Shown here piece after piece: positions 1 through 64,000 of a stretch of DNA of 64,000 nt. The position numbers and the translations under genes are program-made. Source of the DNA: Desulforhabdus amnigena (GTDB lineage: Bacteria; Desulfobacterota; Syntrophobacteria; Syntrophobacterales; Syntrophobacteraceae). The DNA lies in NCBI RefSeq assembly GCF_027925305.1, contig NZ_BSDR01000001.1:2941001-3005000 (forward strand), in the 5' to 3' direction. How positions within the stretch are numbered: the first letter of the stretch is position 1; each line of letters starts with the position of its first letter. Under the pieces are notes generated by a model. It did not search any database. It worked only from the letters and a program-made list of their open reading frames with translations, and was not told the origin of the DNA.

Positions 1-905
1 ACAGGCCTCTGAAGCATTGCCGCCGTTTCGATGATCCCCGCCTCATCGGATTTGAGATCGACGCTCACAAGATTTCTAATGGAGAGTGGGGAGAGCTTTT
101 CACGGGCGAAGACCCTTTGCAACCATTCCATGATTTCCTGGGCCGGCGTACCCCGGTTGCACCCGATCCCGACGACCAGATTCCGGGGGCGCAGCACCAG
201 GCATTTCAGAAACGCGGGAACCAGGGCCTCCGAAACCCAGACGCCCACTCTCTCCATCAGGGTCGACATGAGGGATGGGGGGGAAGAGAGGACCTCATGC
301 AGCCAGTCGATGTTCCCCTGGCTGGCCAAATCCCTCTTCAACCGGCCTTCAGGATCGTAGATCCAAACGGGTTCGTCTTCCAGGAAAGCCCTCGCCAGCC
401 GACTGAGCATTTCAATGTTTTCGATCTCGAGACCCGCCGCCCGCGCCATCAGATCCAGAGCAGGCTTATCTTGAACATCCGAAGCGGTGGTGATGACCGC
501 ATGTCCTCCGGTAATGCGGGCGACTTCTTTCGTGAGGCGGTTCGCTCCTCCCAAATGGCCGGAAACCAGGCTGATGACATACTCTCCCCTCTCGTCCAGC
601 ACGACCACAGCGGGATCTTCCTTCTTATGGCGCAGATAGGGGGAGATCTGACGGACCACTATGCCGGTGGCCATGATGCAGACCAGCGCGGAAACCCTGG
701 GCCAGATTTCCCTGAGCAGGTCCGCCATTCGCTGAAACCCCACGGCCCCCATGGCCAGGGCAAACTGATGCCGCACCGGCACATAACAGGCGCTGCCGGG
801 AAGCTTCCCCTGCAACTGCAGCGCAAGGTCGGCTCCGTGGCGGGTCAAAGCCACAATGGCTATGGAGGAAGATTCAGGAGGAAACCCGGGCTTTTCGAAA
901 TCCAT
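1..905 (-). CDS. cbiG: Cobalt-precorrin 5A hydrolase, partial at left edge
   Basis: CbiG opens the ring-A delta-lactone of cobalt-precorrin-5A and releases acetaldehyde in the anaerobic cobalamin pathway (established family role). Reading the minus strand from ATG at 905 gives 301 open codons that leave the window without a stop, so the C-terminus is missing. Visible family signatures are SGHLGGANRLTKEVA near residue 115, where the N-terminal CbiG domain ends, and VVGIGCNRGTPAQEI near residue 248, in the C-terminal domain. The start overlaps the 3' end of cbiF by 32 bp, which suggests translational coupling. It is the seventh biosynthetic or transport gene downstream of the riboswitch, and the operon evidently continues to the left. 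The assignment is firm; only the end is unknown. Confidence 0.93.
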   Translation of the reverse strand, partial: MDFEKPGFPPESSSIAIVALTRHGADLALQLQGKLPGSACYVPVRHQFALAMGAVGFQRMADLLREIWPRVSALVCIMATGIVVRQISPYLRHKKEDPAVVVLDERGEYVISLVSGHLGGANRLTKEVARITGGHAVITTASDVQDKPALDLMARAAGLEIENIEMLSRLARAFLEDEPVWIYDPEGRLKRDLASQGNIDWLHEVLSSPPSLMSTLMERVGVWVSEALVPAFLKCLVLRPRNLVVGIGCNRGTPAQEIMEWLQRVFAREKLSPLSIRNLVSVDLKSDEAGIIETAAMLQRP

Positions 906-1653
906 GTTCGAAGGACTCGTCGTATAATTTGGATTTTTTCAATTCTTTCCCGGAGCGGGCATTGAAGACCTCTCCCACCATGATGATCGCCTGGCGGCCG
1001 ATACCGCTTGCTTTGACCTTTTGAACGATGTCGTCCAAGGTACCCTTCACAATGAGCTCATCGGGCCACCCCAATCGATAGGCAACCACCACCGGAGTCT
1101 CAGGGCCGTAACAGGGACTGACCTCGGAGACCACTTTTTCGATCTGCTGCACACTGAGATAGATCACCAGGGTCGCCCGATGTTGCGCGAGCGACCGAAG
1201 GTCTTCCCCTTCGGGAACGGGGGTTCGACCCGCCATACGGGTCAAGATCAGGGTTTGAGAAACTTCCGGCAGAGTCAGCTCCTGGGTGAGAGCCGCTGCC
1301 GCCGCGAAGACGGCCGACACGCCCGGCACCACGCTGTAAGGAATCCCATCCCGGTCCAGGAGTTCCATCTGTTCCTGAATGGCCCCGTAGAGGGCGGGGT
1401 CTCCCGTGTGCAGGCGGACCACCCGTTCGCCCCGTTCATACCCTTCCCGCAGGAGTGCATGCGTTTGCGGGAGGGTCATGGAAGCGCTGTTGTGAATGGC
1501 GGCGCCCGGTTTCCGATCCTGCAGCAAGGCCTCGGGAACAAGAGAACCCGCATAGACGATGCAGTCCGCTTCCTGCAAAAGCCTCTTCCCCTTGACCGTG
1601 ATGAGCTCAGGGTCGCCGGGACCCGCTCCGACAAAATGAATAGGATATTTCAT
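874..1653 (-). CDS. cbiF: Cobalt-precorrin-4 C11-methyltransferase
   Basis: CbiF/CobM transfers a methyl group from SAM to C-11 of the corrin precursor. The 259-residue product begins MKYPIHFVGAGPGDPELITV, which contains the GAGPGDPEL loop of the tetrapyrrole methylase family; a second SAM-pocket stretch, HTGDPALYG, lies near residue 80. I chose ATG 1653 rather than an upstream in-frame ATG at 1725 because GAGGAA sits just before it, the family sequence starts there, and the length matches CbiF (about 250-260 residues). The extra upstream codons would run into the end of cbiET. It is followed by cbiG with a 32-bp overlap. Confidence 0.95.
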   Translation of the reverse strand: MKYPIHFVGAGPGDPELITVKGKRLLQEADCIVYAGSLVPEALLQDRKPGAAIHNSASMTLPQTHALLREGYERGERVVRLHTGDPALYGAIQEQMELLDRDGIPYSVVPGVSAVFAAAAALTQELTLPEVSQTLILTRMAGRTPVPEGEDLRSLAQHRATLVIYLSVQQIEKVVSEVSPCYGPETPVVVAYRLGWPDELIVKGTLDDIVQKVKASGIGRQAIIMVGEVFNARSGKELKKSKLYDESFEHGFRKARVSS

Positions 1654-1702
1654 AGAGTTCCTCGAATCTATCTGTTTATAGAGGGAGGTTTCCGGACAGT
1701 CC

Positions 1703-2977
1703 CTAAATGGGCTTCGGCCAGACACTCACCACAAAAACCGGATTGAGCGCCTCGAACCTCACCGTTTTTCCGATAGGCACAGACCGGCTGACCTGCAGTT
1801 GCGTAATCTGCATTTCATAGGGTTTATCGCTCCAGAAAGCCCGAACGGCTTCCAGAGTATCCAGGGTCGCTGCGGTGACGACCACTCTTCCACCAGGACG
1901 CATGCGCCGCAGGAGGTTCTCGAAAATCTCCCGCAGGTCCCCTCCGCTTCCTCCGATGAAAACACGGTCCGGATCGGGGAGCGCATCCAGCACTTGGGCG
2001 GCCTTTCCATGAACCGTCTCTATTTGCGATCCTTGAAGGCGTTTCACGTTATCCTGCAGATCCCGGTAACGTTCTGCGTCCTTTTCCACGGCAACTACCC
2101 GTCGCAGAGGAACAAGCCTCGATGCTTCAATGGATACGGAACCGCTTCCCGCTCCCAGATCCCACAAAACGAGTCCGGGCCGCAACTGAAGATGAGCCAG
2201 CGCCACAGCACGGACTTCCATTTTGGTGATGAGGCCGGCCCGATGCCGGAAGGCGGTCTCGGGAAGCCCCAGAACGGCTTGCGGAACGGTCGAATCCACA
2301 GCCTGCCTGGAAGGACTCTCATCCAATACGGCCACCAGGTTGAGGGGCGAAAATTTCCTTGCCGCCGCTTCCTCAGGGAAAAAACGCTGGATTTTTTCCG
2401 AAGGAAGCCCCAAATCCTCCCCCACCACCAGGGTGCGATCCTTCATTGCGGCATCCAGCAGCTGGCGGGCGATCCAATCGGGGGTATGCTGAGGATCCGT
2501 AAAAAAAACCACTTTCGAATGGTGCCGGAGCTGCTCCAACCATTCGGGATTTTCTGCAGCGGGACCTCGCCCGTGAAGGCTCATCACCTTCACATCTTCC
2601 CAGGGTTCGTTCAAGCGGGAAAAGAGCACCTGAACGCTGGTGATATTGGGGAAGGTGAGGAGATTCTCCTTCCCCACACGATCCGCAAGACGGCGCCCAA
2701 CGCCGAAAAAAAAAGGATCTCCCGATGCAAGCACCACGGTGCGCCTTTCTATTGAAACCCGGCCGACCTGATCCAGCCAGTCGTTCAACGGACCCTGCAG
2801 CGGGATTCTCTCGCAGGAAAGATCCGGAAACCAGTCCAGGTGGCGTCCGCCCCCTGCCAGCACTTCCGCCCGCTCGATCCAGCGCAGGGCGCTTGCGCCG
2901 ACGTCTTCTCTGCCCATTCCCATGCCCACCAGGACCACACGGGGAGGGTTCCAATCTTGAGAATCGGAATGCTTCAT
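1703..2977 (-). CDS. cbiET: Fused cobalt-precorrin-6Y/7 methyltransferase-decarboxylase CbiET (CobL-like)
   Basis: This 424-residue protein joins two enzymes that are separate in Salmonella. The CbiE half (about residues 12-215) has the tetrapyrrole-methylase loop VVLASGDPFFFG near 81-92 and methylates C-5. The CbiT half (about 235-424) is a Rossmann methyltransferase with the SAM motif WDLGAGSGSVSIEAS at 272-286, responsible for C-15 methylation and C-12 acetate decarboxylation. The fused order E-T is that of CobL. Its start codon overlaps the cbiD stop (ATGA, 2974-2977), a tight coupling within the operon. Both halves look intact, so it should be bifunctional. Confidence 0.95.
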   Translation of the reverse strand: MKHSDSQDWNPPRVVLVGMGMGREDVGASALRWIERAEVLAGGGRHLDWFPDLSCERIPLQGPLNDWLDQVGRVSIERRTVVLASGDPFFFGVGRRLADRVGKENLLTFPNITSVQVLFSRLNEPWEDVKVMSLHGRGPAAENPEWLEQLRHHSKVVFFTDPQHTPDWIARQLLDAAMKDRTLVVGEDLGLPSEKIQRFFPEEAAARKFSPLNLVAVLDESPSRQAVDSTVPQAVLGLPETAFRHRAGLITKMEVRAVALAHLQLRPGLVLWDLGAGSGSVSIEASRLVPLRRVVAVEKDAERYRDLQDNVKRLQGSQIETVHGKAAQVLDALPDPDRVFIGGSGGDLREIFENLLRRMRPGGRVVVTAATLDTLEAVRAFWSDKPYEMQITQLQVSRSVPIGKTVRFEALNPVFVVSVWPKPI

Positions 2978-4209
2978 TTTCCCCTCTTCCTTTCCAGGTC
3001 CACCAACAGCCTGCCGCCATAATCGAAGACCAGGAGCCTCACATCCAACCGGTCATCTCCGAGCCTTGCCGACTGGTCCAGGGCCTTACGGGCTACGGCA
3101 TGGACGACATCCATGGCATTGCGTTCCAACAGCAGTTCCAGGGCATGCCGCGCAGTATTGGCCACAGCCAGTTCCCGGCAAAAAGGGGCATCATGGCCCT
3201 CCTTTGCAGCCAACTCCGCCACCAGTTCGAGATCCAGAGCCGCTTTATGGGCATGCGTGTAGGCATGCCCCTGAGCCATTTTCACCACTTTTCCGAAAAA
3301 AACGCTGTGCGTCAGGCGAGGGAAACCCATCTTCAGCACTTCCTGAACCGCAAAAGCGAAAAAATCGGCAACTTGAACAAAGGATTCCACTGGAAGTCCG
3401 GGAAGGATTCCCTGGGCGAAGCGTTCGCTCTTACCGCCCGTACTGAGGACGATTTCCAGGCACCCGTTTGATTGAGCAACGGACAAGGCCGTCTGAATGG
3501 TTTCTTCATAGGCTGTATGAGAAAAAGGCTTCACAATGCCCGTCGTCCCCAGTATGGAAATCCCTCCCAGAATGCCCAGGCGGGGATTCAACGTATGGCG
3601 CGCCAGTTCGGCGCCTTTGGGCACCTCGATCTCCACCTCCAGGAAAAAGCCTTTCAACTTCTCACTGTCCTGGCTAAAAGTCAGAAGCACGTGCGGCCCG
3701 GAAGGGGTATCTGCAATGCAGGCGATACCTCCGGGAACAGTATCCTCCATCTTCCACTGCAGATATTCTTCAGCAAGATTCAGGGAAAGCATTTCCCGCG
3801 GCACCGGATTGATAGCCGGCTCTCCGATCTGCACGGGAAGGCCCGGTTTGGTCACGACCCCTACCCCTTCGCCGCCCATGAGGCGAATCCCCGAGGAGAT
3901 GCCGTTATCACACTCTTTTCCGTCCAGTGAAATTCTACGGACACGGGCCCTTATTTCCGCCTTATGCGTCACATCCGGATCATCTCCGCCGTCTTTGATC
4001 ACCACGGCCAGCACATCATTTTCCTCCCGGCACACTTCACGTACTGGAACAGGCAGGTAATAGCCTCCAGGAAGCCTCACAGCGACCGCCTCACTGCTCC
4101 TTCCCGTCAAGAGGAAGCGCAGTGCAGCTCGAGCCGCCGCAGTGGCAGCCGTGCCGGTACTGAATCCCTTTCTCAGACTCCCCTTATTTTCTGCATTCGT
4201 TTTGGACAT
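2974..4209 (-). CDS. cbiD: Cobalt-precorrin-5B C1-methyltransferase
   Basis: CbiD methylates C-1 of cobalt-precorrin-5B in the oxygen-independent pathway; it is one of the best markers that this route, not the aerobic one, is used. The 411-residue sequence carries the N-terminal signature GFSTGTAATAAARAAL (residues 15-30) and a glycine-rich ILGGISILGTTGIVKPFS segment in the middle, both characteristic of CbiD. It lies 11 bp downstream of the substrate-binding protein gene and overlaps cbiET by 4 bp. Length is slightly above the usual 370-400 residues. Confidence 0.95.
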   Translation of the reverse strand: MSKTNAENKGSLRKGFSTGTAATAAARAALRFLLTGRSSEAVAVRLPGGYYLPVPVREVCREENDVLAVVIKDGGDDPDVTHKAEIRARVRRISLDGKECDNGISSGIRLMGGEGVGVVTKPGLPVQIGEPAINPVPREMLSLNLAEEYLQWKMEDTVPGGIACIADTPSGPHVLLTFSQDSEKLKGFFLEVEIEVPKGAELARHTLNPRLGILGGISILGTTGIVKPFSHTAYEETIQTALSVAQSNGCLEIVLSTGGKSERFAQGILPGLPVESFVQVADFFAFAVQEVLKMGFPRLTHSVFFGKVVKMAQGHAYTHAHKAALDLELVAELAAKEGHDAPFCRELAVANTARHALELLLERNAMDVVHAVARKALDQSARLGDDRLDVRLLVFDYGGRLLVDLERKRGK

Positions 4210-4220
4210 GCTATGCCGCT

Positions 4221-5150
4221 CTACTCTCTGGTTTCCTTTTCATTCCTCCAGCCTTTGAACTTTTCGGGATACAGGGCTGCGGCCAACTGTTCCACCGCAT
4301 CCACACAGCGGGGACCGGGGCGGGAAAAGAGAAATTCGTCAACGAAGATGATCTTGCCATTCCTCACGCACCGAAGCCGATCGAAGTGAGCTCTTTTGCG
4401 GGGATCCATGGGATTGCGGTTCATGGGACCCCGCTGAACGATATAAACGTCCGGATCCGCGAGAAGGAGGGATTCGAAACTATACTGCACGATGGCCTTT
4501 TCATTCTCCAGGGCATTTTCCGCTCCCGCAGCCAGAATGATATCCTGGACGATGGATGCTTTCCCGACGCCGGTGAGAGGTTCGCCGCGCACCTCGAAGA
4601 AGACCCGGTCGCGCTCTTTCATTTCCGCAAGATGCCCTTTGACCTGCTCCAGGCGCATCTTCAACTGAGCCACCACATTTCGGGCCTCCGCTTCTCTACC
4701 CGTAAGCTTTCCCAAACGTTCCATGGTGGAAAAGATTCCTTCGAAAGTTTGAGGCGCAAACACAGCCACCGGAATGCCCGCTTCCCGCAACCGTTCCATC
4801 TCCGCCGTCTCCTCCCGGCGGCTGGCGCTCTGGATGACCAGGTCCGGTTTCAGCCCCAGAATCATCTCCACATTGGGGCGCATATGTGTTCCCACAGACG
4901 GCAGTTTCAAGATCTGCGAGGGGTATTCATCCGCCTGAGTCCGTGCAACGATCTCGGAACCCGCCCCAATGGCGTAAAGCATCTCGGCGTACGCTCCGTA
5001 AAGGGGAATGATGCGCTTTGCAGGCTGTGCAAACTCGAGGGTCTGCCCCATATCGTCCATCACCTGGAACGGCAACCCGGACGCAGGCAATACCAGCGTC
5101 AAAACGAAGCCCAAGATGATGCTCATCATAAAATGTTTGAAATGAAACAT
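4221..5150 (-). CDS. Periplasmic substrate-binding protein, BtuF/FecB type
   Basis: Periplasmic binding protein of a cobalamin/iron-chelate ABC importer, 309 residues. An N-terminal hydrophobic stretch (about residues 8-26, IILGFVLTLVLPASG) is a signal peptide. The mature part begins with the family-typical phrase DDMGQTLEFAQPAKRIIPLYG and contains LKPDLVIQ near residue 102. It sits between the ATPase gene (80 bp upstream) and cbiD (11 bp downstream), inside a riboswitch-controlled corrinoid operon, so a corrinoid or a cobalt chelate is the likeliest ligand. That specificity is inference: family members also carry ferric siderophores, and sequence alone does not separate them. Confidence 0.85.
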   Translation of the reverse strand: MFHFKHFMMSIILGFVLTLVLPASGLPFQVMDDMGQTLEFAQPAKRIIPLYGAYAEMLYAIGAGSEIVARTQADEYPSQILKLPSVGTHMRPNVEMILGLKPDLVIQSASRREETAEMERLREAGIPVAVFAPQTFEGIFSTMERLGKLTGREAEARNVVAQLKMRLEQVKGHLAEMKERDRVFFEVRGEPLTGVGKASIVQDIILAAGAENALENEKAIVQYSFESLLLADPDVYIVQRGPMNRNPMDPRKRAHFDRLRCVRNGKIIFVDEFLFSRPGPRCVDAVEQLAAALYPEKFKGWRNEKETRE

Positions 5151-5230
5151 GGTGGTCGACTCCTCAAAAACAACGTGTACTTCGAATCGGGTTCAAGAAA
5201 CTCCCCCATGAGCCATGAGATCATAATCCA

Positions 5231-6040
5231 TTACGGCAAAAAGACCACCTGCCGCTTCCCCGTATGGGGAATATCCTGAACCAGCACTCGAGTTTGATAA
5301 ACAGTTTCGAGAACTTCGGAAGTCAAAACCTCTTCCGTAGGACCATCCGCCACGACTTCCCCTTCTTTCAAAAAAATCATTCGCCGGCAATAGAGGGCAG
5401 CCAGGTTCACATCATGCAGGACGGTCAGGACGGTCAGCATTTCTTCCCTGTTCAGGTGTTCCAAAACACGAAAGACCTGGAGCTTACGATGAATGTCCAT
5501 GGCAGAGGTCGCTTCATCCAGGAGCAGAATGGGCGCTTCCTGGGCGAGAGCCTTGGCCATCACTACACGCTGCCTCTCTCCCCCGCTCATGGCGGAAATC
5601 AAACGGTCTGCAAGATCCTGAATATCCATGATTTCAAGGCACCGCCGCACAACCTTCTCATCCTCAAAGGTATCCATCTGCCACCGTTTCTGATGCGGAT
5701 AACGGCCCATCCGGACCACTTCCTCACAGCTATAGGGGAACCGGACCTGAGAATCCTGGGCCACGGCGGCCATGCAGCGGGCCCGCTCTTTGGGCTTCAA
5801 ACTTTCCAATGACATACTCCGGATGGAGATGTCCCCTACCCGGCGATCCACCACTCCGCTCAGCGCCAAAAGCAGGGTGGTCTTCCCCGATCCATTGGGC
5901 CCCAGGATGCCGACGAATTCTCCCGGTTGAATTTCAAAAGAGATCCCCTTCAGCACATCGTGCCCCGGATAACCACACCGGAGATTCTTCACACAGATCA
6001 GAGCTGAAGGTATTTCTTGCGATGAAGCAGCAGAAAACAA
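5231..6040 (-). CDS. ABC importer ATP-binding protein, BtuD/FecE type
   Basis: Cytoplasmic ATPase that powers the adjacent importer. All nucleotide-binding motifs are present: Walker A GPNGSGKTT (residues 47-55), signature MSGGE (151-155), Walker B ILLLDEA (171-177) and the switch region VLHDVNLAA. The 269-residue length fits the FecE/BtuD group. Its start overlaps the 3' end of the permease gene by 43 bp, so the two are probably translated together. The co-located BtuF-like protein and FecCD-type permease make this a complete importer embedded among cbi genes. Confidence 0.9.
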   Translation of the reverse strand: MFSAASSQEIPSALICVKNLRCGYPGHDVLKGISFEIQPGEFVGILGPNGSGKTTLLLALSGVVDRRVGDISIRSMSLESLKPKERARCMAAVAQDSQVRFPYSCEEVVRMGRYPHQKRWQMDTFEDEKVVRRCLEIMDIQDLADRLISAMSGGERQRVVMAKALAQEAPILLLDEATSAMDIHRKLQVFRVLEHLNREEMLTVLTVLHDVNLAALYCRRMIFLKEGEVVADGPTEEVLTSEVLETVYQTRVLVQDIPHTGKRQVVFLP

Positions 6041-7077
6041 AAAAAAGGTCCTCCCAAAATAGCGGTCACCACTCCCACGGGAAGTTCCTCTCCGCCGGGA
6101 AGGATACTACGAGCAAGCGTATCCGAAATGAGAACCAGCAGGGCCCCTGCGAGGATCACGGCGGGAAGCAGTCTGCGGTGCTGGGGCCCCAATCCCAGGC
6201 GCACCAGGTGAGGCACCACCAGCCCGACAAAACCGATGACCCCGCTCACCGCCACGGCGGCGGCCGTGATGAAGGAAGCTGCAAGAAGCAGCCAGAAGCG
6301 CATGCGCTGCACATTGACGCCCAGCTGCTGGGCCTGAATGTCTCCCAGGCTGAGGATATCCAGTTCCCTCGCGTAGGCGAGGATCACTCCGGCTCCCAGC
6401 AAAAGGTAGGGCGCCACCAAGAGCACGTGAATCCAGCTTTTGCCGGAAAAACTTCCCATGATCCAGAAAACGATGGTGGAAATGGAATCTTCGTTGAGGC
6501 TTTTGAGCAGGCTGATCCAGGCGGACAAAAAAGTGGAAACGATGATTCCGGCAAGCACGAGAGTCGTGGTTTGAATGCGCCCATCCACGCGCCCCAGGAG
6601 ATAAACCATATAGAGCGCCAGGATCGCTCCCGCAAAAGCGGCAACGGGCAGAGCGTTTATGCTGAGGAAATGGACTCCCCCGGCTCCCAGAAGAATGGCG
6701 AGAGAAGCTCCAAAAGCCGCGCCCGTTGAGACTCCTAGGGTAAAAGGATCGGCCAGGGGATTGAGCAGGACCCCCTGATAAACGGCTCCGGCCAAAGCCA
6801 GCGCTCCTCCCACGATCAGCGCCAGGCAGACCCTTGCAAGGCGAACATTGAGGACAATATATCGTACAGTATCATCGATTCCCTGCGCCCACGAAGGATC
6901 GATGACCGATGCCCAGATCCGCAGGATGGCTTCATACGAAATCTTGTAGGCCCCGATCCCCGAAGTCAGAAAAGCGGCCAGAAAAATGATCGGGATCAAG
7001 GAGAGGGGCAGCAGAAAAGAGCCTGAAAAAAGAGAAACTCTTCCTTGTCTACCGGCAGAACGACCTCTTTCAGTCAA
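5998..7077 (-). CDS. ABC importer permease, BtuC/FecCD family
   Basis: Polytopic inner-membrane permease of the same importer, with many hydrophobic segments and the FecCD-family phrases LNVRLARVCLALIVGGALAL and GAVYQGVLLNPLADPFTLGV. I propose the TTG at 7077, preceded by GGGAG eight bases upstream, giving 359 residues. The frame stays open to a TTG at 7215 (ATG at 7173 inside it), but those extra codons are low in hydrophobicity, look like intergenic sequence, and would make the protein about 45 residues longer than usual. The start is therefore uncertain; the function is not. It precedes the ATPase gene with overlap. Confidence 0.87.
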   Translation of the reverse strand: MTERGRSAGRQGRVSLFSGSFLLPLSLIPIIFLAAFLTSGIGAYKISYEAILRIWASVIDPSWAQGIDDTVRYIVLNVRLARVCLALIVGGALALAGAVYQGVLLNPLADPFTLGVSTGAAFGASLAILLGAGGVHFLSINALPVAAFAGAILALYMVYLLGRVDGRIQTTTLVLAGIIVSTFLSAWISLLKSLNEDSISTIVFWIMGSFSGKSWIHVLLVAPYLLLGAGVILAYARELDILSLGDIQAQQLGVNVQRMRFWLLLAASFITAAAVAVSGVIGFVGLVVPHLVRLGLGPQHRRLLPAVILAGALLVLISDTLARSILPGGEELPVGVVTAILGGPFFCFLLLHRKKYLQL

Positions 7078-7238
7078 TGGATCGCTCCCATATTTCACTC
7101 CACATCCATACCGCCTGACTCCGAACTCCCAAACTTCGATTTTTTCCAGCAGGCCATGCTCGCCCTGCCCCATGCTTTTTCGAGAGAAGGCATCCCCGGA
7201 CGCACCGGCGCCCAACGGACAAAGCTTTCGGGCAGTCT

Positions 7239-7958
7239 CTAGGATTCCAACCCGCGTTTCTTGATGATCATGAGGGAAAGATAATGAGGTTGCTCAAAAG
7301 CTTGCAGCTTTTGGAAATCGGACTCCACAATCTGTCCCTCCTGTCCGCAACGGCTCACAAAACAGCAGGAATCCTGCAACCCCGTTTGCCGGATCTGATC
7401 CAAGATGTGGGGAAACCGTTTGTAGGCCTTCATAAGAACGACATTGTCCGAAAAACTCACCACTTCTTTGAGCCGATCCCCTCCCTTGGCGCCGGAAATG
7501 ATGGTGAAAGCTTCTTCTCCTTCAGCCAGAGGCACATTGGCACAGGCTGCCGCCGCTTGAAAAGAGGTGATGCCCGGCACGGTTGAAACAGTCACATCAG
7601 GGAGCTGTTTTCGAATCTTGCGCATGAGGTAAATGAAGGTACTGAAGGTCATGGGATCCCCCAGAGTCAAAAAGGCAACGTCCTTACCCTGCCGCAAGAT
7701 CCCGACTACCTTCTCACAGTTGGCCTGCCATGCACTTTCAAGACGTTCGGAATTGAATGTCATCGGGAAATCGAGATGATCTACAGGAGTATCTTTAGGC
7801 AGATGCTCCCGGACGATATCGAGAGCGAGACTGTAGTCGTTTTTACTGGATGCGGCCGCAAAAACATGCGCCACCTGCTTGATGATCTTAACCGCCTTGA
7901 GTGTCAAGAGTTCAGGGTCTCCCGGTCCGACACCGATTCCATACAACGTACCGAGCAT
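7239..7958 (-). CDS. cbiL: Precorrin-2/cobalt-factor-II C20-methyltransferase
   Basis: CbiL/CobI methylates C-20 of (cobalt-)precorrin-2, the first committed corrin methylation. The 239-residue product starts MLGTLYGIGVGPGDPELLTL, with the methylase GVGPGDPELLT loop, followed by a GDPMTFSTFIYL SAM-pocket motif near residue 99. In an anaerobic operon the metallated substrate is expected, hence cbiL rather than cobI. It starts 11 bp after cbiC ends. Confidence 0.93.
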   Translation of the reverse strand: MLGTLYGIGVGPGDPELLTLKAVKIIKQVAHVFAAASSKNDYSLALDIVREHLPKDTPVDHLDFPMTFNSERLESAWQANCEKVVGILRQGKDVAFLTLGDPMTFSTFIYLMRKIRKQLPDVTVSTVPGITSFQAAAACANVPLAEGEEAFTIISGAKGGDRLKEVVSFSDNVVLMKAYKRFPHILDQIRQTGLQDSCCFVSRCGQEGQIVESDFQKLQAFEQPHYLSLMIIKKRGLES

Positions 7959-7969
7959 AACGTCTTTCC

Positions 7970-8641
7970 TTATTCGTTTGTTGTCTTAGCCCACTCCAAC
8001 AACGCATGCAAAACTGCGACAGCAACGGAGCTCCCCCCCTTGCGCCCAAGGACAGTAATGGAGGGCTGGTCCTTCATCTCCCAAAGCGCTTCCTTGGATT
8101 CCGCTGCCTGAACGAAACCAACGGGAACACCGATCACCAGTGCAGGACGAATCCCTTCTTCTTTTATGAGACGAGAGACTTCCAAAAGCGCTGTAGGCGC
8201 ATTACCGATGGCGATGATGGCTCCGTTGAACTCGGATGCATAATGCCTGAAAGCAGCCACCGACCGTGTGGTTCCCCATTTTTCGGCCCATTGCTGGCTT
8301 TCTGCCTGTACCGCCGGGGTCACCACACTGTTTCCAAACCATTGCAGCCGCCAGGGGGAAAGACCAGCCTGAATCATGCGTGTGTCGGTATAAATGTTCG
8401 CTCCCCGTCGCAGAGCGTCAACACCCACGGCAACGGCCCGGGGGTGAAATCGTATCCAGTTGGAATAGTCAAAATCACCTGTGGTATGTATCACACGTCG
8501 GACGACCTGCCACTGTTCCAACGTAAAGGAATGCTCACCCATCTCGGCATCAATGATGCGAAAACTTTCCTCTTCAATCCGGCGTCCGGCTTCGACCAGC
8601 CCGGTTCGGCCAACATTCGCGTCCTGCAGAGGATTCATCAT
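7970..8641 (-). CDS. cbiC: Precorrin-8X/cobalt-precorrin-8 methylmutase
   Basis: CbiC/CobH moves the C-11 methyl group to C-12, forming hydrogenobyrinate or cobyrinate. The 223-residue sequence contains VIHTTGDFDY with the expected catalytic histidine (residue 52), then the family phrase GANIYTDTRMIQAGL and a terminal GGSSVAVAVLHALLEWA. It is the first gene after the cobalamin riboswitch and terminator, and so the first controlled by them. A tandem MM at the N-terminus leaves a one-codon ambiguity in the start. Confidence 0.94.
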   Translation of the reverse strand: MMNPLQDANVGRTGLVEAGRRIEEESFRIIDAEMGEHSFTLEQWQVVRRVIHTTGDFDYSNWIRFHPRAVAVGVDALRRGANIYTDTRMIQAGLSPWRLQWFGNSVVTPAVQAESQQWAEKWGTTRSVAAFRHYASEFNGAIIAIGNAPTALLEVSRLIKEEGIRPALVIGVPVGFVQAAESKEALWEMKDQPSITVLGRKGGSSVAVAVLHALLEWAKTTNE

Positions 8642-8793
8642 CTCTTCTCTCGTTCATCCCCGTTTCCGACTTTTCCTATTCCCCCTATGATACGGGGCAT
8701 CGTGAGACCCAACAGCCATCAATGATGGCAAAGTCACGCATCCACTACCATGAAGGAAACGGCCGTTCAGCCAAAAGGATGATCTTAAAATTG

Positions 8794-8834
8794 AAAAAAA
8801 AATCCCTGAACCTCGATTTTCCGAGATTTCAAGG
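8794..8834 (-). terminator. Intrinsic terminator between cobalamin riboswitch and cbiC
   Basis: On the minus strand CCTTGAAATCTCG (8834-8822) can pair with CGAGGTTCAGG, forming about 12 bp with one bulged A, and is followed immediately by nine T residues. The hairpin lies in the leader, about 180 nt downstream of the riboswitch aptamer and 150 nt upstream of cbiC. Its position suggests that it stops transcription when cobalamin is bound, but I did not find an obvious antiterminator. Confidence 0.7.
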
Positions 8835-9014
8835 ACTGCACCCAGTTTGACTTCATCCTATATTTCTTCAGGGAACTCCCTCATCCCGGGGATTCTCGGC
8901 GCCCCCTTGCTCACACGGCGAATGGAAGACAGTCATCGTCGGCATGAACATGCGGACCCGCCAAGACAGGCAATTTCAAAACATCCTGGCCTATCCTTAA
9001 CGGTCGAGACCCTA

Positions 9015-9175
9015 TTTAGTCCAGGCAGGTTTTCTGGCTCACGGATCACCCTACTCGCCATCCCTTCCCAGCCCGTTGTATCCCGGACCAGTGGTCGTCA
9101 TGGTTTTCGTCCCCGTTTACAGCGGCGGGACCGCGACGGATTTTCACCGTCTTCCCTTTTAAACCGTCACTCAAT
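9015..9175 (-). promoter_or_regulatory. Cobalamin riboswitch (AdoCbl aptamer)
   Basis: Read on the minus strand, the aptamer landmarks occur in the right order: GGTGAAAATCC, then GCGGTCCCGCCGCTGTAA, GGGGACGA, CCACTG, GGGAAGG, and finally the B12 box CCGTGAGCCAG with ACCTGCC. The B12 box spans about 9021-9045. The element lies upstream of cbiC and should repress the cbi/ABC operon when cobalamin is plentiful. A repeat element abuts its 5' side (9178-9284). Confidence 0.95.
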
Positions 9176-9177
9176 GC

Positions 9178-9284
9178 AACATTGTCACATTAACCACAAA
9201 GAGCGAGAACACAAAGATTTCATTTGAAAGTCTTTCTCCGTGCTCTCCGTGTCTCCGTGGTTCAGACGAAATCCGACAATGTCA
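9178..9284. repeat. Palindromic dispersed repeat (MITE-like), copy A
   Basis: About 107 bp. The ends are inverted repeats (AACATTGTC at 9178-9186, GACAATGTCA at 9275-9284). The inner arms are also complementary: TAACCACAAAGAG on the left, CTCCGTGTCTCCGTGGTT on the right. TCAA occurs just outside both ends (9171-9174 and 9287-9290). Related copies lie at 53020, 56176 and 59955. This copy separates the riboswitch from anything further upstream. Confidence 0.75.
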
Positions 9285-9732
9285 AGTCAAGTACCTGATA
9301 CCATAACATCTCAAAGAGCAGAACACTCGTCACTGCATCCTAAAGGTCTGCATTGTAGATACATCCCCGGCAGGTCCAGAAGCAGATGCCCTTGGTACCC
9401 CCCCTCAAGGGGAAATTTCAAGACAGCCTCCCAGGAGCCTTTTACATCTCCCCCAAAAGGCCCTTTCCACCCGGAATAACATGACGTTCCATCTCTATCT
9501 TATTTCATCTCCGGCGTCAATGCCGACACAACGATTCTCATTTTTTGAAGACAAAATCTCCGTTTCACCATTTCTTTTTCATTCGATCAGTGACACGACA
9601 CCGGAGCAAACATTAAAATGGAAAATAAAAATCTTTGACCAGTTTGCAGGGGTGTGGTTAGATTTCAAGTGTTTGCTCACATTTTGCATCGAGGTTACAG
9701 CGGGACGCGCTAATTTGAAAAAGGAGAAAAAG
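9285..9732. other. Intergenic region upstream of the UPF0182 gene
   Basis: No convincing gene is seen here. The frame of the downstream gene stays open back to 9481, but the composition and lack of a ribosome binding site argue against coding. A C-rich inverted repeat (CCCCCCTCAAGGGG, near 9398-9411) and a possible promoter (9635-9663) are the only visible features. Confidence 0.5.
9635..9663 (+). promoter_or_regulatory. Possible sigma-70 promoter for the UPF0182 gene
   Basis: TTGACC and TTAGAT are separated by 17 bp, about 70 bp upstream of the proposed ATG at 9733. This is a match to the consensus by eye only. Confidence 0.35.
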
Positions 9733-12381
9733 ATGAACGCATGGAAACGCTGGTTACTGATACTAGGAGCCGGCATCGTTGGTCTCAACATCATCCTGCT
9801 TGCAGCCAGTTTTTTCAGCGTCAACTTACTGGTAGACTTCTGGTGGTTCGATTCACTGGGGTACGGGTTTTATTTTCTTCAGCGGCTATTCTATCGATAT
9901 GTCGTTCTGATTTTAGTAACCCTATTTTTCTTCCTTGTGTTTTTCCTGAACTTCTGGGTCGCTTCGCGCTACCTTGGCACCACCGAGTCTTCCTCCGAGG
10001 ACAACAAGTCCGACAGGGTCAACAAAGATCTCCTTCAGATGTTCCGCACCGGCTCCATGCGGGTTTATTCCCCCCTTTCCGTGCTCCTGGGCATCCTGGT
10101 GGCCTGGCCGCTTTTCGAACAGTGGGAGAAGTTTCTGCTCTACATCTTTGGCCCCAGCATGGGGGTCAAAGATCCTGTCTTCTCTAAAGACATCAGCTAT
10201 TATCTCTTTTCCTACCCCATCTATACACTCATTCAGCGGCGTCTGTTGCTGGCGTTCTTCCTGCTCCTCGCAGCAATGTTGCTCCTCTACTGGCTCGAAA
10301 AACGCCTGCTGTCTCAGCAGGATCAGAACATTCCCGCCGGAGCGAAGCGGCATCTCAGTATTCTCATCCTGATCATTTTTTTTATCGAGATATGGCATTA
10401 CGCCCTGCAGGCTTACGGTCTCCTTTACAGCTCCAATCACCAGACTCTTTTTTTTGGGCCCGGGTTTGTGGAAATGTGGATCACCTTTCCGCTCATTTGC
10501 CAGACCTTCATTTTCCTCATGGGAACAGCTTTTTCTCTCATCTTTTTCATCCACAAACATAAGGGGCTGAAAGTACTTATAGCTTTTGCAGTTCTTTTTC
10601 TCCTTTCATTTGGAGCCCGCTATTCGCCTTTCCTGCCCAACCTGGTGGAAAAGTACATTGTGAAACCCAATGAGATTTCCAGAGAAAAACCCTTCATTAT
10701 CCGCAATATCGAATCCACCCTAGCCGCATACAATCTTACGGATGTAGAAACCAGGGACTTCAGTCCCGAGCGGGTCCCGACCAACCTCCTGGATTCCCCC
10801 ACCATCAAGGCGGAGCTCCGCAATATCCCCGTCTGGGACGGAGAGTTGCTGGAAGATGTCTACAACCAGTTGCAAAAACTGAGAACCTACTATGACTTCG
10901 CTCCGGTCGACGTGGGCCGATATACGGTCAATAACAACTACCAGCAAGTCTTTCTGGCAGCCCGGGAATTGGATCAAAAACAACTCCCCGAAGGGGCCCG
11001 CAACTGGGTTAACCAGCACCTGACCTATACTCATGGATACGGCGCCGTTATGACTCCCGCCAGCCAAGGGGGGGACGAACCCCTGACGTGGTTTCTGCAC
11101 GGAATTCCGCCCATATCGGATTATGGATTCAGCATAGAACAGCCCGGCATCTATCACGGCCTGGGAACTTATAATTATTCCATCGCGCCTAACGATGCCG
11201 GAGAATTCGACTACCCCAAAGGGAACACCAATGCCCTGACAAATTATACCGGGACAGGTGGCGTCCCTCTCGCTTCGATCTTTAAAAAGCTCCTCTTTTC
11301 ATACTATTTCATGGATCGAGATATTTTCTTCACAACAAAGACAAACCGCAACAGCAGAATTCTTTTCCGGCAGAATATCGTAGAACGCATCAAGACACTC
11401 ACCCCCTACTTCCTGCTCGACAAAGATCCCTACCTGGTCGTCACCAAGAAAAACCTCTTCTGGATTCAGGACGCTTACGTCACTTCTTCCATGTATCCTT
11501 ATGCCGCCCCCTATTCCACGATCGATGGCCAGTTCAACTACATTCGAAATTCCGTCAAAATCGTGGTGGATGCCTACAATGGGACCGTCGATTATTATGT
11601 TTTTGATCTGAAAGACCCCATCATCCAGGCCTACAGATACATCTATCCGGGCGTTTTCAAAAGCAAAGAGAGCATGCCTTCCGATCTTCTTCAGCAGACG
11701 CGCTACCCTCGGGATCTTTTTGACATTCAGATGAGCATCTACGCCAAGTATCAGCAGAGAGACCCGGAGGTTTTCTACCAGCAGGAAGACATGTGGGAAC
11801 CCGCAAAGACCTATCAGGGCAAGGAAGTATCGAGCATCAAGCCCTATTACCTGACCCTGGACCTGATCGATCCCAAGCGGTTCGACTTCCTCCTGCTCGC
11901 TCCCATGAGCCCCAAAGGACGCGACAATTTACGGGCTCTCGCCCTGGCGGGATGCGACCCCCCCTACTATGGGAAGATCATCGTTTACAACTTCCCCAAA
12001 GGAGAACTGATTTACGGTCCGCCTCAAATCTCCGCACTCATCAATCAGGACACAACGATCGCTCAACAATTCACCCTATGGGATCAAATCGGATCACGAG
12101 TGGCACTCGGCAAAATGATCATCCTGCCCGTAGGGAAAGTGATCATCTATATACAGCCGGTTTATCTCAAGGCCTCTGCAGAGTTAAAAATTCCTGAACT
12201 GAAACGGCTCATTATGAGCCAGGGACAGATTGTGGTGATGGAACGCTCCCTGGAAGATGCCTATGCAAAGCTGCAGGAGCGCATCAAGGCGGAGATCGAG
12301 CGTGTCGATACCCGGTTCGCCCCTCTGATGCCCGGAGCGCCACCGCCGGAAGAGGGACTCTCCCCTCATGTGGAGCAATAG
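9733..12381 (+). CDS. UPF0182 family large membrane protein
   Basis: This 882-residue protein matches UPF0182 (COG1615) in size and layout; the family's function is unknown. The N-terminal third has about seven hydrophobic segments, starting with WLLILGAGIVGLNIILLAAS and including the family-typical VDFWWFDSLGYG. The rest is a large, mostly hydrophilic domain rich in aromatic residues with motifs such as SPFLPNLVEKYIVKPNEIS and FLLLAPMSPKGRDN. The ATG at 9733 is chosen because AAGGAGAAAAAG precedes it directly and the first membrane segment starts seven codons later. It stands alone between the cobalamin leader and a convergent gene. Confidence 0.88.
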   Translation: MNAWKRWLLILGAGIVGLNIILLAASFFSVNLLVDFWWFDSLGYGFYFLQRLFYRYVVLILVTLFFFLVFFLNFWVASRYLGTTESSSEDNKSDRVNKDLLQMFRTGSMRVYSPLSVLLGILVAWPLFEQWEKFLLYIFGPSMGVKDPVFSKDISYYLFSYPIYTLIQRRLLLAFFLLLAAMLLLYWLEKRLLSQQDQNIPAGAKRHLSILILIIFFIEIWHYALQAYGLLYSSNHQTLFFGPGFVEMWITFPLICQTFIFLMGTAFSLIFFIHKHKGLKVLIAFAVLFLLSFGARYSPFLPNLVEKYIVKPNEISREKPFIIRNIESTLAAYNLTDVETRDFSPERVPTNLLDSPTIKAELRNIPVWDGELLEDVYNQLQKLRTYYDFAPVDVGRYTVNNNYQQVFLAARELDQKQLPEGARNWVNQHLTYTHGYGAVMTPASQGGDEPLTWFLHGIPPISDYGFSIEQPGIYHGLGTYNYSIAPNDAGEFDYPKGNTNALTNYTGTGGVPLASIFKKLLFSYYFMDRDIFFTTKTNRNSRILFRQNIVERIKTLTPYFLLDKDPYLVVTKKNLFWIQDAYVTSSMYPYAAPYSTIDGQFNYIRNSVKIVVDAYNGTVDYYVFDLKDPIIQAYRYIYPGVFKSKESMPSDLLQQTRYPRDLFDIQMSIYAKYQQRDPEVFYQQEDMWEPAKTYQGKEVSSIKPYYLTLDLIDPKRFDFLLLAPMSPKGRDNLRALALAGCDPPYYGKIIVYNFPKGELIYGPPQISALINQDTTIAQQFTLWDQIGSRVALGKMIILPVGKVIIYIQPVYLKASAELKIPELKRLIMSQGQIVVMERSLEDAYAKLQERIKAEIERVDTRFAPLMPGAPPPEEGLSPHVEQ

Positions 12382-12416
12382 AAATCCACAAGGGCAGACA
12401 GAGAAAGGACGAGGTT

Positions 12417-12809
12417 TCAGGGGTTGGGTTTCTTGCCCACTTTTTCCATGACTTTTTCGTAGTAGAGCTGATTTTCTTCCAGAGCCAGAGATGTCTTTCG
12501 GGTTATATTGAGCTTCATGATCAAATAGTTCAGCCGTTGCATCTGCTTGTACTTTTCCCTAGTATTCTGAATGCCGGCCAGCAACTGCTCCATGTTTTTT
12601 ATTTCTTTACGCAATTCCAGCTCAGGAGGCAGGCAGTCGGCATTCTTTAGAATTTTGTACGAAAGCCGGATATCCGGGGGTAAATGGCGATCGTCCTCCA
12701 ACTGCAGGGGTTTACCTTTTCCGGGAAGGTCGTCGAAGTCCCCGCGGTCTGCCGCTTCGCGGATGCGTTCCTCTGCAATTTTTTCAAAAACGGCAAAAAT
12801 ATTGCTCAT
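12417..12809 (-). CDS. DUF1992 (DnaJC28-like) protein
   Basis: Short, charged, helical 130-residue protein that matches the DUF1992 domain seen in bacterial YhdN and the DnaJ-associated DNAJC28 proteins. The signature is near the N-terminus: a phrase starting AEERIREAADRGDFDDLPGK, continuing to GKPLQLEDD. The remainder is a coiled-coil-like helix with many Lys, Glu and Leu. There is no J domain. It is convergent with the UPF0182 gene (35 bp between stops). Function unknown. Confidence 0.85.
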   Translation of the reverse strand: MSNIFAVFEKIAEERIREAADRGDFDDLPGKGKPLQLEDDRHLPPDIRLSYKILKNADCLPPELELRKEIKNMEQLLAGIQNTREKYKQMQRLNYLIMKLNITRKTSLALEENQLYYEKVMEKVGKKPNP

Positions 12810-13018
12810 GATCGGTCCCTTTCACGATTCCAGGAAAAGCTTGTTTGACCTTTTCAGCCCTTCTCGATGCAACGGTCCTTTTTTCTGAAACGGTTCTTCT
12901 TTACTGGAAAAAGTTTGCGCATCCGGCGCGTATCGGATCGCCGCTTTCCCGCTGCGGTTGAGGGAAGAGGTAAGTACTTTAACATATGCTCTCAGAAGGG
13001 CAAACGAAAGGAGTGGAG

Positions 13019-13720
13019 ATGCTTTCTTCGAAATCTTCTTTTCCCGGCCCATTTCCCCCTGAAAAAATCTGGATACTCGGAGCGGGACGCTTCGGATTTA
13101 TCGCCGCACAACGTTTGAGCAGGCGCCTGCCCCAAAGCGATTTTCTCGTTATAGAGCTTAGGGAAGATCGGCTGGCAAAGATTCACCGGGACCTGGGTTT
13201 ACCCATCCACGTGGAGGATTCACTTTCTTTCATCTGCAAAAAACCCGTAGCCGACGATATCTGGATTGTCCCTGCCATTCCCGTCCATGTGGCTTTCCAG
13301 TGGATGCTTCATGAACTGAACAAAATCGGCAAAGCCTCTTCCCTTCCCGTTCCTGAAGCGGTGGATCCCCAAGTCCCCAACCCTTATCGGATGCCCAACG
13401 GAACACTCTACGCCAGTTTTGCCACCTTCATCTGCCCCGATTCCTGCAACGAACCCGATGACATCTGCACATATACCAAACAACCCAGGCCGGGCAATCT
13501 TTTCGAACACCTGGCCCGAATCCGGCTTCCGGACTTCAATGTGGCCGTCATCCGCAGCTGGCAACTCGCACCCGGAGTGGGAGGCTATCCCGCAGGGTAT
13601 CTCCGGGAGATATTCACCCAGCAGGTTGCCCGGCAGCCCGGAAACCATCTCATCGCAACCAGTTGCCGGTGTCACGGAGTGATTGACGCCCTCCATTGGT
13701 CGCTGACCGGTCAAAAGTAA
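13019..13720 (+). CDS. Rossmann-like protein with cysteine cluster, function unknown
   Basis: I do not recognise this 233-residue protein as a named family. The first part has a dinucleotide-binding fingerprint, WILGAGRFGFIAAQRL, followed by a beta strand ending FLVIELRED, as in TrkA-N or lactate-dehydrogenase-like folds. The second half holds a CPDSCNEPDDIC cluster (C-x3-C-x6-C) and a late SCRCHG, which could bind a metal or an Fe-S cluster. The start at 13019 has AAAGGAG five bases upstream; an ATG at 12986 is also in frame. Its stop overlaps the convergent beta-barrel gene by 10 bp. Confidence 0.75.
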   Translation: MLSSKSSFPGPFPPEKIWILGAGRFGFIAAQRLSRRLPQSDFLVIELREDRLAKIHRDLGLPIHVEDSLSFICKKPVADDIWIVPAIPVHVAFQWMLHELNKIGKASSLPVPEAVDPQVPNPYRMPNGTLYASFATFICPDSCNEPDDICTYTKQPRPGNLFEHLARIRLPDFNVAVIRSWQLAPGVGGYPAGYLREIFTQQVARQPGNHLIATSCRCHGVIDALHWSLTGQK

Positions 13721-15024
13721 AACTTCCATTCGAAAAAGATGCTGTTGGGAAATGTCCCGAATTCGCTTTGAATTTTGGGAAAAGACGATTCGGCGTTCCC
13801 AGGTGCTTCCCCGAAGGTCAGAGTGGAGCCGACGAGCAGATCCATTTCGTCGGAAAGGGAAATGAATAGAATGGGTTGCACCTGTGCGGAGCCATCCGAA
13901 AGGGAGTGGATTACGGCGCATTGCCCGGTTACGATGGGTTTGAATTCATAGCGGGCAAGCCACCCCAGAAAGTGGCGGCCCATCTGAAGGCTGGAACCGA
14001 ATTGAGTCCTGACAAGGGCCTCATTCAGATGGTCCGGATCTCCTCCACCATTGAACAGGTACTCGAAATCCAGGCTGAAGCTGTTTTCAAACCGTCGCCC
14101 CGCGCCCAGCACAGCTGTAAACTGATCCTCCATCAGCTTTCCTTCCAGCGGAAACGGCAGGTCTTCACTTTGCACGGCCCAGAACCCGGCCATTTCCCCA
14201 CGCATCTGAACCGGCCCCATGTCTCCGACGGCCCCAGCCCCAACCTGCCATCCCCCAAAAATCTTTCCTCCCTGAAAGGCCACATCCCATTCCTTCACAT
14301 TCGAAAACACGCGTCCCAGAAGAGCCGATCCGTACCAGGACGCATCTTCCGGCGCATTGTCACCGCTTGCCCCCTCCCCAATTCCCAGCCGTGGCCCAGC
14401 AGATCCCACCAGGTTGATTCCGGAAAAAAGGCCGAGCGGAATGTCCACTCGAAGAGCATCCACACCCGGTTTGTATTCCCGGTCGAACTGACCGGCATCG
14501 AATGGGAAAAACACATCCAGCGGATTCCAGAAATAGGCTTTGCCAAAGGTTATGGCCTGCCTCCCAAGAGTGATATCGCCCCACTCCGGGGCCCACTTTA
14601 CATTGAACCGGTCCCAAAAGACCGACGAGAAGGCGTTCTCTTTTTCCAAAACATCCCAGCCGGCATCGAAGACCCTGTAGCGGGGAACGTTCCTCGTAAA
14701 CACACTGAAGTCCTGCCCTCCCGAGATACGTTGAGATCCAGCTGTAACGACCTGCACCCAATGGACCTCGTAGGCAAGAGAATCGGTCGGTCTGCCCAAA
14801 GCAGTCAGACGGAGAATGGTTTGAGAGAGAGCGTCGACTTCGTTTTTTCTCGAAAAAGGATACGTACCATCCTGATCCAAAAGGAAGAAAAGAGTCCGGA
14901 TACTGCCGTCCAACCCCAGGACACCCTCCGTGTCCCCCATGAATGCCTGGGAGGAAACGGCCCCCCATGGATGTGCCGTCGACAGGGTACAGAGGAGCAG
15001 TCCGAACCGGAGCACTCGAAGCAT
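13711..15024 (-). CDS. Predicted outer-membrane beta-barrel protein of the LolA/FtsX cluster
   Basis: A 437-residue exported protein. The signal peptide (MLRVLRFGLLLCTLSTAHPW) is followed by alternating hydrophobic/polar strands with many Gly, Trp, Tyr and Phe, and the sequence ends in NSIFFEWKFYF with a C-terminal aromatic, as in outer-membrane barrels. WGDITLGRQAITFGKAYFWN resembles DUF1302/alginate-export-like porins, but I would not name a family. The frame also allows ATG 15063, but those codons look like a TGAGCC-rich intergenic repeat, so 15024 is preferred. It is the last gene of the ABC operon, 109 bp after the ATPase gene. Confidence 0.8.
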   Translation of the reverse strand: MLRVLRFGLLLCTLSTAHPWGAVSSQAFMGDTEGVLGLDGSIRTLFFLLDQDGTYPFSRKNEVDALSQTILRLTALGRPTDSLAYEVHWVQVVTAGSQRISGGQDFSVFTRNVPRYRVFDAGWDVLEKENAFSSVFWDRFNVKWAPEWGDITLGRQAITFGKAYFWNPLDVFFPFDAGQFDREYKPGVDALRVDIPLGLFSGINLVGSAGPRLGIGEGASGDNAPEDASWYGSALLGRVFSNVKEWDVAFQGGKIFGGWQVGAGAVGDMGPVQMRGEMAGFWAVQSEDLPFPLEGKLMEDQFTAVLGAGRRFENSFSLDFEYLFNGGGDPDHLNEALVRTQFGSSLQMGRHFLGWLARYEFKPIVTGQCAVIHSLSDGSAQVQPILFISLSDEMDLLVGSTLTFGEAPGNAESSFPKIQSEFGTFPNSIFFEWKFYF

Positions 15025-15133
15025 CAACCGGGCTGGCGCTTTGGTTTGCAGCTCAGGGCTCATGGTTTACGGCTCAGGGGGAAGATTGAACGGGTACAAG
15101 AAACAAGCCTCCGGGTCGCGGCTCGGCATTCAT

Positions 15134-15841
15134 TCATGCCTCTGCAGGACAGCATGCGCTGTCCTCGATGATGAGTCCGTCCCTGAGCCGAATAAGTCTT
15201 CGAGCGCGGCGCATAACCGCCCGGTCGTGTGTGGAAAAAAGAAAGGTCGCCCCTTTTTCTTCATTTAGGCGGAGCATGAGGTCGAGGAGTGCGCTTCCCG
15301 TTTCCGAATCCACATTGGCGGTGGGTTCGTCCGCCAGGACCAATGCGGGTTCGGGTACGATGGCCCGGGCGATGGCGACGCGCTGCTGCTGACCTCCGGA
15401 AAGCTCGCGGGGGAAACGGTTTTCCAAGCCATCCAGGCCCACCTCTTTCAAAACATGCATGACCCTCTCCCTCCGCTCCTGTCTGGGAAGGCCCTGAAGC
15501 ATGAGCACATATTCCGCATTTTCATAGGCGGTCAAAATGGGAATGAGATTGTAGGTCTGGAAAATGAAACCGATGCGATCTCTTCGAAGCCGGCTCAACT
15601 CGCTTCCCGACAGGCGGGTGAGGTCGTGACCTTCCACCAAAACACTACCGGATGTGGGTCGATCGAGTCCACCGATGATGTTCAACAGGGTGGTCTTGCC
15701 GGAACCGGAGGGTCCGGCCATGGCGGCAAATTCACCGGATTTCAGGACCATATTCACCCCACGCAGCGCTCGGGTGACGACGCCGCTTTCGCCAAAATCC
15801 CGGGTGACTTGAATGGTCTCAACGATCTTGGAGTTGGACAC
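15134..15841 (-). CDS. ABC transporter ATPase, LolD/MacB type
   Basis: 235-residue ATPase with Walker A GPSGSGKTT (43-51), signature LSGGQ (147-151), Walker B ALVLADEP (166-173) and switch STHD. The phrase GGLDRPTSGSVLVEG, soon after Walker A, is typical of the LolD/MacB/FtsE group, whose members drive extraction of lipoproteins or other envelope substrates instead of import. GTG 15841 has AAGGAAG five bases upstream. It lies 10 bp after the second FtsX permease gene. Confidence 0.9.
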   Translation of the reverse strand: MSNSKIVETIQVTRDFGESGVVTRALRGVNMVLKSGEFAAMAGPSGSGKTTLLNIIGGLDRPTSGSVLVEGHDLTRLSGSELSRLRRDRIGFIFQTYNLIPILTAYENAEYVLMLQGLPRQERRERVMHVLKEVGLDGLENRFPRELSGGQQQRVAIARAIVPEPALVLADEPTANVDSETGSALLDLMLRLNEEKGATFLFSTHDRAVMRRARRLIRLRDGLIIEDSACCPAEA

Positions 15842-15851
15842 GCGTTCTTCC

Positions 15852-17078
15852 TTATCGCAGCATTTCCGCTATGTTCAGACGTCCAACACGCCGCATGGGG
15901 GCAAAACTCAGGAAGAGTGTCGCCCCTAGTACAATTCCGGCCACCCCGAAGAGCATTGCAGTCGTGAGCTGTGCATAAATCCTTGTGGATATGGTAAAAC
16001 CGGAAATGGTCACTCCTTCGGGAAGCAAAAACCCGAAATCCAGCCCCCAACGCTCCATAGCCAACGAAGCGGCACCTCCCAGGAAAGCCCCCAGAGCACA
16101 TCCCATCAACCCGATATATACCGATTCCATGAACATCTGTCTTTTGAGCTGAACAAGAGGCGTCCCCAGGGCAAGGAGCACGGCAAACTCGTGCTCCCTT
16201 TCCACGGCGGACATGAGCAATGTGTTGAAGATGGTAAAGAGAATAATGACGAACAGAAGTCCCTGAAAAACCCAGTTGGATGCCCGGTCTATTCGAATGT
16301 AGGCCGCCAATTCCGGCAAAACGGTCTGCCACGGGAAGACACCGATTTTTCTTGTATTCACCAAAGCCTCGATGGCGCCCAGCACTTCCTGCTGGGCATC
16401 CGCCCGTTTCAAAATCACTCCCAACTGAGTGGCGCTGTCCGGGGGCAATCCGAAAAGCCCGCGAGCTGCCGATAGGGGAATCTGGATCAAGTATCCATCA
16501 ATTTCGTCCGATCCTGTGCTGAAAATGCCTCTGACCCGGTAAAGCTCTTCCACCAATTCCCCGGAAGCATTATTGGTGGTGAGAACCAGTTTACTTCCTT
16601 CTTTCAACTTCAACCTTTTGGCCAGGAGCGCCCCCACAACGACCAGGTGCATATCTCCATCTTTCAGGTATTCCCCCGCCACCATGCGCCGGGCAAGAGG
16701 AGAGGTCTTGAGCTCCATGGACGGTTCCACTCCCATGATGGAAACGCCTACTCCTCCCGCGCCGGACATTGCCACCCCCTGCCCCAGCACAAGCAGCTTG
16801 GTTCGCTCCACGGAGTCCATGGCTTCAATGTTTCGCCTCAAACCTTCCACGCCGGAGATCATAAGATCGACAGCAGGCGCGATCGTGTAATCGGGATGCT
16901 CCAAAGTGATGTGGCCAGCCTGCATTCGCACGGCATCATTGACAATCTGATCGTAAACCCCTTCTCCGAGGGCGATGAAAAAGATGGCTACGCTCAATCC
17001 CAAACCGATAGAGAGGATCGTGATCAATGTTCTGCGCCTGTTACGCCACAAAGATCGCCAGGCCAGTCGACTCGTCAT
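15852..17078 (-). CDS. FtsX/LolCE-type ABC permease (second)
   Basis: 408-residue permease with the LolC/MacB layout: one N-terminal membrane helix after the basic motif WRSLWRNRRRTLITILSIG, a periplasmic domain of about 230 residues, and three C-terminal helices ending in a cytoplasmic RRVGRLNIAEMLR tail. The phrase EREHEFAVLLALGT is the coupling-helix motif for contact with the ATPase. Together with the neighbouring permease it would make a heterodimer like LolCE. Confidence 0.9.
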   Translation of the reverse strand: MTSRLAWRSLWRNRRRTLITILSIGLGLSVAIFFIALGEGVYDQIVNDAVRMQAGHITLEHPDYTIAPAVDLMISGVEGLRRNIEAMDSVERTKLLVLGQGVAMSGAGGVGVSIMGVEPSMELKTSPLARRMVAGEYLKDGDMHLVVVGALLAKRLKLKEGSKLVLTTNNASGELVEELYRVRGIFSTGSDEIDGYLIQIPLSAARGLFGLPPDSATQLGVILKRADAQQEVLGAIEALVNTRKIGVFPWQTVLPELAAYIRIDRASNWVFQGLLFVIILFTIFNTLLMSAVEREHEFAVLLALGTPLVQLKRQMFMESVYIGLMGCALGAFLGGAASLAMERWGLDFGFLLPEGVTISGFTISTRIYAQLTTAMLFGVAGIVLGATLFLSFAPMRRVGRLNIAEMLR

Positions 17079-17145
17079 CGCTTCCCTTCACTCACTGTTT
17101 CCCTGAAAGTCTATCGCCGCGACCATCAGCCCAAACAGCGGACTC

Positions 17146-18363
17146 TCAAACATGGTAAAGACTTTTCACCGGATCCAGTCGCGCGGAGATGGAAGCCGGA
17201 TAGAGGGCCGCCAGAATGCAAACCACCCATATGACGAGGACCGGCTCCAAGACAGCCCGAAAAGTGAGGGAAGCACGCCACACGGGATCAAAAGCGATAC
17301 CCGAAACAGTATATTCCCCCGCAAAGCCGGTAGTGTCCAGTCCGACATCCTGCAGAACCCAGGAAACGGCAACTCCCGCCACGACCCCGACGACAGTGGA
17401 AAGAAACGCCAGCAGCCAGGCCTCCATGGTGACGTCCCGCACAATGCGCCAGGGAGAAGTCCCCAATGCCTTCAGAAGCCCGAACTCGTGAATGCGCTCG
17501 TAGGTCGCCATGAGCATGGTGTTGAGGACTCCCAGACCCGCAGCAAGATAGAAAATGGCTCCAAAGACGGACATGCTCACATCCGAAATCTGAAGCATGT
17601 CGGAGAGCGTCGGAAGGAGCTCTCTCCAGGTTTTTACTTCCGCCCCGGGAACCGCCTGAATCAGGCTCTCTTTCAGAGCTGCCAGAGGGACCCGTCCTCC
17701 TGTATTCACTACAATTTCATGAACACCGCTCCTCATGACAAAAAGATCGCGAAAATCATCGATATGCATGATCGCAGCGCTCCGGTCCACCCCTTCCCCC
17801 GCAGCTTTCAGGATTCCCGAAACCGTGAAGAGATCATTTCCCAGGGAGCCGTCCGCCGCCTGAACCAGCACTACAATTTCCGATCCCACGTGAGCGTTCA
17901 ACGATCGCGCAAGTTTTCTTCCGAGCACCAATCCTCTATGAGCTTTGGAACTGAGATAAACCCCTTCTCCCATGTGCTCCGCCAACCGCAGAACGGCTCT
18001 TTCCTTATCCGGGTCCACTCCCCAGAACATGGCGCCGGCCGACTTGGTTCTGCAACTCACCAAGCCGTATCCGTAAGTTCGCGGAACAGCGCCGAAGGAG
18101 CGATCTTTCAGCTTTTGAAGGATCGCTTCGGGATTTTCCAGTGTTTTGTAAATCGAACGGTCTTCGAGGTATCCGGGAGCGTGAAGCTGGGCTTCACCCG
18201 TACTCAGTTGCGTCGCGTTTTGGACCGCCTGGTCCAAAAGCCCCTGCATCAGGGCGTAAGTGGCGATGAGGATGAAAGTGTTCATAGAAACGGCCGCCAT
18301 AGTGATGGCCGTCCTTCTTCGCTCCCTCCAGATATTTCGCCATGCCCTCTTCAGAACGCTCAC
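17146..18363 (-). CDS. FtsX/LolCE-type ABC permease (first)
   Basis: 405-residue permease, paralogous to its downstream neighbour: N-terminal WRNIWRERRRTAITMAAVSM helix, large periplasmic domain, a YERIHEFGLLKALGTSP coupling motif near residue 290, and three C-terminal helices. The end, LDPVKSLYHV, is typical of the family. GTG 18363 follows AGGGGGG. It starts 8 bp after the LolA-like gene stops, so carrier and permeases are co-transcribed. Confidence 0.9.
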   Translation of the reverse strand: MSVLKRAWRNIWRERRRTAITMAAVSMNTFILIATYALMQGLLDQAVQNATQLSTGEAQLHAPGYLEDRSIYKTLENPEAILQKLKDRSFGAVPRTYGYGLVSCRTKSAGAMFWGVDPDKERAVLRLAEHMGEGVYLSSKAHRGLVLGRKLARSLNAHVGSEIVVLVQAADGSLGNDLFTVSGILKAAGEGVDRSAAIMHIDDFRDLFVMRSGVHEIVVNTGGRVPLAALKESLIQAVPGAEVKTWRELLPTLSDMLQISDVSMSVFGAIFYLAAGLGVLNTMLMATYERIHEFGLLKALGTSPWRIVRDVTMEAWLLAFLSTVVGVVAGVAVSWVLQDVGLDTTGFAGEYTVSGIAFDPVWRASLTFRAVLEPVLVIWVVCILAALYPASISARLDPVKSLYHV

Positions 18364-18371
18364 AGCCCCCC

Positions 18372-19178
18372 CTACTTCTGAAGATTCCGGATGGAAAAGA
18401 TTTCATCACTAAGATCGAGATCGAAAGCGATCTCCCGGTAGGTCACTTCCGTTCTCTCACCGGGCTTATCCGCGGGCACAACCACCATCCTGGCCGGCAG
18501 GGTGCGGCCGGAAAAAGTTCGGACATCCGAAAACGTCATGGTTCTCGCAAGATGAAGTTCTTCATCGAAATAGGCGCTTTCTAGCGGCAGATAGTCCTGA
18601 AGCCGCACTACGACCACCACCTTTCCCCAGACCACAGGAGCATCCGGCTTGGGAATACAGGTGACTTCCACAATGTCTTTCCCTGCCCGCCGTCCTTCGA
18701 AGGTAACCTCAAAGTCGTAATCCTCCACAAAGCGGCTCTCCTTCACCAAGTCGTCGTTGGTGAAATGAGACCCCATCCAGGAAGCGGACATCATGGACGA
18801 CGGAAGTTTGATCACCCTTTTTACCTTGGGAAGATAATTCCAGATTTCGTTTCCGGAACGCAGGGTGGCCGTATCCTTTTCTTTTATGGGAGCCAGGATT
18901 TTGATGAGGGACTTTTCTTTTCCCTTGGACCAGAATTCCAGCGAGAGTGTCCTCTTCCAATGAGCGGTGACCACCACCATGGTCATTTCACCATGACTCG
19001 ACTCCCCCCGGTAGAGATCGTCCATCCGATCCAGAATTTCCCTGGCCGTAACGGCTGAAGCGGGTGTTGCAGGAAAGCAGAAAAAGCAGAGGACCGCCAG
19101 GGAACTCACTATCGCCAATATCCCGCGGGAAAAAGGACTGCCACTGTTTCGGCCATATTTCGAGGAAAACCAGGTCAT
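18372..19178 (-). CDS. LolA-like outer-membrane lipoprotein-sorting protein
   Basis: 268 residues with a signal peptide cleaved near PASAVTA (about residue 43), so periplasmic. The body carries features of the LolA_like family (PF17131): LEFWSKGKEKSLIKILAP, NEIWNYLPKVKRVIKLP and the hallmark MGSHFTNDDLVKES. Members have a LolA fold that carries lipid or lipoprotein between membranes; no substrate is established for this subfamily. Its start overlaps the ADP-ribosylglycohydrolase stop (ATGA), and it leads directly into two LolCE-like permeases, which supports a shuttle role. Confidence 0.88.
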   Translation of the reverse strand: MTWFSSKYGRNSGSPFSRGILAIVSSLAVLCFFCFPATPASAVTAREILDRMDDLYRGESSHGEMTMVVVTAHWKRTLSLEFWSKGKEKSLIKILAPIKEKDTATLRSGNEIWNYLPKVKRVIKLPSSMMSASWMGSHFTNDDLVKESRFVEDYDFEVTFEGRRAGKDIVEVTCIPKPDAPVVWGKVVVVVRLQDYLPLESAYFDEELHLARTMTFSDVRTFSGRTLPARMVVVPADKPGERTEVTYREIAFDLDLSDEIFSIRNLQK

Positions 19179-20107
19179 CTTTCAGCTCGTCCGATCTTTT
19201 CCAAAAGATCCACAATGTGCTGCGCCTGTTTCAAATCGGAGATCCATTCTCGTGGAATGGCTTCCTTCCCCAAATGAGCGCCGAGAATCATTCCCACAAT
19301 AGCCCCCCTGGCTGCAGAATCCCCACCCGCCATGACATTTTCAACCAGAGCCTCACGAAGATCGTCTTCGTATCGCGAAAGGAGATGCACCACGGAGGGA
19401 AAAGCTCCATTGCTGTCACAGCTTTGGCCAAAATGCATGATGGCGTCTCTCGTGCCGGTTCCTTTGCTTTCCAGGCCCACTTCCAGCATCTTTGCAAAGG
19501 GGGTTCCCTCGAAAGACTCTTCCCTCACTTCCCGCATGGCCGCCACGGGCGAACGCCCGTGAAGCACCTTCCAGGCAACACGGCCGAAAAACTCTGCACT
19601 GCCTATTACCAATGGCGTGTTATGCGTCATTGCCGTCTGAGTCTTGACGCTGGAAACGAGTTTTTCCAGGTCTTCCCGGTAACGGTAGACCAGTGGAGCA
19701 ATGCGTGCGGCCCCGCCCAGGTCCAGGGAAAAGGAACCGGATTCCGCCGGCCCTTTTCCCGAGGCAAAATTCACGAGTGTGGCCTTGGTGGCCTCGTCGA
19801 AATAACCATGGTAATTTTTGAAAAGTGCTTGCCAGCTCTCGGAAAAATGGTGGAGATCGAACTCGGAACGATCGGCAAGGGATTCCAGAAGGACTAGGGT
19901 TTGATCTCCGTAGTGAGTGAATTCACCCTTATCTTTGGTGGGATGATAGGATTCCTTGAGGGGCTTGAGCAGGTGTTCCACCCGCCCGAACTTTTGTTCG
20001 ATGATCTCCGTCTCGTAAATCCAATGGGCTCCCAGGGCCAGGGAATCGCCGGCAAAGGAAGCCATGACCATCGCTACGGCTTTTTCCTTTTTCATCGCCT
20101 TCGTCAT
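19175..20107 (-). CDS. ADP-ribosylglycohydrolase family protein (crystallin J1-like variant)
   Basis: 310 residues with the ARH/DraG all-helical layout: N-terminal SFAGDSLALGAHWIYE, a middle HYGDQTLVLLESL, and C-terminal GGDSAARGAIVGMILGAHLG. In active hydrolases the equivalent metal-binding motifs are usually TDDT and GGDTDT; here they read YGDQT and GGDSAA, so some Mg2+-ligand aspartates are replaced. This pattern resembles the J1-crystallin branch. It may bind ADP-ribose or a related ligand without standard catalysis. AAAGGAG lies upstream of ATG 20107. It is the first gene of the Lol-like operon. Confidence 0.85.
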   Translation of the reverse strand: MTKAMKKEKAVAMVMASFAGDSLALGAHWIYETEIIEQKFGRVEHLLKPLKESYHPTKDKGEFTHYGDQTLVLLESLADRSEFDLHHFSESWQALFKNYHGYFDEATKATLVNFASGKGPAESGSFSLDLGGAARIAPLVYRYREDLEKLVSSVKTQTAMTHNTPLVIGSAEFFGRVAWKVLHGRSPVAAMREVREESFEGTPFAKMLEVGLESKGTGTRDAIMHFGQSCDSNGAFPSVVHLLSRYEDDLREALVENVMAGGDSAARGAIVGMILGAHLGKEAIPREWISDLKQAQHIVDLLEKIGRAER

Positions 20108-20252
20108 CCTGCTCTCCTTTGAATGTCAATCCAACAGGCCTACGCCTGGCTCGAACGAGAGGAAGCCCCTCCCCCCCGAGCCATCGAAGTCCTTCATCAA
20201 CATCCATAAGTTAAGACAGAAAGAGCAAAATGCCTTGAGTTACCATAAAGAT

Positions 20253-20819
20253 TCAAGGGATAGAGATCTTGAGGTCTTCAGCCTGATATCTTGATATAGA
20301 GGCATTTTCACGGCGTTGAATCCAGCAGCGGAGGGTCTGCTCCAACTCCCATCCGGCACTCAGTTCTTCGCCTACGATACGGAGTAGATCCCTGCAACCG
20401 GCAGGTCCCAACATTGCCTTAAGCTCCGGACAGAGGTAGTGGAGGCAAAAATAGCTTTTCGCAATGAGTTTGCACCCATATTCCCCCACAAAGTAACAGC
20501 TCCCGGGAAGCCCCTTTTCATCGGGCAATTCTCTTCCCAACAGCATGTTGATCAGCAGGAGCATATGGTCGAATCCTTCCTCTATGCCCGAGAAACAACA
20601 ACTCCCATGGGGCTGGGCGGCGCAGACGGTGCAAGCTCGCACAACACCGTTTCGCCGCATGGCCGCACCCGTTTTGCCGATGGCTTCAAGGTAATTGTCC
20701 AAAAGCGTTCTGATTTCAGTATCGGAGGAAAGCTCCTGCCCCAGCTGCGCATACAACCATCTGGCCCGGCCGATTTTCTCTTCCACAGCCTGATCCAACA
20801 TTTCCTTCATGAAATACAT
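20253..20819 (-). CDS. Cysteine-rich protein of unknown function
   Basis: I do not recognise this 188-residue protein. It has nine cysteines arranged as C-x2-C-x7-CC and later C-x7-C-x8-C-x4-C-x11-C, which suggests an Fe-S cluster or zinc site; the rest is helical. No signal peptide or membrane segment is evident, so it is probably cytoplasmic. ATGs at 20819, 20810 and 20804 are all in frame; GGGGA is best spaced for 20810. It lies upstream of the ADP-ribosylglycohydrolase gene (145-bp gap), perhaps in the same transcription unit. Confidence 0.72.
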   Translation of the reverse strand: MYFMKEMLDQAVEEKIGRARWLYAQLGQELSSDTEIRTLLDNYLEAIGKTGAAMRRNGVVRACTVCAAQPHGSCCFSGIEEGFDHMLLLINMLLGRELPDEKGLPGSCYFVGEYGCKLIAKSYFCLHYLCPELKAMLGPAGCRDLLRIVGEELSAGWELEQTLRCWIQRRENASISRYQAEDLKISIP

Positions 20820-20925
20820 TCCCCGCTCAATTCAAGCAAGATAGAAGAATAACTATAAATTATAAAATACAACACTCAAACGAACACGTCGTTGCACACC
20901 AAAATTTGTTCCCTGGATTCTTCTT

Positions 20926-21618
20926 TCACGAGGAACCTTCCAGAGTCTTCAACGCTTCGTGCAGGCAATCTTCGGCACGATACCCTTTGAGCCGCGCCAA
21001 GTTCACCAGGTCCAGAAGAATTTCTCCAAAGGCTTTCGCAGACATGGGACTCTCGCTGGTCATGTAGTTTCCGAGAATCTGACTCTTTCCCACGAATTCT
21101 TGAGTGCGAGCTTGAACGTCGTTCCACCTGGAATCCTCTTTTCCCGCCAGGCGGGAGATCATCCTGTAGGCACGCATAAGAGCGGGGAGGGATTCGGGTA
21201 TCCCTTCAGACGGCTTTACTTTGCCCGCCTTTTCGCCCGCTTTGATTTTTTCCCAGTTTTGACGCACTTCCTTATCCGAACGGACCGTCGCATCCCCAAA
21301 AACATGGGGATGCCTGCGGATCATCTTTTCACAAATCAGGTCGCAGACCTCCTGCAGCTGGAAGTCATCCTTTTCTTCGTAGAGGTGAATGAGGAAAAAG
21401 ACCATGAAGAGAAGGTCTCCCAGCTCATCGGCCGCTTCACGAGTATGTCCGGAGCGTATGGCCGCCGAAGCTTCGTGGGCTTCCTCTATTAAGTAGGTTT
21501 GGACGCTTTCGGGGGTCTGTTTCCGATCCCAGGGACACCCGGATTCACCGCGCAGACGATCGATGATCTCCCATATTCTTCGTACTTTTAACCACCTATC
21601 CTGTTCACTCTCCATCAT
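20926..21618 (-). CDS. mazG: Nucleoside triphosphate pyrophosphohydrolase
   Basis: MazG hydrolyses (d)NTPs to monophosphates and pyrophosphate. The 230-residue protein carries the N-terminal domain signature CPWDRKQTPESVQTYLIEEA and the metal-binding EExxE...EADELGD-type pair (EEAHEASA, then AADELGDLLF), followed by the typical RRHPHVFGD and a second, weaker MazG-like repeat. Its start overlaps the cvpA stop by 4 bp (21615-21618). Confidence 0.93.
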   Translation of the reverse strand: MMESEQDRWLKVRRIWEIIDRLRGESGCPWDRKQTPESVQTYLIEEAHEASAAIRSGHTREAADELGDLLFMVFFLIHLYEEKDDFQLQEVCDLICEKMIRRHPHVFGDATVRSDKEVRQNWEKIKAGEKAGKVKPSEGIPESLPALMRAYRMISRLAGKEDSRWNDVQARTQEFVGKSQILGNYMTSESPMSAKAFGEILLDLVNLARLKGYRAEDCLHEALKTLEGSS

Positions 21619-22214
21619 CGCAAGACTCTCGCTTCCTTCTCAAAAGGCAACTTGGTTTTTTCCTTCACACGATCGCGACCTCGATCCCGATCCAGCCAAT
21701 AACGCTTGAGTTCTTTTTGCTTTTTTTCAAACAACATCTGAACCTTATCCGGTGTCGCCTGAATCACCACATGAGCAGCTTCCTGCACATAGGGGGTCAG
21801 ACCGGAATTATGGAGCATCCTATTCTGAGGTGAAAGGAAAAAGGTCAGAGCGGAAATCAGAATCACCGCCAAAGCCAGGGCCTTGGCTAGCCCCACGGCG
21901 GCGCCCCAAAACCTGTCAAAAAAGCCGAGTCCGCTTTTTTGCAGAAGTTTTGAAATGCCGAATCCGACGATGCCCAAACAAAACCATGCGAGAAAAAACA
22001 GGAGAACAAAACTGACGGCCTGAGGACCTATAAGCCTGGGAAAAGCTTCGGACAGTTGCACGCTCAACGATTCATAATAATGCGAAGCCAGAACAAAACC
22101 CGCAAGAACCCCCGCAATTCCAAAAACCTGAGAAATCGCTCCCCGCAGTATGCCACGCCCTACACAAAAAAGCCCTATTCCAAGCAGGACCCAGTCCAAT
22201 CCATTCAACTGCAT
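21615..22214 (-). CDS. cvpA: CvpA family membrane protein
   Basis: 199-residue inner-membrane protein. Four hydrophobic segments occupy roughly residues 1-130, with the CvpA/colicin-V-production phrases NGLDWVLLGIGLFCVGRGIL and GFFDRFWGAAVGLAKALAL. The C-terminal 65 residues are charged and cytoplasmic. The family role is poorly defined in most bacteria. It is translationally coupled both to a short upstream ORF (10-bp overlap) and to mazG downstream. Confidence 0.88.
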   Translation of the reverse strand: MQLNGLDWVLLGIGLFCVGRGILRGAISQVFGIAGVLAGFVLASHYYESLSVQLSEAFPRLIGPQAVSFVLLFFLAWFCLGIVGFGISKLLQKSGLGFFDRFWGAAVGLAKALALAVILISALTFFLSPQNRMLHNSGLTPYVQEAAHVVIQATPDKVQMLFEKKQKELKRYWLDRDRGRDRVKEKTKLPFEKEARVLR

Positions 22215-22381
22215 CCGGTTCCCTCCCCCTGTCGACTGACATACTGCAGCAATCCACCGTCCGCGCTTTCAGTGGATTCCCGGAGCCGTCGTTGCAGCCT
22301 ATCAAACAACCTGATTTTATCCAAGTCGAGACCGTTCGCAACCACCAATTCTCGTGTTGGTCGCTCATGATAAGATTCCAT
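22205..22381 (-). CDS. Small 58-residue protein upstream of cvpA
   Basis: An open frame of 58 codons starting ATG at 22381 (MESYHERPTRELVVANG...) and ending TGA at 22205-22207, overlapping the cvpA start by 10 bp. AGGGG lies upstream at a plausible distance. The product is charged and helical (LDLDKIRLFDRLQRRLRES) without a membrane segment. No family recognised. The coupling and the sensible amino-acid composition support it being real. Confidence 0.55.
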   Translation of the reverse strand: MESYHERPTRELVVANGLDLDKIRLFDRLQRRLRESTESADGGLLQYVSRQGEGTGCS

Positions 22382-22858
22382 TTCCCATACCCCTCATATG
22401 ATACTGATTTAATTTAATAATATTAAGCCAATACCTCCTCCCCCCCCAATTCCAAAACTTTCTTCTTGACAAGGCTAAAACCTGGGTGAATTTTAGTTCC
22501 AGCCGCATCCTCTTCCCATTCTCCTGCTGCGAAAGCGTTCGAAAAGCGTAGACCTTTGCTGGAAGCTCTACCGCACCTCTCTTTTTCGCTTTCAAAAGTG
22601 CATATTGTCAGACCTGAAAACACATGCTAAAAATATCAGGTTTATTGAAAAAAACAGCTTACGGCGAACCGATGGTTCAAAGGACACGGCCCCCCTTGGG
22701 AAGCGTTCCCTGCAAATGAGGAAATCTTCGAAGGGGTTTTGCTTTGTTCATGCCGAACACAAAGATATATTATTAAAATAACATCATTTTCAGGATAGGG
22801 TATACATAAAATACTTGAGATATTTCGGTGAACCCTTCCAGAAGAGGACGAAAAGGCT
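22382..22858. other. Divergent intergenic region between the cvpA genes and phoH
   Basis: 477 bp without a protein gene. The candidate 6S RNA occupies the middle on the minus strand. Toward phoH, TTGTTC and TATATT (near 22744 and 22766, 16-bp spacing) could be a plus-strand promoter. The 60 bp next to the small cvpA-leading gene is AT-rich with a C-tract. Confidence 0.5.
22500..22735 (-). ncRNA. ssrS: Candidate 6S RNA
   Basis: On the minus strand the stretch GGGCCGTGTCCTTTGAACCAT (complement of 22672-22692) parallels the E. coli 6S RNA segment around the pRNA start (GGGCC-GUCC-UGA-CC-AU). It is embedded in a potential long hairpin: GCTTCCC near 22702 can pair with GGGAAG near 22513, and ACCTGA pairs with TCAGGT further in. 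There is no credible coding frame. Position upstream of the cvpA-mazG genes is compatible with an RNA gene. Ends are approximate, and identification rests on eye alignment only. Confidence 0.38.
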
Positions 22859-23878
22859 TTGGCCCAATCACAAAGCAAGCATAAAGCTCAGACAACCACC
22901 GCACAGGTAGCTTTCGACGACAACCATCTGGTGCAGCAACTTGCAGGGGAACAGAACAGCCACCTGAAGATCATTGAAAAACAGCTGGATGTGCGTATTC
23001 ATCTTAGAGGAAACCAATTCAGCATCACCGGGGATACTCCCCAGGTGGAACTCAGCGAAAAACTTCTTCAGCAACTGGCTGAACTCATCCAAAAGGGCTA
23101 TCCCCTCTTTGGCAGCGACATTCTTTATTCCATCCGCATCTTGAGTGAAAATATCCATCGGAATCTCAAGGACATTCTTCTAGACCAGATTTTCATTGCA
23201 TCCAATAAGCGAATCATCACCCCCAAGAGTGTCAAGCAGAAGGAGTATATCGAGGCGATACGCAACTACGATATCGCTTTCGGCATTGGCCCGGCTGGAA
23301 CCGGAAAAACGTACTTGGCCATGGCCATGGCTGTTGCAGCCATGACCAAGGACCAGGTGAGGCGCATTGTTCTGGTGCGTCCCGCAGTGGAAGCCGGTGA
23401 GAAATTGGGGTTTCTGCCCGGAGATCTTGCTGAAAAGGTAAATCCTTACCTGCGCCCGCTCTACGATGCTCTTCACGACATGATGGATTTTGAAAGAGCT
23501 TCCAACTTGATCGAGCGTGGCGCGATAGAGGTGGCTCCCCTCGCCTTCATGCGAGGACGCACGCTCAATGACGCATTCGTGATCCTCGATGAAGCCCAGA
23601 ACACCACGCGAGAACAAATGAAAATGTTTCTGACCCGACTCGGGCTGGGTTCCAAAGCGGTCATCACCGGCGACATCACTCAGATCGATCTGCCCGAGAC
23701 AAAAGCATCCGGGCTCGTTGAAGCAATCACATTATTAAAAGGAATCGATGGGATACGCCTTGTTTTCTTCAGCAATCGCGACGTGGTCAGGCACCGGTTG
23801 GTCCAGGAAATCATCCAGGCTTACGAGCGCCTGGAAAAGGGCAAAACGGTACCACCCAGCGGTTCAGCAGAAAAGTAG
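22859..23878 (+). CDS. phoH: PhoH family ATPase
   Basis: 339-residue PhoH-like P-loop protein (PhoH/YbeZ type), thought to act in RNA metabolism with YbeY. Walker A is GPAGTGKT (144-151); Walker B is FVILDEAQN near 240; an N-terminal KH-like region occupies about 20-110. The start is TTG at 22859, with AGGACGAAAAGG upstream. It is the first gene of a run phoH-pgpH-ybeY conserved in many bacteria, with the next start 4 bp after its stop. Confidence 0.93.
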
Positions 23879-23882
23879 ATTT

Positions 23883-26381
23883 ATGGAAAAGGAAAAACGG
23901 GAACAAGATAAGCACAAAAACAAGTCGAAGATTACCCGGGGCAAGAATGGCTTGATCTGTTCCATGGAGGATATCCTTTGCCAGAAAGCTCTGTTCCTGG
24001 GTTTACTCAGCCTGCTCATCTCTTTTCTTATCACTCCATCCTTCACCATGGAGTCCCCGCCCTACCGATTGGGAGATGTCGCAGACCAGAATATCAAGGC
24101 TGGACAAAACCTGCGTGTAGAAGACAAGGAAACAACGCTCAAGAAGCGTGAAGAAGCTGTCCGCCAGGCTCCCCTGGTGTACGATCTGGATGAAAGTGTG
24201 GCAAAAAATGCTCAGGAACGGCTGGAAACAGCATTCCAAACCATGAGAGAGTATCTCAAGGCCGACAATTCCTCATCAGAAAACCAGGCAATGGTTCCTG
24301 AACAGGCGCTCGATAATTTTTCGTCATCCATGGATTCTTCCTCTCTGGTACTGAAACATTTCAGGCACTCATCCTTTGCCTTTCCCGGAAAGAAAGATTT
24401 TGAAGTTCTTGTGGGATTCCCGGTCCCGGACGAAATTTTTTCCAATTTAGTCGACAGCCGTTTCGACCGGAGCCTTCAAGACAAAATGAGCCGCCTTCTG
24501 GAATCGACATTTGAGGGAGGAATCGTTGCCAATAAGGCCTCCCTGCTTCAGGCTCAGGGGGAACGTATTGTGATCCGCAAAACCGGAACCATGGAAGAGT
24601 ATTTGACATCACCTTCCCATCCCTTTCCAGACCTTGAAGAAGTGCGCAAGATGACACGGATGGAGGCTCTGGAACTGGGGAGAGATGTAAAGGAAATGGT
24701 GGCCATCGCTTTTCTTGCGACTCAGCTCCTCAAACCCAACCTCACTTTCAATCCGGAAGAAACGGGAAACCGCAGGGAACAGGCCTATGCGGCTGTGGAA
24801 CCGGTTTATATTCAGCTCATGAAAAACGAAATGCTGGTTCGGGAGGGGCAAAAAATAGGCCCCCAGGAACTGCTCAAACTGGAAGCTCAGGCACAGACAA
24901 GGCCCGGTCGGCATCAGTTGTTGATGATCTTCATTACCATGTTTCTTTTCAGCGGCCTTTGCATCTGGGTGGTCACCAATGTGACCCACCGGCACATCCC
25001 ATCCTTTCGGATGGAATTTCACGATTTGCTCTTTTTGGGAACCCTGCTGATTTTCCTCCTGACTTTGGGGCGCTCCACCATGTGGATAGCCGACATGGTG
25101 GGCGACGGAGCGAGCCACCTGAGCGGCAAGACACTCCTGTACGCCATCCCTCTGACCACCGGCGCCATGATGACCAGCATCTTTTTCGGAGTGACCGTCT
25201 CCCTCATTTTTTCCCTGCTCCTGACCTTGTTTGCGGGCATGCTTTTCGGCAAAGACTTTGGCCTTTTCTTTTTCTTTCTCATCGGCTCCTTCGTGGCGGC
25301 ACACGGAGTGACTCCCTGCCGCAACCGTATGATTCCCATCAAGGCGGGGCTCCTGGTGGGGATCACCAACGTGTTTCTCATCGTACTGACCGCATTCATT
25401 CACGATCAGCTCCTTTTCTTCAAGATTTTGTCAAATGCCTTTTTCGCCTTTTGCAGCGGACTGTTTTCAGGCATCCTCGTAACGGGGTTGACCCCCCTGG
25501 TGGAAATGCTCTTCGGATACACCACCGATATCAAACTCCTGGAACTGGCCACCATGGACCAACCTCTTCTTCAGGAACTCATGGTGCAGGCCCCTGGCAC
25601 CTACCACCACAGCATCATTGTGGGCAACATGGTGGAAGCAGCCGCCAAGTCCATCGGCGCCAATTCCCTCCTGGCCAAAGTGGCAGCCTATTACCACGAC
25701 ATCGGCAAAATCAAAAAGCCCCTGTACTTTATAGAAAATCAGTTCGACTGTGAAAACCGGCATGAAAAACTTGCCCCCTCCATGAGCAGCCTCATTCTCA
25801 TCTCCCATGTGAAGGAAGGCGTGGAACTGGCTAAACAGCACAGGCTGGGAAAAGCGATCATCGACATCATCAGCCAGCATCACGGTAAGAGCTTCATCTC
25901 CTTTTTCTATCAAAAGGCGCTGGATGCGAGGGAAAAGGCTCAGAACAGCAAAGGGGCGGAGCTTCCCCCCATCAACATGGACGACTACCGTTATCCCGGC
26001 CCCAAGCCTCAAACCAAAGAAGCGGGTCTCGTGATGCTGGGAGACGTGGTCGAAGCCGCCTGCCGTTCTCTTACGGACCCCACTCCCGCCAGAATTCAGG
26101 GACTGGTGAATCGGCTGATCAACAATATTTTCAGCGACGGCCAACTGGAAGAATGTGAACTGACACTGAAAGATCTGCACCAGATCGCCAAGCATTTCAA
26201 TCAGATCCTTGCGACTGTCCATCACAAGCGCATCGAATACCCCTCTGCTCCATGCAATGATTCAAAAGGAAAAACAGATGCCTCTGATTCAAATCAGCGT
26301 GAATCAAAGCCGGATCGAGATAAACCCGGAACTCCTAGAGAAAAAAGCAGAACAGATCTTAAACGCCTTGGGATACACTGA
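23883..26381 (+). CDS. 7TM-HD membrane phosphohydrolase (PgpH-like)
   Basis: 832 residues: N-terminal membrane helix ([18 protein letters not shown]), a large 7TMR-HDED extracytoplasmic domain to about residue 340, about seven membrane helices, then a cytoplasmic HD domain. HD signatures are [15 protein letters not shown], the HD pair in [13 protein letters not shown], and ISQHHG. Characterised PgpH proteins degrade cyclic-di-AMP; whether this organism uses that nucleotide is not shown here. ATG 23883 fits better than an earlier in-frame ATG inside phoH. The last 35 codons overlap the start of ybeY and are low-complexity. Confidence 0.9.
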
Positions 26382-26769
26382 CGTCGAATTGAGCATTATG
26401 ATCGTGGATGACGAAGAGATGACCCACATCAACAGGGAATACCGCAAGATCGATTCCACGACGGATGTCCTCTCGTTTCCCATGTGGGAGGGGGATTTCG
26501 GCGATGTCTGTATGGATCTCCTGGGCGATGTGGTCATCTCCGCTCCCACGGCCGAGCTCATGAGCCGAGAACATGGACTCCCTTTCTCTGCGATAATGGA
26601 TCTGCTTCTTGTGCACGGAATTCTCCATCTTGTGGGCTATGACCATGAGCGTGGGGATGAAGAAGCCCGGGAGATGGAATCCAGGAGTATCGAACTGTTG
26701 AAAATGCTGGGACACTCTGAAAAGGACTTTGACTGGTATCTCAATCCGGACGATGAACCGACAGACTGA
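26278..26769 (+). CDS. ybeY: Endoribonuclease / rRNA maturation factor YbeY
   Basis: YbeY is a zinc endoribonuclease for 16S rRNA maturation and ribosome quality control. The 163-residue protein has the metal motif [11 protein letters not shown] and the conserved [10 protein letters not shown] segment. ATG 26278 is chosen because AAAAGGA lies about eight bases upstream and the sequence [10 protein letters not shown] fits the family start; ATGs at 26257 and 26209 are in frame. The gene starts 104 bp before the pgpH-like gene ends. Confidence 0.93.
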
Positions 26770-26785
26770 GCCTTTTTTCATATAA
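26767..26785 (+). repeat. 19-nt direct repeat, copy 1
   Basis: TGAGCCTTTTTTCATATAA occurs here, between ybeY and pdxJ, and again unchanged at 30138-30156. The role is unknown. Confidence 0.6.
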
Positions 26786-26797
26786 CAAGGAGGAATT

Positions 26798-27514
26798 TTG
26801 GCCAGACTTGCTATCAACGTAGATCATGTGGCCACCGTACGGCAGGCGCGCTTGGCCAGTGAACCGGACCCCGTCACGGCTGCGGCAATGGCGGAATTGG
26901 CCGGAGCGCAGGGAATTGTGGTGCATCTTCGCGAAGACAGACGCCATATCCAGGACCGGGATGTGGAAATCCTGCGGCGAACGGTAAAAACCAATCTGAA
27001 CCTGGAGATGGCGGCCACTCCGGAAATGGTCCAGACCGCCTTGCGCCTTCAACCGGATATGGTAACGCTCGTTCCCGAAAAGCGGCAGGAATTGACCACA
27101 GAGGGAGGACTCGACGTAACTCTGTACGAAGAAGCTCTCAAGGATGTTTTGGAAACCTTCCATAAGGGGGGCATCGCCGTGAGCCTTTTCATCGATCCCG
27201 ATCCCAAGCAGATCAAAACGGCTCACCGCCTGGAAACGGACTATATAGAAATCCATACGGGAAGCTTTGCCGAAGCCAAAACATTCCAGAGGCGCCAGGA
27301 AGAATACGACCGGGTCGTTACCGCAGCCAAACTGGCTCATAAGCTGGGGCTGGGAGTCCATGCCGGCCACGGAGTAGATTACCAGAACATCGTTTGGCTC
27401 CGTAATATTTCAGAAATCGAGGAATTCAGCATTGGCCACGCAGTGATCGCCCGGGCAGTCCTGGTGGGTATAGACCGCGCCGTTCGCGAAATGCTTGCTC
27501 TGGTAAACGGGTAG
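26798..27514 (+). CDS. pdxJ: Pyridoxine 5'-phosphate synthase
   Basis: PdxJ condenses 1-deoxyxylulose-5-phosphate with 3-amino-2-oxopropyl phosphate in the DXP-dependent vitamin B6 pathway. The 238-residue TIM barrel begins ARLAINVDHVATVRQAR and includes VHLREDRRHIQD, VTLVPEKR and VHAGHGVDY, all PdxJ signatures. The start is TTG at 26798, behind an AAGGAGG site. acpS follows directly without spacing, the common pdxJ-acpS pairing. Confidence 0.96.
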   Translation: MARLAINVDHVATVRQARLASEPDPVTAAAMAELAGAQGIVVHLREDRRHIQDRDVEILRRTVKTNLNLEMAATPEMVQTALRLQPDMVTLVPEKRQELTTEGGLDVTLYEEALKDVLETFHKGGIAVSLFIDPDPKQIKTAHRLETDYIEIHTGSFAEAKTFQRRQEEYDRVVTAAKLAHKLGLGVHAGHGVDYQNIVWLRNISEIEEFSIGHAVIARAVLVGIDRAVREMLALVNG

Positions 27515-27895
27515 ATGGCCATTTACGGAATCGGTATCGACCTGGTTCGGACCGACCGCATACAAAAGATGCTCGACCGGTGGGATGCACGATTTTTGAG
27601 AAGAATCTTCACAGCGGAAGAATCTGAAGTGTGTTTCGGGAGGAAAATTCCGGCCAGGTGTTTTGCCATGCGTTTTGCCGCTAAGGAAGCATTCGTGAAG
27701 GCTCTGGGGATTGGAATGCGTTCTCCTGTGCTCTGGCTCGATATCGGAGTGAAAAGCAATGCTCTGGGAAAGCCCGAGATAGTTCTTTCCGATCGCGCCC
27801 TGCGTTTCTGTCGGGAAAAGGGAATCCATGCCTGGCACTTGAGCTTGACCGACGATGGAGATTACGGCGCAGCCGTAGTGATTCTCGAAAGCTGA
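27515..27895 (+). CDS. acpS: Holo-[acyl-carrier-protein] synthase
   Basis: AcpS transfers 4'-phosphopantetheine from CoA to acyl carrier protein. The 126-residue sequence has the metal-binding IYGIGIDLVRTDRI start and the signature RFAAKEAFVKALG near residue 52. The ATG immediately follows the pdxJ stop, implying coupled translation. Confidence 0.95.
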   Translation: MAIYGIGIDLVRTDRIQKMLDRWDARFLRRIFTAEESEVCFGRKIPARCFAMRFAAKEAFVKALGIGMRSPVLWLDIGVKSNALGKPEIVLSDRALRFCREKGIHAWHLSLTDDGDYGAAVVILES

Positions 27896-27910
27896 GGAGA
27901 AGAGGGAAAT

Positions 27911-29512
27911 TTGTTGGAAAGGGGGAAAAGAGTGAAAGATTTGAAGCTCGCATCCATGATCGTCACTGCTTCAGAAATGGGGAAGATGGACCGGCGCACC
28001 ATTGAGGAAATCGGTATTCCCGGCGTGGTGCTCATGGAAAGTGCGGCCCGGGGCGCGGCCTCTTTTTTCCTGGAGGTCATCCCGGATTTACCCAAACGCA
28101 GAATCACCGTTGTTGCGGGAAGCGGAAACAACGCCGGTGACGGATTCGTGCTGGCCCGCATCTTTCATTCCCGGGGAGTTCCTGTTCGAGTGGTCTGCCT
28201 GCGCTCCCCCGGCCAACTGAAAGGGGACGCTCTCGCCAACTTTCAGATTCTTGAAAAGATAAAAGTACCGGTGTTCGTATGGGATGAAGGGAAGGACTTT
28301 GACGCTCAATGGCACTGGATTCAGGAAAGCGACGCCATCATCGATGCGATCCTGGGGACCGGACTCAACAGCGAAGTAAGAGGGATTTATCGCAAAATCA
28401 TTGATGGCATGAACAGTCTCTCCGTCCCCGTCCTGGCGGTGGATATCCCTTCTGGCCTTGACGCCAGCACCGGCACCCCTCTCGGAACCGCTGTCCGAGC
28501 GACGGCAACGGCAACTTTTGCCTTCCCGAAAATCGGGCACGTGATGGATCCGGGACCGGATTACACGGGAAAATTGCGTGTGGTGGATATCGGAATCCCC
28601 TCCATTGTGGCGGAGGCCGCTCAAATCAACCGGTGGTGGATGGACGCCCATTTTCTCTCCGGCTGGTTGAAACCGCGCCGCCCTGATGTGCACAAGGGCA
28701 ATGCGGGCCACGTGGCGGTCCTTGCAGGATCGCGGGGAAAAACGGGGGCGGCGACCCTCATTTGTCAGGGCGCATCGCGTGTCGGTTCCGGACTGGTCAC
28801 ACTCTTTGTTCCTTTCAGCCTCAATCCCATCCTCGAGGTCAAACTCACAGAGGCCATGACCTACCCCATCGCAGAGACGGACATACAGTCGCCCGCTCAG
28901 GCCGCACTCCCTGAAATACTGAATTTCCTGGACGGGAAGCAAGCCCTTGCCGTCGGGCCCGGCATTTCACTGCATCCTGAAACTCAGGAGCTGGTCAAAG
29001 CGCTTGTTCAACAGTCCCCCTGCCCCATGATTCTGGATGCGGACGCTCTCACCATTTTCGCTCAAGACCCTGAACTCCTGAAGCAGGCAAACGTTCCTCT
29101 CATTTTGACCCCGCATCCGGGAGAGATGGCCCGGTTGATTCAAGACAGCCCACAGGCTGTTCAAAGAGACCGCCTCGGCGTCGCCGCGGAATTCAGTAGA
29201 AGATATGGTGTCATTCTTGTCTTGAAGGGATACCGTACCCTTGTGGCGGCCCCGGACGGGCGCATGGCCATAAACGGTTCCGGCAATCCCGCCATGGCGA
29301 GCGGGGGCATGGGGGACACCCTCACGGGAATGATCGCTGGATTCGTGGCCCAGGGATACGAACCTTTTCAGGCAGCTTGCCTGGGAGTGTACATACACGG
29401 TGCGGCCGCGGACAGATACATGCACGGCGTGGCGACTCGGGGGCTTCTCGCTTCGGATATTCTCGAGGAAATTCCTCGAGTGATCGGTTCCCTGGAAAGC
29501 GATGCAGGGTGA
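27911..29512 (+). CDS. nnrDE: Bifunctional NAD(P)H-hydrate epimerase / ADP-dependent dehydratase
   Basis: Repairs hydrated NAD(P)H. The N-terminal YjeF_N epimerase domain (to about residue 220) has VVAGSGNNAGDGFVLAR and AVDIPSGLDASTG. The C-terminal ribokinase-like dehydratase (about 240-533) has VLAGSRGKTGAATL, LTPHPGEMARL and the catalytic GNPAMASGGMGDTLTGM. Length, 533 residues, is normal for the fusion. TTG 27911 has AGAGGG upstream; a GTG at 27932 preceded by AAAGGGGG is equally plausible. Confidence 0.94.
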   Translation: MLERGKRVKDLKLASMIVTASEMGKMDRRTIEEIGIPGVVLMESAARGAASFFLEVIPDLPKRRITVVAGSGNNAGDGFVLARIFHSRGVPVRVVCLRSPGQLKGDALANFQILEKIKVPVFVWDEGKDFDAQWHWIQESDAIIDAILGTGLNSEVRGIYRKIIDGMNSLSVPVLAVDIPSGLDASTGTPLGTAVRATATATFAFPKIGHVMDPGPDYTGKLRVVDIGIPSIVAEAAQINRWWMDAHFLSGWLKPRRPDVHKGNAGHVAVLAGSRGKTGAATLICQGASRVGSGLVTLFVPFSLNPILEVKLTEAMTYPIAETDIQSPAQAALPEILNFLDGKQALAVGPGISLHPETQELVKALVQQSPCPMILDADALTIFAQDPELLKQANVPLILTPHPGEMARLIQDSPQAVQRDRLGVAAEFSRRYGVILVLKGYRTLVAAPDGRMAINGSGNPAMASGGMGDTLTGMIAGFVAQGYEPFQAACLGVYIHGAAADRYMHGVATRGLLASDILEEIPRVIGSLESDAG

Positions 29513-29515
29513 GTC

Positions 29516-30028
29516 ATGCCGGATATGATCCTCCATTCCCCCAGTGAAGCATACAGCTTTGAACTCGGCTTCAAAATCGGCACACTGGTTGAAGCCGGAG
29601 ACATCTTGACACTCTGGGGAGATTTGGGGGCAGGCAAGACCTTTCTCACCCGGGGCATTGCCCGGGGTCTTGGAGTTCCCCCCCAGGTCCCCGTTACCAG
29701 CCCAACTTTTACTTTCATCAACGAATATGAAGGACGCCTTCATCTCTACCACCTCGACCTTTACCGGCTGGCGGACCCGGATGAACTGGAAACACTTCCC
29801 TGGAAAGAAGCGCTGTTTGGAAAGGGGGTTGCCGTCATAGAATGGCCGGAAAGGCTTGGAGAGGAACTCCCCGAAGAAAGATGGGACATCCGCATCGAAG
29901 TTACGGGAGACGAGAGCCGAACGATCATTCTCCAGGCACGTGGCAAATCCCCGGAAACACGGATGGAAAAGTGGAAGCGGGAATTGGCCTCCTGTGCCGG
30001 CACACATTCCTACTCAGAAGAATCTTGA
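29516..30028 (+). CDS. tsaE: tRNA threonylcarbamoyladenosine biosynthesis ATPase
   Basis: TsaE supports TsaB/TsaD in making t6A at position 37 of ANN-decoding tRNAs. The 170-residue protein has Walker A GDLGAGKTFLTRG and the family motif SPTFTFINEY followed by YHLDLYRL and EWPERLG. It starts 3 bp after nnrDE stops. The last 25 residues are basic and not part of the core fold. Confidence 0.94.
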   Translation: MPDMILHSPSEAYSFELGFKIGTLVEAGDILTLWGDLGAGKTFLTRGIARGLGVPPQVPVTSPTFTFINEYEGRLHLYHLDLYRLADPDELETLPWKEALFGKGVAVIEWPERLGEELPEERWDIRIEVTGDESRTIILQARGKSPETRMEKWKRELASCAGTHSYSEES

Positions 30029-30367
30029 GCACCTCCGTCAACAAAATTTAAAAAAGGGCAAAGAGATACAAGATGATAGGGAAAGCGCGAAACGCCCTTG
30101 AAAAGCGATGTTGTCATGAGCCATGAGCTATGAACCTTGAGCCTTTTTTCATATAAAATACGCAATGGCGGAAGTTCTCACCCCACTGAACGATTCCATG
30201 CCCCCCTCGAAAGAATAGGCGTCAGGTCAAGAAAATGAATATCAAAAGGTTCCCCCCCTTCGAAGGGGGATGAAGGGGGAGGTTTTGAGAATTACACCCT
30301 TTCCCTCTTCTTCAAGGGGAAATCCAAAACATACCGGGCATAAATTGATTGTTTTTATCTCGACGTA
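30029..30367. other. Intergenic region after tsaE
   Basis: 339 bp with no credible gene. It holds a TGAGCC-rich stretch (30117-30142), the second copy of the 19-nt repeat, and a C/G inverted repeat (CCCCCCTTCGAAGGGGG near 30251). Confidence 0.5.
30138..30156 (+). repeat. 19-nt direct repeat, copy 2
   Basis: Identical to 26767-26785. It follows a TGAGCC-rich stretch and ends in AT-rich sequence. Confidence 0.6.
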
Positions 30368-30679
30368 CTAAAATCTAACATCCTCACCGGGTTTTTCCAT
30401 CTCCTGTGGAAAATCGTTTAAAGGGAAAGGGCGCTCATTGTCATTGAGCGTCATGTATCGAATGATTTTATATACATAAGTGGACACTTTGTTGGAAAAG
30501 TTCTTGAGGGGCTGACTGTACTCTCTTGTCACCAGCAGGTAGACGAACTGAAAAAGGACCGTAACCTGAACCACCAATTTCAGCAATTCGAAGATGATAA
30601 GGTAAAGCAGGGTATAAAGCAGACGAATAATGATCTGTTTCCTTGAAGCTTTGCTCTCTAATGTGGTCGTGTCGTTCAT
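30368..30679 (-). CDS. DUF4389 family membrane protein
   Basis: 103-residue protein with one long hydrophobic region (ILRLLYTLLYLIIFELLKLV-like, about residues 18-50) followed by a conserved FVYLLVTREYSQPLKNFS phrase and a C-terminal PFPLNDFP, which match DUF4389. Function unknown. It is transcribed against its neighbours, between tsaE and lysC, and may have been inserted into an otherwise one-directional block. Confidence 0.8.
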   Translation of the reverse strand: MNDTTTLESKASRKQIIIRLLYTLLYLIIFELLKLVVQVTVLFQFVYLLVTREYSQPLKNFSNKVSTYVYKIIRYMTLNDNERPFPLNDFPQEMEKPGEDVRF

Positions 30680-31085
30680 TGCAATTCCTCCTGGGTCATT
30701 GTATGGATGATGCGACTAACGGAAGTCCAGCGGACAACGAACATAAAACATAGACTGTCGACCGGTTTACTTCAAGAACATTCCTCCATTGTGCCGCCCC
30801 CCCGATTCTCCACAAGCTTTTTTCTGAACTTGCCGAGATCCTACGTGCGATACGTCTCTCCCCCTATACATGCAAACCCGCACCTGTTTTCCACTTCAGG
30901 TAGTGGAAAAAAAATCCTGTACAAATTAGAAAACAATTGTGTTAGTAAACATACTTTTTCGTGTTATCGAATAGCAGTAGGCAATGTATACCTGTTCACA
31001 TTACTTCCGCTTTAACCATCGCCCCCCATCAGAAGAATATCTCCGGGACGATGTGATCTTAAAGCAGGGGAGGTCTCAAAGACTT
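30680..31085. other. Intergenic region upstream of lysC
   Basis: 406 bp without a supported gene. It contains a perfect 9-bp inverted repeat, TTTTCCACT...AGTGGAAAA (30887-30910), followed by an A tract, possibly a protein-binding site. I looked for a lysine riboswitch and did not see its conserved elements. Confidence 0.45.
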
Positions 31086-32339
31086 ATGGCGCTTGTTGTT
31101 CAGAAGTATGGAGGAACATCCGTTGCGAATGCCGAACGCATCAAGGCAGTGGCCGAGCGTGTGGCAAACCGCAGAAAAGCAGGCGACAACCTTGTAGTGG
31201 TTCTATCCGCGAGATCGGGAGACACTGACCGGTTGCTGGCTCTGGGACGCGAAATCAGCTCCAACCCGGACCCGCGGGAAATGGACGTTCTGTTGGCGAC
31301 CGGTGAGCAAATGACCATCGCGCTTCTCAGTATGGCTCTCAAGGATATGGGGTTCGACGCCATTTCCATGACGGGATACCAGGCTGGGATCATTACCAAT
31401 CGCAGCTACAGCCGAGCCCGCATCAACTGGATTGAAACCCTGCCCATCATGGAAAAGATCCATGAGGGGAAGATCGTAGTGGTGGCCGGTTTCCAGGGCT
31501 ACGACGATGAAGGCAACATCACGACCCTCGGCCGCGGAGGCTCGGACACGACGGCGGTCGCTCTGGCAGCGGCCCTGAGCGCCGACATGTGTGAAATCTA
31601 CACCGACGTGGAGGGCGTTTTCACGACGGACCCCAACGTCTATTCCAAGGCGAGAAAGCTCGATAAGATCAGTTATATGGAAATGCTGGAAATGGCCAGT
31701 ATGGGAGCCAAGGTGCTCCATCTGCGTTCAGTAGAATTCGGAATGAAGTACCATGTTCCAATCATGGTCCTGTCTTCTTTTACTGACGCGCCAGGTACGC
31801 TCGTCACCAAGGAGGATGCAGAAATGGAAAAGGTGGTGGTTTCGGGAATCACCTACAACAAGAATGAGGCACGCATCACGATCACCAATGTTCCCGACGC
31901 TCCCGGTATGGCGGCCAAGGTCTTCAGGGCGATTTCGAACGCCAATGTGAATCTGGACCTCATAGTTCAAGGAAGTGGCTCCATCATGGGGCGTACGAAC
32001 ATTTCGTTCACTGTCCCCAGAACCGACTACGAGAAAACGTTCAAGATTGCCGAAAAGGTTGCCCAGGAAATGGACGCCGGGCAGGTACACGGCAATCCCC
32101 ATATTGCCAAGATTTCCGTGATCGGCTTGGGCATGAGGAGCCACCCTGGAGTGGCCAGTAAAATGTTTGAAACGCTGGCCAGGGAAAATATCAATCTCAA
32201 GATGATCAGCACGTCCGAGATCAAGATTTCCTGCATTATCGATGAAAAATATACCGAATTGGCTGTTCGGGTCCTGCACGACGCTTTTCAACTGGACAAG
32301 GCACCTCATGAACGGATCGAGATACAGGAAGAGAAATAA
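31086..32339 (+). CDS. lysC: Aspartate kinase
   Basis: Aspartate kinase phosphorylates aspartate, the entry to lysine, threonine and methionine synthesis. The 417-residue protein starts MALVVQKYGGTSVANAERIK, contains the GRGGSDTTAVALAAAL substrate motif near residue 150, and ends with two ACT domains (about 265-410) for feedback control. ATG 31086 with AGGGGAGG upstream is favoured over an open extension to 30984. An in-frame ATG with an ideal ribosome binding site lies inside (31824), as in Bacillus-type lysC, which encodes a separate regulatory subunit. Confidence 0.94.
   Translation: MALVVQKYGGTSVANAERIKAVAERVANRRKAGDNLVVVLSARSGDTDRLLALGREISSNPDPREMDVLLATGEQMTIALLSMALKDMGFDAISMTGYQAGIITNRSYSRARINWIETLPIMEKIHEGKIVVVAGFQGYDDEGNITTLGRGGSDTTAVALAAALSADMCEIYTDVEGVFTTDPNVYSKARKLDKISYMEMLEMASMGAKVLHLRSVEFGMKYHVPIMVLSSFTDAPGTLVTKEDAEMEKVVVSGITYNKNEARITITNVPDAPGMAAKVFRAISNANVNLDLIVQGSGSIMGRTNISFTVPRTDYEKTFKIAEKVAQEMDAGQVHGNPHIAKISVIGLGMRSHPGVASKMFETLARENINLKMISTSEIKISCIIDEKYTELAVRVLHDAFQLDKAPHERIEIQEEK
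31809..32339 (+). other. Internal start for a probable aspartate kinase beta subunit
   Basis: AAGGAGG at 31809-31815 is eight bases before an in-frame ATG at 31824. Translation from it would give 171 residues (MEKVVVSGITYNKNEARITI...) that comprise just the two ACT domains. This reproduces the overlapping alpha/beta arrangement known for lysC of Bacillus and Corynebacterium. The sequence shows the site; use of it is inference. Confidence 0.6.
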
Positions 32340-32537
32340 GATAAAAATGTACGGATTTGCAGAAAGATCGTTCGATACCGCTGCTTCTCCTCTCCTTTTC
32401 TACAGCACACTTTCGCATCTTCCCCGTTGAGGCAAACCGTGCAGGCTTTCGGCAACCCTCTCTCAATGAGGGAGGGGGGTTGAAAGAATCGGGAATGACT
32501 GAACCCTACCCTAAAAGTGCACTCAAGGGCATCCCTT

Positions 32538-34124
32538 ATGCAAGAAGTTAGAATTTACGACACTACTCTTCGAGATGGTACGCAAGCCGAAGACTTTTCG
32601 CTTTCGCTGGAAGATAAAATTCGGATTGCACTGAAGCTCGACGACCTTGGAATCCATTATGTGGAGGGAGGTTGGCCCGGCTCCAATCCCAAGGATGTCG
32701 GATTCTTTGAAGAAATAAGGAAGTATGAACTCAAGCAGACTCAAATCGCAGCCTTTGGGGCCACCCACCACCCCAAGAAGACAGCGGAAGCCGATGAAAA
32801 TCTGAGAGCCTTGCTCGCGGCCAAAACTCCCGTGGTCACCCTGTTTGGAAAGAGCTGGACGATTCACGTCAGGGAAGCGCTTCACACCACTCTCAACCAC
32901 AACCTGCAGCTCATTCATGACAGCCTGGCCTACCTGCGCCCTCATGTGAAAACCCTCTTTTACGATGCGGAGCACTTCTTCGATGGGTTCAAGGAGGAAC
33001 CCGAATATGCACTCTCCACCCTGGCAAAAGCGCTGGAAGCGGGAGCGGAGTGCCTGATTCTCTGCGACACCAACGGTGGAAACCTGCCGACCACCATTCG
33101 TGAAATCATGCAGAGCGTGAGAGAGCGTTTTCCCTCCGCTCCCCTTGGAATCCACGTCCACAACGACGGCGATCTTGCCGTTGCCAATTCCATTACGGCC
33201 GTGGAGATGGGAGCGGTTCAGGTTCAGGGAACCATCAACGGCGTGGGGGAACGATGTGGGAATGCCAATCTCTGTTCCATTATTCCAAACCTTTGCCTGA
33301 AGATGAACATTCCCTGCCTGAGTTCCGAGAATCTGAAGAAACTGAGATCCATCAGCCGCTTCGTCCTGGAACTGGCCAATATCCCCCCCAGCCGCTACCA
33401 GCCTTACGTGGGACGCAGTGCTTTCGCCCACAAAGGAGGAGTGCACATCAGCGCGGTGGAGAAGAATCCGCTAACGTATGAGCATATCTCTCCCGAGTTG
33501 GTGGGGAACAGGCGCCGCATACTGGTTTCAGACCTTTCGGGCCGGGCCACCATCAAACGTAAAGCGGAGGACTACGGTCTTCACCTGGACAAATCCGATC
33601 CTGTGGCCATGCAGGTTCTGGAAGAGCTGAAGGACCTCGAGAACCAGGGATTTCAGTTTGAAGCTGCCGAAGCCAGTTTCGAGCTTCTGGTGAACCGGGC
33701 AATGGGCAAGAGCAAACGCTATTTTGAACTGGTCGGCTTCCGGGTCATCGATCAAAAGATGGACGAACATAATGAACCAGTGGCTGAAGCCACCATACTG
33801 GTTAAAGTGGGCGGCCACATGGAACATACCGCGGCTCTGGGCCTTGGCCCCGTCAATGCGCTGGACAATGCTCTGCGAAAGGCGTTGGAGAAATTCTATC
33901 CGGAGCTCAAAGATATGGAACTGAGCGATTACAAGGTCCGGGTCCTGCCCGGGAAGGAAGGAACGGCCGCCCGCGTCCGAGTTCTCATTGAATCCCATGA
34001 CACATCAGATCACTGGGGCACCGTGGGAGTGTCGCACGATATCATTGAAGCCAGCTGGCAGGCCCTGGTAGACAGCATCAATTACAAAATGTACAAAAGC
34101 GAAAAACACCATCGGAAGTCCTGA
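32538..34124 (+). CDS. cimA: (R)-citramalate synthase
   Basis: CimA condenses pyruvate and acetyl-CoA to citramalate, feeding isoleucine synthesis without threonine deaminase. The 528-residue protein has the HMGL-type barrel motif [29 protein letters not shown] metal motif and [15 protein letters not shown], then a C-terminal LeuA-like regulatory dimer domain (about 400-520). It is in the CimA branch rather than isopropylmalate synthase, judging by the GTQAED and [11 protein letters not shown] phrases. It follows lysC, as in Geobacter-like genomes. Confidence 0.92.
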
Positions 34125-34372
34125 TATTTTTCCGGTCTGTAACTTCCGGGAGGCGTCCCGCCCCCCGGACTCGAAAATTCTCACCCGAGTCACACCCTAA
34201 ACTCTCCCGCCACTGGGAAAAAACTTGATTTTAGCCTGCACCTGAGCATTTACTATACCAGGATCGGGGATTCGAGGGGCTGAATATCATTCCCTTGAAC
34301 CCCAAACGCTGAGCGGCCCGGGATTGTGAAGACCGGCTTCAATTTTATTTACACAGAAAAGGGAGGTTCATC

Positions 34373-35977
34373 ATGAACACTAACACTGCTTCTCACAGTC
34401 CCCATGGTTTGGAAAATCATGGAATTCAAAACGTCGGCACCATTTACTGGAACCTTCCCACCCCTTTTCTCTACGAGCAGGCAATCCGCCGGCGCGAAGG
34501 ACGTCTTTCGCACCTGGGTCCCCTGGTGGTTCGCACGGGGCAATACACGGGGCGCGCTCCCAAAGACAAATTCATTGTTCGCGAACCCACCAGCGAAGAC
34601 AAAATCTGGTGGGGAGAAGTAAACCAGATGATGGAGCAAAGCCGCTTTGACACGCTCCGACAACGGCTTCTGGCCTACTGGCAGTGTAAGGACCTTTTCG
34701 TTCAGGACTGCTTTGCCGGAGCGGACCCCACTTATCGTTTGCCCATCCGCGTCATTACGGAGACAGCCTGGCACAGCCTTTTTGCGCGCAATTTATTCAT
34801 TCAGGCAACGCCTGAACAATTGAAAACGCACGTTCCCGAGTTCACGGTCTTCCACGCTCCCAACTTCCACGCAATTCCCGAGGTGGACGGAACGCGCTCG
34901 GAAGTCTTCGTGGTGATTCACTTTCGAGAGCGCATCGTGCTCATCGGGGGTACCCATTACGCCGGAGAACTCAAGAAAGCCATTTTCACCGTGCTCAACT
35001 ACCTGCTGCCGCAACGGAATGTTCTGACCATGCATTGCTCCGCCAACATGGACGCCGATGAAAATGTGGCCATTTTCTTCGGCCTTTCAGGTACCGGGAA
35101 AACAACGCTTTCGACAGACCCAAACCGCAGGCTCATCGGCGATGACGAACATGGCTGGAGCGACAAAGGCGTCTTCAACCTGGAAGGGGGATGCTATGCG
35201 AAGGTGATCCACCTTTCCCCCGAGGCTGAACCCGAAATTTATGAGACAACACGCCGTTTCGGCACCATCCTCGAAAACGTCGGCTACAACAGCATGACCG
35301 GCCGCATCGACCTGGACGATGAACTGATGACGGAAAACACCCGGGCCGCCTATCCCATCAGCCACATCAAATCCGCCACGCGTCGAGGCGTCGGCGGACA
35401 CCCCAACAATATCATCATGCTCACGGCCGACGCTTTCGGCGTGCTCCCCCCCATTGCCAAGCTCACCTCCTCTCAAGCGCTCTATTATTTCCTGTCCGGT
35501 TACACGGCAAAAGTCGCGGGAACGGAAAAAGGCGTCACCGAGCCCAAGGCCACCTTCAGCGCCTGCTTCGGGGCCCCGTTCATGGCCCTCTCTCCCACCG
35601 TCTATGCCCGACTGCTCGGGGAAAAGATAGGGGAGCACGAAGTCAATGTATGGATGATCAATACCGGGTGGAGCGGCGGACCCTACGGAATCGGCAAAAG
35701 AATAAGCATCGCTCACACCCGGGCCATGGTCCATGCGGCCCTCAACGGCAAACTTTTGACTGTTCCCATGAGAGAAGATCCCAACTTCCGAATCTCCGTA
35801 CCGACTTCATGTCCGGATGTCCCTTCGGAAATCCTGGATCCCCGCAGCACATGGGCGGATACTGCAGCTTATGACGAACAAGCGAAAAAACTTGCCGGAA
35901 TGTTCAGAAACAACTTCAAGGCATTCGAGGGAAGTGTCGCGGAAGATGTCAAAGCGGCCAACCCTAGGGGTTCCTGA
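34373..35977 (+). CDS. pckA: Phosphoenolpyruvate carboxykinase (ATP)
   Basis: Converts oxaloacetate and ATP to phosphoenolpyruvate, CO2 and ADP. The 534-residue protein has the kinase-1a P-loop GLSGTGKTTLSTD (237-249), the metal-site region DDEHGWSDKGVFNLEGGCYA just after it, and RTGQYTGRAPKDKF near residue 54. ATG 34373 follows AAAAGGGAGG. It is monocistronic here: convergent with the spermidine-synthase-like gene and 248 bp from cimA. Confidence 0.96.
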   Translation: MNTNTASHSPHGLENHGIQNVGTIYWNLPTPFLYEQAIRRREGRLSHLGPLVVRTGQYTGRAPKDKFIVREPTSEDKIWWGEVNQMMEQSRFDTLRQRLLAYWQCKDLFVQDCFAGADPTYRLPIRVITETAWHSLFARNLFIQATPEQLKTHVPEFTVFHAPNFHAIPEVDGTRSEVFVVIHFRERIVLIGGTHYAGELKKAIFTVLNYLLPQRNVLTMHCSANMDADENVAIFFGLSGTGKTTLSTDPNRRLIGDDEHGWSDKGVFNLEGGCYAKVIHLSPEAEPEIYETTRRFGTILENVGYNSMTGRIDLDDELMTENTRAAYPISHIKSATRRGVGGHPNNIIMLTADAFGVLPPIAKLTSSQALYYFLSGYTAKVAGTEKGVTEPKATFSACFGAPFMALSPTVYARLLGEKIGEHEVNVWMINTGWSGGPYGIGKRISIAHTRAMVHAALNGKLLTVPMREDPNFRISVPTSCPDVPSEILDPRSTWADTAAYDEQAKKLAGMFRNNFKAFEGSVAEDVKAANPRGS

Positions 35978-36013
35978 AAGAAAATGAAAGTCATCGAGGA
36001 GCCGAAAAGAAGA

Positions 36014-38518
36014 TCACGGTCCTTCTCTGCCGCTTTGCGGCAGGAAACTTTCTGCGGCATTCCGGTCGCCGTTTCTGATGGCCTGCCGTGTGAGGGGTTT
36101 CCAATAGACACAAGCCGCAAGAATATAGAGAAGCAAAGCCAGGACAACCACTGTGTTGAATCCCCAGTGAATGGCTAGAAGGGTTGCCAGGACGGCGCTC
36201 AGGACCGACACGCAGCCGTTGATTCCCCAGGCCCACGGAATGAGAGCCGGAGCCGCCCGTGCGATTCTCGTGAGGCCCAGTGGAAAGGGCATCCCCATGA
36301 AAAAAGCCAGAGGAGCGATGAGTCCCAGTGAAAGGGTCATTCTGAGGCCCTCTGGAAACCCTGAACACCGGCTGAAGATGAGCGGCAAAGCGGCCACATA
36401 AATAAGAGCGATGATCACAATGCCGGCGACGGCCATGGAGATAGGGAGTCCCTCCTTTTGTGCATGCTTCGATTTCTCCAGGAGGGCTCCCAGTTTCCCG
36501 GAAAAATGGCTTCCCAGGCCGGCAAAGATCAAAAAGCCGCAAAGCACCACGGAAGCGGCATAGAGTGGATGGTGTAGAAAGAGAATGAACTTCTGGATGA
36601 AGGCGATTTCAATGAACAGAAAGGAAAAACCCAGCAGCGAGAAATAGAGCACCGTCCGTCCACACCCTTTCCTGGATGCCTTGAAACGCCTCTGGAGTCC
36701 CAGGGGAAGCAGTATCAGGAGGATGCTCACTCCGAGCGCCTGCAGAAAAGTCAGAACCAGAATCGGATAAGTCCATTCGATGAGGGCTATTCCGCCACTG
36801 CTTTTGAGAGACAGAACCTCCGGAAGGATCTCCCACTTGAAGAAATGAAAGAAATACGGCCTGTCGTCCGTAGCCGGTTCGATATAAAATTTGTACCGTT
36901 CAATAAAATCATCCCGGTTCTTTCCCAAGAGCGCTAATGCGCCTTCGTGAAGATAGCCCCCTTCCATGACGTTGAAGCGGTTGGCTTCCGAAGCTTTCAG
37001 GCCGGGGCAATAATCCAAGTCAAAGGAACGCGCTTCGCAGAATGCCCGCATAGCAGCCGTGTCCTCTGTCGTAAGCCACCCATTTTTCACCAGAAGTGTA
37101 GTGGTTTTCCAGCTTCGAATCAGGGCCAATCGATTTTCCGGATTCTTTTCCGATGACCTTTCCAGGGCGGCAATGGCCGTGGCGAAGAGTTTCAGGCTAT
37201 CCCGCGGCGGCGCTTTCACCCACCGGGTTATAGCCAGAAAGCCCCCCGGCTCTACGTGCTGAAGGTATTCCTCCAAGGCTTCGACGGTGTAGAGGTAGCT
37301 CTCGCTCAGAGCATATCCTCCGGTGGCGGAAGCATTGAAGGAATCGAGCAGTGAGACCTGTATCAAGTCGTATTGCCGGGAAGCGGACGCGACAAAACCT
37401 CGCGCTTCCGCCACATGAACATGAACATCCTCACGCCCGTAGAGGTTTCCCGCAAAATCAGCGAAATCTTCTCTCACCAGAGAAACGACATTTGCATCGA
37501 GTTCCACGGCATCGACCGTCTTCGCCCCATGAGAGAGCGCCATGAGCACATCCGCCCCGCCTCCGGCCCCCAGCACCAGAACCTGCGGACTTTTCAGCAG
37601 GTGATAGGGAAGAGCCGAAGTCATACAGTCCAGGTATGAAAAAGGACCGAAGTTTCCGTCAAACCGGGTGATGGGACTCATACCGTCGCCATCTGTAAAA
37701 ATCCCCAGCTGGACGGGGGGTTCCGTATCGCAATTGAGACTCATTCCCGGTGCGTGTCGAAACGGGATAGAGGGGCTTTCCACAACACTCAGCCAGCCCA
37801 AAGGACTGAACCGCTCTGCGACGACCCTGGCGCCCGGAATGCGCAATGCGTCACTGAGCCCCTTGTATTCCGAAACTCGTAGCGCAAGCCATCCTTCCGG
37901 CCAGAAAAAAGGAAGGGACAAACCGCACAAAAGCAAAGCAATCCCGAGACAATAAAATTTGAGTGTTTTTCGGGAAAAACTCGCGCAGCCCGCAGCGAAA
38001 AAACCCGGAACAGAGAGAATCCTGAGACAGGTGGTAGGGCGGAAAAGAAAGAGCAGAACCACAACCCCCATGGCGCCCGTCCCCGCCCCCAGAAGATCGA
38101 AAAGATAAATGCGATGGATCTGGTCTTTGAAGCTGGAAAAAGTGAGGCTGATACAATTGGCGGCAAAGAAGAACGGCAGAAAGAGGATGAGATAGAGTTC
38201 CAGAAGATGAATCCACTGCCTGGCATCCCAAAGGATTTCAAGAGGATTCAACGGAACACGTTCCGCGAGCACAAATCCGAAAACCACCGCCAGGGCAAAA
38301 AGCAGAGCGTTGGCGATAAAGGCTCCATGAAATCGCTTCAGAAGGCAGTCCTGAGTCAGGGCCACGAAAGTGCCGCTGGCTCCGAACCCCAGCAACGCGA
38401 TGCTGATGATCATGTAGGCGAAGTGATGCCATTGCGTGATGCTCAGCAGCCGCATCAGCAGCACTTCATAGCCCAGCACGGCAAAAGAAATGCTGAATAT
38501 GGCCGGACCGGGAAACAT
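36014..38518 (-). CDS. Membrane-anchored spermidine synthase-like protein
   Basis: 834 residues. About six to seven hydrophobic segments at the N-terminus (first: ISFAVLGYEVLLMRLL), a central Rossmann methyltransferase/aminopropyltransferase-like domain (SAM-type loop VLVLGAGGGADVLMAL near residue 300, then acidic VDAVELDANVV), and another block of membrane helices at the C-terminus. The domain resembles SpeE, but whether it makes polyamines is unknown; fused proteins of this kind are generally uncharacterised. It begins 3 bp after the exported PIMT gene, so the two are co-translated. Confidence 0.83.
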   Translation of the reverse strand: MFPGPAIFSISFAVLGYEVLLMRLLSITQWHHFAYMIISIALLGFGASGTFVALTQDCLLKRFHGAFIANALLFALAVVFGFVLAERVPLNPLEILWDARQWIHLLELYLILFLPFFFAANCISLTFSSFKDQIHRIYLFDLLGAGTGAMGVVVLLFLFRPTTCLRILSVPGFFAAGCASFSRKTLKFYCLGIALLLCGLSLPFFWPEGWLALRVSEYKGLSDALRIPGARVVAERFSPLGWLSVVESPSIPFRHAPGMSLNCDTEPPVQLGIFTDGDGMSPITRFDGNFGPFSYLDCMTSALPYHLLKSPQVLVLGAGGGADVLMALSHGAKTVDAVELDANVVSLVREDFADFAGNLYGREDVHVHVAEARGFVASASRQYDLIQVSLLDSFNASATGGYALSESYLYTVEALEEYLQHVEPGGFLAITRWVKAPPRDSLKLFATAIAALERSSEKNPENRLALIRSWKTTTLLVKNGWLTTEDTAAMRAFCEARSFDLDYCPGLKASEANRFNVMEGGYLHEGALALLGKNRDDFIERYKFYIEPATDDRPYFFHFFKWEILPEVLSLKSSGGIALIEWTYPILVLTFLQALGVSILLILLPLGLQRRFKASRKGCGRTVLYFSLLGFSFLFIEIAFIQKFILFLHHPLYAASVVLCGFLIFAGLGSHFSGKLGALLEKSKHAQKEGLPISMAVAGIVIIALIYVAALPLIFSRCSGFPEGLRMTLSLGLIAPLAFFMGMPFPLGLTRIARAAPALIPWAWGINGCVSVLSAVLATLLAIHWGFNTVVVLALLLYILAACVYWKPLTRQAIRNGDRNAAESFLPQSGREGP

Positions 38519-38521
38519 CTC

Positions 38522-39262
38522 TTAATGCCCGCCCGTCAGAGGCACGAAGGCAACGGGCAGCACCTGCCTCGTTTTGATTTTCCCATCCATCGTTTTTTCC
38601 ACCAGCATCAGTTGCTGGGTCATGAAAGAACCGCCGATGGGGATTACCATCCTGCCGCCGGGTTTCAGTTGTTCCACGAGAGGAGGAGGGATATGGCTGC
38701 CGGCAGCCGTTACCATAATTGCGTCGAAAGGGGCATGCTCTTTCCATCCATAATAGCCGTCGCCGACACGCACCTGCACGTTGCCGTATCCCAGGCGCTT
38801 CAGGCGTTCCCGCGCCGTCTCCCCCAGCTCTTCTATGATTTCAACGGAATACACTTCCCTGGCGCATTCCGCCAGAATCGCCGCCTGATAACCCGATCCC
38901 GTCCCCAGTTCGAACACCGTGTCTTCTTTTCCTACGTCCAACAGGTCGGTCATGACGGCCACTATGTAGGGCTGAGAAATGGTCTGCCCATGGCCGATGG
39001 GCAACGGCCGGTTTTCGTAAGCGTAGCGTCTCTGGCCATTCGAAACGAATTCATGGCGCGGCACCCGTCTCATGGCTTCCAGTACCTGCGGCCCCAGAGA
39101 TCTCTTGCCGAGCTGCTCACGGGTAGATTGCACATCGGCCTCGATTTCCTTAACCATGCTCTCGCGTTGCACCTGATAAGGACTATTCTCCGAGGCGGAA
39201 CTCCCCGTGCAACACAACACCAGGGGAAAAAGCAGGAAAAACGCTAAAATGCTTCGTATCAT
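38522..39262 (-). CDS. pcm: Exported protein-L-isoaspartate O-methyltransferase
   Basis: PIMT methylates L-isoaspartyl residues in damaged proteins using SAM. The 246-residue product has the core motifs RVPRHEFV, GHGQTISQPYIVA and VFELGTGSGYQAAILAE. The N-terminus is unusual: MIRSILAFFLLFPLVLCCTG is a good signal peptide, predicted cleavage near SSASEN, so the enzyme should be periplasmic or membrane-anchored. ATG 39262 follows GGGAGGGAGAACC; the open frame before it (to 39370) overlaps the patatin gene and is unlikely to be used. Confidence 0.9.
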   Translation of the reverse strand: MIRSILAFFLLFPLVLCCTGSSASENSPYQVQRESMVKEIEADVQSTREQLGKRSLGPQVLEAMRRVPRHEFVSNGQRRYAYENRPLPIGHGQTISQPYIVAVMTDLLDVGKEDTVFELGTGSGYQAAILAECAREVYSVEIIEELGETARERLKRLGYGNVQVRVGDGYYGWKEHAPFDAIMVTAAGSHIPPPLVEQLKPGGRMVIPIGGSFMTQQLMLVEKTMDGKIKTRQVLPVAFVPLTGGH

Positions 39263-39296
39263 GGTTCTCCCTCCCGTAATAATAGAGGAATCGAAA

Positions 39297-40187
39297 TCAC
39301 AAGTCCTCGTGATAGTGCGGGTGCCCATGGATTCCCGGCCCAAAAAGAAAAAGGCCCTCGAGAAAATCACGGGTCAAAACATATCCCGTCTTGATCAGAG
39401 AATCAGACTCTGAAAAATCGTAATTGGCGACGGATAGTGGACAGGGAGAGGGCAGATAGAGGACGATTCTATCCTTTTTCAGCGAGGAAAGTTCACCCAG
39501 GGGCTGGCGATTGAGCATGATGGAGAAAAAATGCAAAGCCTTTTCAAGGGTCGTTTCAGGAGGTTCCTCCAGCATACAGGGATAACCCACATCGAACACC
39601 ACCAATGTGCGGGCCCCTAGCTTTTGAGCCGACAGCAGCGGAACACGCGAAGTTACGGAACCGTCTATGAGTGTACGGCCTTTCATGATGACAGGAGGGA
39701 AAACAAAAGGGATTGCACTGCTAGCGAGAAGGCTCTCGTGGAGGCTTCCCGTTCTCAGGATAAAGGTATCACCGGATAAATAATCCGTGGCGGTGACAAA
39801 AGTGGGGATCAACTGGTCTTCGAAAGCATCCGGGATGTATCTGGCAATCAATCCCCGCAGCGCATCGGGGGACGCCAGGGCCTTGCGACCCGAGAGCAGA
39901 TTGATGATTTCTCTTACCCCAATAGAACCAAACACATCCGTGAGTGTCAGTCCAAGCCATATTTCAGCAAGAGCTTCAATGCGTTCTTCGCCGAATCCCT
40001 GACCGATAAAGGCGGCATTGATCGCCCCCGCGGAACTGCCGATCACCAGATCGGGCGTTATGCCGGACTGGCATACGGCTCGCAGCATCCCGACCTGCAT
40101 GGCCCCAAGAGAGACTCCCCCGGAGAATACAAATGCCAGAGGCCGGGGCAATGTTTCCAATGAATAAACATTCTGAGTGGAATCCAT
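39297..40187 (-). CDS. Patatin-like phospholipase
   Basis: 296-residue lipid acyl hydrolase. The oxyanion loop SGGVSLGAMQ (residues 23-32), nucleophile motif GSSAGAIN (Ser in GxSxG, near 50) and the Asp of LIDGSV near 173 form the expected Ser-Asp dyad. There is no clear signal peptide. AGAGG precedes ATG 40187. It heads a three-gene unit with the exported PIMT and the spermidine synthase-like protein, and has a palindromic site just upstream. Confidence 0.88.
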   Translation of the reverse strand: MDSTQNVYSLETLPRPLAFVFSGGVSLGAMQVGMLRAVCQSGITPDLVIGSSAGAINAAFIGQGFGEERIEALAEIWLGLTLTDVFGSIGVREIINLLSGRKALASPDALRGLIARYIPDAFEDQLIPTFVTATDYLSGDTFILRTGSLHESLLASSAIPFVFPPVIMKGRTLIDGSVTSRVPLLSAQKLGARTLVVFDVGYPCMLEEPPETTLEKALHFFSIMLNRQPLGELSSLKKDRIVLYLPSPCPLSVANYDFSESDSLIKTGYVLTRDFLEGLFLFGPGIHGHPHYHEDL

Positions 40188-40196
40188 GGCAACCTC

Positions 40197-40221
40197 TTCA
40201 ATCGATTGAATGTTTCAATCG
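40197..40221. promoter_or_regulatory. Possible operator upstream of the patatin operon
   Basis: Two overlapping palindromes: TTCAATCGATTGAA (14 bp perfect, 40197-40210) and CGATTGAA-TGT-TTCAATCG (40203-40221). The half-site TTCAATCG recurs three times, directly before the ribosome binding site of the patatin gene. This layout is typical of a repressor site, but no regulator gene is adjacent. Confidence 0.45.
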
Positions 40222-40528
40222 TTTCATGAGGACTCGTAGCGGGCCGAGGAAGTCATGAAATTACAGCCTGCCGCAGGCATTGGGAAAAACCAAACAAAAC
40301 AAGTGATTGGACGAACAGTTGTCCAAGCACCATTTTTTGTAGGTCATTCGTATGATATTCCACACCGTTTTTACCGGTAAGTCAACATTTGCCGAATCCC
40401 AGGAATAAAAAAGAATCAGGCGGATTCGGAAAAGCCGGTCCATTGTCGTCAATCTGCCTTGGCGGCAACGCGTTGTGTTTACCTCAGGGGATTGTGCTGC
40501 GCCGGATGCGGCCCTCTCCACAGCTTTT
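40222..40528. other. Intergenic region between Nudix and patatin genes
   Basis: No supported gene. A short inverted repeat, TTGGAC...GTCCAA (40307-40326), followed on the minus strand by a T-rich tract, might end the Nudix transcript. Confidence 0.4.
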
Positions 40529-41032
40529 TCATATCCGCAAAGGGAGGTGCCCTGCGAAGAACAGTCTGACGATTTCAGTGTGCAACCCGAAAGCCAGATT
40601 TTCCGGTCGCTTGAGAATGAGCCTCTCCAGGCTCTCATCGGTTGGCTGGAAAGGCGGAAGGCTCTCCGATGCCCGGCGCCCCGCAATACCAAAAACCAAC
40701 AAGGTTTCGTCCTCACCACTCCGCACTGCAAACTCCCGAATCTCTTCCGGAGAAATGGAAACACACGCCTCTTCCAGAACTTCCCGCGCCCCGGCTTCCT
40801 GCCAGGATTCCCCCAGGTTGATGTATCCGCCGGGCAAAGCCGGTTTCCCCACATGCGGTGCAATACCACGCCTGATCACCAGAATTCCATCGTCCACCGG
40901 AACCAATACAACCGCGACCGGCAGGGGATTCAGGAAAGTGATGTTCCCGCACAGGGTGCACGTCCTGGGCCAAGCGGCATTGCGGGGAAAAACCTGGCCA
41001 CAGTAAGAACAATGAGAATTTTTTCGATACAT
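40529..41032 (-). CDS. Nudix hydrolase with zinc ribbon
   Basis: 167 residues. Two CxxC pairs near the N-terminus (CSYCG and CTLCG) form a zinc ribbon like that of NudC-type or YfcD-like proteins; then the Nudix box GGYINLGESWQEAGAREVLE continues to EEAC, with the metal-binding REVLEE. Substrate cannot be told from the sequence. The start MYRKNSHCSYCG at 41032 is preferred to an in-frame ATG at 41086 whose extra residues have no family match. Confidence 0.87.
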   Translation of the reverse strand: MYRKNSHCSYCGQVFPRNAAWPRTCTLCGNITFLNPLPVAVVLVPVDDGILVIRRGIAPHVGKPALPGGYINLGESWQEAGAREVLEEACVSISPEEIREFAVRSGEDETLLVFGIAGRRASESLPPFQPTDESLERLILKRPENLAFGLHTEIVRLFFAGHLPLRI

Positions 41033-41366
41033 TTTTAAACTCTTACACATGGTTTGCAGAAAAGGCAACGCGCCTTCATCCATCATTCCCCAAGATCAAT
41101 CGATGTGGACTCACCCAGGTACTTCAGGTGACTGCCGCAACCACTTTCGCAATCCGTTCCCCAAAGCGGGGGATAAGAATGTTTCCGGGGAGGCCATACC
41201 CCGTTTGGCAATGGGACACGATAGATTAATACTACACAACCGCCATTATGGAGTCAAAATGTCCGTGGGATGCCTCTGTGCTTAGATTTCCTTTCTTTTT
41301 AGAGGAAACTCGCAAATCGAAGAGGTACAGTTCTTTTAACGACTCAAAAAGTGCACTCAAACAGAA

Positions 41367-41396
41367 GGTAGCGCCGCCTTCCACGGCGGTGCTACC
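41367..41396. repeat. GC-rich hairpin
   Basis: GGTAGCGCCGCC and GGCGGTGCTACC pair over 12 bp with a single G-U type mismatch around a six-base loop. No T tract follows on either strand, so it looks like a REP-type palindrome rather than a terminator. Confidence 0.55.
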
Positions 41397-41523
41397 AATA
41401 TTGGATCACTAAAATGATTCATGTCGTTCCAATGGACTCCAAGCCTGGATTTTTCCCCGCTGATTTTCGGATTTGACCATTGTTCCCAACAAACCGCTCA
41501 CCTAATCAAAGCCTGGAGACAGG

Positions 41524-41625
41524 CTACAGATTCAGCGATTTCCCCCTCAGTGGTCTGAATCGGTACTTTGGTACCCACACGATGTGGTTGGTATTGGCAG
41601 TGCCAAATTGTTTGTGATAACTTCC
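41524..41625 (-). pseudogene. Relic of an IS200/IS605 TnpA transposase
   Basis: About 33 codons on the minus strand end at a TAG and include TNHIVWVPKYRFRPLRGKS, which matches the start of Y1 transposases (HIVWVPKYRxxxLxG). The catalytic HUH and Tyr regions are gone. It lies in a gene-poor gap beside the RND operon. Confidence 0.6.
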
Positions 41626-41831
41626 GAAATCGGCTCCTCTGCCACTCCTTGGCTTCAGTTGTGGGGACAACCCGGCCTTGGCATGTAGCAGATGAGCCGT
41701 TCGGAGGGCAAAGCCGCTGACCTCCGACCTCACCCTGAGGGCAAGGGGTTCTATGAAAGATTCATCCCTTCGTTCCGTTCCAAAGGACAAACGGATCACT
41801 TTGGGACAGCCTCCCAAGAAAGAAGTGAGCC

Positions 41832-44800
41832 ATGTGGATTGTTCGTCTCGCATTGCGTCGTCCCTATACCTTCGTAGTAGCGGCGTTGGTGCTCTTGTTG
41901 CTGACCCCGTTCGTGCTGATTCGCACACCGACGGATATTTTCCCGGACATCAACATCCCGGTTGTGAGCGTAGTCTGGGTGTACAACGGTCTGAGCGCCC
42001 GCGAGGTGGAGGAGCGCATCATCTACAACCATGAGCGAATGATCAGTACCCTGGTCAACGACATCGAGCATACGGAGTCCACAGCCTACAACGGAGCCGG
42101 TGTGATCAAGGTGTTCCTCCAGCCCGGCGCTTCCGTTTCCGATGCAGTGGGGCAGATCGCAGCCAGCGGACAGACGGCGCTGCGCTTCCTGCCGCCTGGA
42201 GTCACCCCACCCTTTGTCATCCGCTACAATGCTTCCTCGGTGCCCATCCTTCAGTACAGCCTGGCCAGCCATAAATTCTCCGAGCAAGAGCTGCAGGACA
42301 TGGCCATGAACCGCATCAAGATCGGTCTTTCGACCGTGAGAGGGGCTTCCGTGCCTTATCCGTACGGTGGAAAAGCACGAGTTGTGGCCGTGGATCTCGA
42401 CCTGCCCGCCCTCCAGGCAAAGAACCTGGCGCCGCAGGATGTCGTCAATGCCTTCAATGCCCAGAATTTCGTTCTACCGAGCGGTACGGCGAAAATCGGC
42501 GAGACGGAATACAACGTTTCACTGGACAGCAATCCGGCAGTGCTTGCGGCTCTGAACGATCTACCCGTAAAGACCGTGAACGGCGCAGTGATCCGCGTCG
42601 GAGATGTGGCGCAGGTCCATGACGGCTACCAACCCCAGCAAAACGTCGTCCGGTTGGACGGCATGCGCGGCGTGCTGCTCACCATCTTGAAGACCGGCGC
42701 GGCCTCGACCTTGCGCGTTGTGGAAAGGGTAAAAAATGCCATGCCGCTGATCCTGAGCGGCCTTCCCTCCGAACTGGAGGTCAAGGAATTCGCCGACCAG
42801 TCGCTTTTTGTCCGTGCCGCTGTCAACAGCGTGGTGAAGGAGGGGTTGATCGCGGCAGCCCTGACGGCGGTGATGATTCTGCTCTTTCTGGGGTCCTGGC
42901 GGAGCACCTTCATCATCGCCCTTTCCATCCCTCTCTCGGTTCTGAGTTCCCTGGCCCTGCTCAGCGCACTGGGAGAAACCATCAACCTCATGACGCTGGG
43001 CGGTTTGGCGTTGGCTGTCGGGATTCTCGTGGACGACGCCACGGTTGAGATCGAGAACGTTCACCGTCAGATGGCTCTGGGAAAGCCCAATATTCAGGCC
43101 ATCCTCGACGGAGCGCAGGAAATCGCCCTGCCGGCGTTCGTCTCGACGCTATGCATCTGTATCGTCTTCGTGCCAATGTTTTTTCTCACCGGAGTCGCCC
43201 GCTACCTCTTCGTCCCCTTGGCCGAAGCGGTCGTATTCGCCATGCTCGCAAGCTATGCGCTCTCGCGAACGCTCATCCCAACGCTTGTCATGTGGTTCTA
43301 CCGCAACGTGGAATATCGAGGCCACGCGGCCGATCCCGGTGCGGTTTCCCTGTGGCTGCGCCCGTTCGTGGCCCTGCAGATCCGCTTTGAACAAGGTTTC
43401 GACAGGTTCAGGGAAGGCTACCGTACGCTCCTGGGCATGGTGTTGGCGCACCGTATTATTTTCGTGATCTTCTTCCCGGCGTTCTGTGTCGGGTCCTGGC
43501 TGCTCATCCCTCAGCTCGGCCAGGACTTCTTCCCGTCGGTCGATGCGGGCCACTTCCGGCTGCACGTTCGCGCCCACGGCGGACTGCGCATCGAGGAAAC
43601 CACGCGGCTCGTGGATCGGGTCGAAGCCGTGATCCGGGAGGCGATCCCGGCCAAGGAGCTTGGCGGCATTCTCGACAACATCGGCATCCCCTTCGGCGGA
43701 GTGCCGCTCACCTATATCGACAACGGACTCACGGGAACCGGTGATGCGGATATTCTCGTTTCCCTCCTCCACGATCACCAGCCGACCGAGGGTTACGTGC
43801 GCCGGCTGCGCACCCGGCTCAATAGAGACTTTCCCGAAGCGACCTTCTATTTCCTGCCAGCCGATATTGTCAATCAGACCATCAACTTCGGATTGCCCGC
43901 ACCCTTCGACATCCAGATCATGGGACGGGAGCGAGAAAAGAATCGGACCATTGCGGGGGGGATCGCCGAGAAGATTCGCAAAATCCCCGGAGCTGTGGAC
44001 GTGCGAATCCAACAGCCTTTCGACCAGCCCGAGCTCCACTTTGCCGTCGACCGCATCAAAGCATCCCAGATCGGCCTTTCCGAACGTGACGTGGCCAACT
44101 CGGTGCTCCTGAGCCTTTCGGGCAGCAGCCAGGTACAGCCCAATTACTGGCTGAATCCGCAAAACGGGATTCAATACCCGGTGAGCATCAGGGTGCCGGA
44201 ATATCCGATGAATTCCCTTTCCGCGCTCCATGCCATCCCGGTGAGCGCCAACCAGCCGGGCAAAAGCGATGCCCAGATCCTGGCCAACCTCGCCTCAGTC
44301 CAGCGAAGGAGCGGATCACCCATCTATTCCCACTACAACGTGATGCCGGTCATCGATGTCTTCGGCGGTGTGAGCGGCCGCGACCTGGGCGGCGTGCTGC
44401 GGGATATCGCCCCTATCATAGAGGCGGCTAAAAAAGAGCTTCCCAAGGGGAGTTCCATCATGCTGCGCGGCCAGGCGGATACGATGAACAAGAGCTTTAC
44501 CGGTCTCGGCACCGGACTGGGGTTGGCGATAGCGCTTATCTACCTACTGCTGGTCGTCAACTTCCAGAGCTGGCTCGATCCGTTCATCATCATCACGGCC
44601 CTACCCGGCGCCCTGGCCGGCGTCGTGTGGGGGCTCTATCTCACCCTCACCACATTGAGCGTCCCCGCGTTGATGGGCGCCATCATGAGTCTGGGGGTTG
44701 CAACCGCAAACTCCGTCCTGGTGGTAACCTTTGCACGGAACAACCTCCAGCAGGGCCATGACCCTTTGACCTCCGCCTGGGAGGCAGGAGTCGGCCGATT

Positions 44801-44987
44801 GCGTCCGGTGCTCATGACGGCACTCGCCATGATCCTGGGCATGCTCCCCATGTCCCTTGCCCTGGGTGAAGGCGGCGAGCAAAACGCCCCGCTCGGCCGC
44901 GCGGTGATCGGAGGGCTCATTCTTGCTACCGTGGCAACTCTCTTCTTCGTGCCCGTAGTCTTCAGTCTGCTGCATAAAAATCGGTGA
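41832..44987 (+). CDS. RND efflux transporter (HAE1/AcrB type)
   Basis: Proton-driven inner-membrane pump, 1051 residues. It has the usual 12-helix, two large periplasmic-loop layout, starting MWIVRLALRRPYTFVVAALV, with the proton-relay double aspartate in LAVGILVDDATVEIENVH. The sequence is complete and in the length range of the family. Substrate unknown. It opens a three-gene operon with an HlyD-family adaptor and a TolC/OprM-type channel, so the pump should work across both membranes. Confidence 0.94.
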   Translation: MWIVRLALRRPYTFVVAALVLLLLTPFVLIRTPTDIFPDINIPVVSVVWVYNGLSAREVEERIIYNHERMISTLVNDIEHTESTAYNGAGVIKVFLQPGASVSDAVGQIAASGQTALRFLPPGVTPPFVIRYNASSVPILQYSLASHKFSEQELQDMAMNRIKIGLSTVRGASVPYPYGGKARVVAVDLDLPALQAKNLAPQDVVNAFNAQNFVLPSGTAKIGETEYNVSLDSNPAVLAALNDLPVKTVNGAVIRVGDVAQVHDGYQPQQNVVRLDGMRGVLLTILKTGAASTLRVVERVKNAMPLILSGLPSELEVKEFADQSLFVRAAVNSVVKEGLIAAALTAVMILLFLGSWRSTFIIALSIPLSVLSSLALLSALGETINLMTLGGLALAVGILVDDATVEIENVHRQMALGKPNIQAILDGAQEIALPAFVSTLCICIVFVPMFFLTGVARYLFVPLAEAVVFAMLASYALSRTLIPTLVMWFYRNVEYRGHAADPGAVSLWLRPFVALQIRFEQGFDRFREGYRTLLGMVLAHRIIFVIFFPAFCVGSWLLIPQLGQDFFPSVDAGHFRLHVRAHGGLRIEETTRLVDRVEAVIREAIPAKELGGILDNIGIPFGGVPLTYIDNGLTGTGDADILVSLLHDHQPTEGYVRRLRTRLNRDFPEATFYFLPADIVNQTINFGLPAPFDIQIMGREREKNRTIAGGIAEKIRKIPGAVDVRIQQPFDQPELHFAVDRIKASQIGLSERDVANSVLLSLSGSSQVQPNYWLNPQNGIQYPVSIRVPEYPMNSLSALHAIPVSANQPGKSDAQILANLASVQRRSGSPIYSHYNVMPVIDVFGGVSGRDLGGVLRDIAPIIEAAKKELPKGSSIMLRGQADTMNKSFTGLGTGLGLAIALIYLLLVVNFQSWLDPFIIITALPGALAGVVWGLYLTLTTLSVPALMGAIMSLGVATANSVLVVTFARNNLQQGHDPLTSAWEAGVGRLRPVLMTALAMILGMLPMSLALGEGGEQNAPLGRAVIGGLILATVATLFFVPVVFSLLHKNR

Positions 44988-45012
44988 AGCGGTGAGTGGT
45001 GAGAGGTGGCGG

Positions 45013-45159
45013 ATGGGGTATCATATTTTTAGAGAGCTGAGGGTTTGGCAGGAGGCGAAGCTGCTTGCAGTTGAGGAGCTCTTCTTTCTTGTGAACGGCC
45101 AATGCAACAAAATGAGAGCAATGCGGACTAAACTCATCCAATCAAGGAAACTTCAATGA
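45013..45159 (+). pseudogene. Truncated four-helix bundle (S23-type) protein
   Basis: Reading from ATG 45013 gives 48 codons starting MGYHIFRELRVWQEAKLLAV, which matches the first helix of the 23S rRNA intervening-sequence/four-helix bundle family (about 120 residues). The rest of the family is missing and the reading runs to TGA at 45157-45159, overlapping the next start. It looks like a remnant caught between the pump and adaptor genes. Confidence 0.55.
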
Positions 45160-46352
45160 GCCGAACCCCTTCATCTCTTCCCCGATCAACCGATTCCCTT
45201 GCTTACCGATTCACCCATTCACCGACTCACCTATTCACCGTTCTTACCATTTTAATCGTAATCGGTTTAATCGCAGGTCTCATACCACGAGCCAGCCGGC
45301 AAACGGAGCTGGGCGCCGAGACAGTGGAGCTTTCCGTTCCAACCGTAACTGTCGTTTCGCCGAAGCCGGGCCGGCCACCGACGAGCCTGTCCCTTCCCGC
45401 TGAGATCAAACCCTGGATTGAAGCACCTATTTATGCACGGGCCAATGGCTATTTGAAGCGGAGGCTTGTGGACATCGGCGCCCATGTCAAGGCTGGGCAG
45501 CTTCTGGCCGAAATCGATACGCCCGAACTCGATCAGGAGCTTGAGCGCGCAAAGGCCCAGCTTGCGCAGGCTGAAGCAGCCCTGGAGCTTGCCAGGATTA
45601 CTGCAGCCCGGTGGGCCAATCTCCTGAAAACAGCCAGCGTGAGCGAGCAGGAAAACGCGGAGAAACAGGCCGATTTCAAGCTCAAGACCGCTCTTGCCGA
45701 TTCGGCCCGGGCGGAAGTGAGGCGACAGGAAAAGCTCCAGTCCTTCACCCGCCTTACGGCCCCTTTTGCCGGCACCATTACGGTTCGCAACATCGATTCG
45801 GGAGACCTTATCGTAGCGGGTGGGGGCAAAGAGCTTTTCCACCTGGCTCAAACACAAAAGCTTCGGGTCTTCGTGCAGGTTCCGCAAGCGATGGCCCACA
45901 GCATTGCTCCAGGCCAGACCGCACAGATGCTCCTTCCAGAGCTTCCGGACAGGGAATTTCCGGCCAGAGTGATCCGCACAGCGGGTGCGATAGCGGCGGA
46001 TTCGAGAACCCTGCCGGTGGAACTCGAAGTAGATAACCCGAAGGGTGAAATCCTTGCCGGAAGCTATGGGCAGATACGCTTCACCGAGGCGAAGACGGAG
46101 GCCGCACTGACGCTCCCTGCGAACACGATCATGTTCCGGACGGAAGGACCTCAGATCGGAGTTGTACAGGATGACGGCAGGGTCGAGCTGCGCACCGTGA
46201 AGCTTGGCCGCGACTTCGGGCAGGTGATCGAGATTATCGCGGGCGTGAGTGCAAAAGACCATGTCATCGTCAACCCTCCCGAATCTCTTGTCAGCGGCAG
46301 CACGGTGGTCGTTAGCGAAACGCCTAATGAGGGAAAAGGCCAATGGAAATAA
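45156..46352 (+). CDS. RND efflux periplasmic adaptor subunit
   Basis: 398-residue HlyD/MFP adaptor: one N-terminal membrane anchor (VLTILIVIGLIAGLIP), a lipoyl domain split by a coiled-coil hairpin (NGYLKRRLVDIGAHVKAGQ, then LDQELERAKAQLAQAEAALE), and a beta-barrel domain. The first 27 residues are encoded by a GATTCACC-like repeat tract and are probably not family sequence, but the next plausible starts lie in the anchor, so ATG 45156 is kept. It follows the pump gene by 168 bp and overlaps the channel gene by 10 bp. Confidence 0.9.
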   Translation: MSRTPSSLPRSTDSLAYRFTHSPTHLFTVLTILIVIGLIAGLIPRASRQTELGAETVELSVPTVTVVSPKPGRPPTSLSLPAEIKPWIEAPIYARANGYLKRRLVDIGAHVKAGQLLAEIDTPELDQELERAKAQLAQAEAALELARITAARWANLLKTASVSEQENAEKQADFKLKTALADSARAEVRRQEKLQSFTRLTAPFAGTITVRNIDSGDLIVAGGGKELFHLAQTQKLRVFVQVPQAMAHSIAPGQTAQMLLPELPDREFPARVIRTAGAIAADSRTLPVELEVDNPKGEILAGSYGQIRFTEAKTEAALTLPANTIMFRTEGPQIGVVQDDGRVELRTVKLGRDFGQVIEIIAGVSAKDHVIVNPPESLVSGSTVVVSETPNEGKGQWK

Positions 46353-47809
46353 GCCTGCATCCTTTTTTTTGTTCCCCGGCAAGGACTTGCCGGCTTCTCG
46401 CTTTCCCTCTGCTGCTGATTGTGATGGCAATTTCCGGTTGTGCCGTCGGTCCCGACTACCAGCGTCCTGAAGCCACGATCGTTCCTGAAGCTTTTTCCGG
46501 CGCCGAAGGTGAATGGAAAATCGCCGCTCCCCAAGCGCATTTGCCCAAAGGCAACTGGTGGGAAATATTTAACGATCCGGAGCTCAACCAGCTGGAAGCC
46601 GATGCCGCAGCGGCCAACCAGGACCTCAAGGTGGCTGCCGCCAGGTTCGAGCAAGCCCGGGCCGTCGCCAATGTCGCGCGCTCCGAGCTTTTCCCCCGAG
46701 TGGGGGTTGCTGCACTGCCCATATGGCAGCACGACTCTGAAAACCGTCCTGCGGGAGGTAAGCCCGGCCAAACCTATGACAACTACACCGTGCCTTTCGA
46801 TCTGAGCTATGAGCTGGATCTCTGGGGGCGAGTACGGCGCACGGTCGAATCCTCGACCGCTCAACAGGAAGCAATTGCGGACGATGTCGTAGCGGTAAGA
46901 CTGGCCATACAGGCTGAAGTGGCAGCCGATTACTTCACGATTCGCGCCCTGGATGCCGACAAGGCACTGCTTCTCTCAAGCATCGAAGTCTACCGCAAGT
47001 CCCTCGCGCTAGTCCGAAACCGCAGAGCCGGCGGCATGGTCTCGGATCTCGACGTGGCGCAGGCGGAAACCGTCCTTAAGACCGCAGAAGCTCAACTGCC
47101 CGACACCGCGCTACAGCGCGCGAAATTTCAAAACGCACTTGCGGTGCTGACTGGAAAGATCGCCTCCCTTTTTCACGTGGCCGAGCGACCGCTCCAAATG
47201 GAGCCCCTCGTCGTTCCTCCCGGCTTGCCCTCCGAGCTGCTCGAGCGCAGGCCCGATATCGCCGCCGCCGAACGGCGAATGGCGGCGGCCAACGCCAACA
47301 TCGGCGTGGCTGCGGCTGCATTTTTTCCCACCGTCAAGTTCAATGGGCTGGCCGGTTTTCAGGGTGGAGAAGTCGGTACATTGTTCGACTGGCCAAGCCG
47401 CCTCTGGGCCGTCGGACCATCTCTCACCTTGCCTTTGTTCCAGGGAGGCCAGCTCACCGCCAACCTTCGCCGGGCGAAAGCGGCATATGAGGAATCCGTC
47501 GCCAAATACCGCGGAACCGTGCTTGCTGCATTCGCGGATGTTGAAAACAATCTGGCGGCCGAGCATTTGCTTGCCGGCCAATACGACCGGGTTATGGATG
47601 CGCTGAAGGCCGCTCGCAAGCAGCTGGAAATCGCCAACAACCGTTACACCTCAGGCCTTGTGACATATCTCGAGGTCGCGACGGCGCAGAATGTGGTGCT
47701 TTCGACCGAACGTGCAAGCGTTCGGCTATGTGGTCAACAACTGGTTGCAACCGTGGCACTGATCAAATCCCTGGGAGGCGGCTGGAAGGAAGAAACGGTG
47801 AATCGGTGA
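46343..47809 (+). CDS. RND efflux outer-membrane lipoprotein (NodT/OprM family)
   Basis: 488-residue outer-membrane channel. Signal peptide with lipobox ISGCAVGPDYQRP (Cys near residue 33), followed by two repeated TolC-type halves rich in Ala-containing coiled coils (for example ERRMAAANANIGVAAAAFFP), as in the OEP/NodT family. The ATG overlaps the adaptor gene end by 10 bp, completing the tripartite efflux set. Confidence 0.92.
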   Translation: MEISLHPFFCSPARTCRLLAFPLLLIVMAISGCAVGPDYQRPEATIVPEAFSGAEGEWKIAAPQAHLPKGNWWEIFNDPELNQLEADAAAANQDLKVAAARFEQARAVANVARSELFPRVGVAALPIWQHDSENRPAGGKPGQTYDNYTVPFDLSYELDLWGRVRRTVESSTAQQEAIADDVVAVRLAIQAEVAADYFTIRALDADKALLLSSIEVYRKSLALVRNRRAGGMVSDLDVAQAETVLKTAEAQLPDTALQRAKFQNALAVLTGKIASLFHVAERPLQMEPLVVPPGLPSELLERRPDIAAAERRMAAANANIGVAAAAFFPTVKFNGLAGFQGGEVGTLFDWPSRLWAVGPSLTLPLFQGGQLTANLRRAKAAYEESVAKYRGTVLAAFADVENNLAAEHLLAGQYDRVMDALKAARKQLEIANNRYTSGLVTYLEVATAQNVVLSTERASVRLCGQQLVATVALIKSLGGGWKEETVNR

Positions 47810-48137
47810 ATCGCATAACCGACTTGCCCTTACGATTCATCCGCCAGACCGATCCACCGGCTCCCCCATTCACCTATCCACCGATTGCTCAAACGGCCGG
47901 CAGAACCCGCTTCGCAGCAAATACGCCTAATTTTCTGAACACTCCTCCCTCAACAAATCTCAACTTTTTTGACTTCCGGCCGCAAGTTTTTTGTCTTTCA
48001 GTTGTTTAACAATATGTAACCGACGGAACGGATTGCACTGGAGGAGGGGAAATTGACTGCAACTATCTACCGGGTTTTATCCGGTTTTAAATCCTTCAGG
48101 GAAGACAATTCACGAGGTGAGCAAGAAAGGGGCGATC
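47810..48137. other. Intergenic region between efflux operon and chrA
   Basis: About 330 bp. The first 90 bp contain CACC/GATTCA-type degenerate repeats similar to those encoding the start of the adaptor protein; nothing else was recognised. Confidence 0.4.
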
Positions 48138-49487
48138 ATGAATGGAATGGAGGTATCAATTTCAATGAATGAAACACGAAAGCAGGTTGCACCGTCTGAT
48201 GTGGGGCGGGTCAAGCTCTGGAATATTGCCCGCACCTTCCTGGGAATCGGACTGGCTTCCTTCAGCCTGGCCGCACTCGGAGAAGCCAAAAACTGGATGA
48301 CAAAAAAGAGGAGGTGGTTTACCGACGATGAATACATGCAGGGTCTGGGGCTTTCTCAGCTCCTGCCGGGAGCGCCCACGGTAAATCTATCGTCCTACCT
48401 GGGCTTCCGCCTGCGGGGTCTCCCCGGAGCGGCGGTCGCCACGGTTTGCTTTCTAATCCCATGTTTTCTGCTCATGCTGCTGCTCTCCCATCTTTATTTC
48501 CGGTACGGCGAGATGCCTGTGGTTTCAGGGCTTTTCCACGGCCTCGGCGCTCTGGTAGTGGGCTTGGTATTCAATACCATTCTCAATCTCTGGAGATCCG
48601 GGGTGAAGACCGTTTTCAACTGGCTGATGGCTGCGGCCGGCTTCGCCATGGTTTTCTGGTTCAAAATGGGGGTCATCAAGATCCTGCTCATCACCGGCGT
48701 TGCAAGCATCATCATGGTTCTGCTTACTCACCGATTTCCTGTACTCTCCCACTGGATCGGAAGCTGGAACGACCTGAGAAGGCACTTGGCGAGATCCAAC
48801 GTTCCAACCGGCGACATGAAGCCCCGGCAGGTGGCCGATGATGGCGCTGCAGACTATGTTTCGGCCTGCAGTCGGGTCGAGTTGCCCCTGCATTGGAGTA
48901 AGGTTATCCTACTGGTCTTCTGGCTGGCCTTGATATTGGCCGTTGACCTGGCACTGATCCACTTGAAGCCGGAACTGATGCAGATGGGCAGCAGCTTTTT
49001 GCGGATTGGTGCCGTTACTTTCGGCAGCGGTTACGCCATGCTCCCCTTCATTCAGAACACCGTAGTCAGCGAGTTCGGTTGGCTCACCAACCAGCAGTTT
49101 GCGGTTGCACTGGCTCTGAGCCTGATCACACCGGGCCCTGTAACGATCATCAGTGCCTTCATCGGCTACAAGGTGGCCGGCATTGCCGGAGCAGCCTTGG
49201 GCATGGTGAACATGTATTTTCCCGCCTGGGCCATGACAACGCTGGTGACCGCACCATATGCCAGAGCCGGTCAGGTGGTCCATGTGAGGCAGGTGATCGG
49301 CGGCATCGTGGCTGCTTTTATCGGGACTCTCGTTGTGGTGCTGATCAAGATTTCAGCGGATACGCTGGTTGATATTCCCACGATAGTCATGGCTGCGGGG
49401 GCTTTCATCGTGCAGCGGTTCGTGAAGGTGGACACGGTGTGGATTGTGCTTGGCGGCGCGTTGGTGTCCCTTGCGGTTTTCCACTGA
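48138..49487 (+). CDS. chrA: Chromate transporter family protein, two-domain ChrA
   Basis: 449 residues with two homologous CHR domains, each starting with a FxxxGxxSFG/PG-type motif: SFSLAALGEAKNW in the first and IGAVTFGSGYAMLPFIQ in the second, with SQLLPGAPTVNLSSYLG and SLITPGPVTIISAFIG. Characterised members export chromate by anion antiport; the true substrate here is not known. ATG 48138 with AAAGGGG upstream is preferred to the GTG at 48117. Confidence 0.9.
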   Translation: MNGMEVSISMNETRKQVAPSDVGRVKLWNIARTFLGIGLASFSLAALGEAKNWMTKKRRWFTDDEYMQGLGLSQLLPGAPTVNLSSYLGFRLRGLPGAAVATVCFLIPCFLLMLLLSHLYFRYGEMPVVSGLFHGLGALVVGLVFNTILNLWRSGVKTVFNWLMAAAGFAMVFWFKMGVIKILLITGVASIIMVLLTHRFPVLSHWIGSWNDLRRHLARSNVPTGDMKPRQVADDGAADYVSACSRVELPLHWSKVILLVFWLALILAVDLALIHLKPELMQMGSSFLRIGAVTFGSGYAMLPFIQNTVVSEFGWLTNQQFAVALALSLITPGPVTIISAFIGYKVAGIAGAALGMVNMYFPAWAMTTLVTAPYARAGQVVHVRQVIGGIVAAFIGTLVVVLIKISADTLVDIPTIVMAAGAFIVQRFVKVDTVWIVLGGALVSLAVFH

Positions 49488-49546
49488 GGCACTTTTATGA
49501 GGTGGGAAATATCAGTCTCCATGCGTGACCTGAACAGGAGGTATCG

Positions 49547-50386
49547 ATGAACGGACGGACCTGCCCGATTGAGAAGATGAAAAAGTTGCTCGTGGCAACG
49601 GATGGGACAGAAGCAAGCCAGGGGGCGGTTGCCGCTGCCCTGGAGCTTGCAAAGAACTGCTCGGTCGAGATGCTTGCCGTGGCGGTGGTTTTGACCAATC
49701 CCGAAGATGAAAACGCGGTACCCTTCGTCATCGCACAAGCAGAGAAGGATATGGAGCAAAGGGTCAATGCCGTCAAGGCCATGGCGGAAGAGGCGGGCAT
49801 CGACTGCGGGGTCATCGTAAAGAGAGGAGACGATCCGTATTGGGAAATAGTCAATGAGGCGAAGAAGAATAAGGCGGACATGATCGTCATGGGTACCCAT
49901 GGCAGGAGAGGGATCAAACGGTTCGTGATGGGAAGCGTTACGGCAAGTGTCATTGGGCATGCTCCGTGCCAAGTCCTCGTGATTCCTGCCCACGCAAAAG
50001 TTGACTTCGGGACCATCCTCGCAGCTACGGATGGTTCGAAGCATGGCGATGCGGCGGTTAAGGAGGCTATTGCCATCGCAAAAGTTTGCAGTAGCCTGCT
50101 TGTCGTTGTGTCTGTCGCCTCTTCCGACGACGAAGCGCCAGCCACCAAAGAGAGTGTCAAGCAGGCCCTTGTTCTTGCAGACAAAGAAAAGGTTGAGAAA
50201 GAGGGAATGGTTCTGCGTGGCAATGCCGGCGAAGCTATCGTGGAAGCTGCAGAGCAAAAGGGTGCCGGTCTCATAGTCATGGGAAGCCATGGAAGGACGG
50301 GCCTCATGAATCTTTTCATGGGCAGTGTGACGGAGTACGTCCTAAGCCATGGAAACATCCCGATCCTGGTGGCCACGGCAAGATGA
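49547..50386 (+). CDS. Universal stress protein, two USP domains
   Basis: 279 residues made of two tandem USP domains (about 12-147 and 150-279). Both halves retain the ATP-binding G-x2-G-x9-G(S/T) motif: MGTHGRRGIKRFVMGSV and MGSHGRTGLMNLFMGSV. AGGAGG stands before ATG 49547. It lies 59 bp downstream of chrA, possibly cotranscribed. The family binds ATP and supports survival under stress; no specific role can be read here. Confidence 0.9.
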   Translation: MNGRTCPIEKMKKLLVATDGTEASQGAVAAALELAKNCSVEMLAVAVVLTNPEDENAVPFVIAQAEKDMEQRVNAVKAMAEEAGIDCGVIVKRGDDPYWEIVNEAKKNKADMIVMGTHGRRGIKRFVMGSVTASVIGHAPCQVLVIPAHAKVDFGTILAATDGSKHGDAAVKEAIAIAKVCSSLLVVVSVASSDDEAPATKESVKQALVLADKEKVEKEGMVLRGNAGEAIVEAAEQKGAGLIVMGSHGRTGLMNLFMGSVTEYVLSHGNIPILVATAR

Positions 50387-50467
50387 AACCTGCAGCTCTT
50401 TTGCGATTTGTTTGCTTGAGAGTGCCAGGGCTGGGCAACTATCGGCATTGAGACTTTTGAGTGCTCT

Positions 50468-51031
50468 ATGGAAGACCCCGAATTCGATCTCATCAGAGCT
50501 ATCGCGGACGGAGATGAGACAGCCTTTGAGAAACTCGTAAGGCGCTATCAGAACCCTGTTATCACTTTCATTTACAGGTATGTAGGAGACTTCTATTCGG
50601 CTCAGGACCTTACCCAGGAGGTATTTCTACGGGTATTCCAAGCGGCGCCGAGGTTCAAGCCCAAAGCGAAGGTTTCCAACTGGGTATTCAGGATCGCTTA
50701 CAACCTCGCTGCAAACGAGCTCAAGCACCGCAAGCGTATGGATGGTTTCCATGCCCGAATATCAACTGAAGACCCCGATTTTCGCGGAAGTCCGCCCGCA
50801 AGCCGTACGGGGGCAAGGAGCAGGGAGTTGGAAGAGTGCCTGATGGCCGCTATGGGCCGGCTTCCAGAAAACCAGAGGGCCGCTTTACTCCTTAGGGTTG
50901 ACGAGGGACTGTCTTACCTGGAAATCAGCACGATCCTGAACGTCTCCGTTGCAAGCGTCGAATCCCTGATCTTCAGAGCGCGCCGCCGTTTGAAGCAACT
51001 TGTGAGATCCTCGGCCGAAATTCCCCCTTAG
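50468..51031 (+). CDS. ECF-type RNA polymerase sigma factor
   Basis: 187 residues with sigma-70 regions 2 (about 25-95: DFYSAQDLTQEVFLRVFQ, the -10 binding segment) and 4 (about 118-180: LPENQRAALLLRVDEGLSYL, the -35 binding helix-turn-helix). There is no region 1 or 3, as expected for ECF factors. A zinc-finger anti-sigma gene follows 204 bp downstream, with a repeat element in between. Confidence 0.93.
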   Translation: MEDPEFDLIRAIADGDETAFEKLVRRYQNPVITFIYRYVGDFYSAQDLTQEVFLRVFQAAPRFKPKAKVSNWVFRIAYNLAANELKHRKRMDGFHARISTEDPDFRGSPPASRTGARSRELEECLMAAMGRLPENQRAALLLRVDEGLSYLEISTILNVSVASVESLIFRARRRLKQLVRSSAEIPP

Positions 51032-51062
51032 GCGCTGATCGTGGCAATTACGCAGCCCGATC

Positions 51063-51135
51063 GTCATTTCGAGCGTAGCGAGAAATCTTTGATGCAATGG
51101 CAGCCGCATGGATTTTCCCCTCCCGGTCGGGATGA
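51063..51135. repeat. GTCATTTCGAGCG-type palindromic repeat
   Basis: About 73 bp with inverted ends GTCATTTC and GGATGAC. The left arm, GTCATTTCGAGCGTAGCGAG, is a sequence I recognise as a common dispersed intergenic repeat in environmental bacterial genomes. Here it sits between the ECF sigma gene and its anti-sigma gene. Confidence 0.65.
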
Positions 51136-51235
51136 CTGCGTATTGGCGATCCCGGACACTTAGAGCGGCGGGCTGATGAGGCACCTCCCGGAATATAGGG
51201 CAAACGATGCATTGGCAGGATAGAAGGAGCAGACA

Positions 51236-51688
51236 ATGAAATGTCGCCAGGCAAGAGCAAAAATTTCAGCTTACATGGATCACGAGCTCGATGCCGCGTC
51301 ATCCCGGCAGTTGGAATCTCATCTCCGCCGGTGTGTGGAATGTCGCGAGGTGCTTGACGACTTCCAAGAACTGAATGACATGGTGCTTAGTCTGCCGAAG
51401 ATCGAGCTGGATCCGGATTTCGCCGTCCAAATGGTCAGGAAGGTAAGCGGGACTGGCACCGCTAGTAAAATTAAGCAGCAAGTTAGATCATCCCTGTTTG
51501 AGCGGCTGTCTCGAATTGCCGAGGATTTCGTAGATCTGGTGAGTTCGGCGCGGTCCCCGTCCATTGGCGCCCTCGATGAATTCAGCGACTTTCCGCCCCT
51601 TTCCATGAGCTACATCTATTTCAATCTGATGGATCTTAATGCGCTGAGAAGAGATCGGCTCAAACTTGAATGTTATGAAAAACTGTGA
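51236..51688 (+). CDS. Zinc-finger anti-sigma factor (zf-HC2)
   Basis: 150 residues. The N-terminal ASD-type zinc domain has MKCRQARAKISAYMDHELDA and HLRRCVECREVL (H-x3-C-x2-C), the usual site for sequestering an ECF sigma factor. There is no clear membrane helix, so this one is probably cytoplasmic, unlike RseA-type anti-sigma factors. The C-terminal half is not recognised. Pairing with the ECF gene and the downstream ZraP-like gene implies a stress-sensing unit. Confidence 0.82.
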   Translation: MKCRQARAKISAYMDHELDAASSRQLESHLRRCVECREVLDDFQELNDMVLSLPKIELDPDFAVQMVRKVSGTGTASKIKQQVRSSLFERLSRIAEDFVDLVSSARSPSIGALDEFSDFPPLSMSYIYFNLMDLNALRRDRLKLECYEKL

Positions 51689-51781
51689 ATGGGCAAGTCG
51701 GTACATCACAAAACCGAACTGCTTCTTTAACAGCACATCCACCAGGCCTATTCAAAGCTTCGTCATAGTGAGGTTTCAAAA

Positions 51782-52246
51782 ATGGATCTGTGGAGCTTTC
51801 TTCTGGGTTTCGTCTCGGCATTTGTCTTTCTAACGGTATCACTGACTGCGGTTTACTTTCACCTGAAGCGGGCCAGGAATTGCAAAGCCTGCATCAGAGG
51901 TTACCTCGATCTGATACCAGACCTCACACCGGAGCAGAAAAAGGCGGTGCAGGAAATCCGCCGCACCTTCCTGCCCAAAGTCGGCCAAATCAGGGAAAAC
52001 ATGCGCCGAAAGCGGGCAGAACTCGCAAATCTGCTCTTTGCCGATCCGCCCGACAGGAGTAAGATTCATTCCGTCGCCCGGCAGATCCTTTTGTACCAGT
52101 CGGACTTGGAAAACGAGGTGATCGAGCACATCCTGGAGGAAAAAGAGATTCTCTCTCCCACTCAGCAGAGGAAATTCTACGAGATCATCGTCGAGCAGTT
52201 CTCCTCGGGTGGGCTTGGGGTCCATGATGTACGAGGAAAGGTCTAA
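51782..52246 (+). CDS. Periplasmic heavy-metal sensor-like protein (ZraP/CpxP type)
   Basis: 154 residues with one N-terminal membrane segment (FLLGFVSAFVFLTVSLTAVYF) acting as an anchor or uncleaved signal, then a helical domain with LTPEQKKAVQEIRRTF and a coiled-coil stretch, as in the ZraP/Spy/CpxP superfamily that senses metals or misfolded proteins in the periplasm. CKAC just outside the membrane could bind a metal. It is the likely signal-side partner of the ECF/anti-sigma pair. Confidence 0.78.
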   Translation: MDLWSFLLGFVSAFVFLTVSLTAVYFHLKRARNCKACIRGYLDLIPDLTPEQKKAVQEIRRTFLPKVGQIRENMRRKRAELANLLFADPPDRSKIHSVARQILLYQSDLENEVIEHILEEKEILSPTQQRKFYEIIVEQFSSGGLGVHDVRGKV

Positions 52247-52270
52247 TCCAGGAGAATCGCTCCCGGAGCC

Positions 52271-52906
52271 TTGGCGCACAGGAAACTGTATCATCTCGTA
52301 GACAAAGGCAAGAAATTGATAGATCCAAGACTATACCGCGCCATAACCTTGCTTGCCGCCATCTTCTTCGTGGTGCTCCTCGTCCGTTATTTCAGCGCGA
52401 TTTCCACTTCGGACCCCCCTTCCCCGGCCCCCGTGATCGTCGAAGTCCTTGGAGCTGTAAATAAACCGGGAATACATCTTGTTGAAAGCCAAAATGCATC
52501 ATCTACCGTCACGGTTGGGGAAGCCATAGAAGCTGCCGGGGGGTTGTCAAAACACACGCCCGGCGACATTCCCCTTTCCTTTTACAAACACGAAGTGCAA
52601 AGCGGCGAGAGGATAAGCGTAACCGGAGAAGGCGAAACTCCTCCCCATTTCTCAGTGGGCCCCATGGACGGAGGGGCCCGGCTGACTCTGGGGAAAAAGC
52701 TGGATTTGAACCAGGCGACAGAAGAGGAACTCTCCCTGATTCCGAAAATGAAACCCCAATTCGCCGTAGAAATCGTCAAGCGCCGACAAGGGAAGAGATG
52801 GAACAGCGTGCAGGAACTCGAGGAAATCGCAGGGGTAGGTCCTAAAACGGTAGAGAAGTGGCAAGATTACCTGGAAGCAAACTGCAGAGAGCCCATAAAG
52901 CCATGA
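52271..52906 (+). CDS. ComEA-like SLBB/helix-hairpin-helix protein
   Basis: 211 residues: one N-terminal membrane helix (LAAIFFVVLLVRY), an SLBB-type beta-grasp domain (VIVEVLGAVNKPGIHLVES), and a C-terminal double helix-hairpin-helix (KLDLNQATEEELSLIPKM and EIAGVGPKTVEKW). ComEA-type proteins bind DNA at the cell surface in transformation; outside that context the role is unclear. The TTG at 52271 is the only start after the previous gene's in-frame stop. It ends the ECF operon. Confidence 0.8.
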   Translation: MAHRKLYHLVDKGKKLIDPRLYRAITLLAAIFFVVLLVRYFSAISTSDPPSPAPVIVEVLGAVNKPGIHLVESQNASSTVTVGEAIEAAGGLSKHTPGDIPLSFYKHEVQSGERISVTGEGETPPHFSVGPMDGGARLTLGKKLDLNQATEEELSLIPKMKPQFAVEIVKRRQGKRWNSVQELEEIAGVGPKTVEKWQDYLEANCREPIKP

Positions 52907-53019
52907 CCTGCGGGGAGCCGGGTGAAAACCCTCTTTCCCCACGAGAGAGCGGGCGCACTTATCGCGGTTATTTTCGATCGCGGTAAGGACGCGGCTCTTA
53001 TAAAAATGCCATTATTGCG

Positions 53020-53127
53020 ATACTTTCACGGTAACCACGGAAGACAGAGGGCAGAGAGAAAGACTTTCAAATGAAATCTCTGTGTTCTTCGTGTCTCCGT
53101 GGTTCAGACAAAATCTGACAATATTGA
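53020..53127. repeat. Palindromic dispersed repeat (MITE-like), copy B
   Basis: About 108 bp similar to copy A: inner arms GGTAACCACGGAAGACAGAG and GTGTCTCCGTGGTTCAGACA are complementary around a shared AGACTTTCAAATGAAATCTC centre. The terminal inverted repeats are degenerate here. Confidence 0.7.
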
Positions 53128-53142
53128 GTTATCTCCGAGCAA

Positions 53143-56103
53143 TCATCCTGTTGCGGCATCTTCCAGCCGGGCTTTCATCCGGCAAGCCAGCCGCCACAAC
53201 TCCCCGATCCAAAGCACCACCGACGTTGCGACAACGATTCTCACCCAGTCCACGAGAGTCAGGGGAACCGTGCGGAAAAACGGGCCGCCAAATTGCGTGA
53301 TCAGCACCTGCCCCAGAAAAATAGCAGCAGCTATGCAGAGAAACGCTTTGTTCTTAAGGATGTCTGCAAAAGCCGAGCTGTTCTGGCCCAAACACCTGGC
53401 ATTGAAAAGATTCCAAAACTGCAGCATGACAAAAACCGTAAAAAACATTGAAAGATCATAGTGATTGACATTTCCGCGCCTCTGAATTTCCAGGAGAAAC
53501 CAAACGAGAAAAACAAGAAAGAGAGGCGCAACGGTAAAGATGGTCTTTGCCATGGTTTTCGAAACGATAAAGTCTTTGGGATTACGAGGCTGCCGCCGCA
53601 TGACATTCCAGTGAGGAGGTTCCGTGGCCAAAGCCAGAGCGGCAAAGGTATCCATGATGAGATTCACCCAAAGCATCTGCGTTACGGTGAGAGGAAGCTT
53701 GACACCGATAAAGGGGCCGAGGAGGGCGATGCACAATGCGACCACATTGATCGTAAGCTGAAAGAGGATGAATCTTTGTATGTTTTCATAGAGGGAACGC
53801 CCCCACATGACAGCGTTGGTGATGCTGCGGAAGGAGTCGTCCAGCAGAATGATATCACTTGCTTCCTTGGCGACGGAAGTCCCGGTTTTTCCCATGGCCA
53901 ACCCCACATGGGCCCGGCTCAAAGCGGGCGCGTCGTTGGTGCCGTCCCCCGTGACGGCTACCACCTCACCCTTTTCCTGCAGGAGTGACACGAGGCGCAG
54001 CTTATCCATGGGACGCGCCCTGGAGAGAATCTTCAAAGACACGGCAACATCCCCTGCCCTTTCGTCACTCAACTGAGCGAAGTCCTTCCCCGTCATGATC
54101 CGGTCTTCCGTGTCACCCTCTTCCCACAGCCCCACTTGGCGGGCGATTTCCCGGGCCGTTTCGGGATTGTCGCCGGTCACGATCTTGACTCCAATGCCGG
54201 CGTCCAGACAGGCGCGGAGGGCATCCGGCACTTCCGGCCTTATGGGGTCGGCGATAGCCACAAACCCCAGCCAGATCATGTCCCGGGCGATCTCTTCGAT
54301 CTCCGCATCCTCCTCCCCTGAAGGATTTTCCCGATACGCCAGCCCCAAGGTACGCATGCCACACGCCTGGTAACCCTTCAAAGCCTGGGCGATATCCTCC
54401 TTGTAGCCATCGATGGGCCGGACCCCTTCTCCCGTGAGGAGGCGGGAACAACGATCCAGAACCACTTCGGGAGCCCCTTTGAGGTGAAGGACCTCTTCGC
54501 CGTTCACACTGGACGTCCCCATCGTGCCCATGTATTTTCTCTCGGTCGAAAAAGTCCATTGCGAAGAGACAGAAAACGCGGCCCGATACTGCATGTAATC
54601 GATATGCAGATCCTTGAGCCACAAGAGCAGGGCACATTCCGTGGGATTGCCGATGAGGTGAGGAGTCGCATCGTCGGTTTTTTCACTCACATGCGCCGTG
54701 CTGTTGACGGAAATCCCTTCCAGGATTTTCTCCTCTCCATACGTAAGCTTGTGTGGGTCTTCGAAGAGGAGCTTATCCTTCAGGCAGGGAAAATCGGCAC
54801 TGTAAACACGCATTTCATTCAAGGTCAATGTTCCCGTTTTATCCGTGCAGATGACCGTAGCTGCTCCAATCGTTTCACAGGCATGCATGCGCCGCACCAG
54901 ATTGTTCGATGCCGTCATCTTCCTCATGCTGTAGGCAAGACTCAAAGTCACACTCATTGCCAGCCCTTCCGGCACAGCCACCACAATGATAGTGACCGAT
55001 ATCATGAAATATCTCAGGAATTCCTCCGCCATGGCATGAGGGACCCACTTGCCTGGAGACACGGGCAGGATCCCAAAATAACAGAGGATCCCTACCCCTG
55101 CCGAAAAGGTCGCCAGACCCAGCACCAATGTCACAACCCAGGAGAGAGAATGCTCTTTTGCAAGCCAGAAGGGGGGAGAGACGCGAACATGCGCCAGTTC
55201 CAGGGCATCGTAGACGATGGGCAACCAGACCCTCATGGAAGCCAGAAGCACGCTGAAACCCAGTATCCCCATAAAACCCCATTGAGGCTGCGTCAAAGTC
55301 AGTTCCCTGACTAAAACTCCCCGGGTCACAAGAGCGGCAAAAATCGTTCCGGCAACCAGAAATCCAACGACCCCGATGACCTTGCTCAGTTCTTCCAACT
55401 GAGCCACAAGGGGGGTTTTTTCCGCTATATCCTGGTAAGCGGGTCGCGCCAGACGGCCAATTTCCGTGGCATCGCCCACTGCGGTCACTTCCATGATTCC
55501 ATGTCCGTCCTTGACCAAAGTTCCGCGGAAGACTCTGTCCTCCGGATAAGCGCTCTCCCGCTGCTCCGGCTCGGCGGGTACAAGCCGTTTCTTGACGGGC
55601 AGGGATTCCCCCGTAAGTGGAGATTCATCCAAGCGGAGCGAAACGACCTCGAGCAACCGACCATCGGCGGGGACTTCCTCTCCCATTTCCAAAAGGACTA
55701 CATCCCCCACGACCAGGTCTTTCCTGGGAACCGTCGCAAAATCCCCCGCCCGAATGACGTTGGCGGGAACTTCGTCGCTGACCCGGTTCAAGATATCGAA
55801 TTCCCGACCGGCTTTGTATTCGTTGATGAAGGAAAGAGTGGTGGCCAGCAAAATGGCAATGACGATCCCGAGGCCTTCTGCATAATGACCTTCCGTCGCC
55901 CCCACCACCAGCGCGATAACCGCCGCGATGATGAGGATACGGATTACGGGATCGTCGAATTTTTCCAGGTAAAGTTTCCACCACGGGGTGCGAGGCGGAG
56001 GGGTGAGTATATTCCAGCCATGTTCCTGCCGGCTGGATTCCACCTGGACGGGACTGAGCCCCTCGAAGGGAAGTTCCCGCTGCCTGGCGTCAAAGGGAAC
56101 CAT
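53143..56103 (-). CDS. Calcium-translocating P-type ATPase (PMCA-like)
   Basis: 986 residues. P-type motifs: TGES at 164-167, phosphorylation site DKTGT at 421-425, PEGLA in M4 at 378-382, and a Ca2+-site M6 motif NLIMDTFAALALATEPP. These indicate type IIB Ca2+ export. Between M3 and M4 (about residues 262-345) there are two extra hydrophobic segments not usual for the group. GTP is not implied; the ATP-binding domain looks normal. The gene stands alone between repeats B and C. Confidence 0.9.
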   Translation of the reverse strand: MVPFDARQRELPFEGLSPVQVESSRQEHGWNILTPPPRTPWWKLYLEKFDDPVIRILIIAAVIALVVGATEGHYAEGLGIVIAILLATTLSFINEYKAGREFDILNRVSDEVPANVIRAGDFATVPRKDLVVGDVVLLEMGEEVPADGRLLEVVSLRLDESPLTGESLPVKKRLVPAEPEQRESAYPEDRVFRGTLVKDGHGIMEVTAVGDATEIGRLARPAYQDIAEKTPLVAQLEELSKVIGVVGFLVAGTIFAALVTRGVLVRELTLTQPQWGFMGILGFSVLLASMRVWLPIVYDALELAHVRVSPPFWLAKEHSLSWVVTLVLGLATFSAGVGILCYFGILPVSPGKWVPHAMAEEFLRYFMISVTIIVVAVPEGLAMSVTLSLAYSMRKMTASNNLVRRMHACETIGAATVICTDKTGTLTLNEMRVYSADFPCLKDKLLFEDPHKLTYGEEKILEGISVNSTAHVSEKTDDATPHLIGNPTECALLLWLKDLHIDYMQYRAAFSVSSQWTFSTERKYMGTMGTSSVNGEEVLHLKGAPEVVLDRCSRLLTGEGVRPIDGYKEDIAQALKGYQACGMRTLGLAYRENPSGEEDAEIEEIARDMIWLGFVAIADPIRPEVPDALRACLDAGIGVKIVTGDNPETAREIARQVGLWEEGDTEDRIMTGKDFAQLSDERAGDVAVSLKILSRARPMDKLRLVSLLQEKGEVVAVTGDGTNDAPALSRAHVGLAMGKTGTSVAKEASDIILLDDSFRSITNAVMWGRSLYENIQRFILFQLTINVVALCIALLGPFIGVKLPLTVTQMLWVNLIMDTFAALALATEPPHWNVMRRQPRNPKDFIVSKTMAKTIFTVAPLFLVFLVWFLLEIQRRGNVNHYDLSMFFTVFVMLQFWNLFNARCLGQNSSAFADILKNKAFLCIAAAIFLGQVLITQFGGPFFRTVPLTLVDWVRIVVATSVVLWIGELWRLACRMKARLEDAATG

Positions 56104-56175
56104 TTACAAGGATCTCCTTTCACTTCAAAAGCTAATGAAGATATTCCATCCCAAGAAGAAAACGATGCTTTAATG

Positions 56176-56285
56176 TGACATTGTCACATTAACCGCAGAG
56201 ACACACAGGGCACAGAGAAAGACCTTTAAATGAAATCTCCGAGTTCTCCGTGTCTCCGGGGTTCAGATGAAATCCGACAATGTCA
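56176..56285. repeat. Palindromic dispersed repeat (MITE-like), copy C
   Basis: 110 bp with the clearest ends: TGACATTGTC at 56176-56185 and its inverse GACAATGTCA at 56276-56285. TTTAA lies just outside each side (56169-56173 and 56287-56291), consistent with a short target duplication. Inner arms match copy A. Confidence 0.78.
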
Positions 56286-56322
56286 ATTTAATTCCTTGCG
56301 GAAAACCGGGGGGCGGCCATCC

Positions 56323-56856
56323 CTATACTCCCGCAAGAGCCCCCATCCACCGGAATGCGTACATGACCAGCGCCGCATAGAGGCCGCTCACCAGGTCATC
56401 CAGCAGGATGCCCCACCCTCCCGACATCATGCGGTCGATCTGCCTGGCCGGAGGTATTTTAATGATATCGAACAATCGGAAAAGCAGGAACCCCCAGAGC
56501 ATCACCTGCCAGGCCTCTCCATGCCGAAAGAGAAGCGGCACGACCAGGTAGCCCGCCACTTCATCCAAAACAAAACGGCTGGGGTCCTTGGCTTTCCAGT
56601 ATTCCATCGCCCAGGGGGCCAAAGCGATGTTTCCCGCACACACCATCAAAAGAGCCAGAGCGAGAGCTCCGGAGATGTATTCCACCGGCAGGGAGACGAT
56701 CACGAAGAAATGAATGAGGACTCCAAGGAGCGTCCCCCAGGTGCCCGGAGCGCCAGGCAGGAGCCCTAGTCCCAGCGCCGTCGCCATTAGAAGGCGCATG
56801 CACTCAAACGGTCTGATTTTATGCATTGCAGGGGGTTCGGATGTGTCAAGTTTCAT
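56323..56856 (-). CDS. pgpA: Phosphatidylglycerophosphatase A
   Basis: PgpA dephosphorylates phosphatidylglycerol phosphate. The 177-residue membrane protein has GLGLLPGAPGTWGTLLG near the N-terminus, FVLDEVAGYLVVPL in the middle and SGGWGILLDDLVSGLYAALV near the C-terminus, all family signatures carrying the acidic catalytic residues. ATG 56856 or 56826 could be used. It is transcribed toward the Ca2+ ATPase gene, separated from it by repeat copy C. Confidence 0.92.
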   Translation of the reverse strand: MKLDTSEPPAMHKIRPFECMRLLMATALGLGLLPGAPGTWGTLLGVLIHFFVIVSLPVEYISGALALALLMVCAGNIALAPWAMEYWKAKDPSRFVLDEVAGYLVVPLLFRHGEAWQVMLWGFLLFRLFDIIKIPPARQIDRMMSGGWGILLDDLVSGLYAALVMYAFRWMGALAGV

Positions 56857-56914
56857 GCCACCTATCCATTTCAGGGAGTCTCCATTTGCTGCCGCCTTAT
56901 ACTTAAAACCTATC

Positions 56915-57012
56915 CAGAAACCACCTGTGGACTTTGCGACACCCCCCTTGGTCCCCCCTTGAGGGGGGAACTAAAGGGGGGTGTCCGCTGCCGAGGTAGG
57001 TTTTTGGATAGG
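56915..57012. repeat. CCTATCC-family repeat, copy 1
   Basis: AAAACCTATCCAGAAACCAC at the left end and TTTTTGGATAGG at the right are inverted. The centre has a C/G palindrome (CCCCCCTTGAGGGGGG) and a CTGTGGACTTTG phrase shared with the copy at 61504. It ends 3 bp before the stop codon of the downstream CNNM gene. Confidence 0.65.
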
Positions 57013-57015
57013 CTC

Positions 57016-58326
57016 TTATTCCGAATTCGAAGGAGACAACGGCGTGACAATACACTCCTCCACACCGTGACCTCTCACCGAAATGACCTCAAATTTCACG
57101 TTGCCGTAAACCACTTGATTTCCCACGCGCGGTTGGCGGTCGAGCAGCATGAGAACCAGGCCGCTCACAGTATAGACTTCCTCGTGTTCCAGAGGAATTC
57201 CCAGCGCCTCCCCTACTTCATCGATGCGAACCGTACCCATCACATGGAGATTTCCCGAAGAATCCCAGTACATTTCAGGTTGTTCCGTAACCCCCTCATT
57301 GATATCTCCCACCACCTCTTCGAACAGGTCTTCAATGGTGATAAGGCCAGCCGTTCCGCCGTATTCGTCCATGACGATGGCAAGATGGGTGCGTCTGCGG
57401 CGCATGGCTGCAAGCACCACATCCAGATTGGATGTTTCGGGCACATAGGGAACGCGCCGTAAATCCTTCTCGGACAAGTGCCTCCCATCGAGCATGAGGC
57501 GCAAGAGATCCTTGATGTGGACCATTCCCAGGATATTGTCCAGATCCCCTTCGTAAACCGGATAGCGGCTGTGCCGGGATGTCCGCACGATCTCTTTCAA
57601 TTCCTCCGGAGGAGAATCCAGCCGAATTCCTACCATTCGCACACGTGGGACCATGACTTCCGCAGCGGTGAGTTCCCCGAACTCCAGAAGGTCCCTCAGG
57701 ACCCTGCCCTCTTCAGCCCTCAAAAGTCCTCCCGCCTGGCTTTCCTGGACAACATACTGGAGCTCTTCCGTTGAAAGATAGTAGCCGGTGGTCAGCGTTC
57801 GGTTGACCCGCATGAGCTTCAGGATCAGATTCCCAATGCCGTTGATACTGATCACAAGAGGATAGAACGCCCTTTTGGCCCACAACATAAAGGGCATGAT
57901 CCATAGAGCGGACCGCTCCGAATACTGCAGAGCCAGCGATTTGGGCACCATTTCACCCAGTACGATATGAAAGTAGGTGAGGATTCCCACCGCTAAAACG
58001 CTGGAGACGGCATGTACAGCCAGCCAATGGGGCAGGGAGACCTTTTCCATACTCCCTTCAATCCATACGGCGAAAATGTGTTCACCGTACATTCCCAGCC
58101 CGAGACTGGCAAAGGTAATGCCGAGCTGAGCCGTCGCAATGTAACGATCCTGGAGGAGGGGATTGTGCAGGATGCTGCTGATCCTCTTCGCCATGCGATT
58201 GCCCTGAATCGCCCGCCGTTCGATGGCAGCCCTGGGCGCTCCCACGAGGGCAAATTCCGCAGCCACAAAAAAGGCATTCAACACAATGAAACCGATGATA
58301 ACAAGGACCGGAAGAAGACTACCCAT
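57016..58326 (-). CDS. CNNM/CorC-type transporter or hemolysin-family protein (second of pair)
   Basis: 436 residues: CNNM (DUF21) membrane domain with four hydrophobic segments (first: [20 protein letters not shown]), a CBS pair (about 200-330, containing [18 protein letters not shown] and [15 protein letters not shown]), and a C-terminal CorC_HlyC domain. The family is tied to Mg2+/Co2+ efflux or regulation. It overlaps its upstream paralogue by 8 bp. Confidence 0.92.
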
Positions 58327-59635
58327 GCACGTCCTCCTCTACCGGGCGAACGGGCCTGGCGAGAATGGATACGATGGCGTGATGAGCCACCTGCTCTATT
58401 TCGACCTCCACACCGTCAATGGTCACTCGCTGCCGGGCAACGGGCACTGTCCCCAGCACTTCCATCACGTGTCCGCTGATTGTATCGGCATCGCCTTGCC
58501 ATAAAACCCCAAGCCACGGTTCCGCCATATCCAGACGCATGAGTCCCGGCAGGCGCACCCGCCCGTCCGGCAGGCGTTCGGGCTGAGGCTGATCCAATTT
58601 GAACTCGTCAGCGACCTCCCCCAGCATCTCCGTCAGAACATCTTCCAAAGTCACCAGTCCCTCGGTCCCCCCGAACTCATCCACTACCATCGCCTGATGG
58701 CTACGCCGCTGCCGCAGCAAATTGAGCAAAGCATCCGCCGTCACGTTTTCGGGAACGCTCATGAGGGGCCTCATGATTTCTGTTATGGAGCCGATCGTTC
58801 CCTTCTCGATATAATGGATCGCCACTTCCTTCACGTGCACGATCCCGATCACGTTGTCCATGGACCCCCGATAGACGGGAAGATGGCTGTAGGGACTTTC
58901 CGCGATTTGCTTCATCACCTGATCCATGGGAAGTTCAACATCAATGCCCGACATATATCTTCGGGGCACCATCAGTTGATGAGCCGGCCGCTTGCCAAGC
59001 TGAAGGGCTCTCTGAAGGCGCTGATGCTCATCGGCTTCGAGCACTCCTCCATCCCGGCTTTCGGTGATCAGCATTTCAATTTCTTCAGGGGAATGAACAT
59101 GACGATGCACCCCGTATTTGACTCCAAAGATTTTTAATATTATCAAGGCACTGCCATTGAGAATGGCAATGAGCCAGGAGAAGACGGTCAGAGACCATCG
59201 CATGGGAAAGAGGGAGAGGAGGGCCGCTTGAGTAGAATACTGAAGGGCGATGGACTTGGGAACCAGTTCTCCAAGGATGACCTGCAGGGTTGTGAGAAAA
59301 ATCAGGACGCTCAGGGACGCCGCCGAGTAGGCCGCAACTTCCTGAACTCCCCCCCATTGGACGATGATTCCCGCCAGTGGAGCAGCCAGGGTTTCCTGCC
59401 CGTAGGCTCCGAGGATGAGGCTCGAAAGGGTAATGCCGATCTGGCATGCGGCGATGTACTGATCCAGCTTGTGAGGATCCACCAGCCACGGCAAGAAAAG
59501 CTTCGCCAGGGAACTGCCTTCCTCGGCCATTTGGCGTATGCGACTCTTCCTGACTCCCACCGCAGCAAATTCCGCCGCCACATAAAGGGCATTGATGACA
59601 ATCAAAAAGAATATAATGATGCAGGCTGCGAACAT
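58319..59635 (-). CDS. CNNM/CorC-type transporter or hemolysin-family protein (first of pair)
   Basis: 438-residue paralogue of the next gene with the same three-part layout: DUF21 membrane domain starting ACIIIFFLIVINALYVAAEF, CBS pair with YSHLPVYRGSMDNVIGIVHV and DEFGGTEGLVTLEDV, and a C-terminal CorC_HlyC domain. The two probably form a heterodimer, since CNNM proteins dimerise and the genes are translationally coupled. Confidence 0.92.
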   Translation of the reverse strand: MFAACIIIFFLIVINALYVAAEFAAVGVRKSRIRQMAEEGSSLAKLFLPWLVDPHKLDQYIAACQIGITLSSLILGAYGQETLAAPLAGIIVQWGGVQEVAAYSAASLSVLIFLTTLQVILGELVPKSIALQYSTQAALLSLFPMRWSLTVFSWLIAILNGSALIILKIFGVKYGVHRHVHSPEEIEMLITESRDGGVLEADEHQRLQRALQLGKRPAHQLMVPRRYMSGIDVELPMDQVMKQIAESPYSHLPVYRGSMDNVIGIVHVKEVAIHYIEKGTIGSITEIMRPLMSVPENVTADALLNLLRQRRSHQAMVVDEFGGTEGLVTLEDVLTEMLGEVADEFKLDQPQPERLPDGRVRLPGLMRLDMAEPWLGVLWQGDADTISGHVMEVLGTVPVARQRVTIDGVEVEIEQVAHHAIVSILARPVRPVEEDVHG

Positions 59636-60030
59636 CAGTGCATCGCCTCCCGGTCGTGAGATCGGATGGGAAGAGGTAAAAATCTGCAGCGGAACGAACT
59701 GATTTCGGGCGTCATAGAAGAATCAGAATCCATCAAATCAGCTTCTTTCCAATGTTGGGAGTCTGGAAACCACGAAGAAACAGCAAATCACCCGGCAACT
59801 TCTCTCACTCTGTCGTGCCGTTGGTTCATTGATAGCATGACAGAAAATTCACAGCAAGTCTCACCCCGGCGATTCTCATTTTGATACGGTCGGCTATCCA
59901 GTAGCTATAGGCACAGATTTCAGTTCTGTCAATGAATGCACCCATCGCAACAGTTCACCGCAGCAGGCACAGAGTACACATAGAAATTCCGTAATAATTC
60001 CAAAATATTCTCCATGTCCCCCGTGTCTCC
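59636..60030. other. Intergenic region before the radical SAM gene
   Basis: About 395 bp with no supported gene. Its right end is occupied by repeat copy D; the rest shows no feature I could name. Confidence 0.4.
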
Positions 60031-60037
60031 GTGGTGA
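59955..60037. repeat. Palindromic dispersed repeat (MITE-like), copy D
   Basis: Degenerate copy with only the inner arms: CACCGCAGCAGGCACAGAG on the left and CCGTGTCTCCGTGGTGAAT on the right. The proposed start of the radical SAM gene lies inside it. Confidence 0.6.
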
Positions 60038-61479
60038 ATAACGGGATATCGGAATACACCGGCTCCCTAAGGAAAATTCAGAAACTGCCTATCTTCCTCT
60101 CTTTGCGGAATCTGCAAAATCGCCCCGGTTTGAGATGGACAATGCACATAATATTTGGGATAATTTTTTATAAATTTTTCATCAGGGTGATTCTATTGTT
60201 TGTGAAAGCATTCGATATAGACAATCTTCATATAACCCTTGATAAAGAAGGGGCCCGCGCCTATGCAAAGGTCAGTTATCCATTGCGATACGGCCGCTTT
60301 GCGGAGATAAAAACCCACGCACATGTCTTTCAGTTCAATCTGAATGGAGAATTGAAATTCATCAGTGGTAGAGGCAAAGACTGGCCGCACCCTTCCGAAT
60401 GGCTCAAGAGAACCATAACTAATGACTGGGTATATTATTCGACAGGCGGTTACGATGGCCCTTATGACTGTTTCGGCGAATACTATGTCCCCTGCCTGTC
60501 ATACCCGAGCAACAATATCAATTCATGCGACCCTTTCCATGACAACGCTGTAATATCGGCGATCAAAGCCTGGGACCGACTGCATGAAACGTTGATGGAA
60601 TTGAATTCCAGTTCCCTTCCAAAAGAAATGAGGGATTTTATTGATCTCGTAATGGTAAACTCGCCCACTGAACTCCGTAAGAGATCAGGCAGGATATATG
60701 AAATAATCGGTGACAATATAACAGTCCTTCCGCCTGATGTCAGGCATGTGGACTATGATGTAATTCCCATAATTATAGCAGACGGGTGTCTCTACAAATG
60801 CGGCTTTTGCAGGGTCAAATCACGTCTTCATTTTAAAGAGCGTTCAAGGAAAGATATAAAAACACAGGTCAGAGATTTAAAAAAATTTTTCGGTAATGAT
60901 ATCTCAAACTACAACTCTGTGTTCCTGGGGCAGCATGACGCCCTCAATTCTTCCTATGACCTGGTGGAATTCGCTGCAAGATATGCCTTTGAATCCTTTG
61001 ATCTAAACAACTCCAATATTGATGGCCCCAGCCTTTTTATCTTCGGAAGCGTAGATTCAATAATAAAATCGGACTATTATATATTTGAACGCATAGAAAA
61101 GCTCCCCTTCAAGACGTATATCAATATAGGGTTTGAATCCGCGGATCAGGAAACCCTTGACAAATTGGGGAAAGGCATCACAAAAGAAGCGGTTGAAAGG
61201 GCCTTTACAAAGAGCGTAGAGATCAACAGAAGATATGAAAAGATTGAGATCACCTCAAACTTTGTCCTCGGAGATCACCTTCCTGAGGGGCATATCAAAT
61301 CCTTTTTCAAGTTGATCGAAAAGAATTTCGATCAACCTTTCCATAAGGGTTCGATTTATTTTTCCCCCTTGATAAATGCCAAAAACACAGGATGGAAAAG
61401 GAACATTAAAAGGGAATTCTTCAAGTTAAAGATTCGAATCCCTGTCCCGTCTTTTTTGTATCTTATTCAAAAATTATAG
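60031..61479 (+). CDS. Radical SAM protein, probably horizontally acquired
   Basis: 482 residues. The Fe-S ligand motif C-x3-C-x2-C is at 253, 257 and 260 (GCLYKCGFC), followed by radical SAM barrel phrases such as TYINIGFESADQETLDKLGK. The N-terminal 240 residues are not recognised and contain a hydrophobic segment (IIFYKFFIRVILLFV). Codon use is AT-rich compared with all neighbours. GTG 60031 sits in a repeat; ATG 60142 is an alternative start. Substrate unknown. Confidence 0.8.
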   Translation: MVNNGISEYTGSLRKIQKLPIFLSLRNLQNRPGLRWTMHIIFGIIFYKFFIRVILLFVKAFDIDNLHITLDKEGARAYAKVSYPLRYGRFAEIKTHAHVFQFNLNGELKFISGRGKDWPHPSEWLKRTITNDWVYYSTGGYDGPYDCFGEYYVPCLSYPSNNINSCDPFHDNAVISAIKAWDRLHETLMELNSSSLPKEMRDFIDLVMVNSPTELRKRSGRIYEIIGDNITVLPPDVRHVDYDVIPIIIADGCLYKCGFCRVKSRLHFKERSRKDIKTQVRDLKKFFGNDISNYNSVFLGQHDALNSSYDLVEFAARYAFESFDLNNSNIDGPSLFIFGSVDSIIKSDYYIFERIEKLPFKTYINIGFESADQETLDKLGKGITKEAVERAFTKSVEINRRYEKIEITSNFVLGDHLPEGHIKSFFKLIEKNFDQPFHKGSIYFSPLINAKNTGWKRNIKREFFKLKIRIPVPSFLYLIQKL

Positions 61480-61503
61480 TATCCAGCCCACTGCGTCGTC
61501 TCT

Positions 61504-61590
61504 AAAAACCTATCCGGAAAGCTCCTGTGGACTTTGCCCCCTTACCCTCCCTGCGACGGGGGAAGTGAAGGGGAGGCTGTTGCCGAGGAA
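61504..61590. repeat. CCTATCC-family repeat, copy 2
   Basis: Starts AAAAACCTATCCGGAAAG, shares CTCCTGTGGACTTTG and the GCCGAGG end with copy 1, with a diverged centre. The inverted right end seen in copy 1 is missing. Confidence 0.6.
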
Positions 61591-61632
61591 TACCGACATG
61601 TAGACGGCGTATTTTCATGGTAAGGAGCAAAT

Positions 61633-63885
61633 ATGAAACCCATTGCCCTTGAGGAAAATGAAGTACTTTTTGGAGCCGATGCCACCGGGGGGATCGTCGC
61701 CGTAGAACTCCTGAAAGGAGACACCATGCGTCTTTTTCTTCGTGAAGAGGACGGCAGCATCGAGGTCCGGGACGAACCTTTCACACCGTTCATTCTTTTG
61801 GAAAAAGAAGACCTTCTGGATGGATTTCAAGCCCCTCATCGCGTGGAACCTCTTTCGTCTTCCAACACTTTTCGTGCCATTGCCTTCTTCGACCGTTGGG
61901 AAAATGCCGATAGGGCCAGGAACCATCTGAGCAAAACAACCGGCGCCTCCCCCTCCTCGCCCGATGCCCCTTACCTCTTTCTTACGGACCCTGTGCACCA
62001 ATACCTCCTTCTCACGGGCAAGACCCTTTTCAAAGGGATGGCATACAAAGACCTTCACCGCTTGGCCGTCGATATTGAAACCGCCTGTGCTCCCGGCTAT
62101 GAATTCCCCAATCCGGAACGAGAAGAGGACCGGATCATCTCCATCGCCCTCATGGACAACAGGGGAAATGAAGAAGTCCTTTTCGGAAGCAGCATGGGCG
62201 AAAAAGAGATGATCGAGGCTCTCACCGACCGTATTTCCCGCTGGGACCCCGATGTCCTTGAAGGGCACAATTTCTTCAACTTCGATCTGGAATACCTCGT
62301 CGCCCGGGCTCGCAGACACGGAGTCCGGCTTTGCTGGGGACGCGATGGAAGCCTTCCCCGCATCCGCCGGTCGCGATTCACCGTGGCGGAGCGGATCATC
62401 GACTACACCCGCATGGACCTTTTCGGTCGGCACGTGGTGGACACGCTTTTTCTCCTTCAGTATTACGACGTGACAGCGCGTGAACTGGAAAGCTACGGGC
62501 TCAAGTCCGCGGCCCTTCACTTCGGCCTGGCCGACGAGGAACGCACTTACATCGAACACTCCAAAATTCAGTGGGCCTACGAGCACGACCCGGAGGCCCT
62601 CAAGCGTTACAACCTGGACGATGCCAGAGAAACCCTCGCCCTCTCCGAACTTCTCGGCTATCCATTCTTTCTTCAGGCGCGCATTTTTCCCTTTTCTTAC
62701 CAGAATATTTTCATCCGGGGAAATGCTACCAAGATCAACGCACTCTTCATGCGGGAATACCTCAGGAAGCGAACTTCCGTACCCAAGCCCAGGGGGCGGG
62801 GAATGAGCTTTGAAGGGGGCTACACAGACGTGTTTTTTCAGGGCATTATCCAAAATGTGGTCCATTGCGACGTGGCTTCCCTGTATCCGTCCATCCTGCT
62901 CTCCTACGATCTCAAGCCGGTTGGAGACACCCTCGGAATTTTTCTGCCGTTGCTCCGAGATCTGCGTACTTTTCGGCTGGAAGCCAAGAAACGGGCGCAG
63001 GAAGCGCAGGAATCCCACGAACATGACTACTACCAGGCGCTTCAGCAGACTTTCAAGATTTTGATCAATTCCTTTTATGGCTATCTCGGAACAGAAATTC
63101 ACCATTTTTCAGACCCGCAACTGGCGGCGGAAGTCACCCGGTTGGGGAGGGAAACCATCCGGCGCATGATCGAATGGCTGCGAAATGAAGGAGCGACTCT
63201 CATCGAAATCGACACGGACGGGATCTACTTCGTGCCTCCGAAAGGAGTGGAAACCGAAGAGGCGCAGCGGATTCTCGTGGACCGCCTCTCCAGGACCCTG
63301 CCGGAAGGAATCGAGGTGGAGATGGACGGAAGGTATGCAGCCATGTTCTCGTACAAACGCAAAAATTACGCACTCTTGAATGATACCGGCAGTGTAACCA
63401 TCAAAGGGAGCGGCCTGAGGTCCAGAGGCATGGAAAAATATCTGCGGGATTTCCTTGCCGAGATGATCCGGCTTCTTCTGAAGGGAGAAGGCGACGAAAT
63501 TTACGATCTTTATCAGGAGACCCTGCAAAAATTGGCAAGACATGAATTGGATATTTTCTCCCTGGCCAAAACGGAAACCCTCACCGAATCTCTCGAAACC
63601 TATCAGCAGAAAATCAAAGCAAAAAAAAGAAACCGGGCGGCAACTTATGAACTGGCTCTGGCTTCAGGCCGGGATTACAGGGCCGGGGACCAGATTTCCT
63701 ATTACGTTACGGGAGAAGATAAAAAAGTGAGGGTTTTTGACAATTGCAAATTTGCATCCGCTTACGATCCGGATAAACCGGACGAGAACGTAGAATACTA
63801 CCAGGCGAAGCTTTTGGATCTTTTGAAAAAATTTCAGGAATTCCTGCCTTCGCGGCGCATTCTTGTGAAAAAACCTTCCAAATGA
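61633..63885 (+). CDS. Family B DNA polymerase (Pol II-like)
   Basis: 750-residue polymerase with proofreading domain. Exonuclease motifs: Exo I VDIET (146-150), Exo II GHNFFNFDLEYL (211-222), Exo III YNLDDAR (326-332). Polymerase motifs: A DVASLYPS (413-420), B KILINSFYGYLG (475-486), C IEIDTDGIYF (525-534, both aspartates present). All catalytic residues are visible, so it should be active. ATG 61633 follows AAGGAGCAAAT. Bacterial family B enzymes usually act in damage tolerance; there is no phage gene nearby. Confidence 0.94.
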   Translation: MKPIALEENEVLFGADATGGIVAVELLKGDTMRLFLREEDGSIEVRDEPFTPFILLEKEDLLDGFQAPHRVEPLSSSNTFRAIAFFDRWENADRARNHLSKTTGASPSSPDAPYLFLTDPVHQYLLLTGKTLFKGMAYKDLHRLAVDIETACAPGYEFPNPEREEDRIISIALMDNRGNEEVLFGSSMGEKEMIEALTDRISRWDPDVLEGHNFFNFDLEYLVARARRHGVRLCWGRDGSLPRIRRSRFTVAERIIDYTRMDLFGRHVVDTLFLLQYYDVTARELESYGLKSAALHFGLADEERTYIEHSKIQWAYEHDPEALKRYNLDDARETLALSELLGYPFFLQARIFPFSYQNIFIRGNATKINALFMREYLRKRTSVPKPRGRGMSFEGGYTDVFFQGIIQNVVHCDVASLYPSILLSYDLKPVGDTLGIFLPLLRDLRTFRLEAKKRAQEAQESHEHDYYQALQQTFKILINSFYGYLGTEIHHFSDPQLAAEVTRLGRETIRRMIEWLRNEGATLIEIDTDGIYFVPPKGVETEEAQRILVDRLSRTLPEGIEVEMDGRYAAMFSYKRKNYALLNDTGSVTIKGSGLRSRGMEKYLRDFLAEMIRLLLKGEGDEIYDLYQETLQKLARHELDIFSLAKTETLTESLETYQQKIKAKKRNRAATYELALASGRDYRAGDQISYYVTGEDKKVRVFDNCKFASAYDPDKPDENVEYYQAKLLDLLKKFQEFLPSRRILVKKPSK

Positions 63886-63949
63886 CATGAGATGTGATAT
63901 TTCAGCGACCTTCCGTTATAATTTTGGAACGGTGAGCATAAAAAAATGC

Positions 63950-63981
63950 GTCCGGGGGGAAGCCATCTCCAGCCCGGAACG
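63950..63981. other. Hairpin near the right edge
   Basis: GCGTCCGGG and CCCGGAACGC can pair over nine bases with one bulge, around a loop of about 13 bases. There is no T tract within the window. It may end the polymerase transcript or belong to the next element. Confidence 0.35.
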
Positions 63982-64000
63982 CGCTGATGCATTAGAGGGT

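Follow-up and report, generated by a model that had tools for sequence, protein, structure and literature searches.

A conserved five-gene locus of Desulforhabdus amnigena encoding a LolA-like carrier, two Hook-less FtsX permeases, an ATPase and a porin-like barrel: a candidate trans-envelope ABC exporter

Among described systems, the closest genetics for the locus reported here are those of AmeABCD, a monoterpene exporter of Castellaniella defragrans whose deletion lowers monoterpene tolerance (PMC6394551). A cluster in Borrelia, BBJ23-29, is predicted to move a non-polar ligand outward, a function that rests on prediction only (PMC13078400), and the Type VII transporter YbbAP-TesA has been proposed to extract hydrophobic compounds (PMC12646458). 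Here, a set of five genes with its own outer-membrane barrel is examined in a window of 64,000 nucleotides from D. amnigena (contig NZ_BSDR01000001.1, positions 2,941,001 to 3,005,000). No published description of this five-gene system was seen among the papers listed in searches of open-access literature, a scope that leaves its absence from print unproven; the set is widespread in bacteria and apparently unstudied.

Gene layout and conservation of the five-gene unit

The initial annotation described six open reading frames between positions 13711 and 20107, all of which are present and all of which lie on the minus strand. Together with the gene on the far side of the barrel they are as follows.

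19175..20107, minus strand: ARH-fold gene (ADP_ribosyl_GH, 187 bits), judged an adjacent older gene outside the system
18372..19178, minus strand: LolA-like periplasmic carrier, 268 aa (LolA_like PF17131, 170 bits against a cut-off of 30)
17146..18363, minus strand: FtsX1, LolC/E-type permease (Pfam FtsX and MacB_PCD)
15852..17078, minus strand: FtsX2, second LolC/E-type permease (Pfam FtsX and MacB_PCD)
15134..15841, minus strand: LolD/FtsE/MacB-type ATPase, 235 aa, GTG start (ABC_tran, 126.5 bits)
13711..15063, minus strand: outer-membrane beta-barrel, 450 aa, C-terminal ...KFYF, without a Pfam family
12986..13720, plus strand: TrkA_N-like gene (20.6 bits, under the Pfam cut-off), outside the system, bordering the insertion site on the side opposite ARH

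From the ARH gene to the barrel gene, the intergenic gaps are -4 (ATGA), 8, 67, 10, and 70 bp. The GC content per kilobase is 53-57% across the five genes versus 46-51% further out, with the ARH kilobase at 54%; the contrast is consistent with acquisition but too weak to serve as an argument.

The order LolA-like carrier, FtsX1, FtsX2, ATPase, and barrel is kept in 50 of 57 testable loci (those of the 80 loci kept that have at least 5.6 kb downstream), and the barrel thereby passes as a conserved neighbor, upholding the earlier view of a dedicated set that is conserved as a unit with its own barrel. Five-gene loci occur in records from Desulfobacterota, Myxococcota, Gemmatimonadota, Acidobacteria, Nitrospinales, and Gammaproteobacteria. 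Four of the seven incomplete loci end at an assembly gap, and the other three (L124, L164, and L181) have no ATPase or barrel in the absence of any such gap. An identical five-gene layout is found in Vibrio campbellii LJC015 and Persicobacter sp. JZB09, whose permeases could not be assigned cleanly to the FtsX1 or FtsX2 clade.

A TetR gene lies upstream in 12 of the 80 loci, and in Persicobacter as well, which would fit ligand-induced expression in some lineages; none adjoins the window copy. A survey of flanking genes (41 of 64 upstream and 21 of 37 downstream ORFs, short ones and near-duplicate TetR genes being left out) yielded no hint as to substrate: TetR accounted for 6 of the 41 upstream ORFs and P-type ATPases and RecX for 3 each, and apart from TetR no recurring family looked related.

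Carrier, permeases, and barrel

The carrier, whose signal peptide was judged by eye, has solved relatives in 3buu, 3bk5, 4z48, and 9tp6, and it has a conserved SWMGSHFTNDD stretch. Among 18 more distant PF17131 loci that were viewed, 8 combine a carrier, a DUF1302-like barrel, and an engine, the latter being an MMPL/RND pump in four and an ATPase with FtsX in four; the remaining 10 did not show such a set, mostly owing to short flanks.

Both permeases join an FtsX domain to a MacB-like periplasmic domain and are accompanied by a LolD/FtsE-type ATPase, the features of a Type VII ABC transporter. They score 106 (FtsX1) and 100 bits (FtsX2) against the lolCE equivalog model, the cut-off of which is 362 bits, and the ATPase scores 208 bits against the LolD model, under its cut-off of 307.75. 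In structure searches, which return the nearest folds among the matches listed, the nearest solved permease was LolF for FtsX1, and LolF, LolE/C, MacB, and YtrF overall. FtsX1 and FtsX2 form separate groups (88/79 and 99/97, support for the FtsX1 clade being moderate only) that stand jointly apart from canonical LolC/F. The LolC-type Hook, present in 21 of 21 canonical LolC/F proteins, was sought in both window permeases and in their homologs and is missing from the former and from 137 of 137 of the latter. The segment spanning the Hook region measures 26 residues in all 21 canonical proteins; it measures 21 residues in both window permeases, in 72 of 72 FtsX1 proteins, and in 64 of 65 FtsX2 proteins, the other one having 22. 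Matches to anti-phage defense models in PADLOC were weak or reflected general ATPase and permease similarity only (mad3, 101 bits to the ATPase; the CARF-LolE model, 34-37 bits to the permeases), and a defense role was set aside.

A check for separate Lol machinery, as proposed in the initial annotation, found a canonical LolA and a lone canonical LolC/F (435 bits) elsewhere in the genome. Because these lie elsewhere, the five-gene set is not the housekeeping Lol system. Further, exactly one canonical LolC/F (E 1e-80) was found in each of the 21 genomes searched. A second lipoprotein route, in which the Lol-like parts carry a subset of lipoproteins that the barrel inserts or exposes at the surface, would suit a carrier of the LolA superfamily and permeases whose nearest solved relatives among the matches listed include LolF and LolC/E. 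Such a route is nonetheless unlikely: lipoprotein trafficking in E. coli is described as dependent on the Hook (PMC10865981), which these permeases and 137 of 137 homologs lack, neither permease nor ATPase comes near its lolCE or LolD cut-off, and some related carriers are partnered with RND pumps.

The barrel was modeled from 43 sequences (pLDDT 87.9, pTM 0.84), a clear gain over an early model from 7 (pLDDT 62). The predicted fold is OprD/AlgE-like (Z 23.6), with OprD/Occ porins and a BenF-like porin as the best structural matches listed and the exporter AlgE at Z 23.0. The DUF1302 profile (PF06980) gave no match over the gathering score to the window barrel and matched 1 of 43 barrel homologs (E 0.0057), whereas a profile-profile comparison by hhalign aligned the barrel family with DUF1302 over 352 columns (98.2%, E 3e-14); by this comparison, the barrel is a remote DUF1302 relative.

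Since OprD-type barrels are mostly uptake porins, inward flow is possible. The barrel would then admit a hydrophobic nutrient that the carrier ferries inward and the ABC transporter passes to the inner membrane, a scheme favored by the porins that head the listed structural matches and by Thalassolituus oleivorans, in which an MMPL/LolA-like protein and an adjoining porin gene are reported to be up on the n-C28 alkane (PMC6304351). We regard uptake as improbable, given that Type VII transporters are described as working on the periplasmic side, including by membrane extraction (PMC12646458), and that AmeABCD points to export (PMC6394551). Moreover, an exporter, AlgE, fits the barrel about equally well.

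Very unlikely is a third reading, in which the carrier and ABC transporter serve only the assembly or placement of the barrel encoded with them. In its favor, the unit ends with the barrel gene in those 50 of 57 loci, but outer-membrane barrels are normally assembled by BAM, and next to its canonical lolD this genome has a gene of BamA type, an Omp85 member with five POTRA stretches. The binding of acyl chains by LolA-fold cavities also counts against it.

The ARH neighbor

The ARH gene had been counted in the six-gene system, and its altered metal ligands and ATGA coupling to the carrier gene had been noted. Both features are real. The protein belongs to the ARH fold family, and the TDDT and GGDxDT metal motifs of ordinary paralogs are replaced by THYGDQ and GGDSAA; besides the window protein, 17 of 17 other orthologs covering that stretch have THYGDQ, and 19 of 19 orthologs have GGD(S/N)A(A/G)R. 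The overlap makes it probable that ARH and carrier are co-translated in this genome. As a conserved neighbor, in contrast, the ARH gene fails: none of the 80 loci has one among its ORFs. In a genome of the same genus and one of another genus, ARH and the convergent TrkA_N gene lie 20 and 51 bp apart, versus 5,454 bp in the window, and the five-gene operon is missing between them. Across 59 genomes, ARH orthologs occur in 20, the carrier (E < 1e-80) in 12, and both in 3, where 4.1 would be expected; in the two other genomes that have both, they are on separate contigs. Given the empty sites, the lack of excess co-occurrence, and the unconserved neighborhood, and despite the overlap, it is scarcely credible that the ARH protein acts as a sixth member that would regulate or modify the transporter; the five genes, barrel included, stand as the unit, and ARH is judged an older neighbor.

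Proposed pathway and comparison with known systems

Our favored reading, held with moderate confidence, is that the five genes encode a trans-envelope ABC exporter for a hydrophobic or amphiphilic molecule, an ABC-driven counterpart of AmeABCD-like exporters. We infer that FtsX1 and FtsX2 would assemble as a heterodimer and form, with the ATPase, a Type VII (LolCDE/MacB-class) ABC transporter in which ATP drives the lifting of the cargo from the inner membrane. The cargo would then pass, without a LolC-type Hook, to the soluble LolA-like protein, which would cross the periplasm and deliver it to the dedicated DUF1302-related barrel for passage into or through the outer membrane. More tentatively, a LolA-like carrier and a DUF1302-type barrel may constitute a general shuttle module with interchangeable engines (RND, a single FtsX, a fused FtsX, or a Hook-less FtsX1/FtsX2 pair), the window's version then representing a further ABC-powered pathway for hydrophobes beside Lol, Lpt, and MacAB-TolC in many phyla.

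If so, many phyla possess a conserved, so far unnamed envelope pathway with every part required to move a hydrophobic molecule from the inner to the outer membrane, and many genes annotated as 'outer membrane lipoprotein-sorting protein' would serve no lipoproteins. With only five genes, the locus would also be a compact, testable subject for two questions: how a LolA-fold carrier can dock where there is no Hook, and how lipids or hydrophobes are handed to a porin-like barrel.

MacAB-TolC relies on a periplasmic adaptor and a TolC-type duct, neither of which is among the five genes, and the predicted fold of the window barrel is porin-like. YbbAP-TesA has a 10-helix permease and a hydrolase partner, and no LolA-like carrier or barrel is mentioned in the accessible part of its description (PMC12646458). 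LolABCDE and LolDF share LolC/E-type permeases, a LolD-type ATPase, and a LolA-superfamily carrier with the window set, which differs in lacking the Hook, in scoring far under the curated cut-offs, in having its own barrel, and, in some lineages, in its TetR gene. TOL_3187/TOL_3188 of Thalassolituus likewise bring together a LolA-like domain, an inner-membrane engine, and an adjoining porin gene, but there the MMPL and LolA-like domains are in one protein and induction is by long alkanes (PMC6304351).

The view that no characterized system has such a makeup is softened by two of these cases, the RND-driven analog AmeABCD (PMC6394551) and the predicted Borrelia cluster (PMC13078400). The latter is described as having a LolA-like protein, a LolE-like permease, an ATPase, and an outer-membrane barrel, and it differs in that its barrel is of the Omp85 type, its one permease is homodimeric, and TPR proteins are present (PMC13078400). 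AmeABCD is powered by an RND (HAE3) engine and has a DUF1329 carrier and a fourth, YCF48-like protein (COG4447) (PMC6394551), whereas in the window the engine is FtsX1/FtsX2 with the ATPase and no RND (HAE3/MMPL) pump, the carrier belongs to PF17131, and the barrel is more divergent. The window carrier and barrel are relatives of AmeABCD parts, but the carrier is not of the DUF1329 type (AmeB) and the barrel falls under the DUF1302 cut-off. The AmeABCD cassette joins a periplasmic protein of the LolA superfamily, an outer-membrane protein of the DUF1302 family, and the engine of the inner membrane, an arrangement that the window set resembles, and its cargo is hydrophobic (PMC6394551), as proposed for the window set.

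Gene content, conservation and spread of the five-gene unit

The six ORFs of the initial annotation were found in place, all on the minus strand and separated by gaps of -4, 8, 67, 10 and 70 bp. Pfam families were assigned to five of the six encoded proteins, the exception being the barrel.

13711-20107, minus strand: operon encoding a LolA-like carrier (PF17131), two permeases (FtsX1, FtsX2), a LolD-type ATPase and an outer-membrane barrel, with ARH
19175-20107, minus strand: ARH, the ADP-ribosylglycohydrolase-fold gene
12986-13720, plus strand: TrkA_N-like gene, convergent with the operon

A scan with a carrier alignment was run on one genome per species, and the best 80 of at least 583 relatives were kept. 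A total of 57 of these 80 loci had at least 5.6 kb downstream and were testable, and 50 of the 57 encoded carrier, FtsX1, FtsX2, ATPase and barrel in the same order and on the same strand; the barrel, which the initial annotation placed in the operon, is part of a conserved unit of five genes. Among the seven misses, the unit is cut off at a run of N in four (L120, L151, L166, L168), and three (L124, L164, L181) lack the ATPase and barrel with no run of N. According to record titles, nearly all of them for metagenome bins, complete units occur in Deltaproteobacteria/Desulfobacterota, Myxococcota, Gemmatimonadota, Acidobacteria, Nitrospinales, Nitrospiraceae, and Gammaproteobacteria. Vibrio campbellii LJC015 and Persicobacter sp. 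JZB09, a member of the Bacteroidota, share this layout; their barrels score 52 and 95 bits, and the permeases of both do not fit the FtsX1 and FtsX2 profiles cleanly. The carrier subfamily is patchy, being detected at E 1e-50 in 54 of 395 genomes of a phylum sample. In 12 of the 80 loci a TetR-like gene is found at most 2.5 kb upstream, four of these 12 genes scoring weakly (41-75 bits); in Persicobacter one sits directly before the unit.

Several loci showed individual peculiarities. In the related operon of genome G006 (L047 about 10983 to L193 8213), FtsX2 is interrupted by a ~7 kb island with a phage-integrase-family gene; the ATPase and barrel are found beyond the island, and FtsX2 residues 347-376 have a match on either side of it. 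Loci L143, L161, and L179 carry two long ORFs (about 600 aa each) with ATPase matches 1-5 kb upstream of the unit, both being ABC half-transporters by Pfam in L143. In L160 and L173 the operon contains two FtsX2-like genes and is preceded by an additional ATPase with an FtsX, possibly an engine duplication.

Relation to the housekeeping Lol system

The five-gene unit is not the housekeeping Lol system, because canonical components, whose presence the initial annotation proposed to confirm, coexist with it. The genome (one contig, C1, of 4.54 Mb) encodes a single LolC/F above cut-off (435 bits, C1:3922660) and a canonical LolA elsewhere (PF03548, 82 bits, C1:2495469). On one side of the LolC/F gene lies a class II tRNA synthetase of the D/K/N group, judged by eye to be the lysine enzyme; on the other side are a LolD-type ATPase and then a BamA-type gene. 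At E 1e-80, each of 21 genomes searched yielded exactly one LolC/F match. Both window permeases score 100-106 bits against the NCBIfam LolC/E model (cut-off 362) and the ATPase 208 bits against LolD (cut-off 307.75); judged by these scores, they are kin of the lipoprotein-releasing equivalogs that fall outside membership.

A tree of 60 permeases (a third of the homologs plus 12 of the 21 canonical sequences) resolved three separate groups, FtsX1 (25), FtsX2 (23), and canonical LolC/F (12), with FtsX1 and FtsX2 joined at 100/100 and FtsX1 alone moderately supported (88/79), the pattern expected of an ancient, obligate heterodimer. The Hook, the LolC/F loop for LolA recruitment, sits in a segment that is 26 residues long in all 21 canonical proteins. 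In all 72 FtsX1 this segment has 21 residues, in all 65 FtsX2 it has 21 or 22, and in each of the two window permeases it has 21. In E. coli, lipoprotein trafficking depends on the Hook (PMC10865981). Given its absence here, the carrier must dock differently, assuming that the permeases are its docking site.

ARH and the probable insertion site

The initial annotation counted ARH in one six-gene system, and this was not borne out. Gene order in G001 (same genus) is collinear with the window from 9.5 to 30 kb, minus the five genes. The stop codons of ARH and the TrkA_N-like gene are separated by 20 bp in G001, 51 bp in a genome of another genus (G005), and 5,454 bp in the window, and no carrier match at E 0.001 was found anywhere in the G001 or G005 genomes. 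ARH lies near mazG and a homolog of a 188-aa ORF in both genomes also, with about 2.4 kb intervening in G005. Among 59 genomes, 20 encode ARH orthologs, 12 the carrier (E below 1e-80), and 3 both, against 4.1 expected. This count excludes short ARH pieces from G045 and G052, as well as the degenerate carrier of G008, a genome whose ARH is on a different contig; adding them leaves the picture unchanged. Nor was ARH found among ORFs of the 80 operon loci elsewhere, of which 69 have at least 2 kb and 52 at least 5 kb of upstream flank. The empty sites, the lack of excess co-occurrence and the absence of ARH around the 80 loci led us to reject it as a component. The simplest reading is that the five genes were inserted in the window's lineage; their loss in two lineages is a possible alternative. 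Under insertion, the ATGA overlap of ARH and carrier is a product of the junction, and the two genes are nonetheless likely co-translated in this genome.

The altered metal ligands noted in ARH were confirmed: THYGDQ is kept in 17 of 17 orthologs covering that segment and GGD(S/N)A(A/G)R in 19 of 19, with THYGDQ and GGDSAA standing against the TDDT and GGDxDT of most distant paralogs (L087 and L093 have neither form). Canonical ADP-ribose hydrolysis is probably not the function of this clade (window 19175-20107, loci L067-L085), which is spread through the order and lies near mazG and the 188-aa ORF in three genomes. In the window's own genome, the housekeeping lolC is preceded at a distance of ~2.4 kb by an ARH paralog with the ordinary TDDT motif (L063 1322-2254).

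The barrel, a putative transport route and known systems

A barrel model built from 43 homologs (pLDDT 87.9, pTM 0.84) contains 19 strand elements in its secondary-structure list. It aligned best with two porins at Z 23.6, OccAB4 and a BenF-like one, followed by further members of the OprD family and by AlgE (Z 23.0), which Foldseek ranked first. All of these are 18-stranded. At ~10% sequence identity, the matches establish fold, not function. The C-terminus, read from the sequence, has the aromatic signature usual for outer-membrane barrels. Comparison with the DUF1302 barrel profile gave 98.2% probability (E 3e-14, 352 columns), and the window protein itself falls below match level against that profile.

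Carrier, barrel, and engine occur together in 8 of 18 distant PF17131 loci, viewed because they had already been fetched and not as a census; the engine may therefore be interchangeable. The barrels of L058, L059, L238, L239 and, narrowly, L240 exceed the DUF1302 cut-off; those of L060, L064, and L065 fall below it. Of the other ten loci, eight are under 4 kb (L039 with a barrel, L040 with an FtsX), L061 has neither barrel nor engine, and L057 (G008:C59:1433-3977) looks degenerate: its carrier has an in-frame stop and its permease ORFs are short, which suggests that the G008 lineage has lost the system.

Engines in the eight distant loci with carrier and barrel
MMPL/RND pump: L060, L238, L239, L240
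ATPase and one FtsX: L058, L059
ATPase and fused double FtsX: L064, L065

Most likely, the ABC part would draw a hydrophobic or amphiphilic molecule out of the inner membrane, the carrier would shuttle it onward, and the barrel would take it over from the carrier. We infer cargo and direction from three lines of evidence, which favor a hydrophobic cargo or outward movement. In excerpts of PMC6394551, deletion of AmeABCD, an RND-driven monoterpene exporter with LolA-fold and DUF1302 proteins, lowered monoterpene tolerance and raised Nile Red accumulation; hydrophobe extraction is proposed for YbbAP-TesA (PMC12646458, in part); and TetR-like genes neighbor the unit. The increase of an MMPL/LolA-like protein and a porin in Thalassolituus on n-C28 (PMC6304351, in part) is an ambiguous analogy. 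A highly expressed porin-like/DUF1329/MMPL cluster of Desulfobacterota in a benzene-degrading culture hints at a hydrocarbon link as well (PMC13101534, in part).

The earlier statement that no characterized system has this makeup stands in one respect: the open-access literature searched yielded no description of an ABC-driven form that has a putative heterodimeric permease, lacks the Hook and brings a dedicated barrel. It does not extend to the component parts, which are already known, or to the RND-driven version, which has been studied genetically. Exporters such as AmeABCD are powered by an RND engine, whereas the window system pairs a putative heterodimeric, Hook-less ABC engine with its own barrel.
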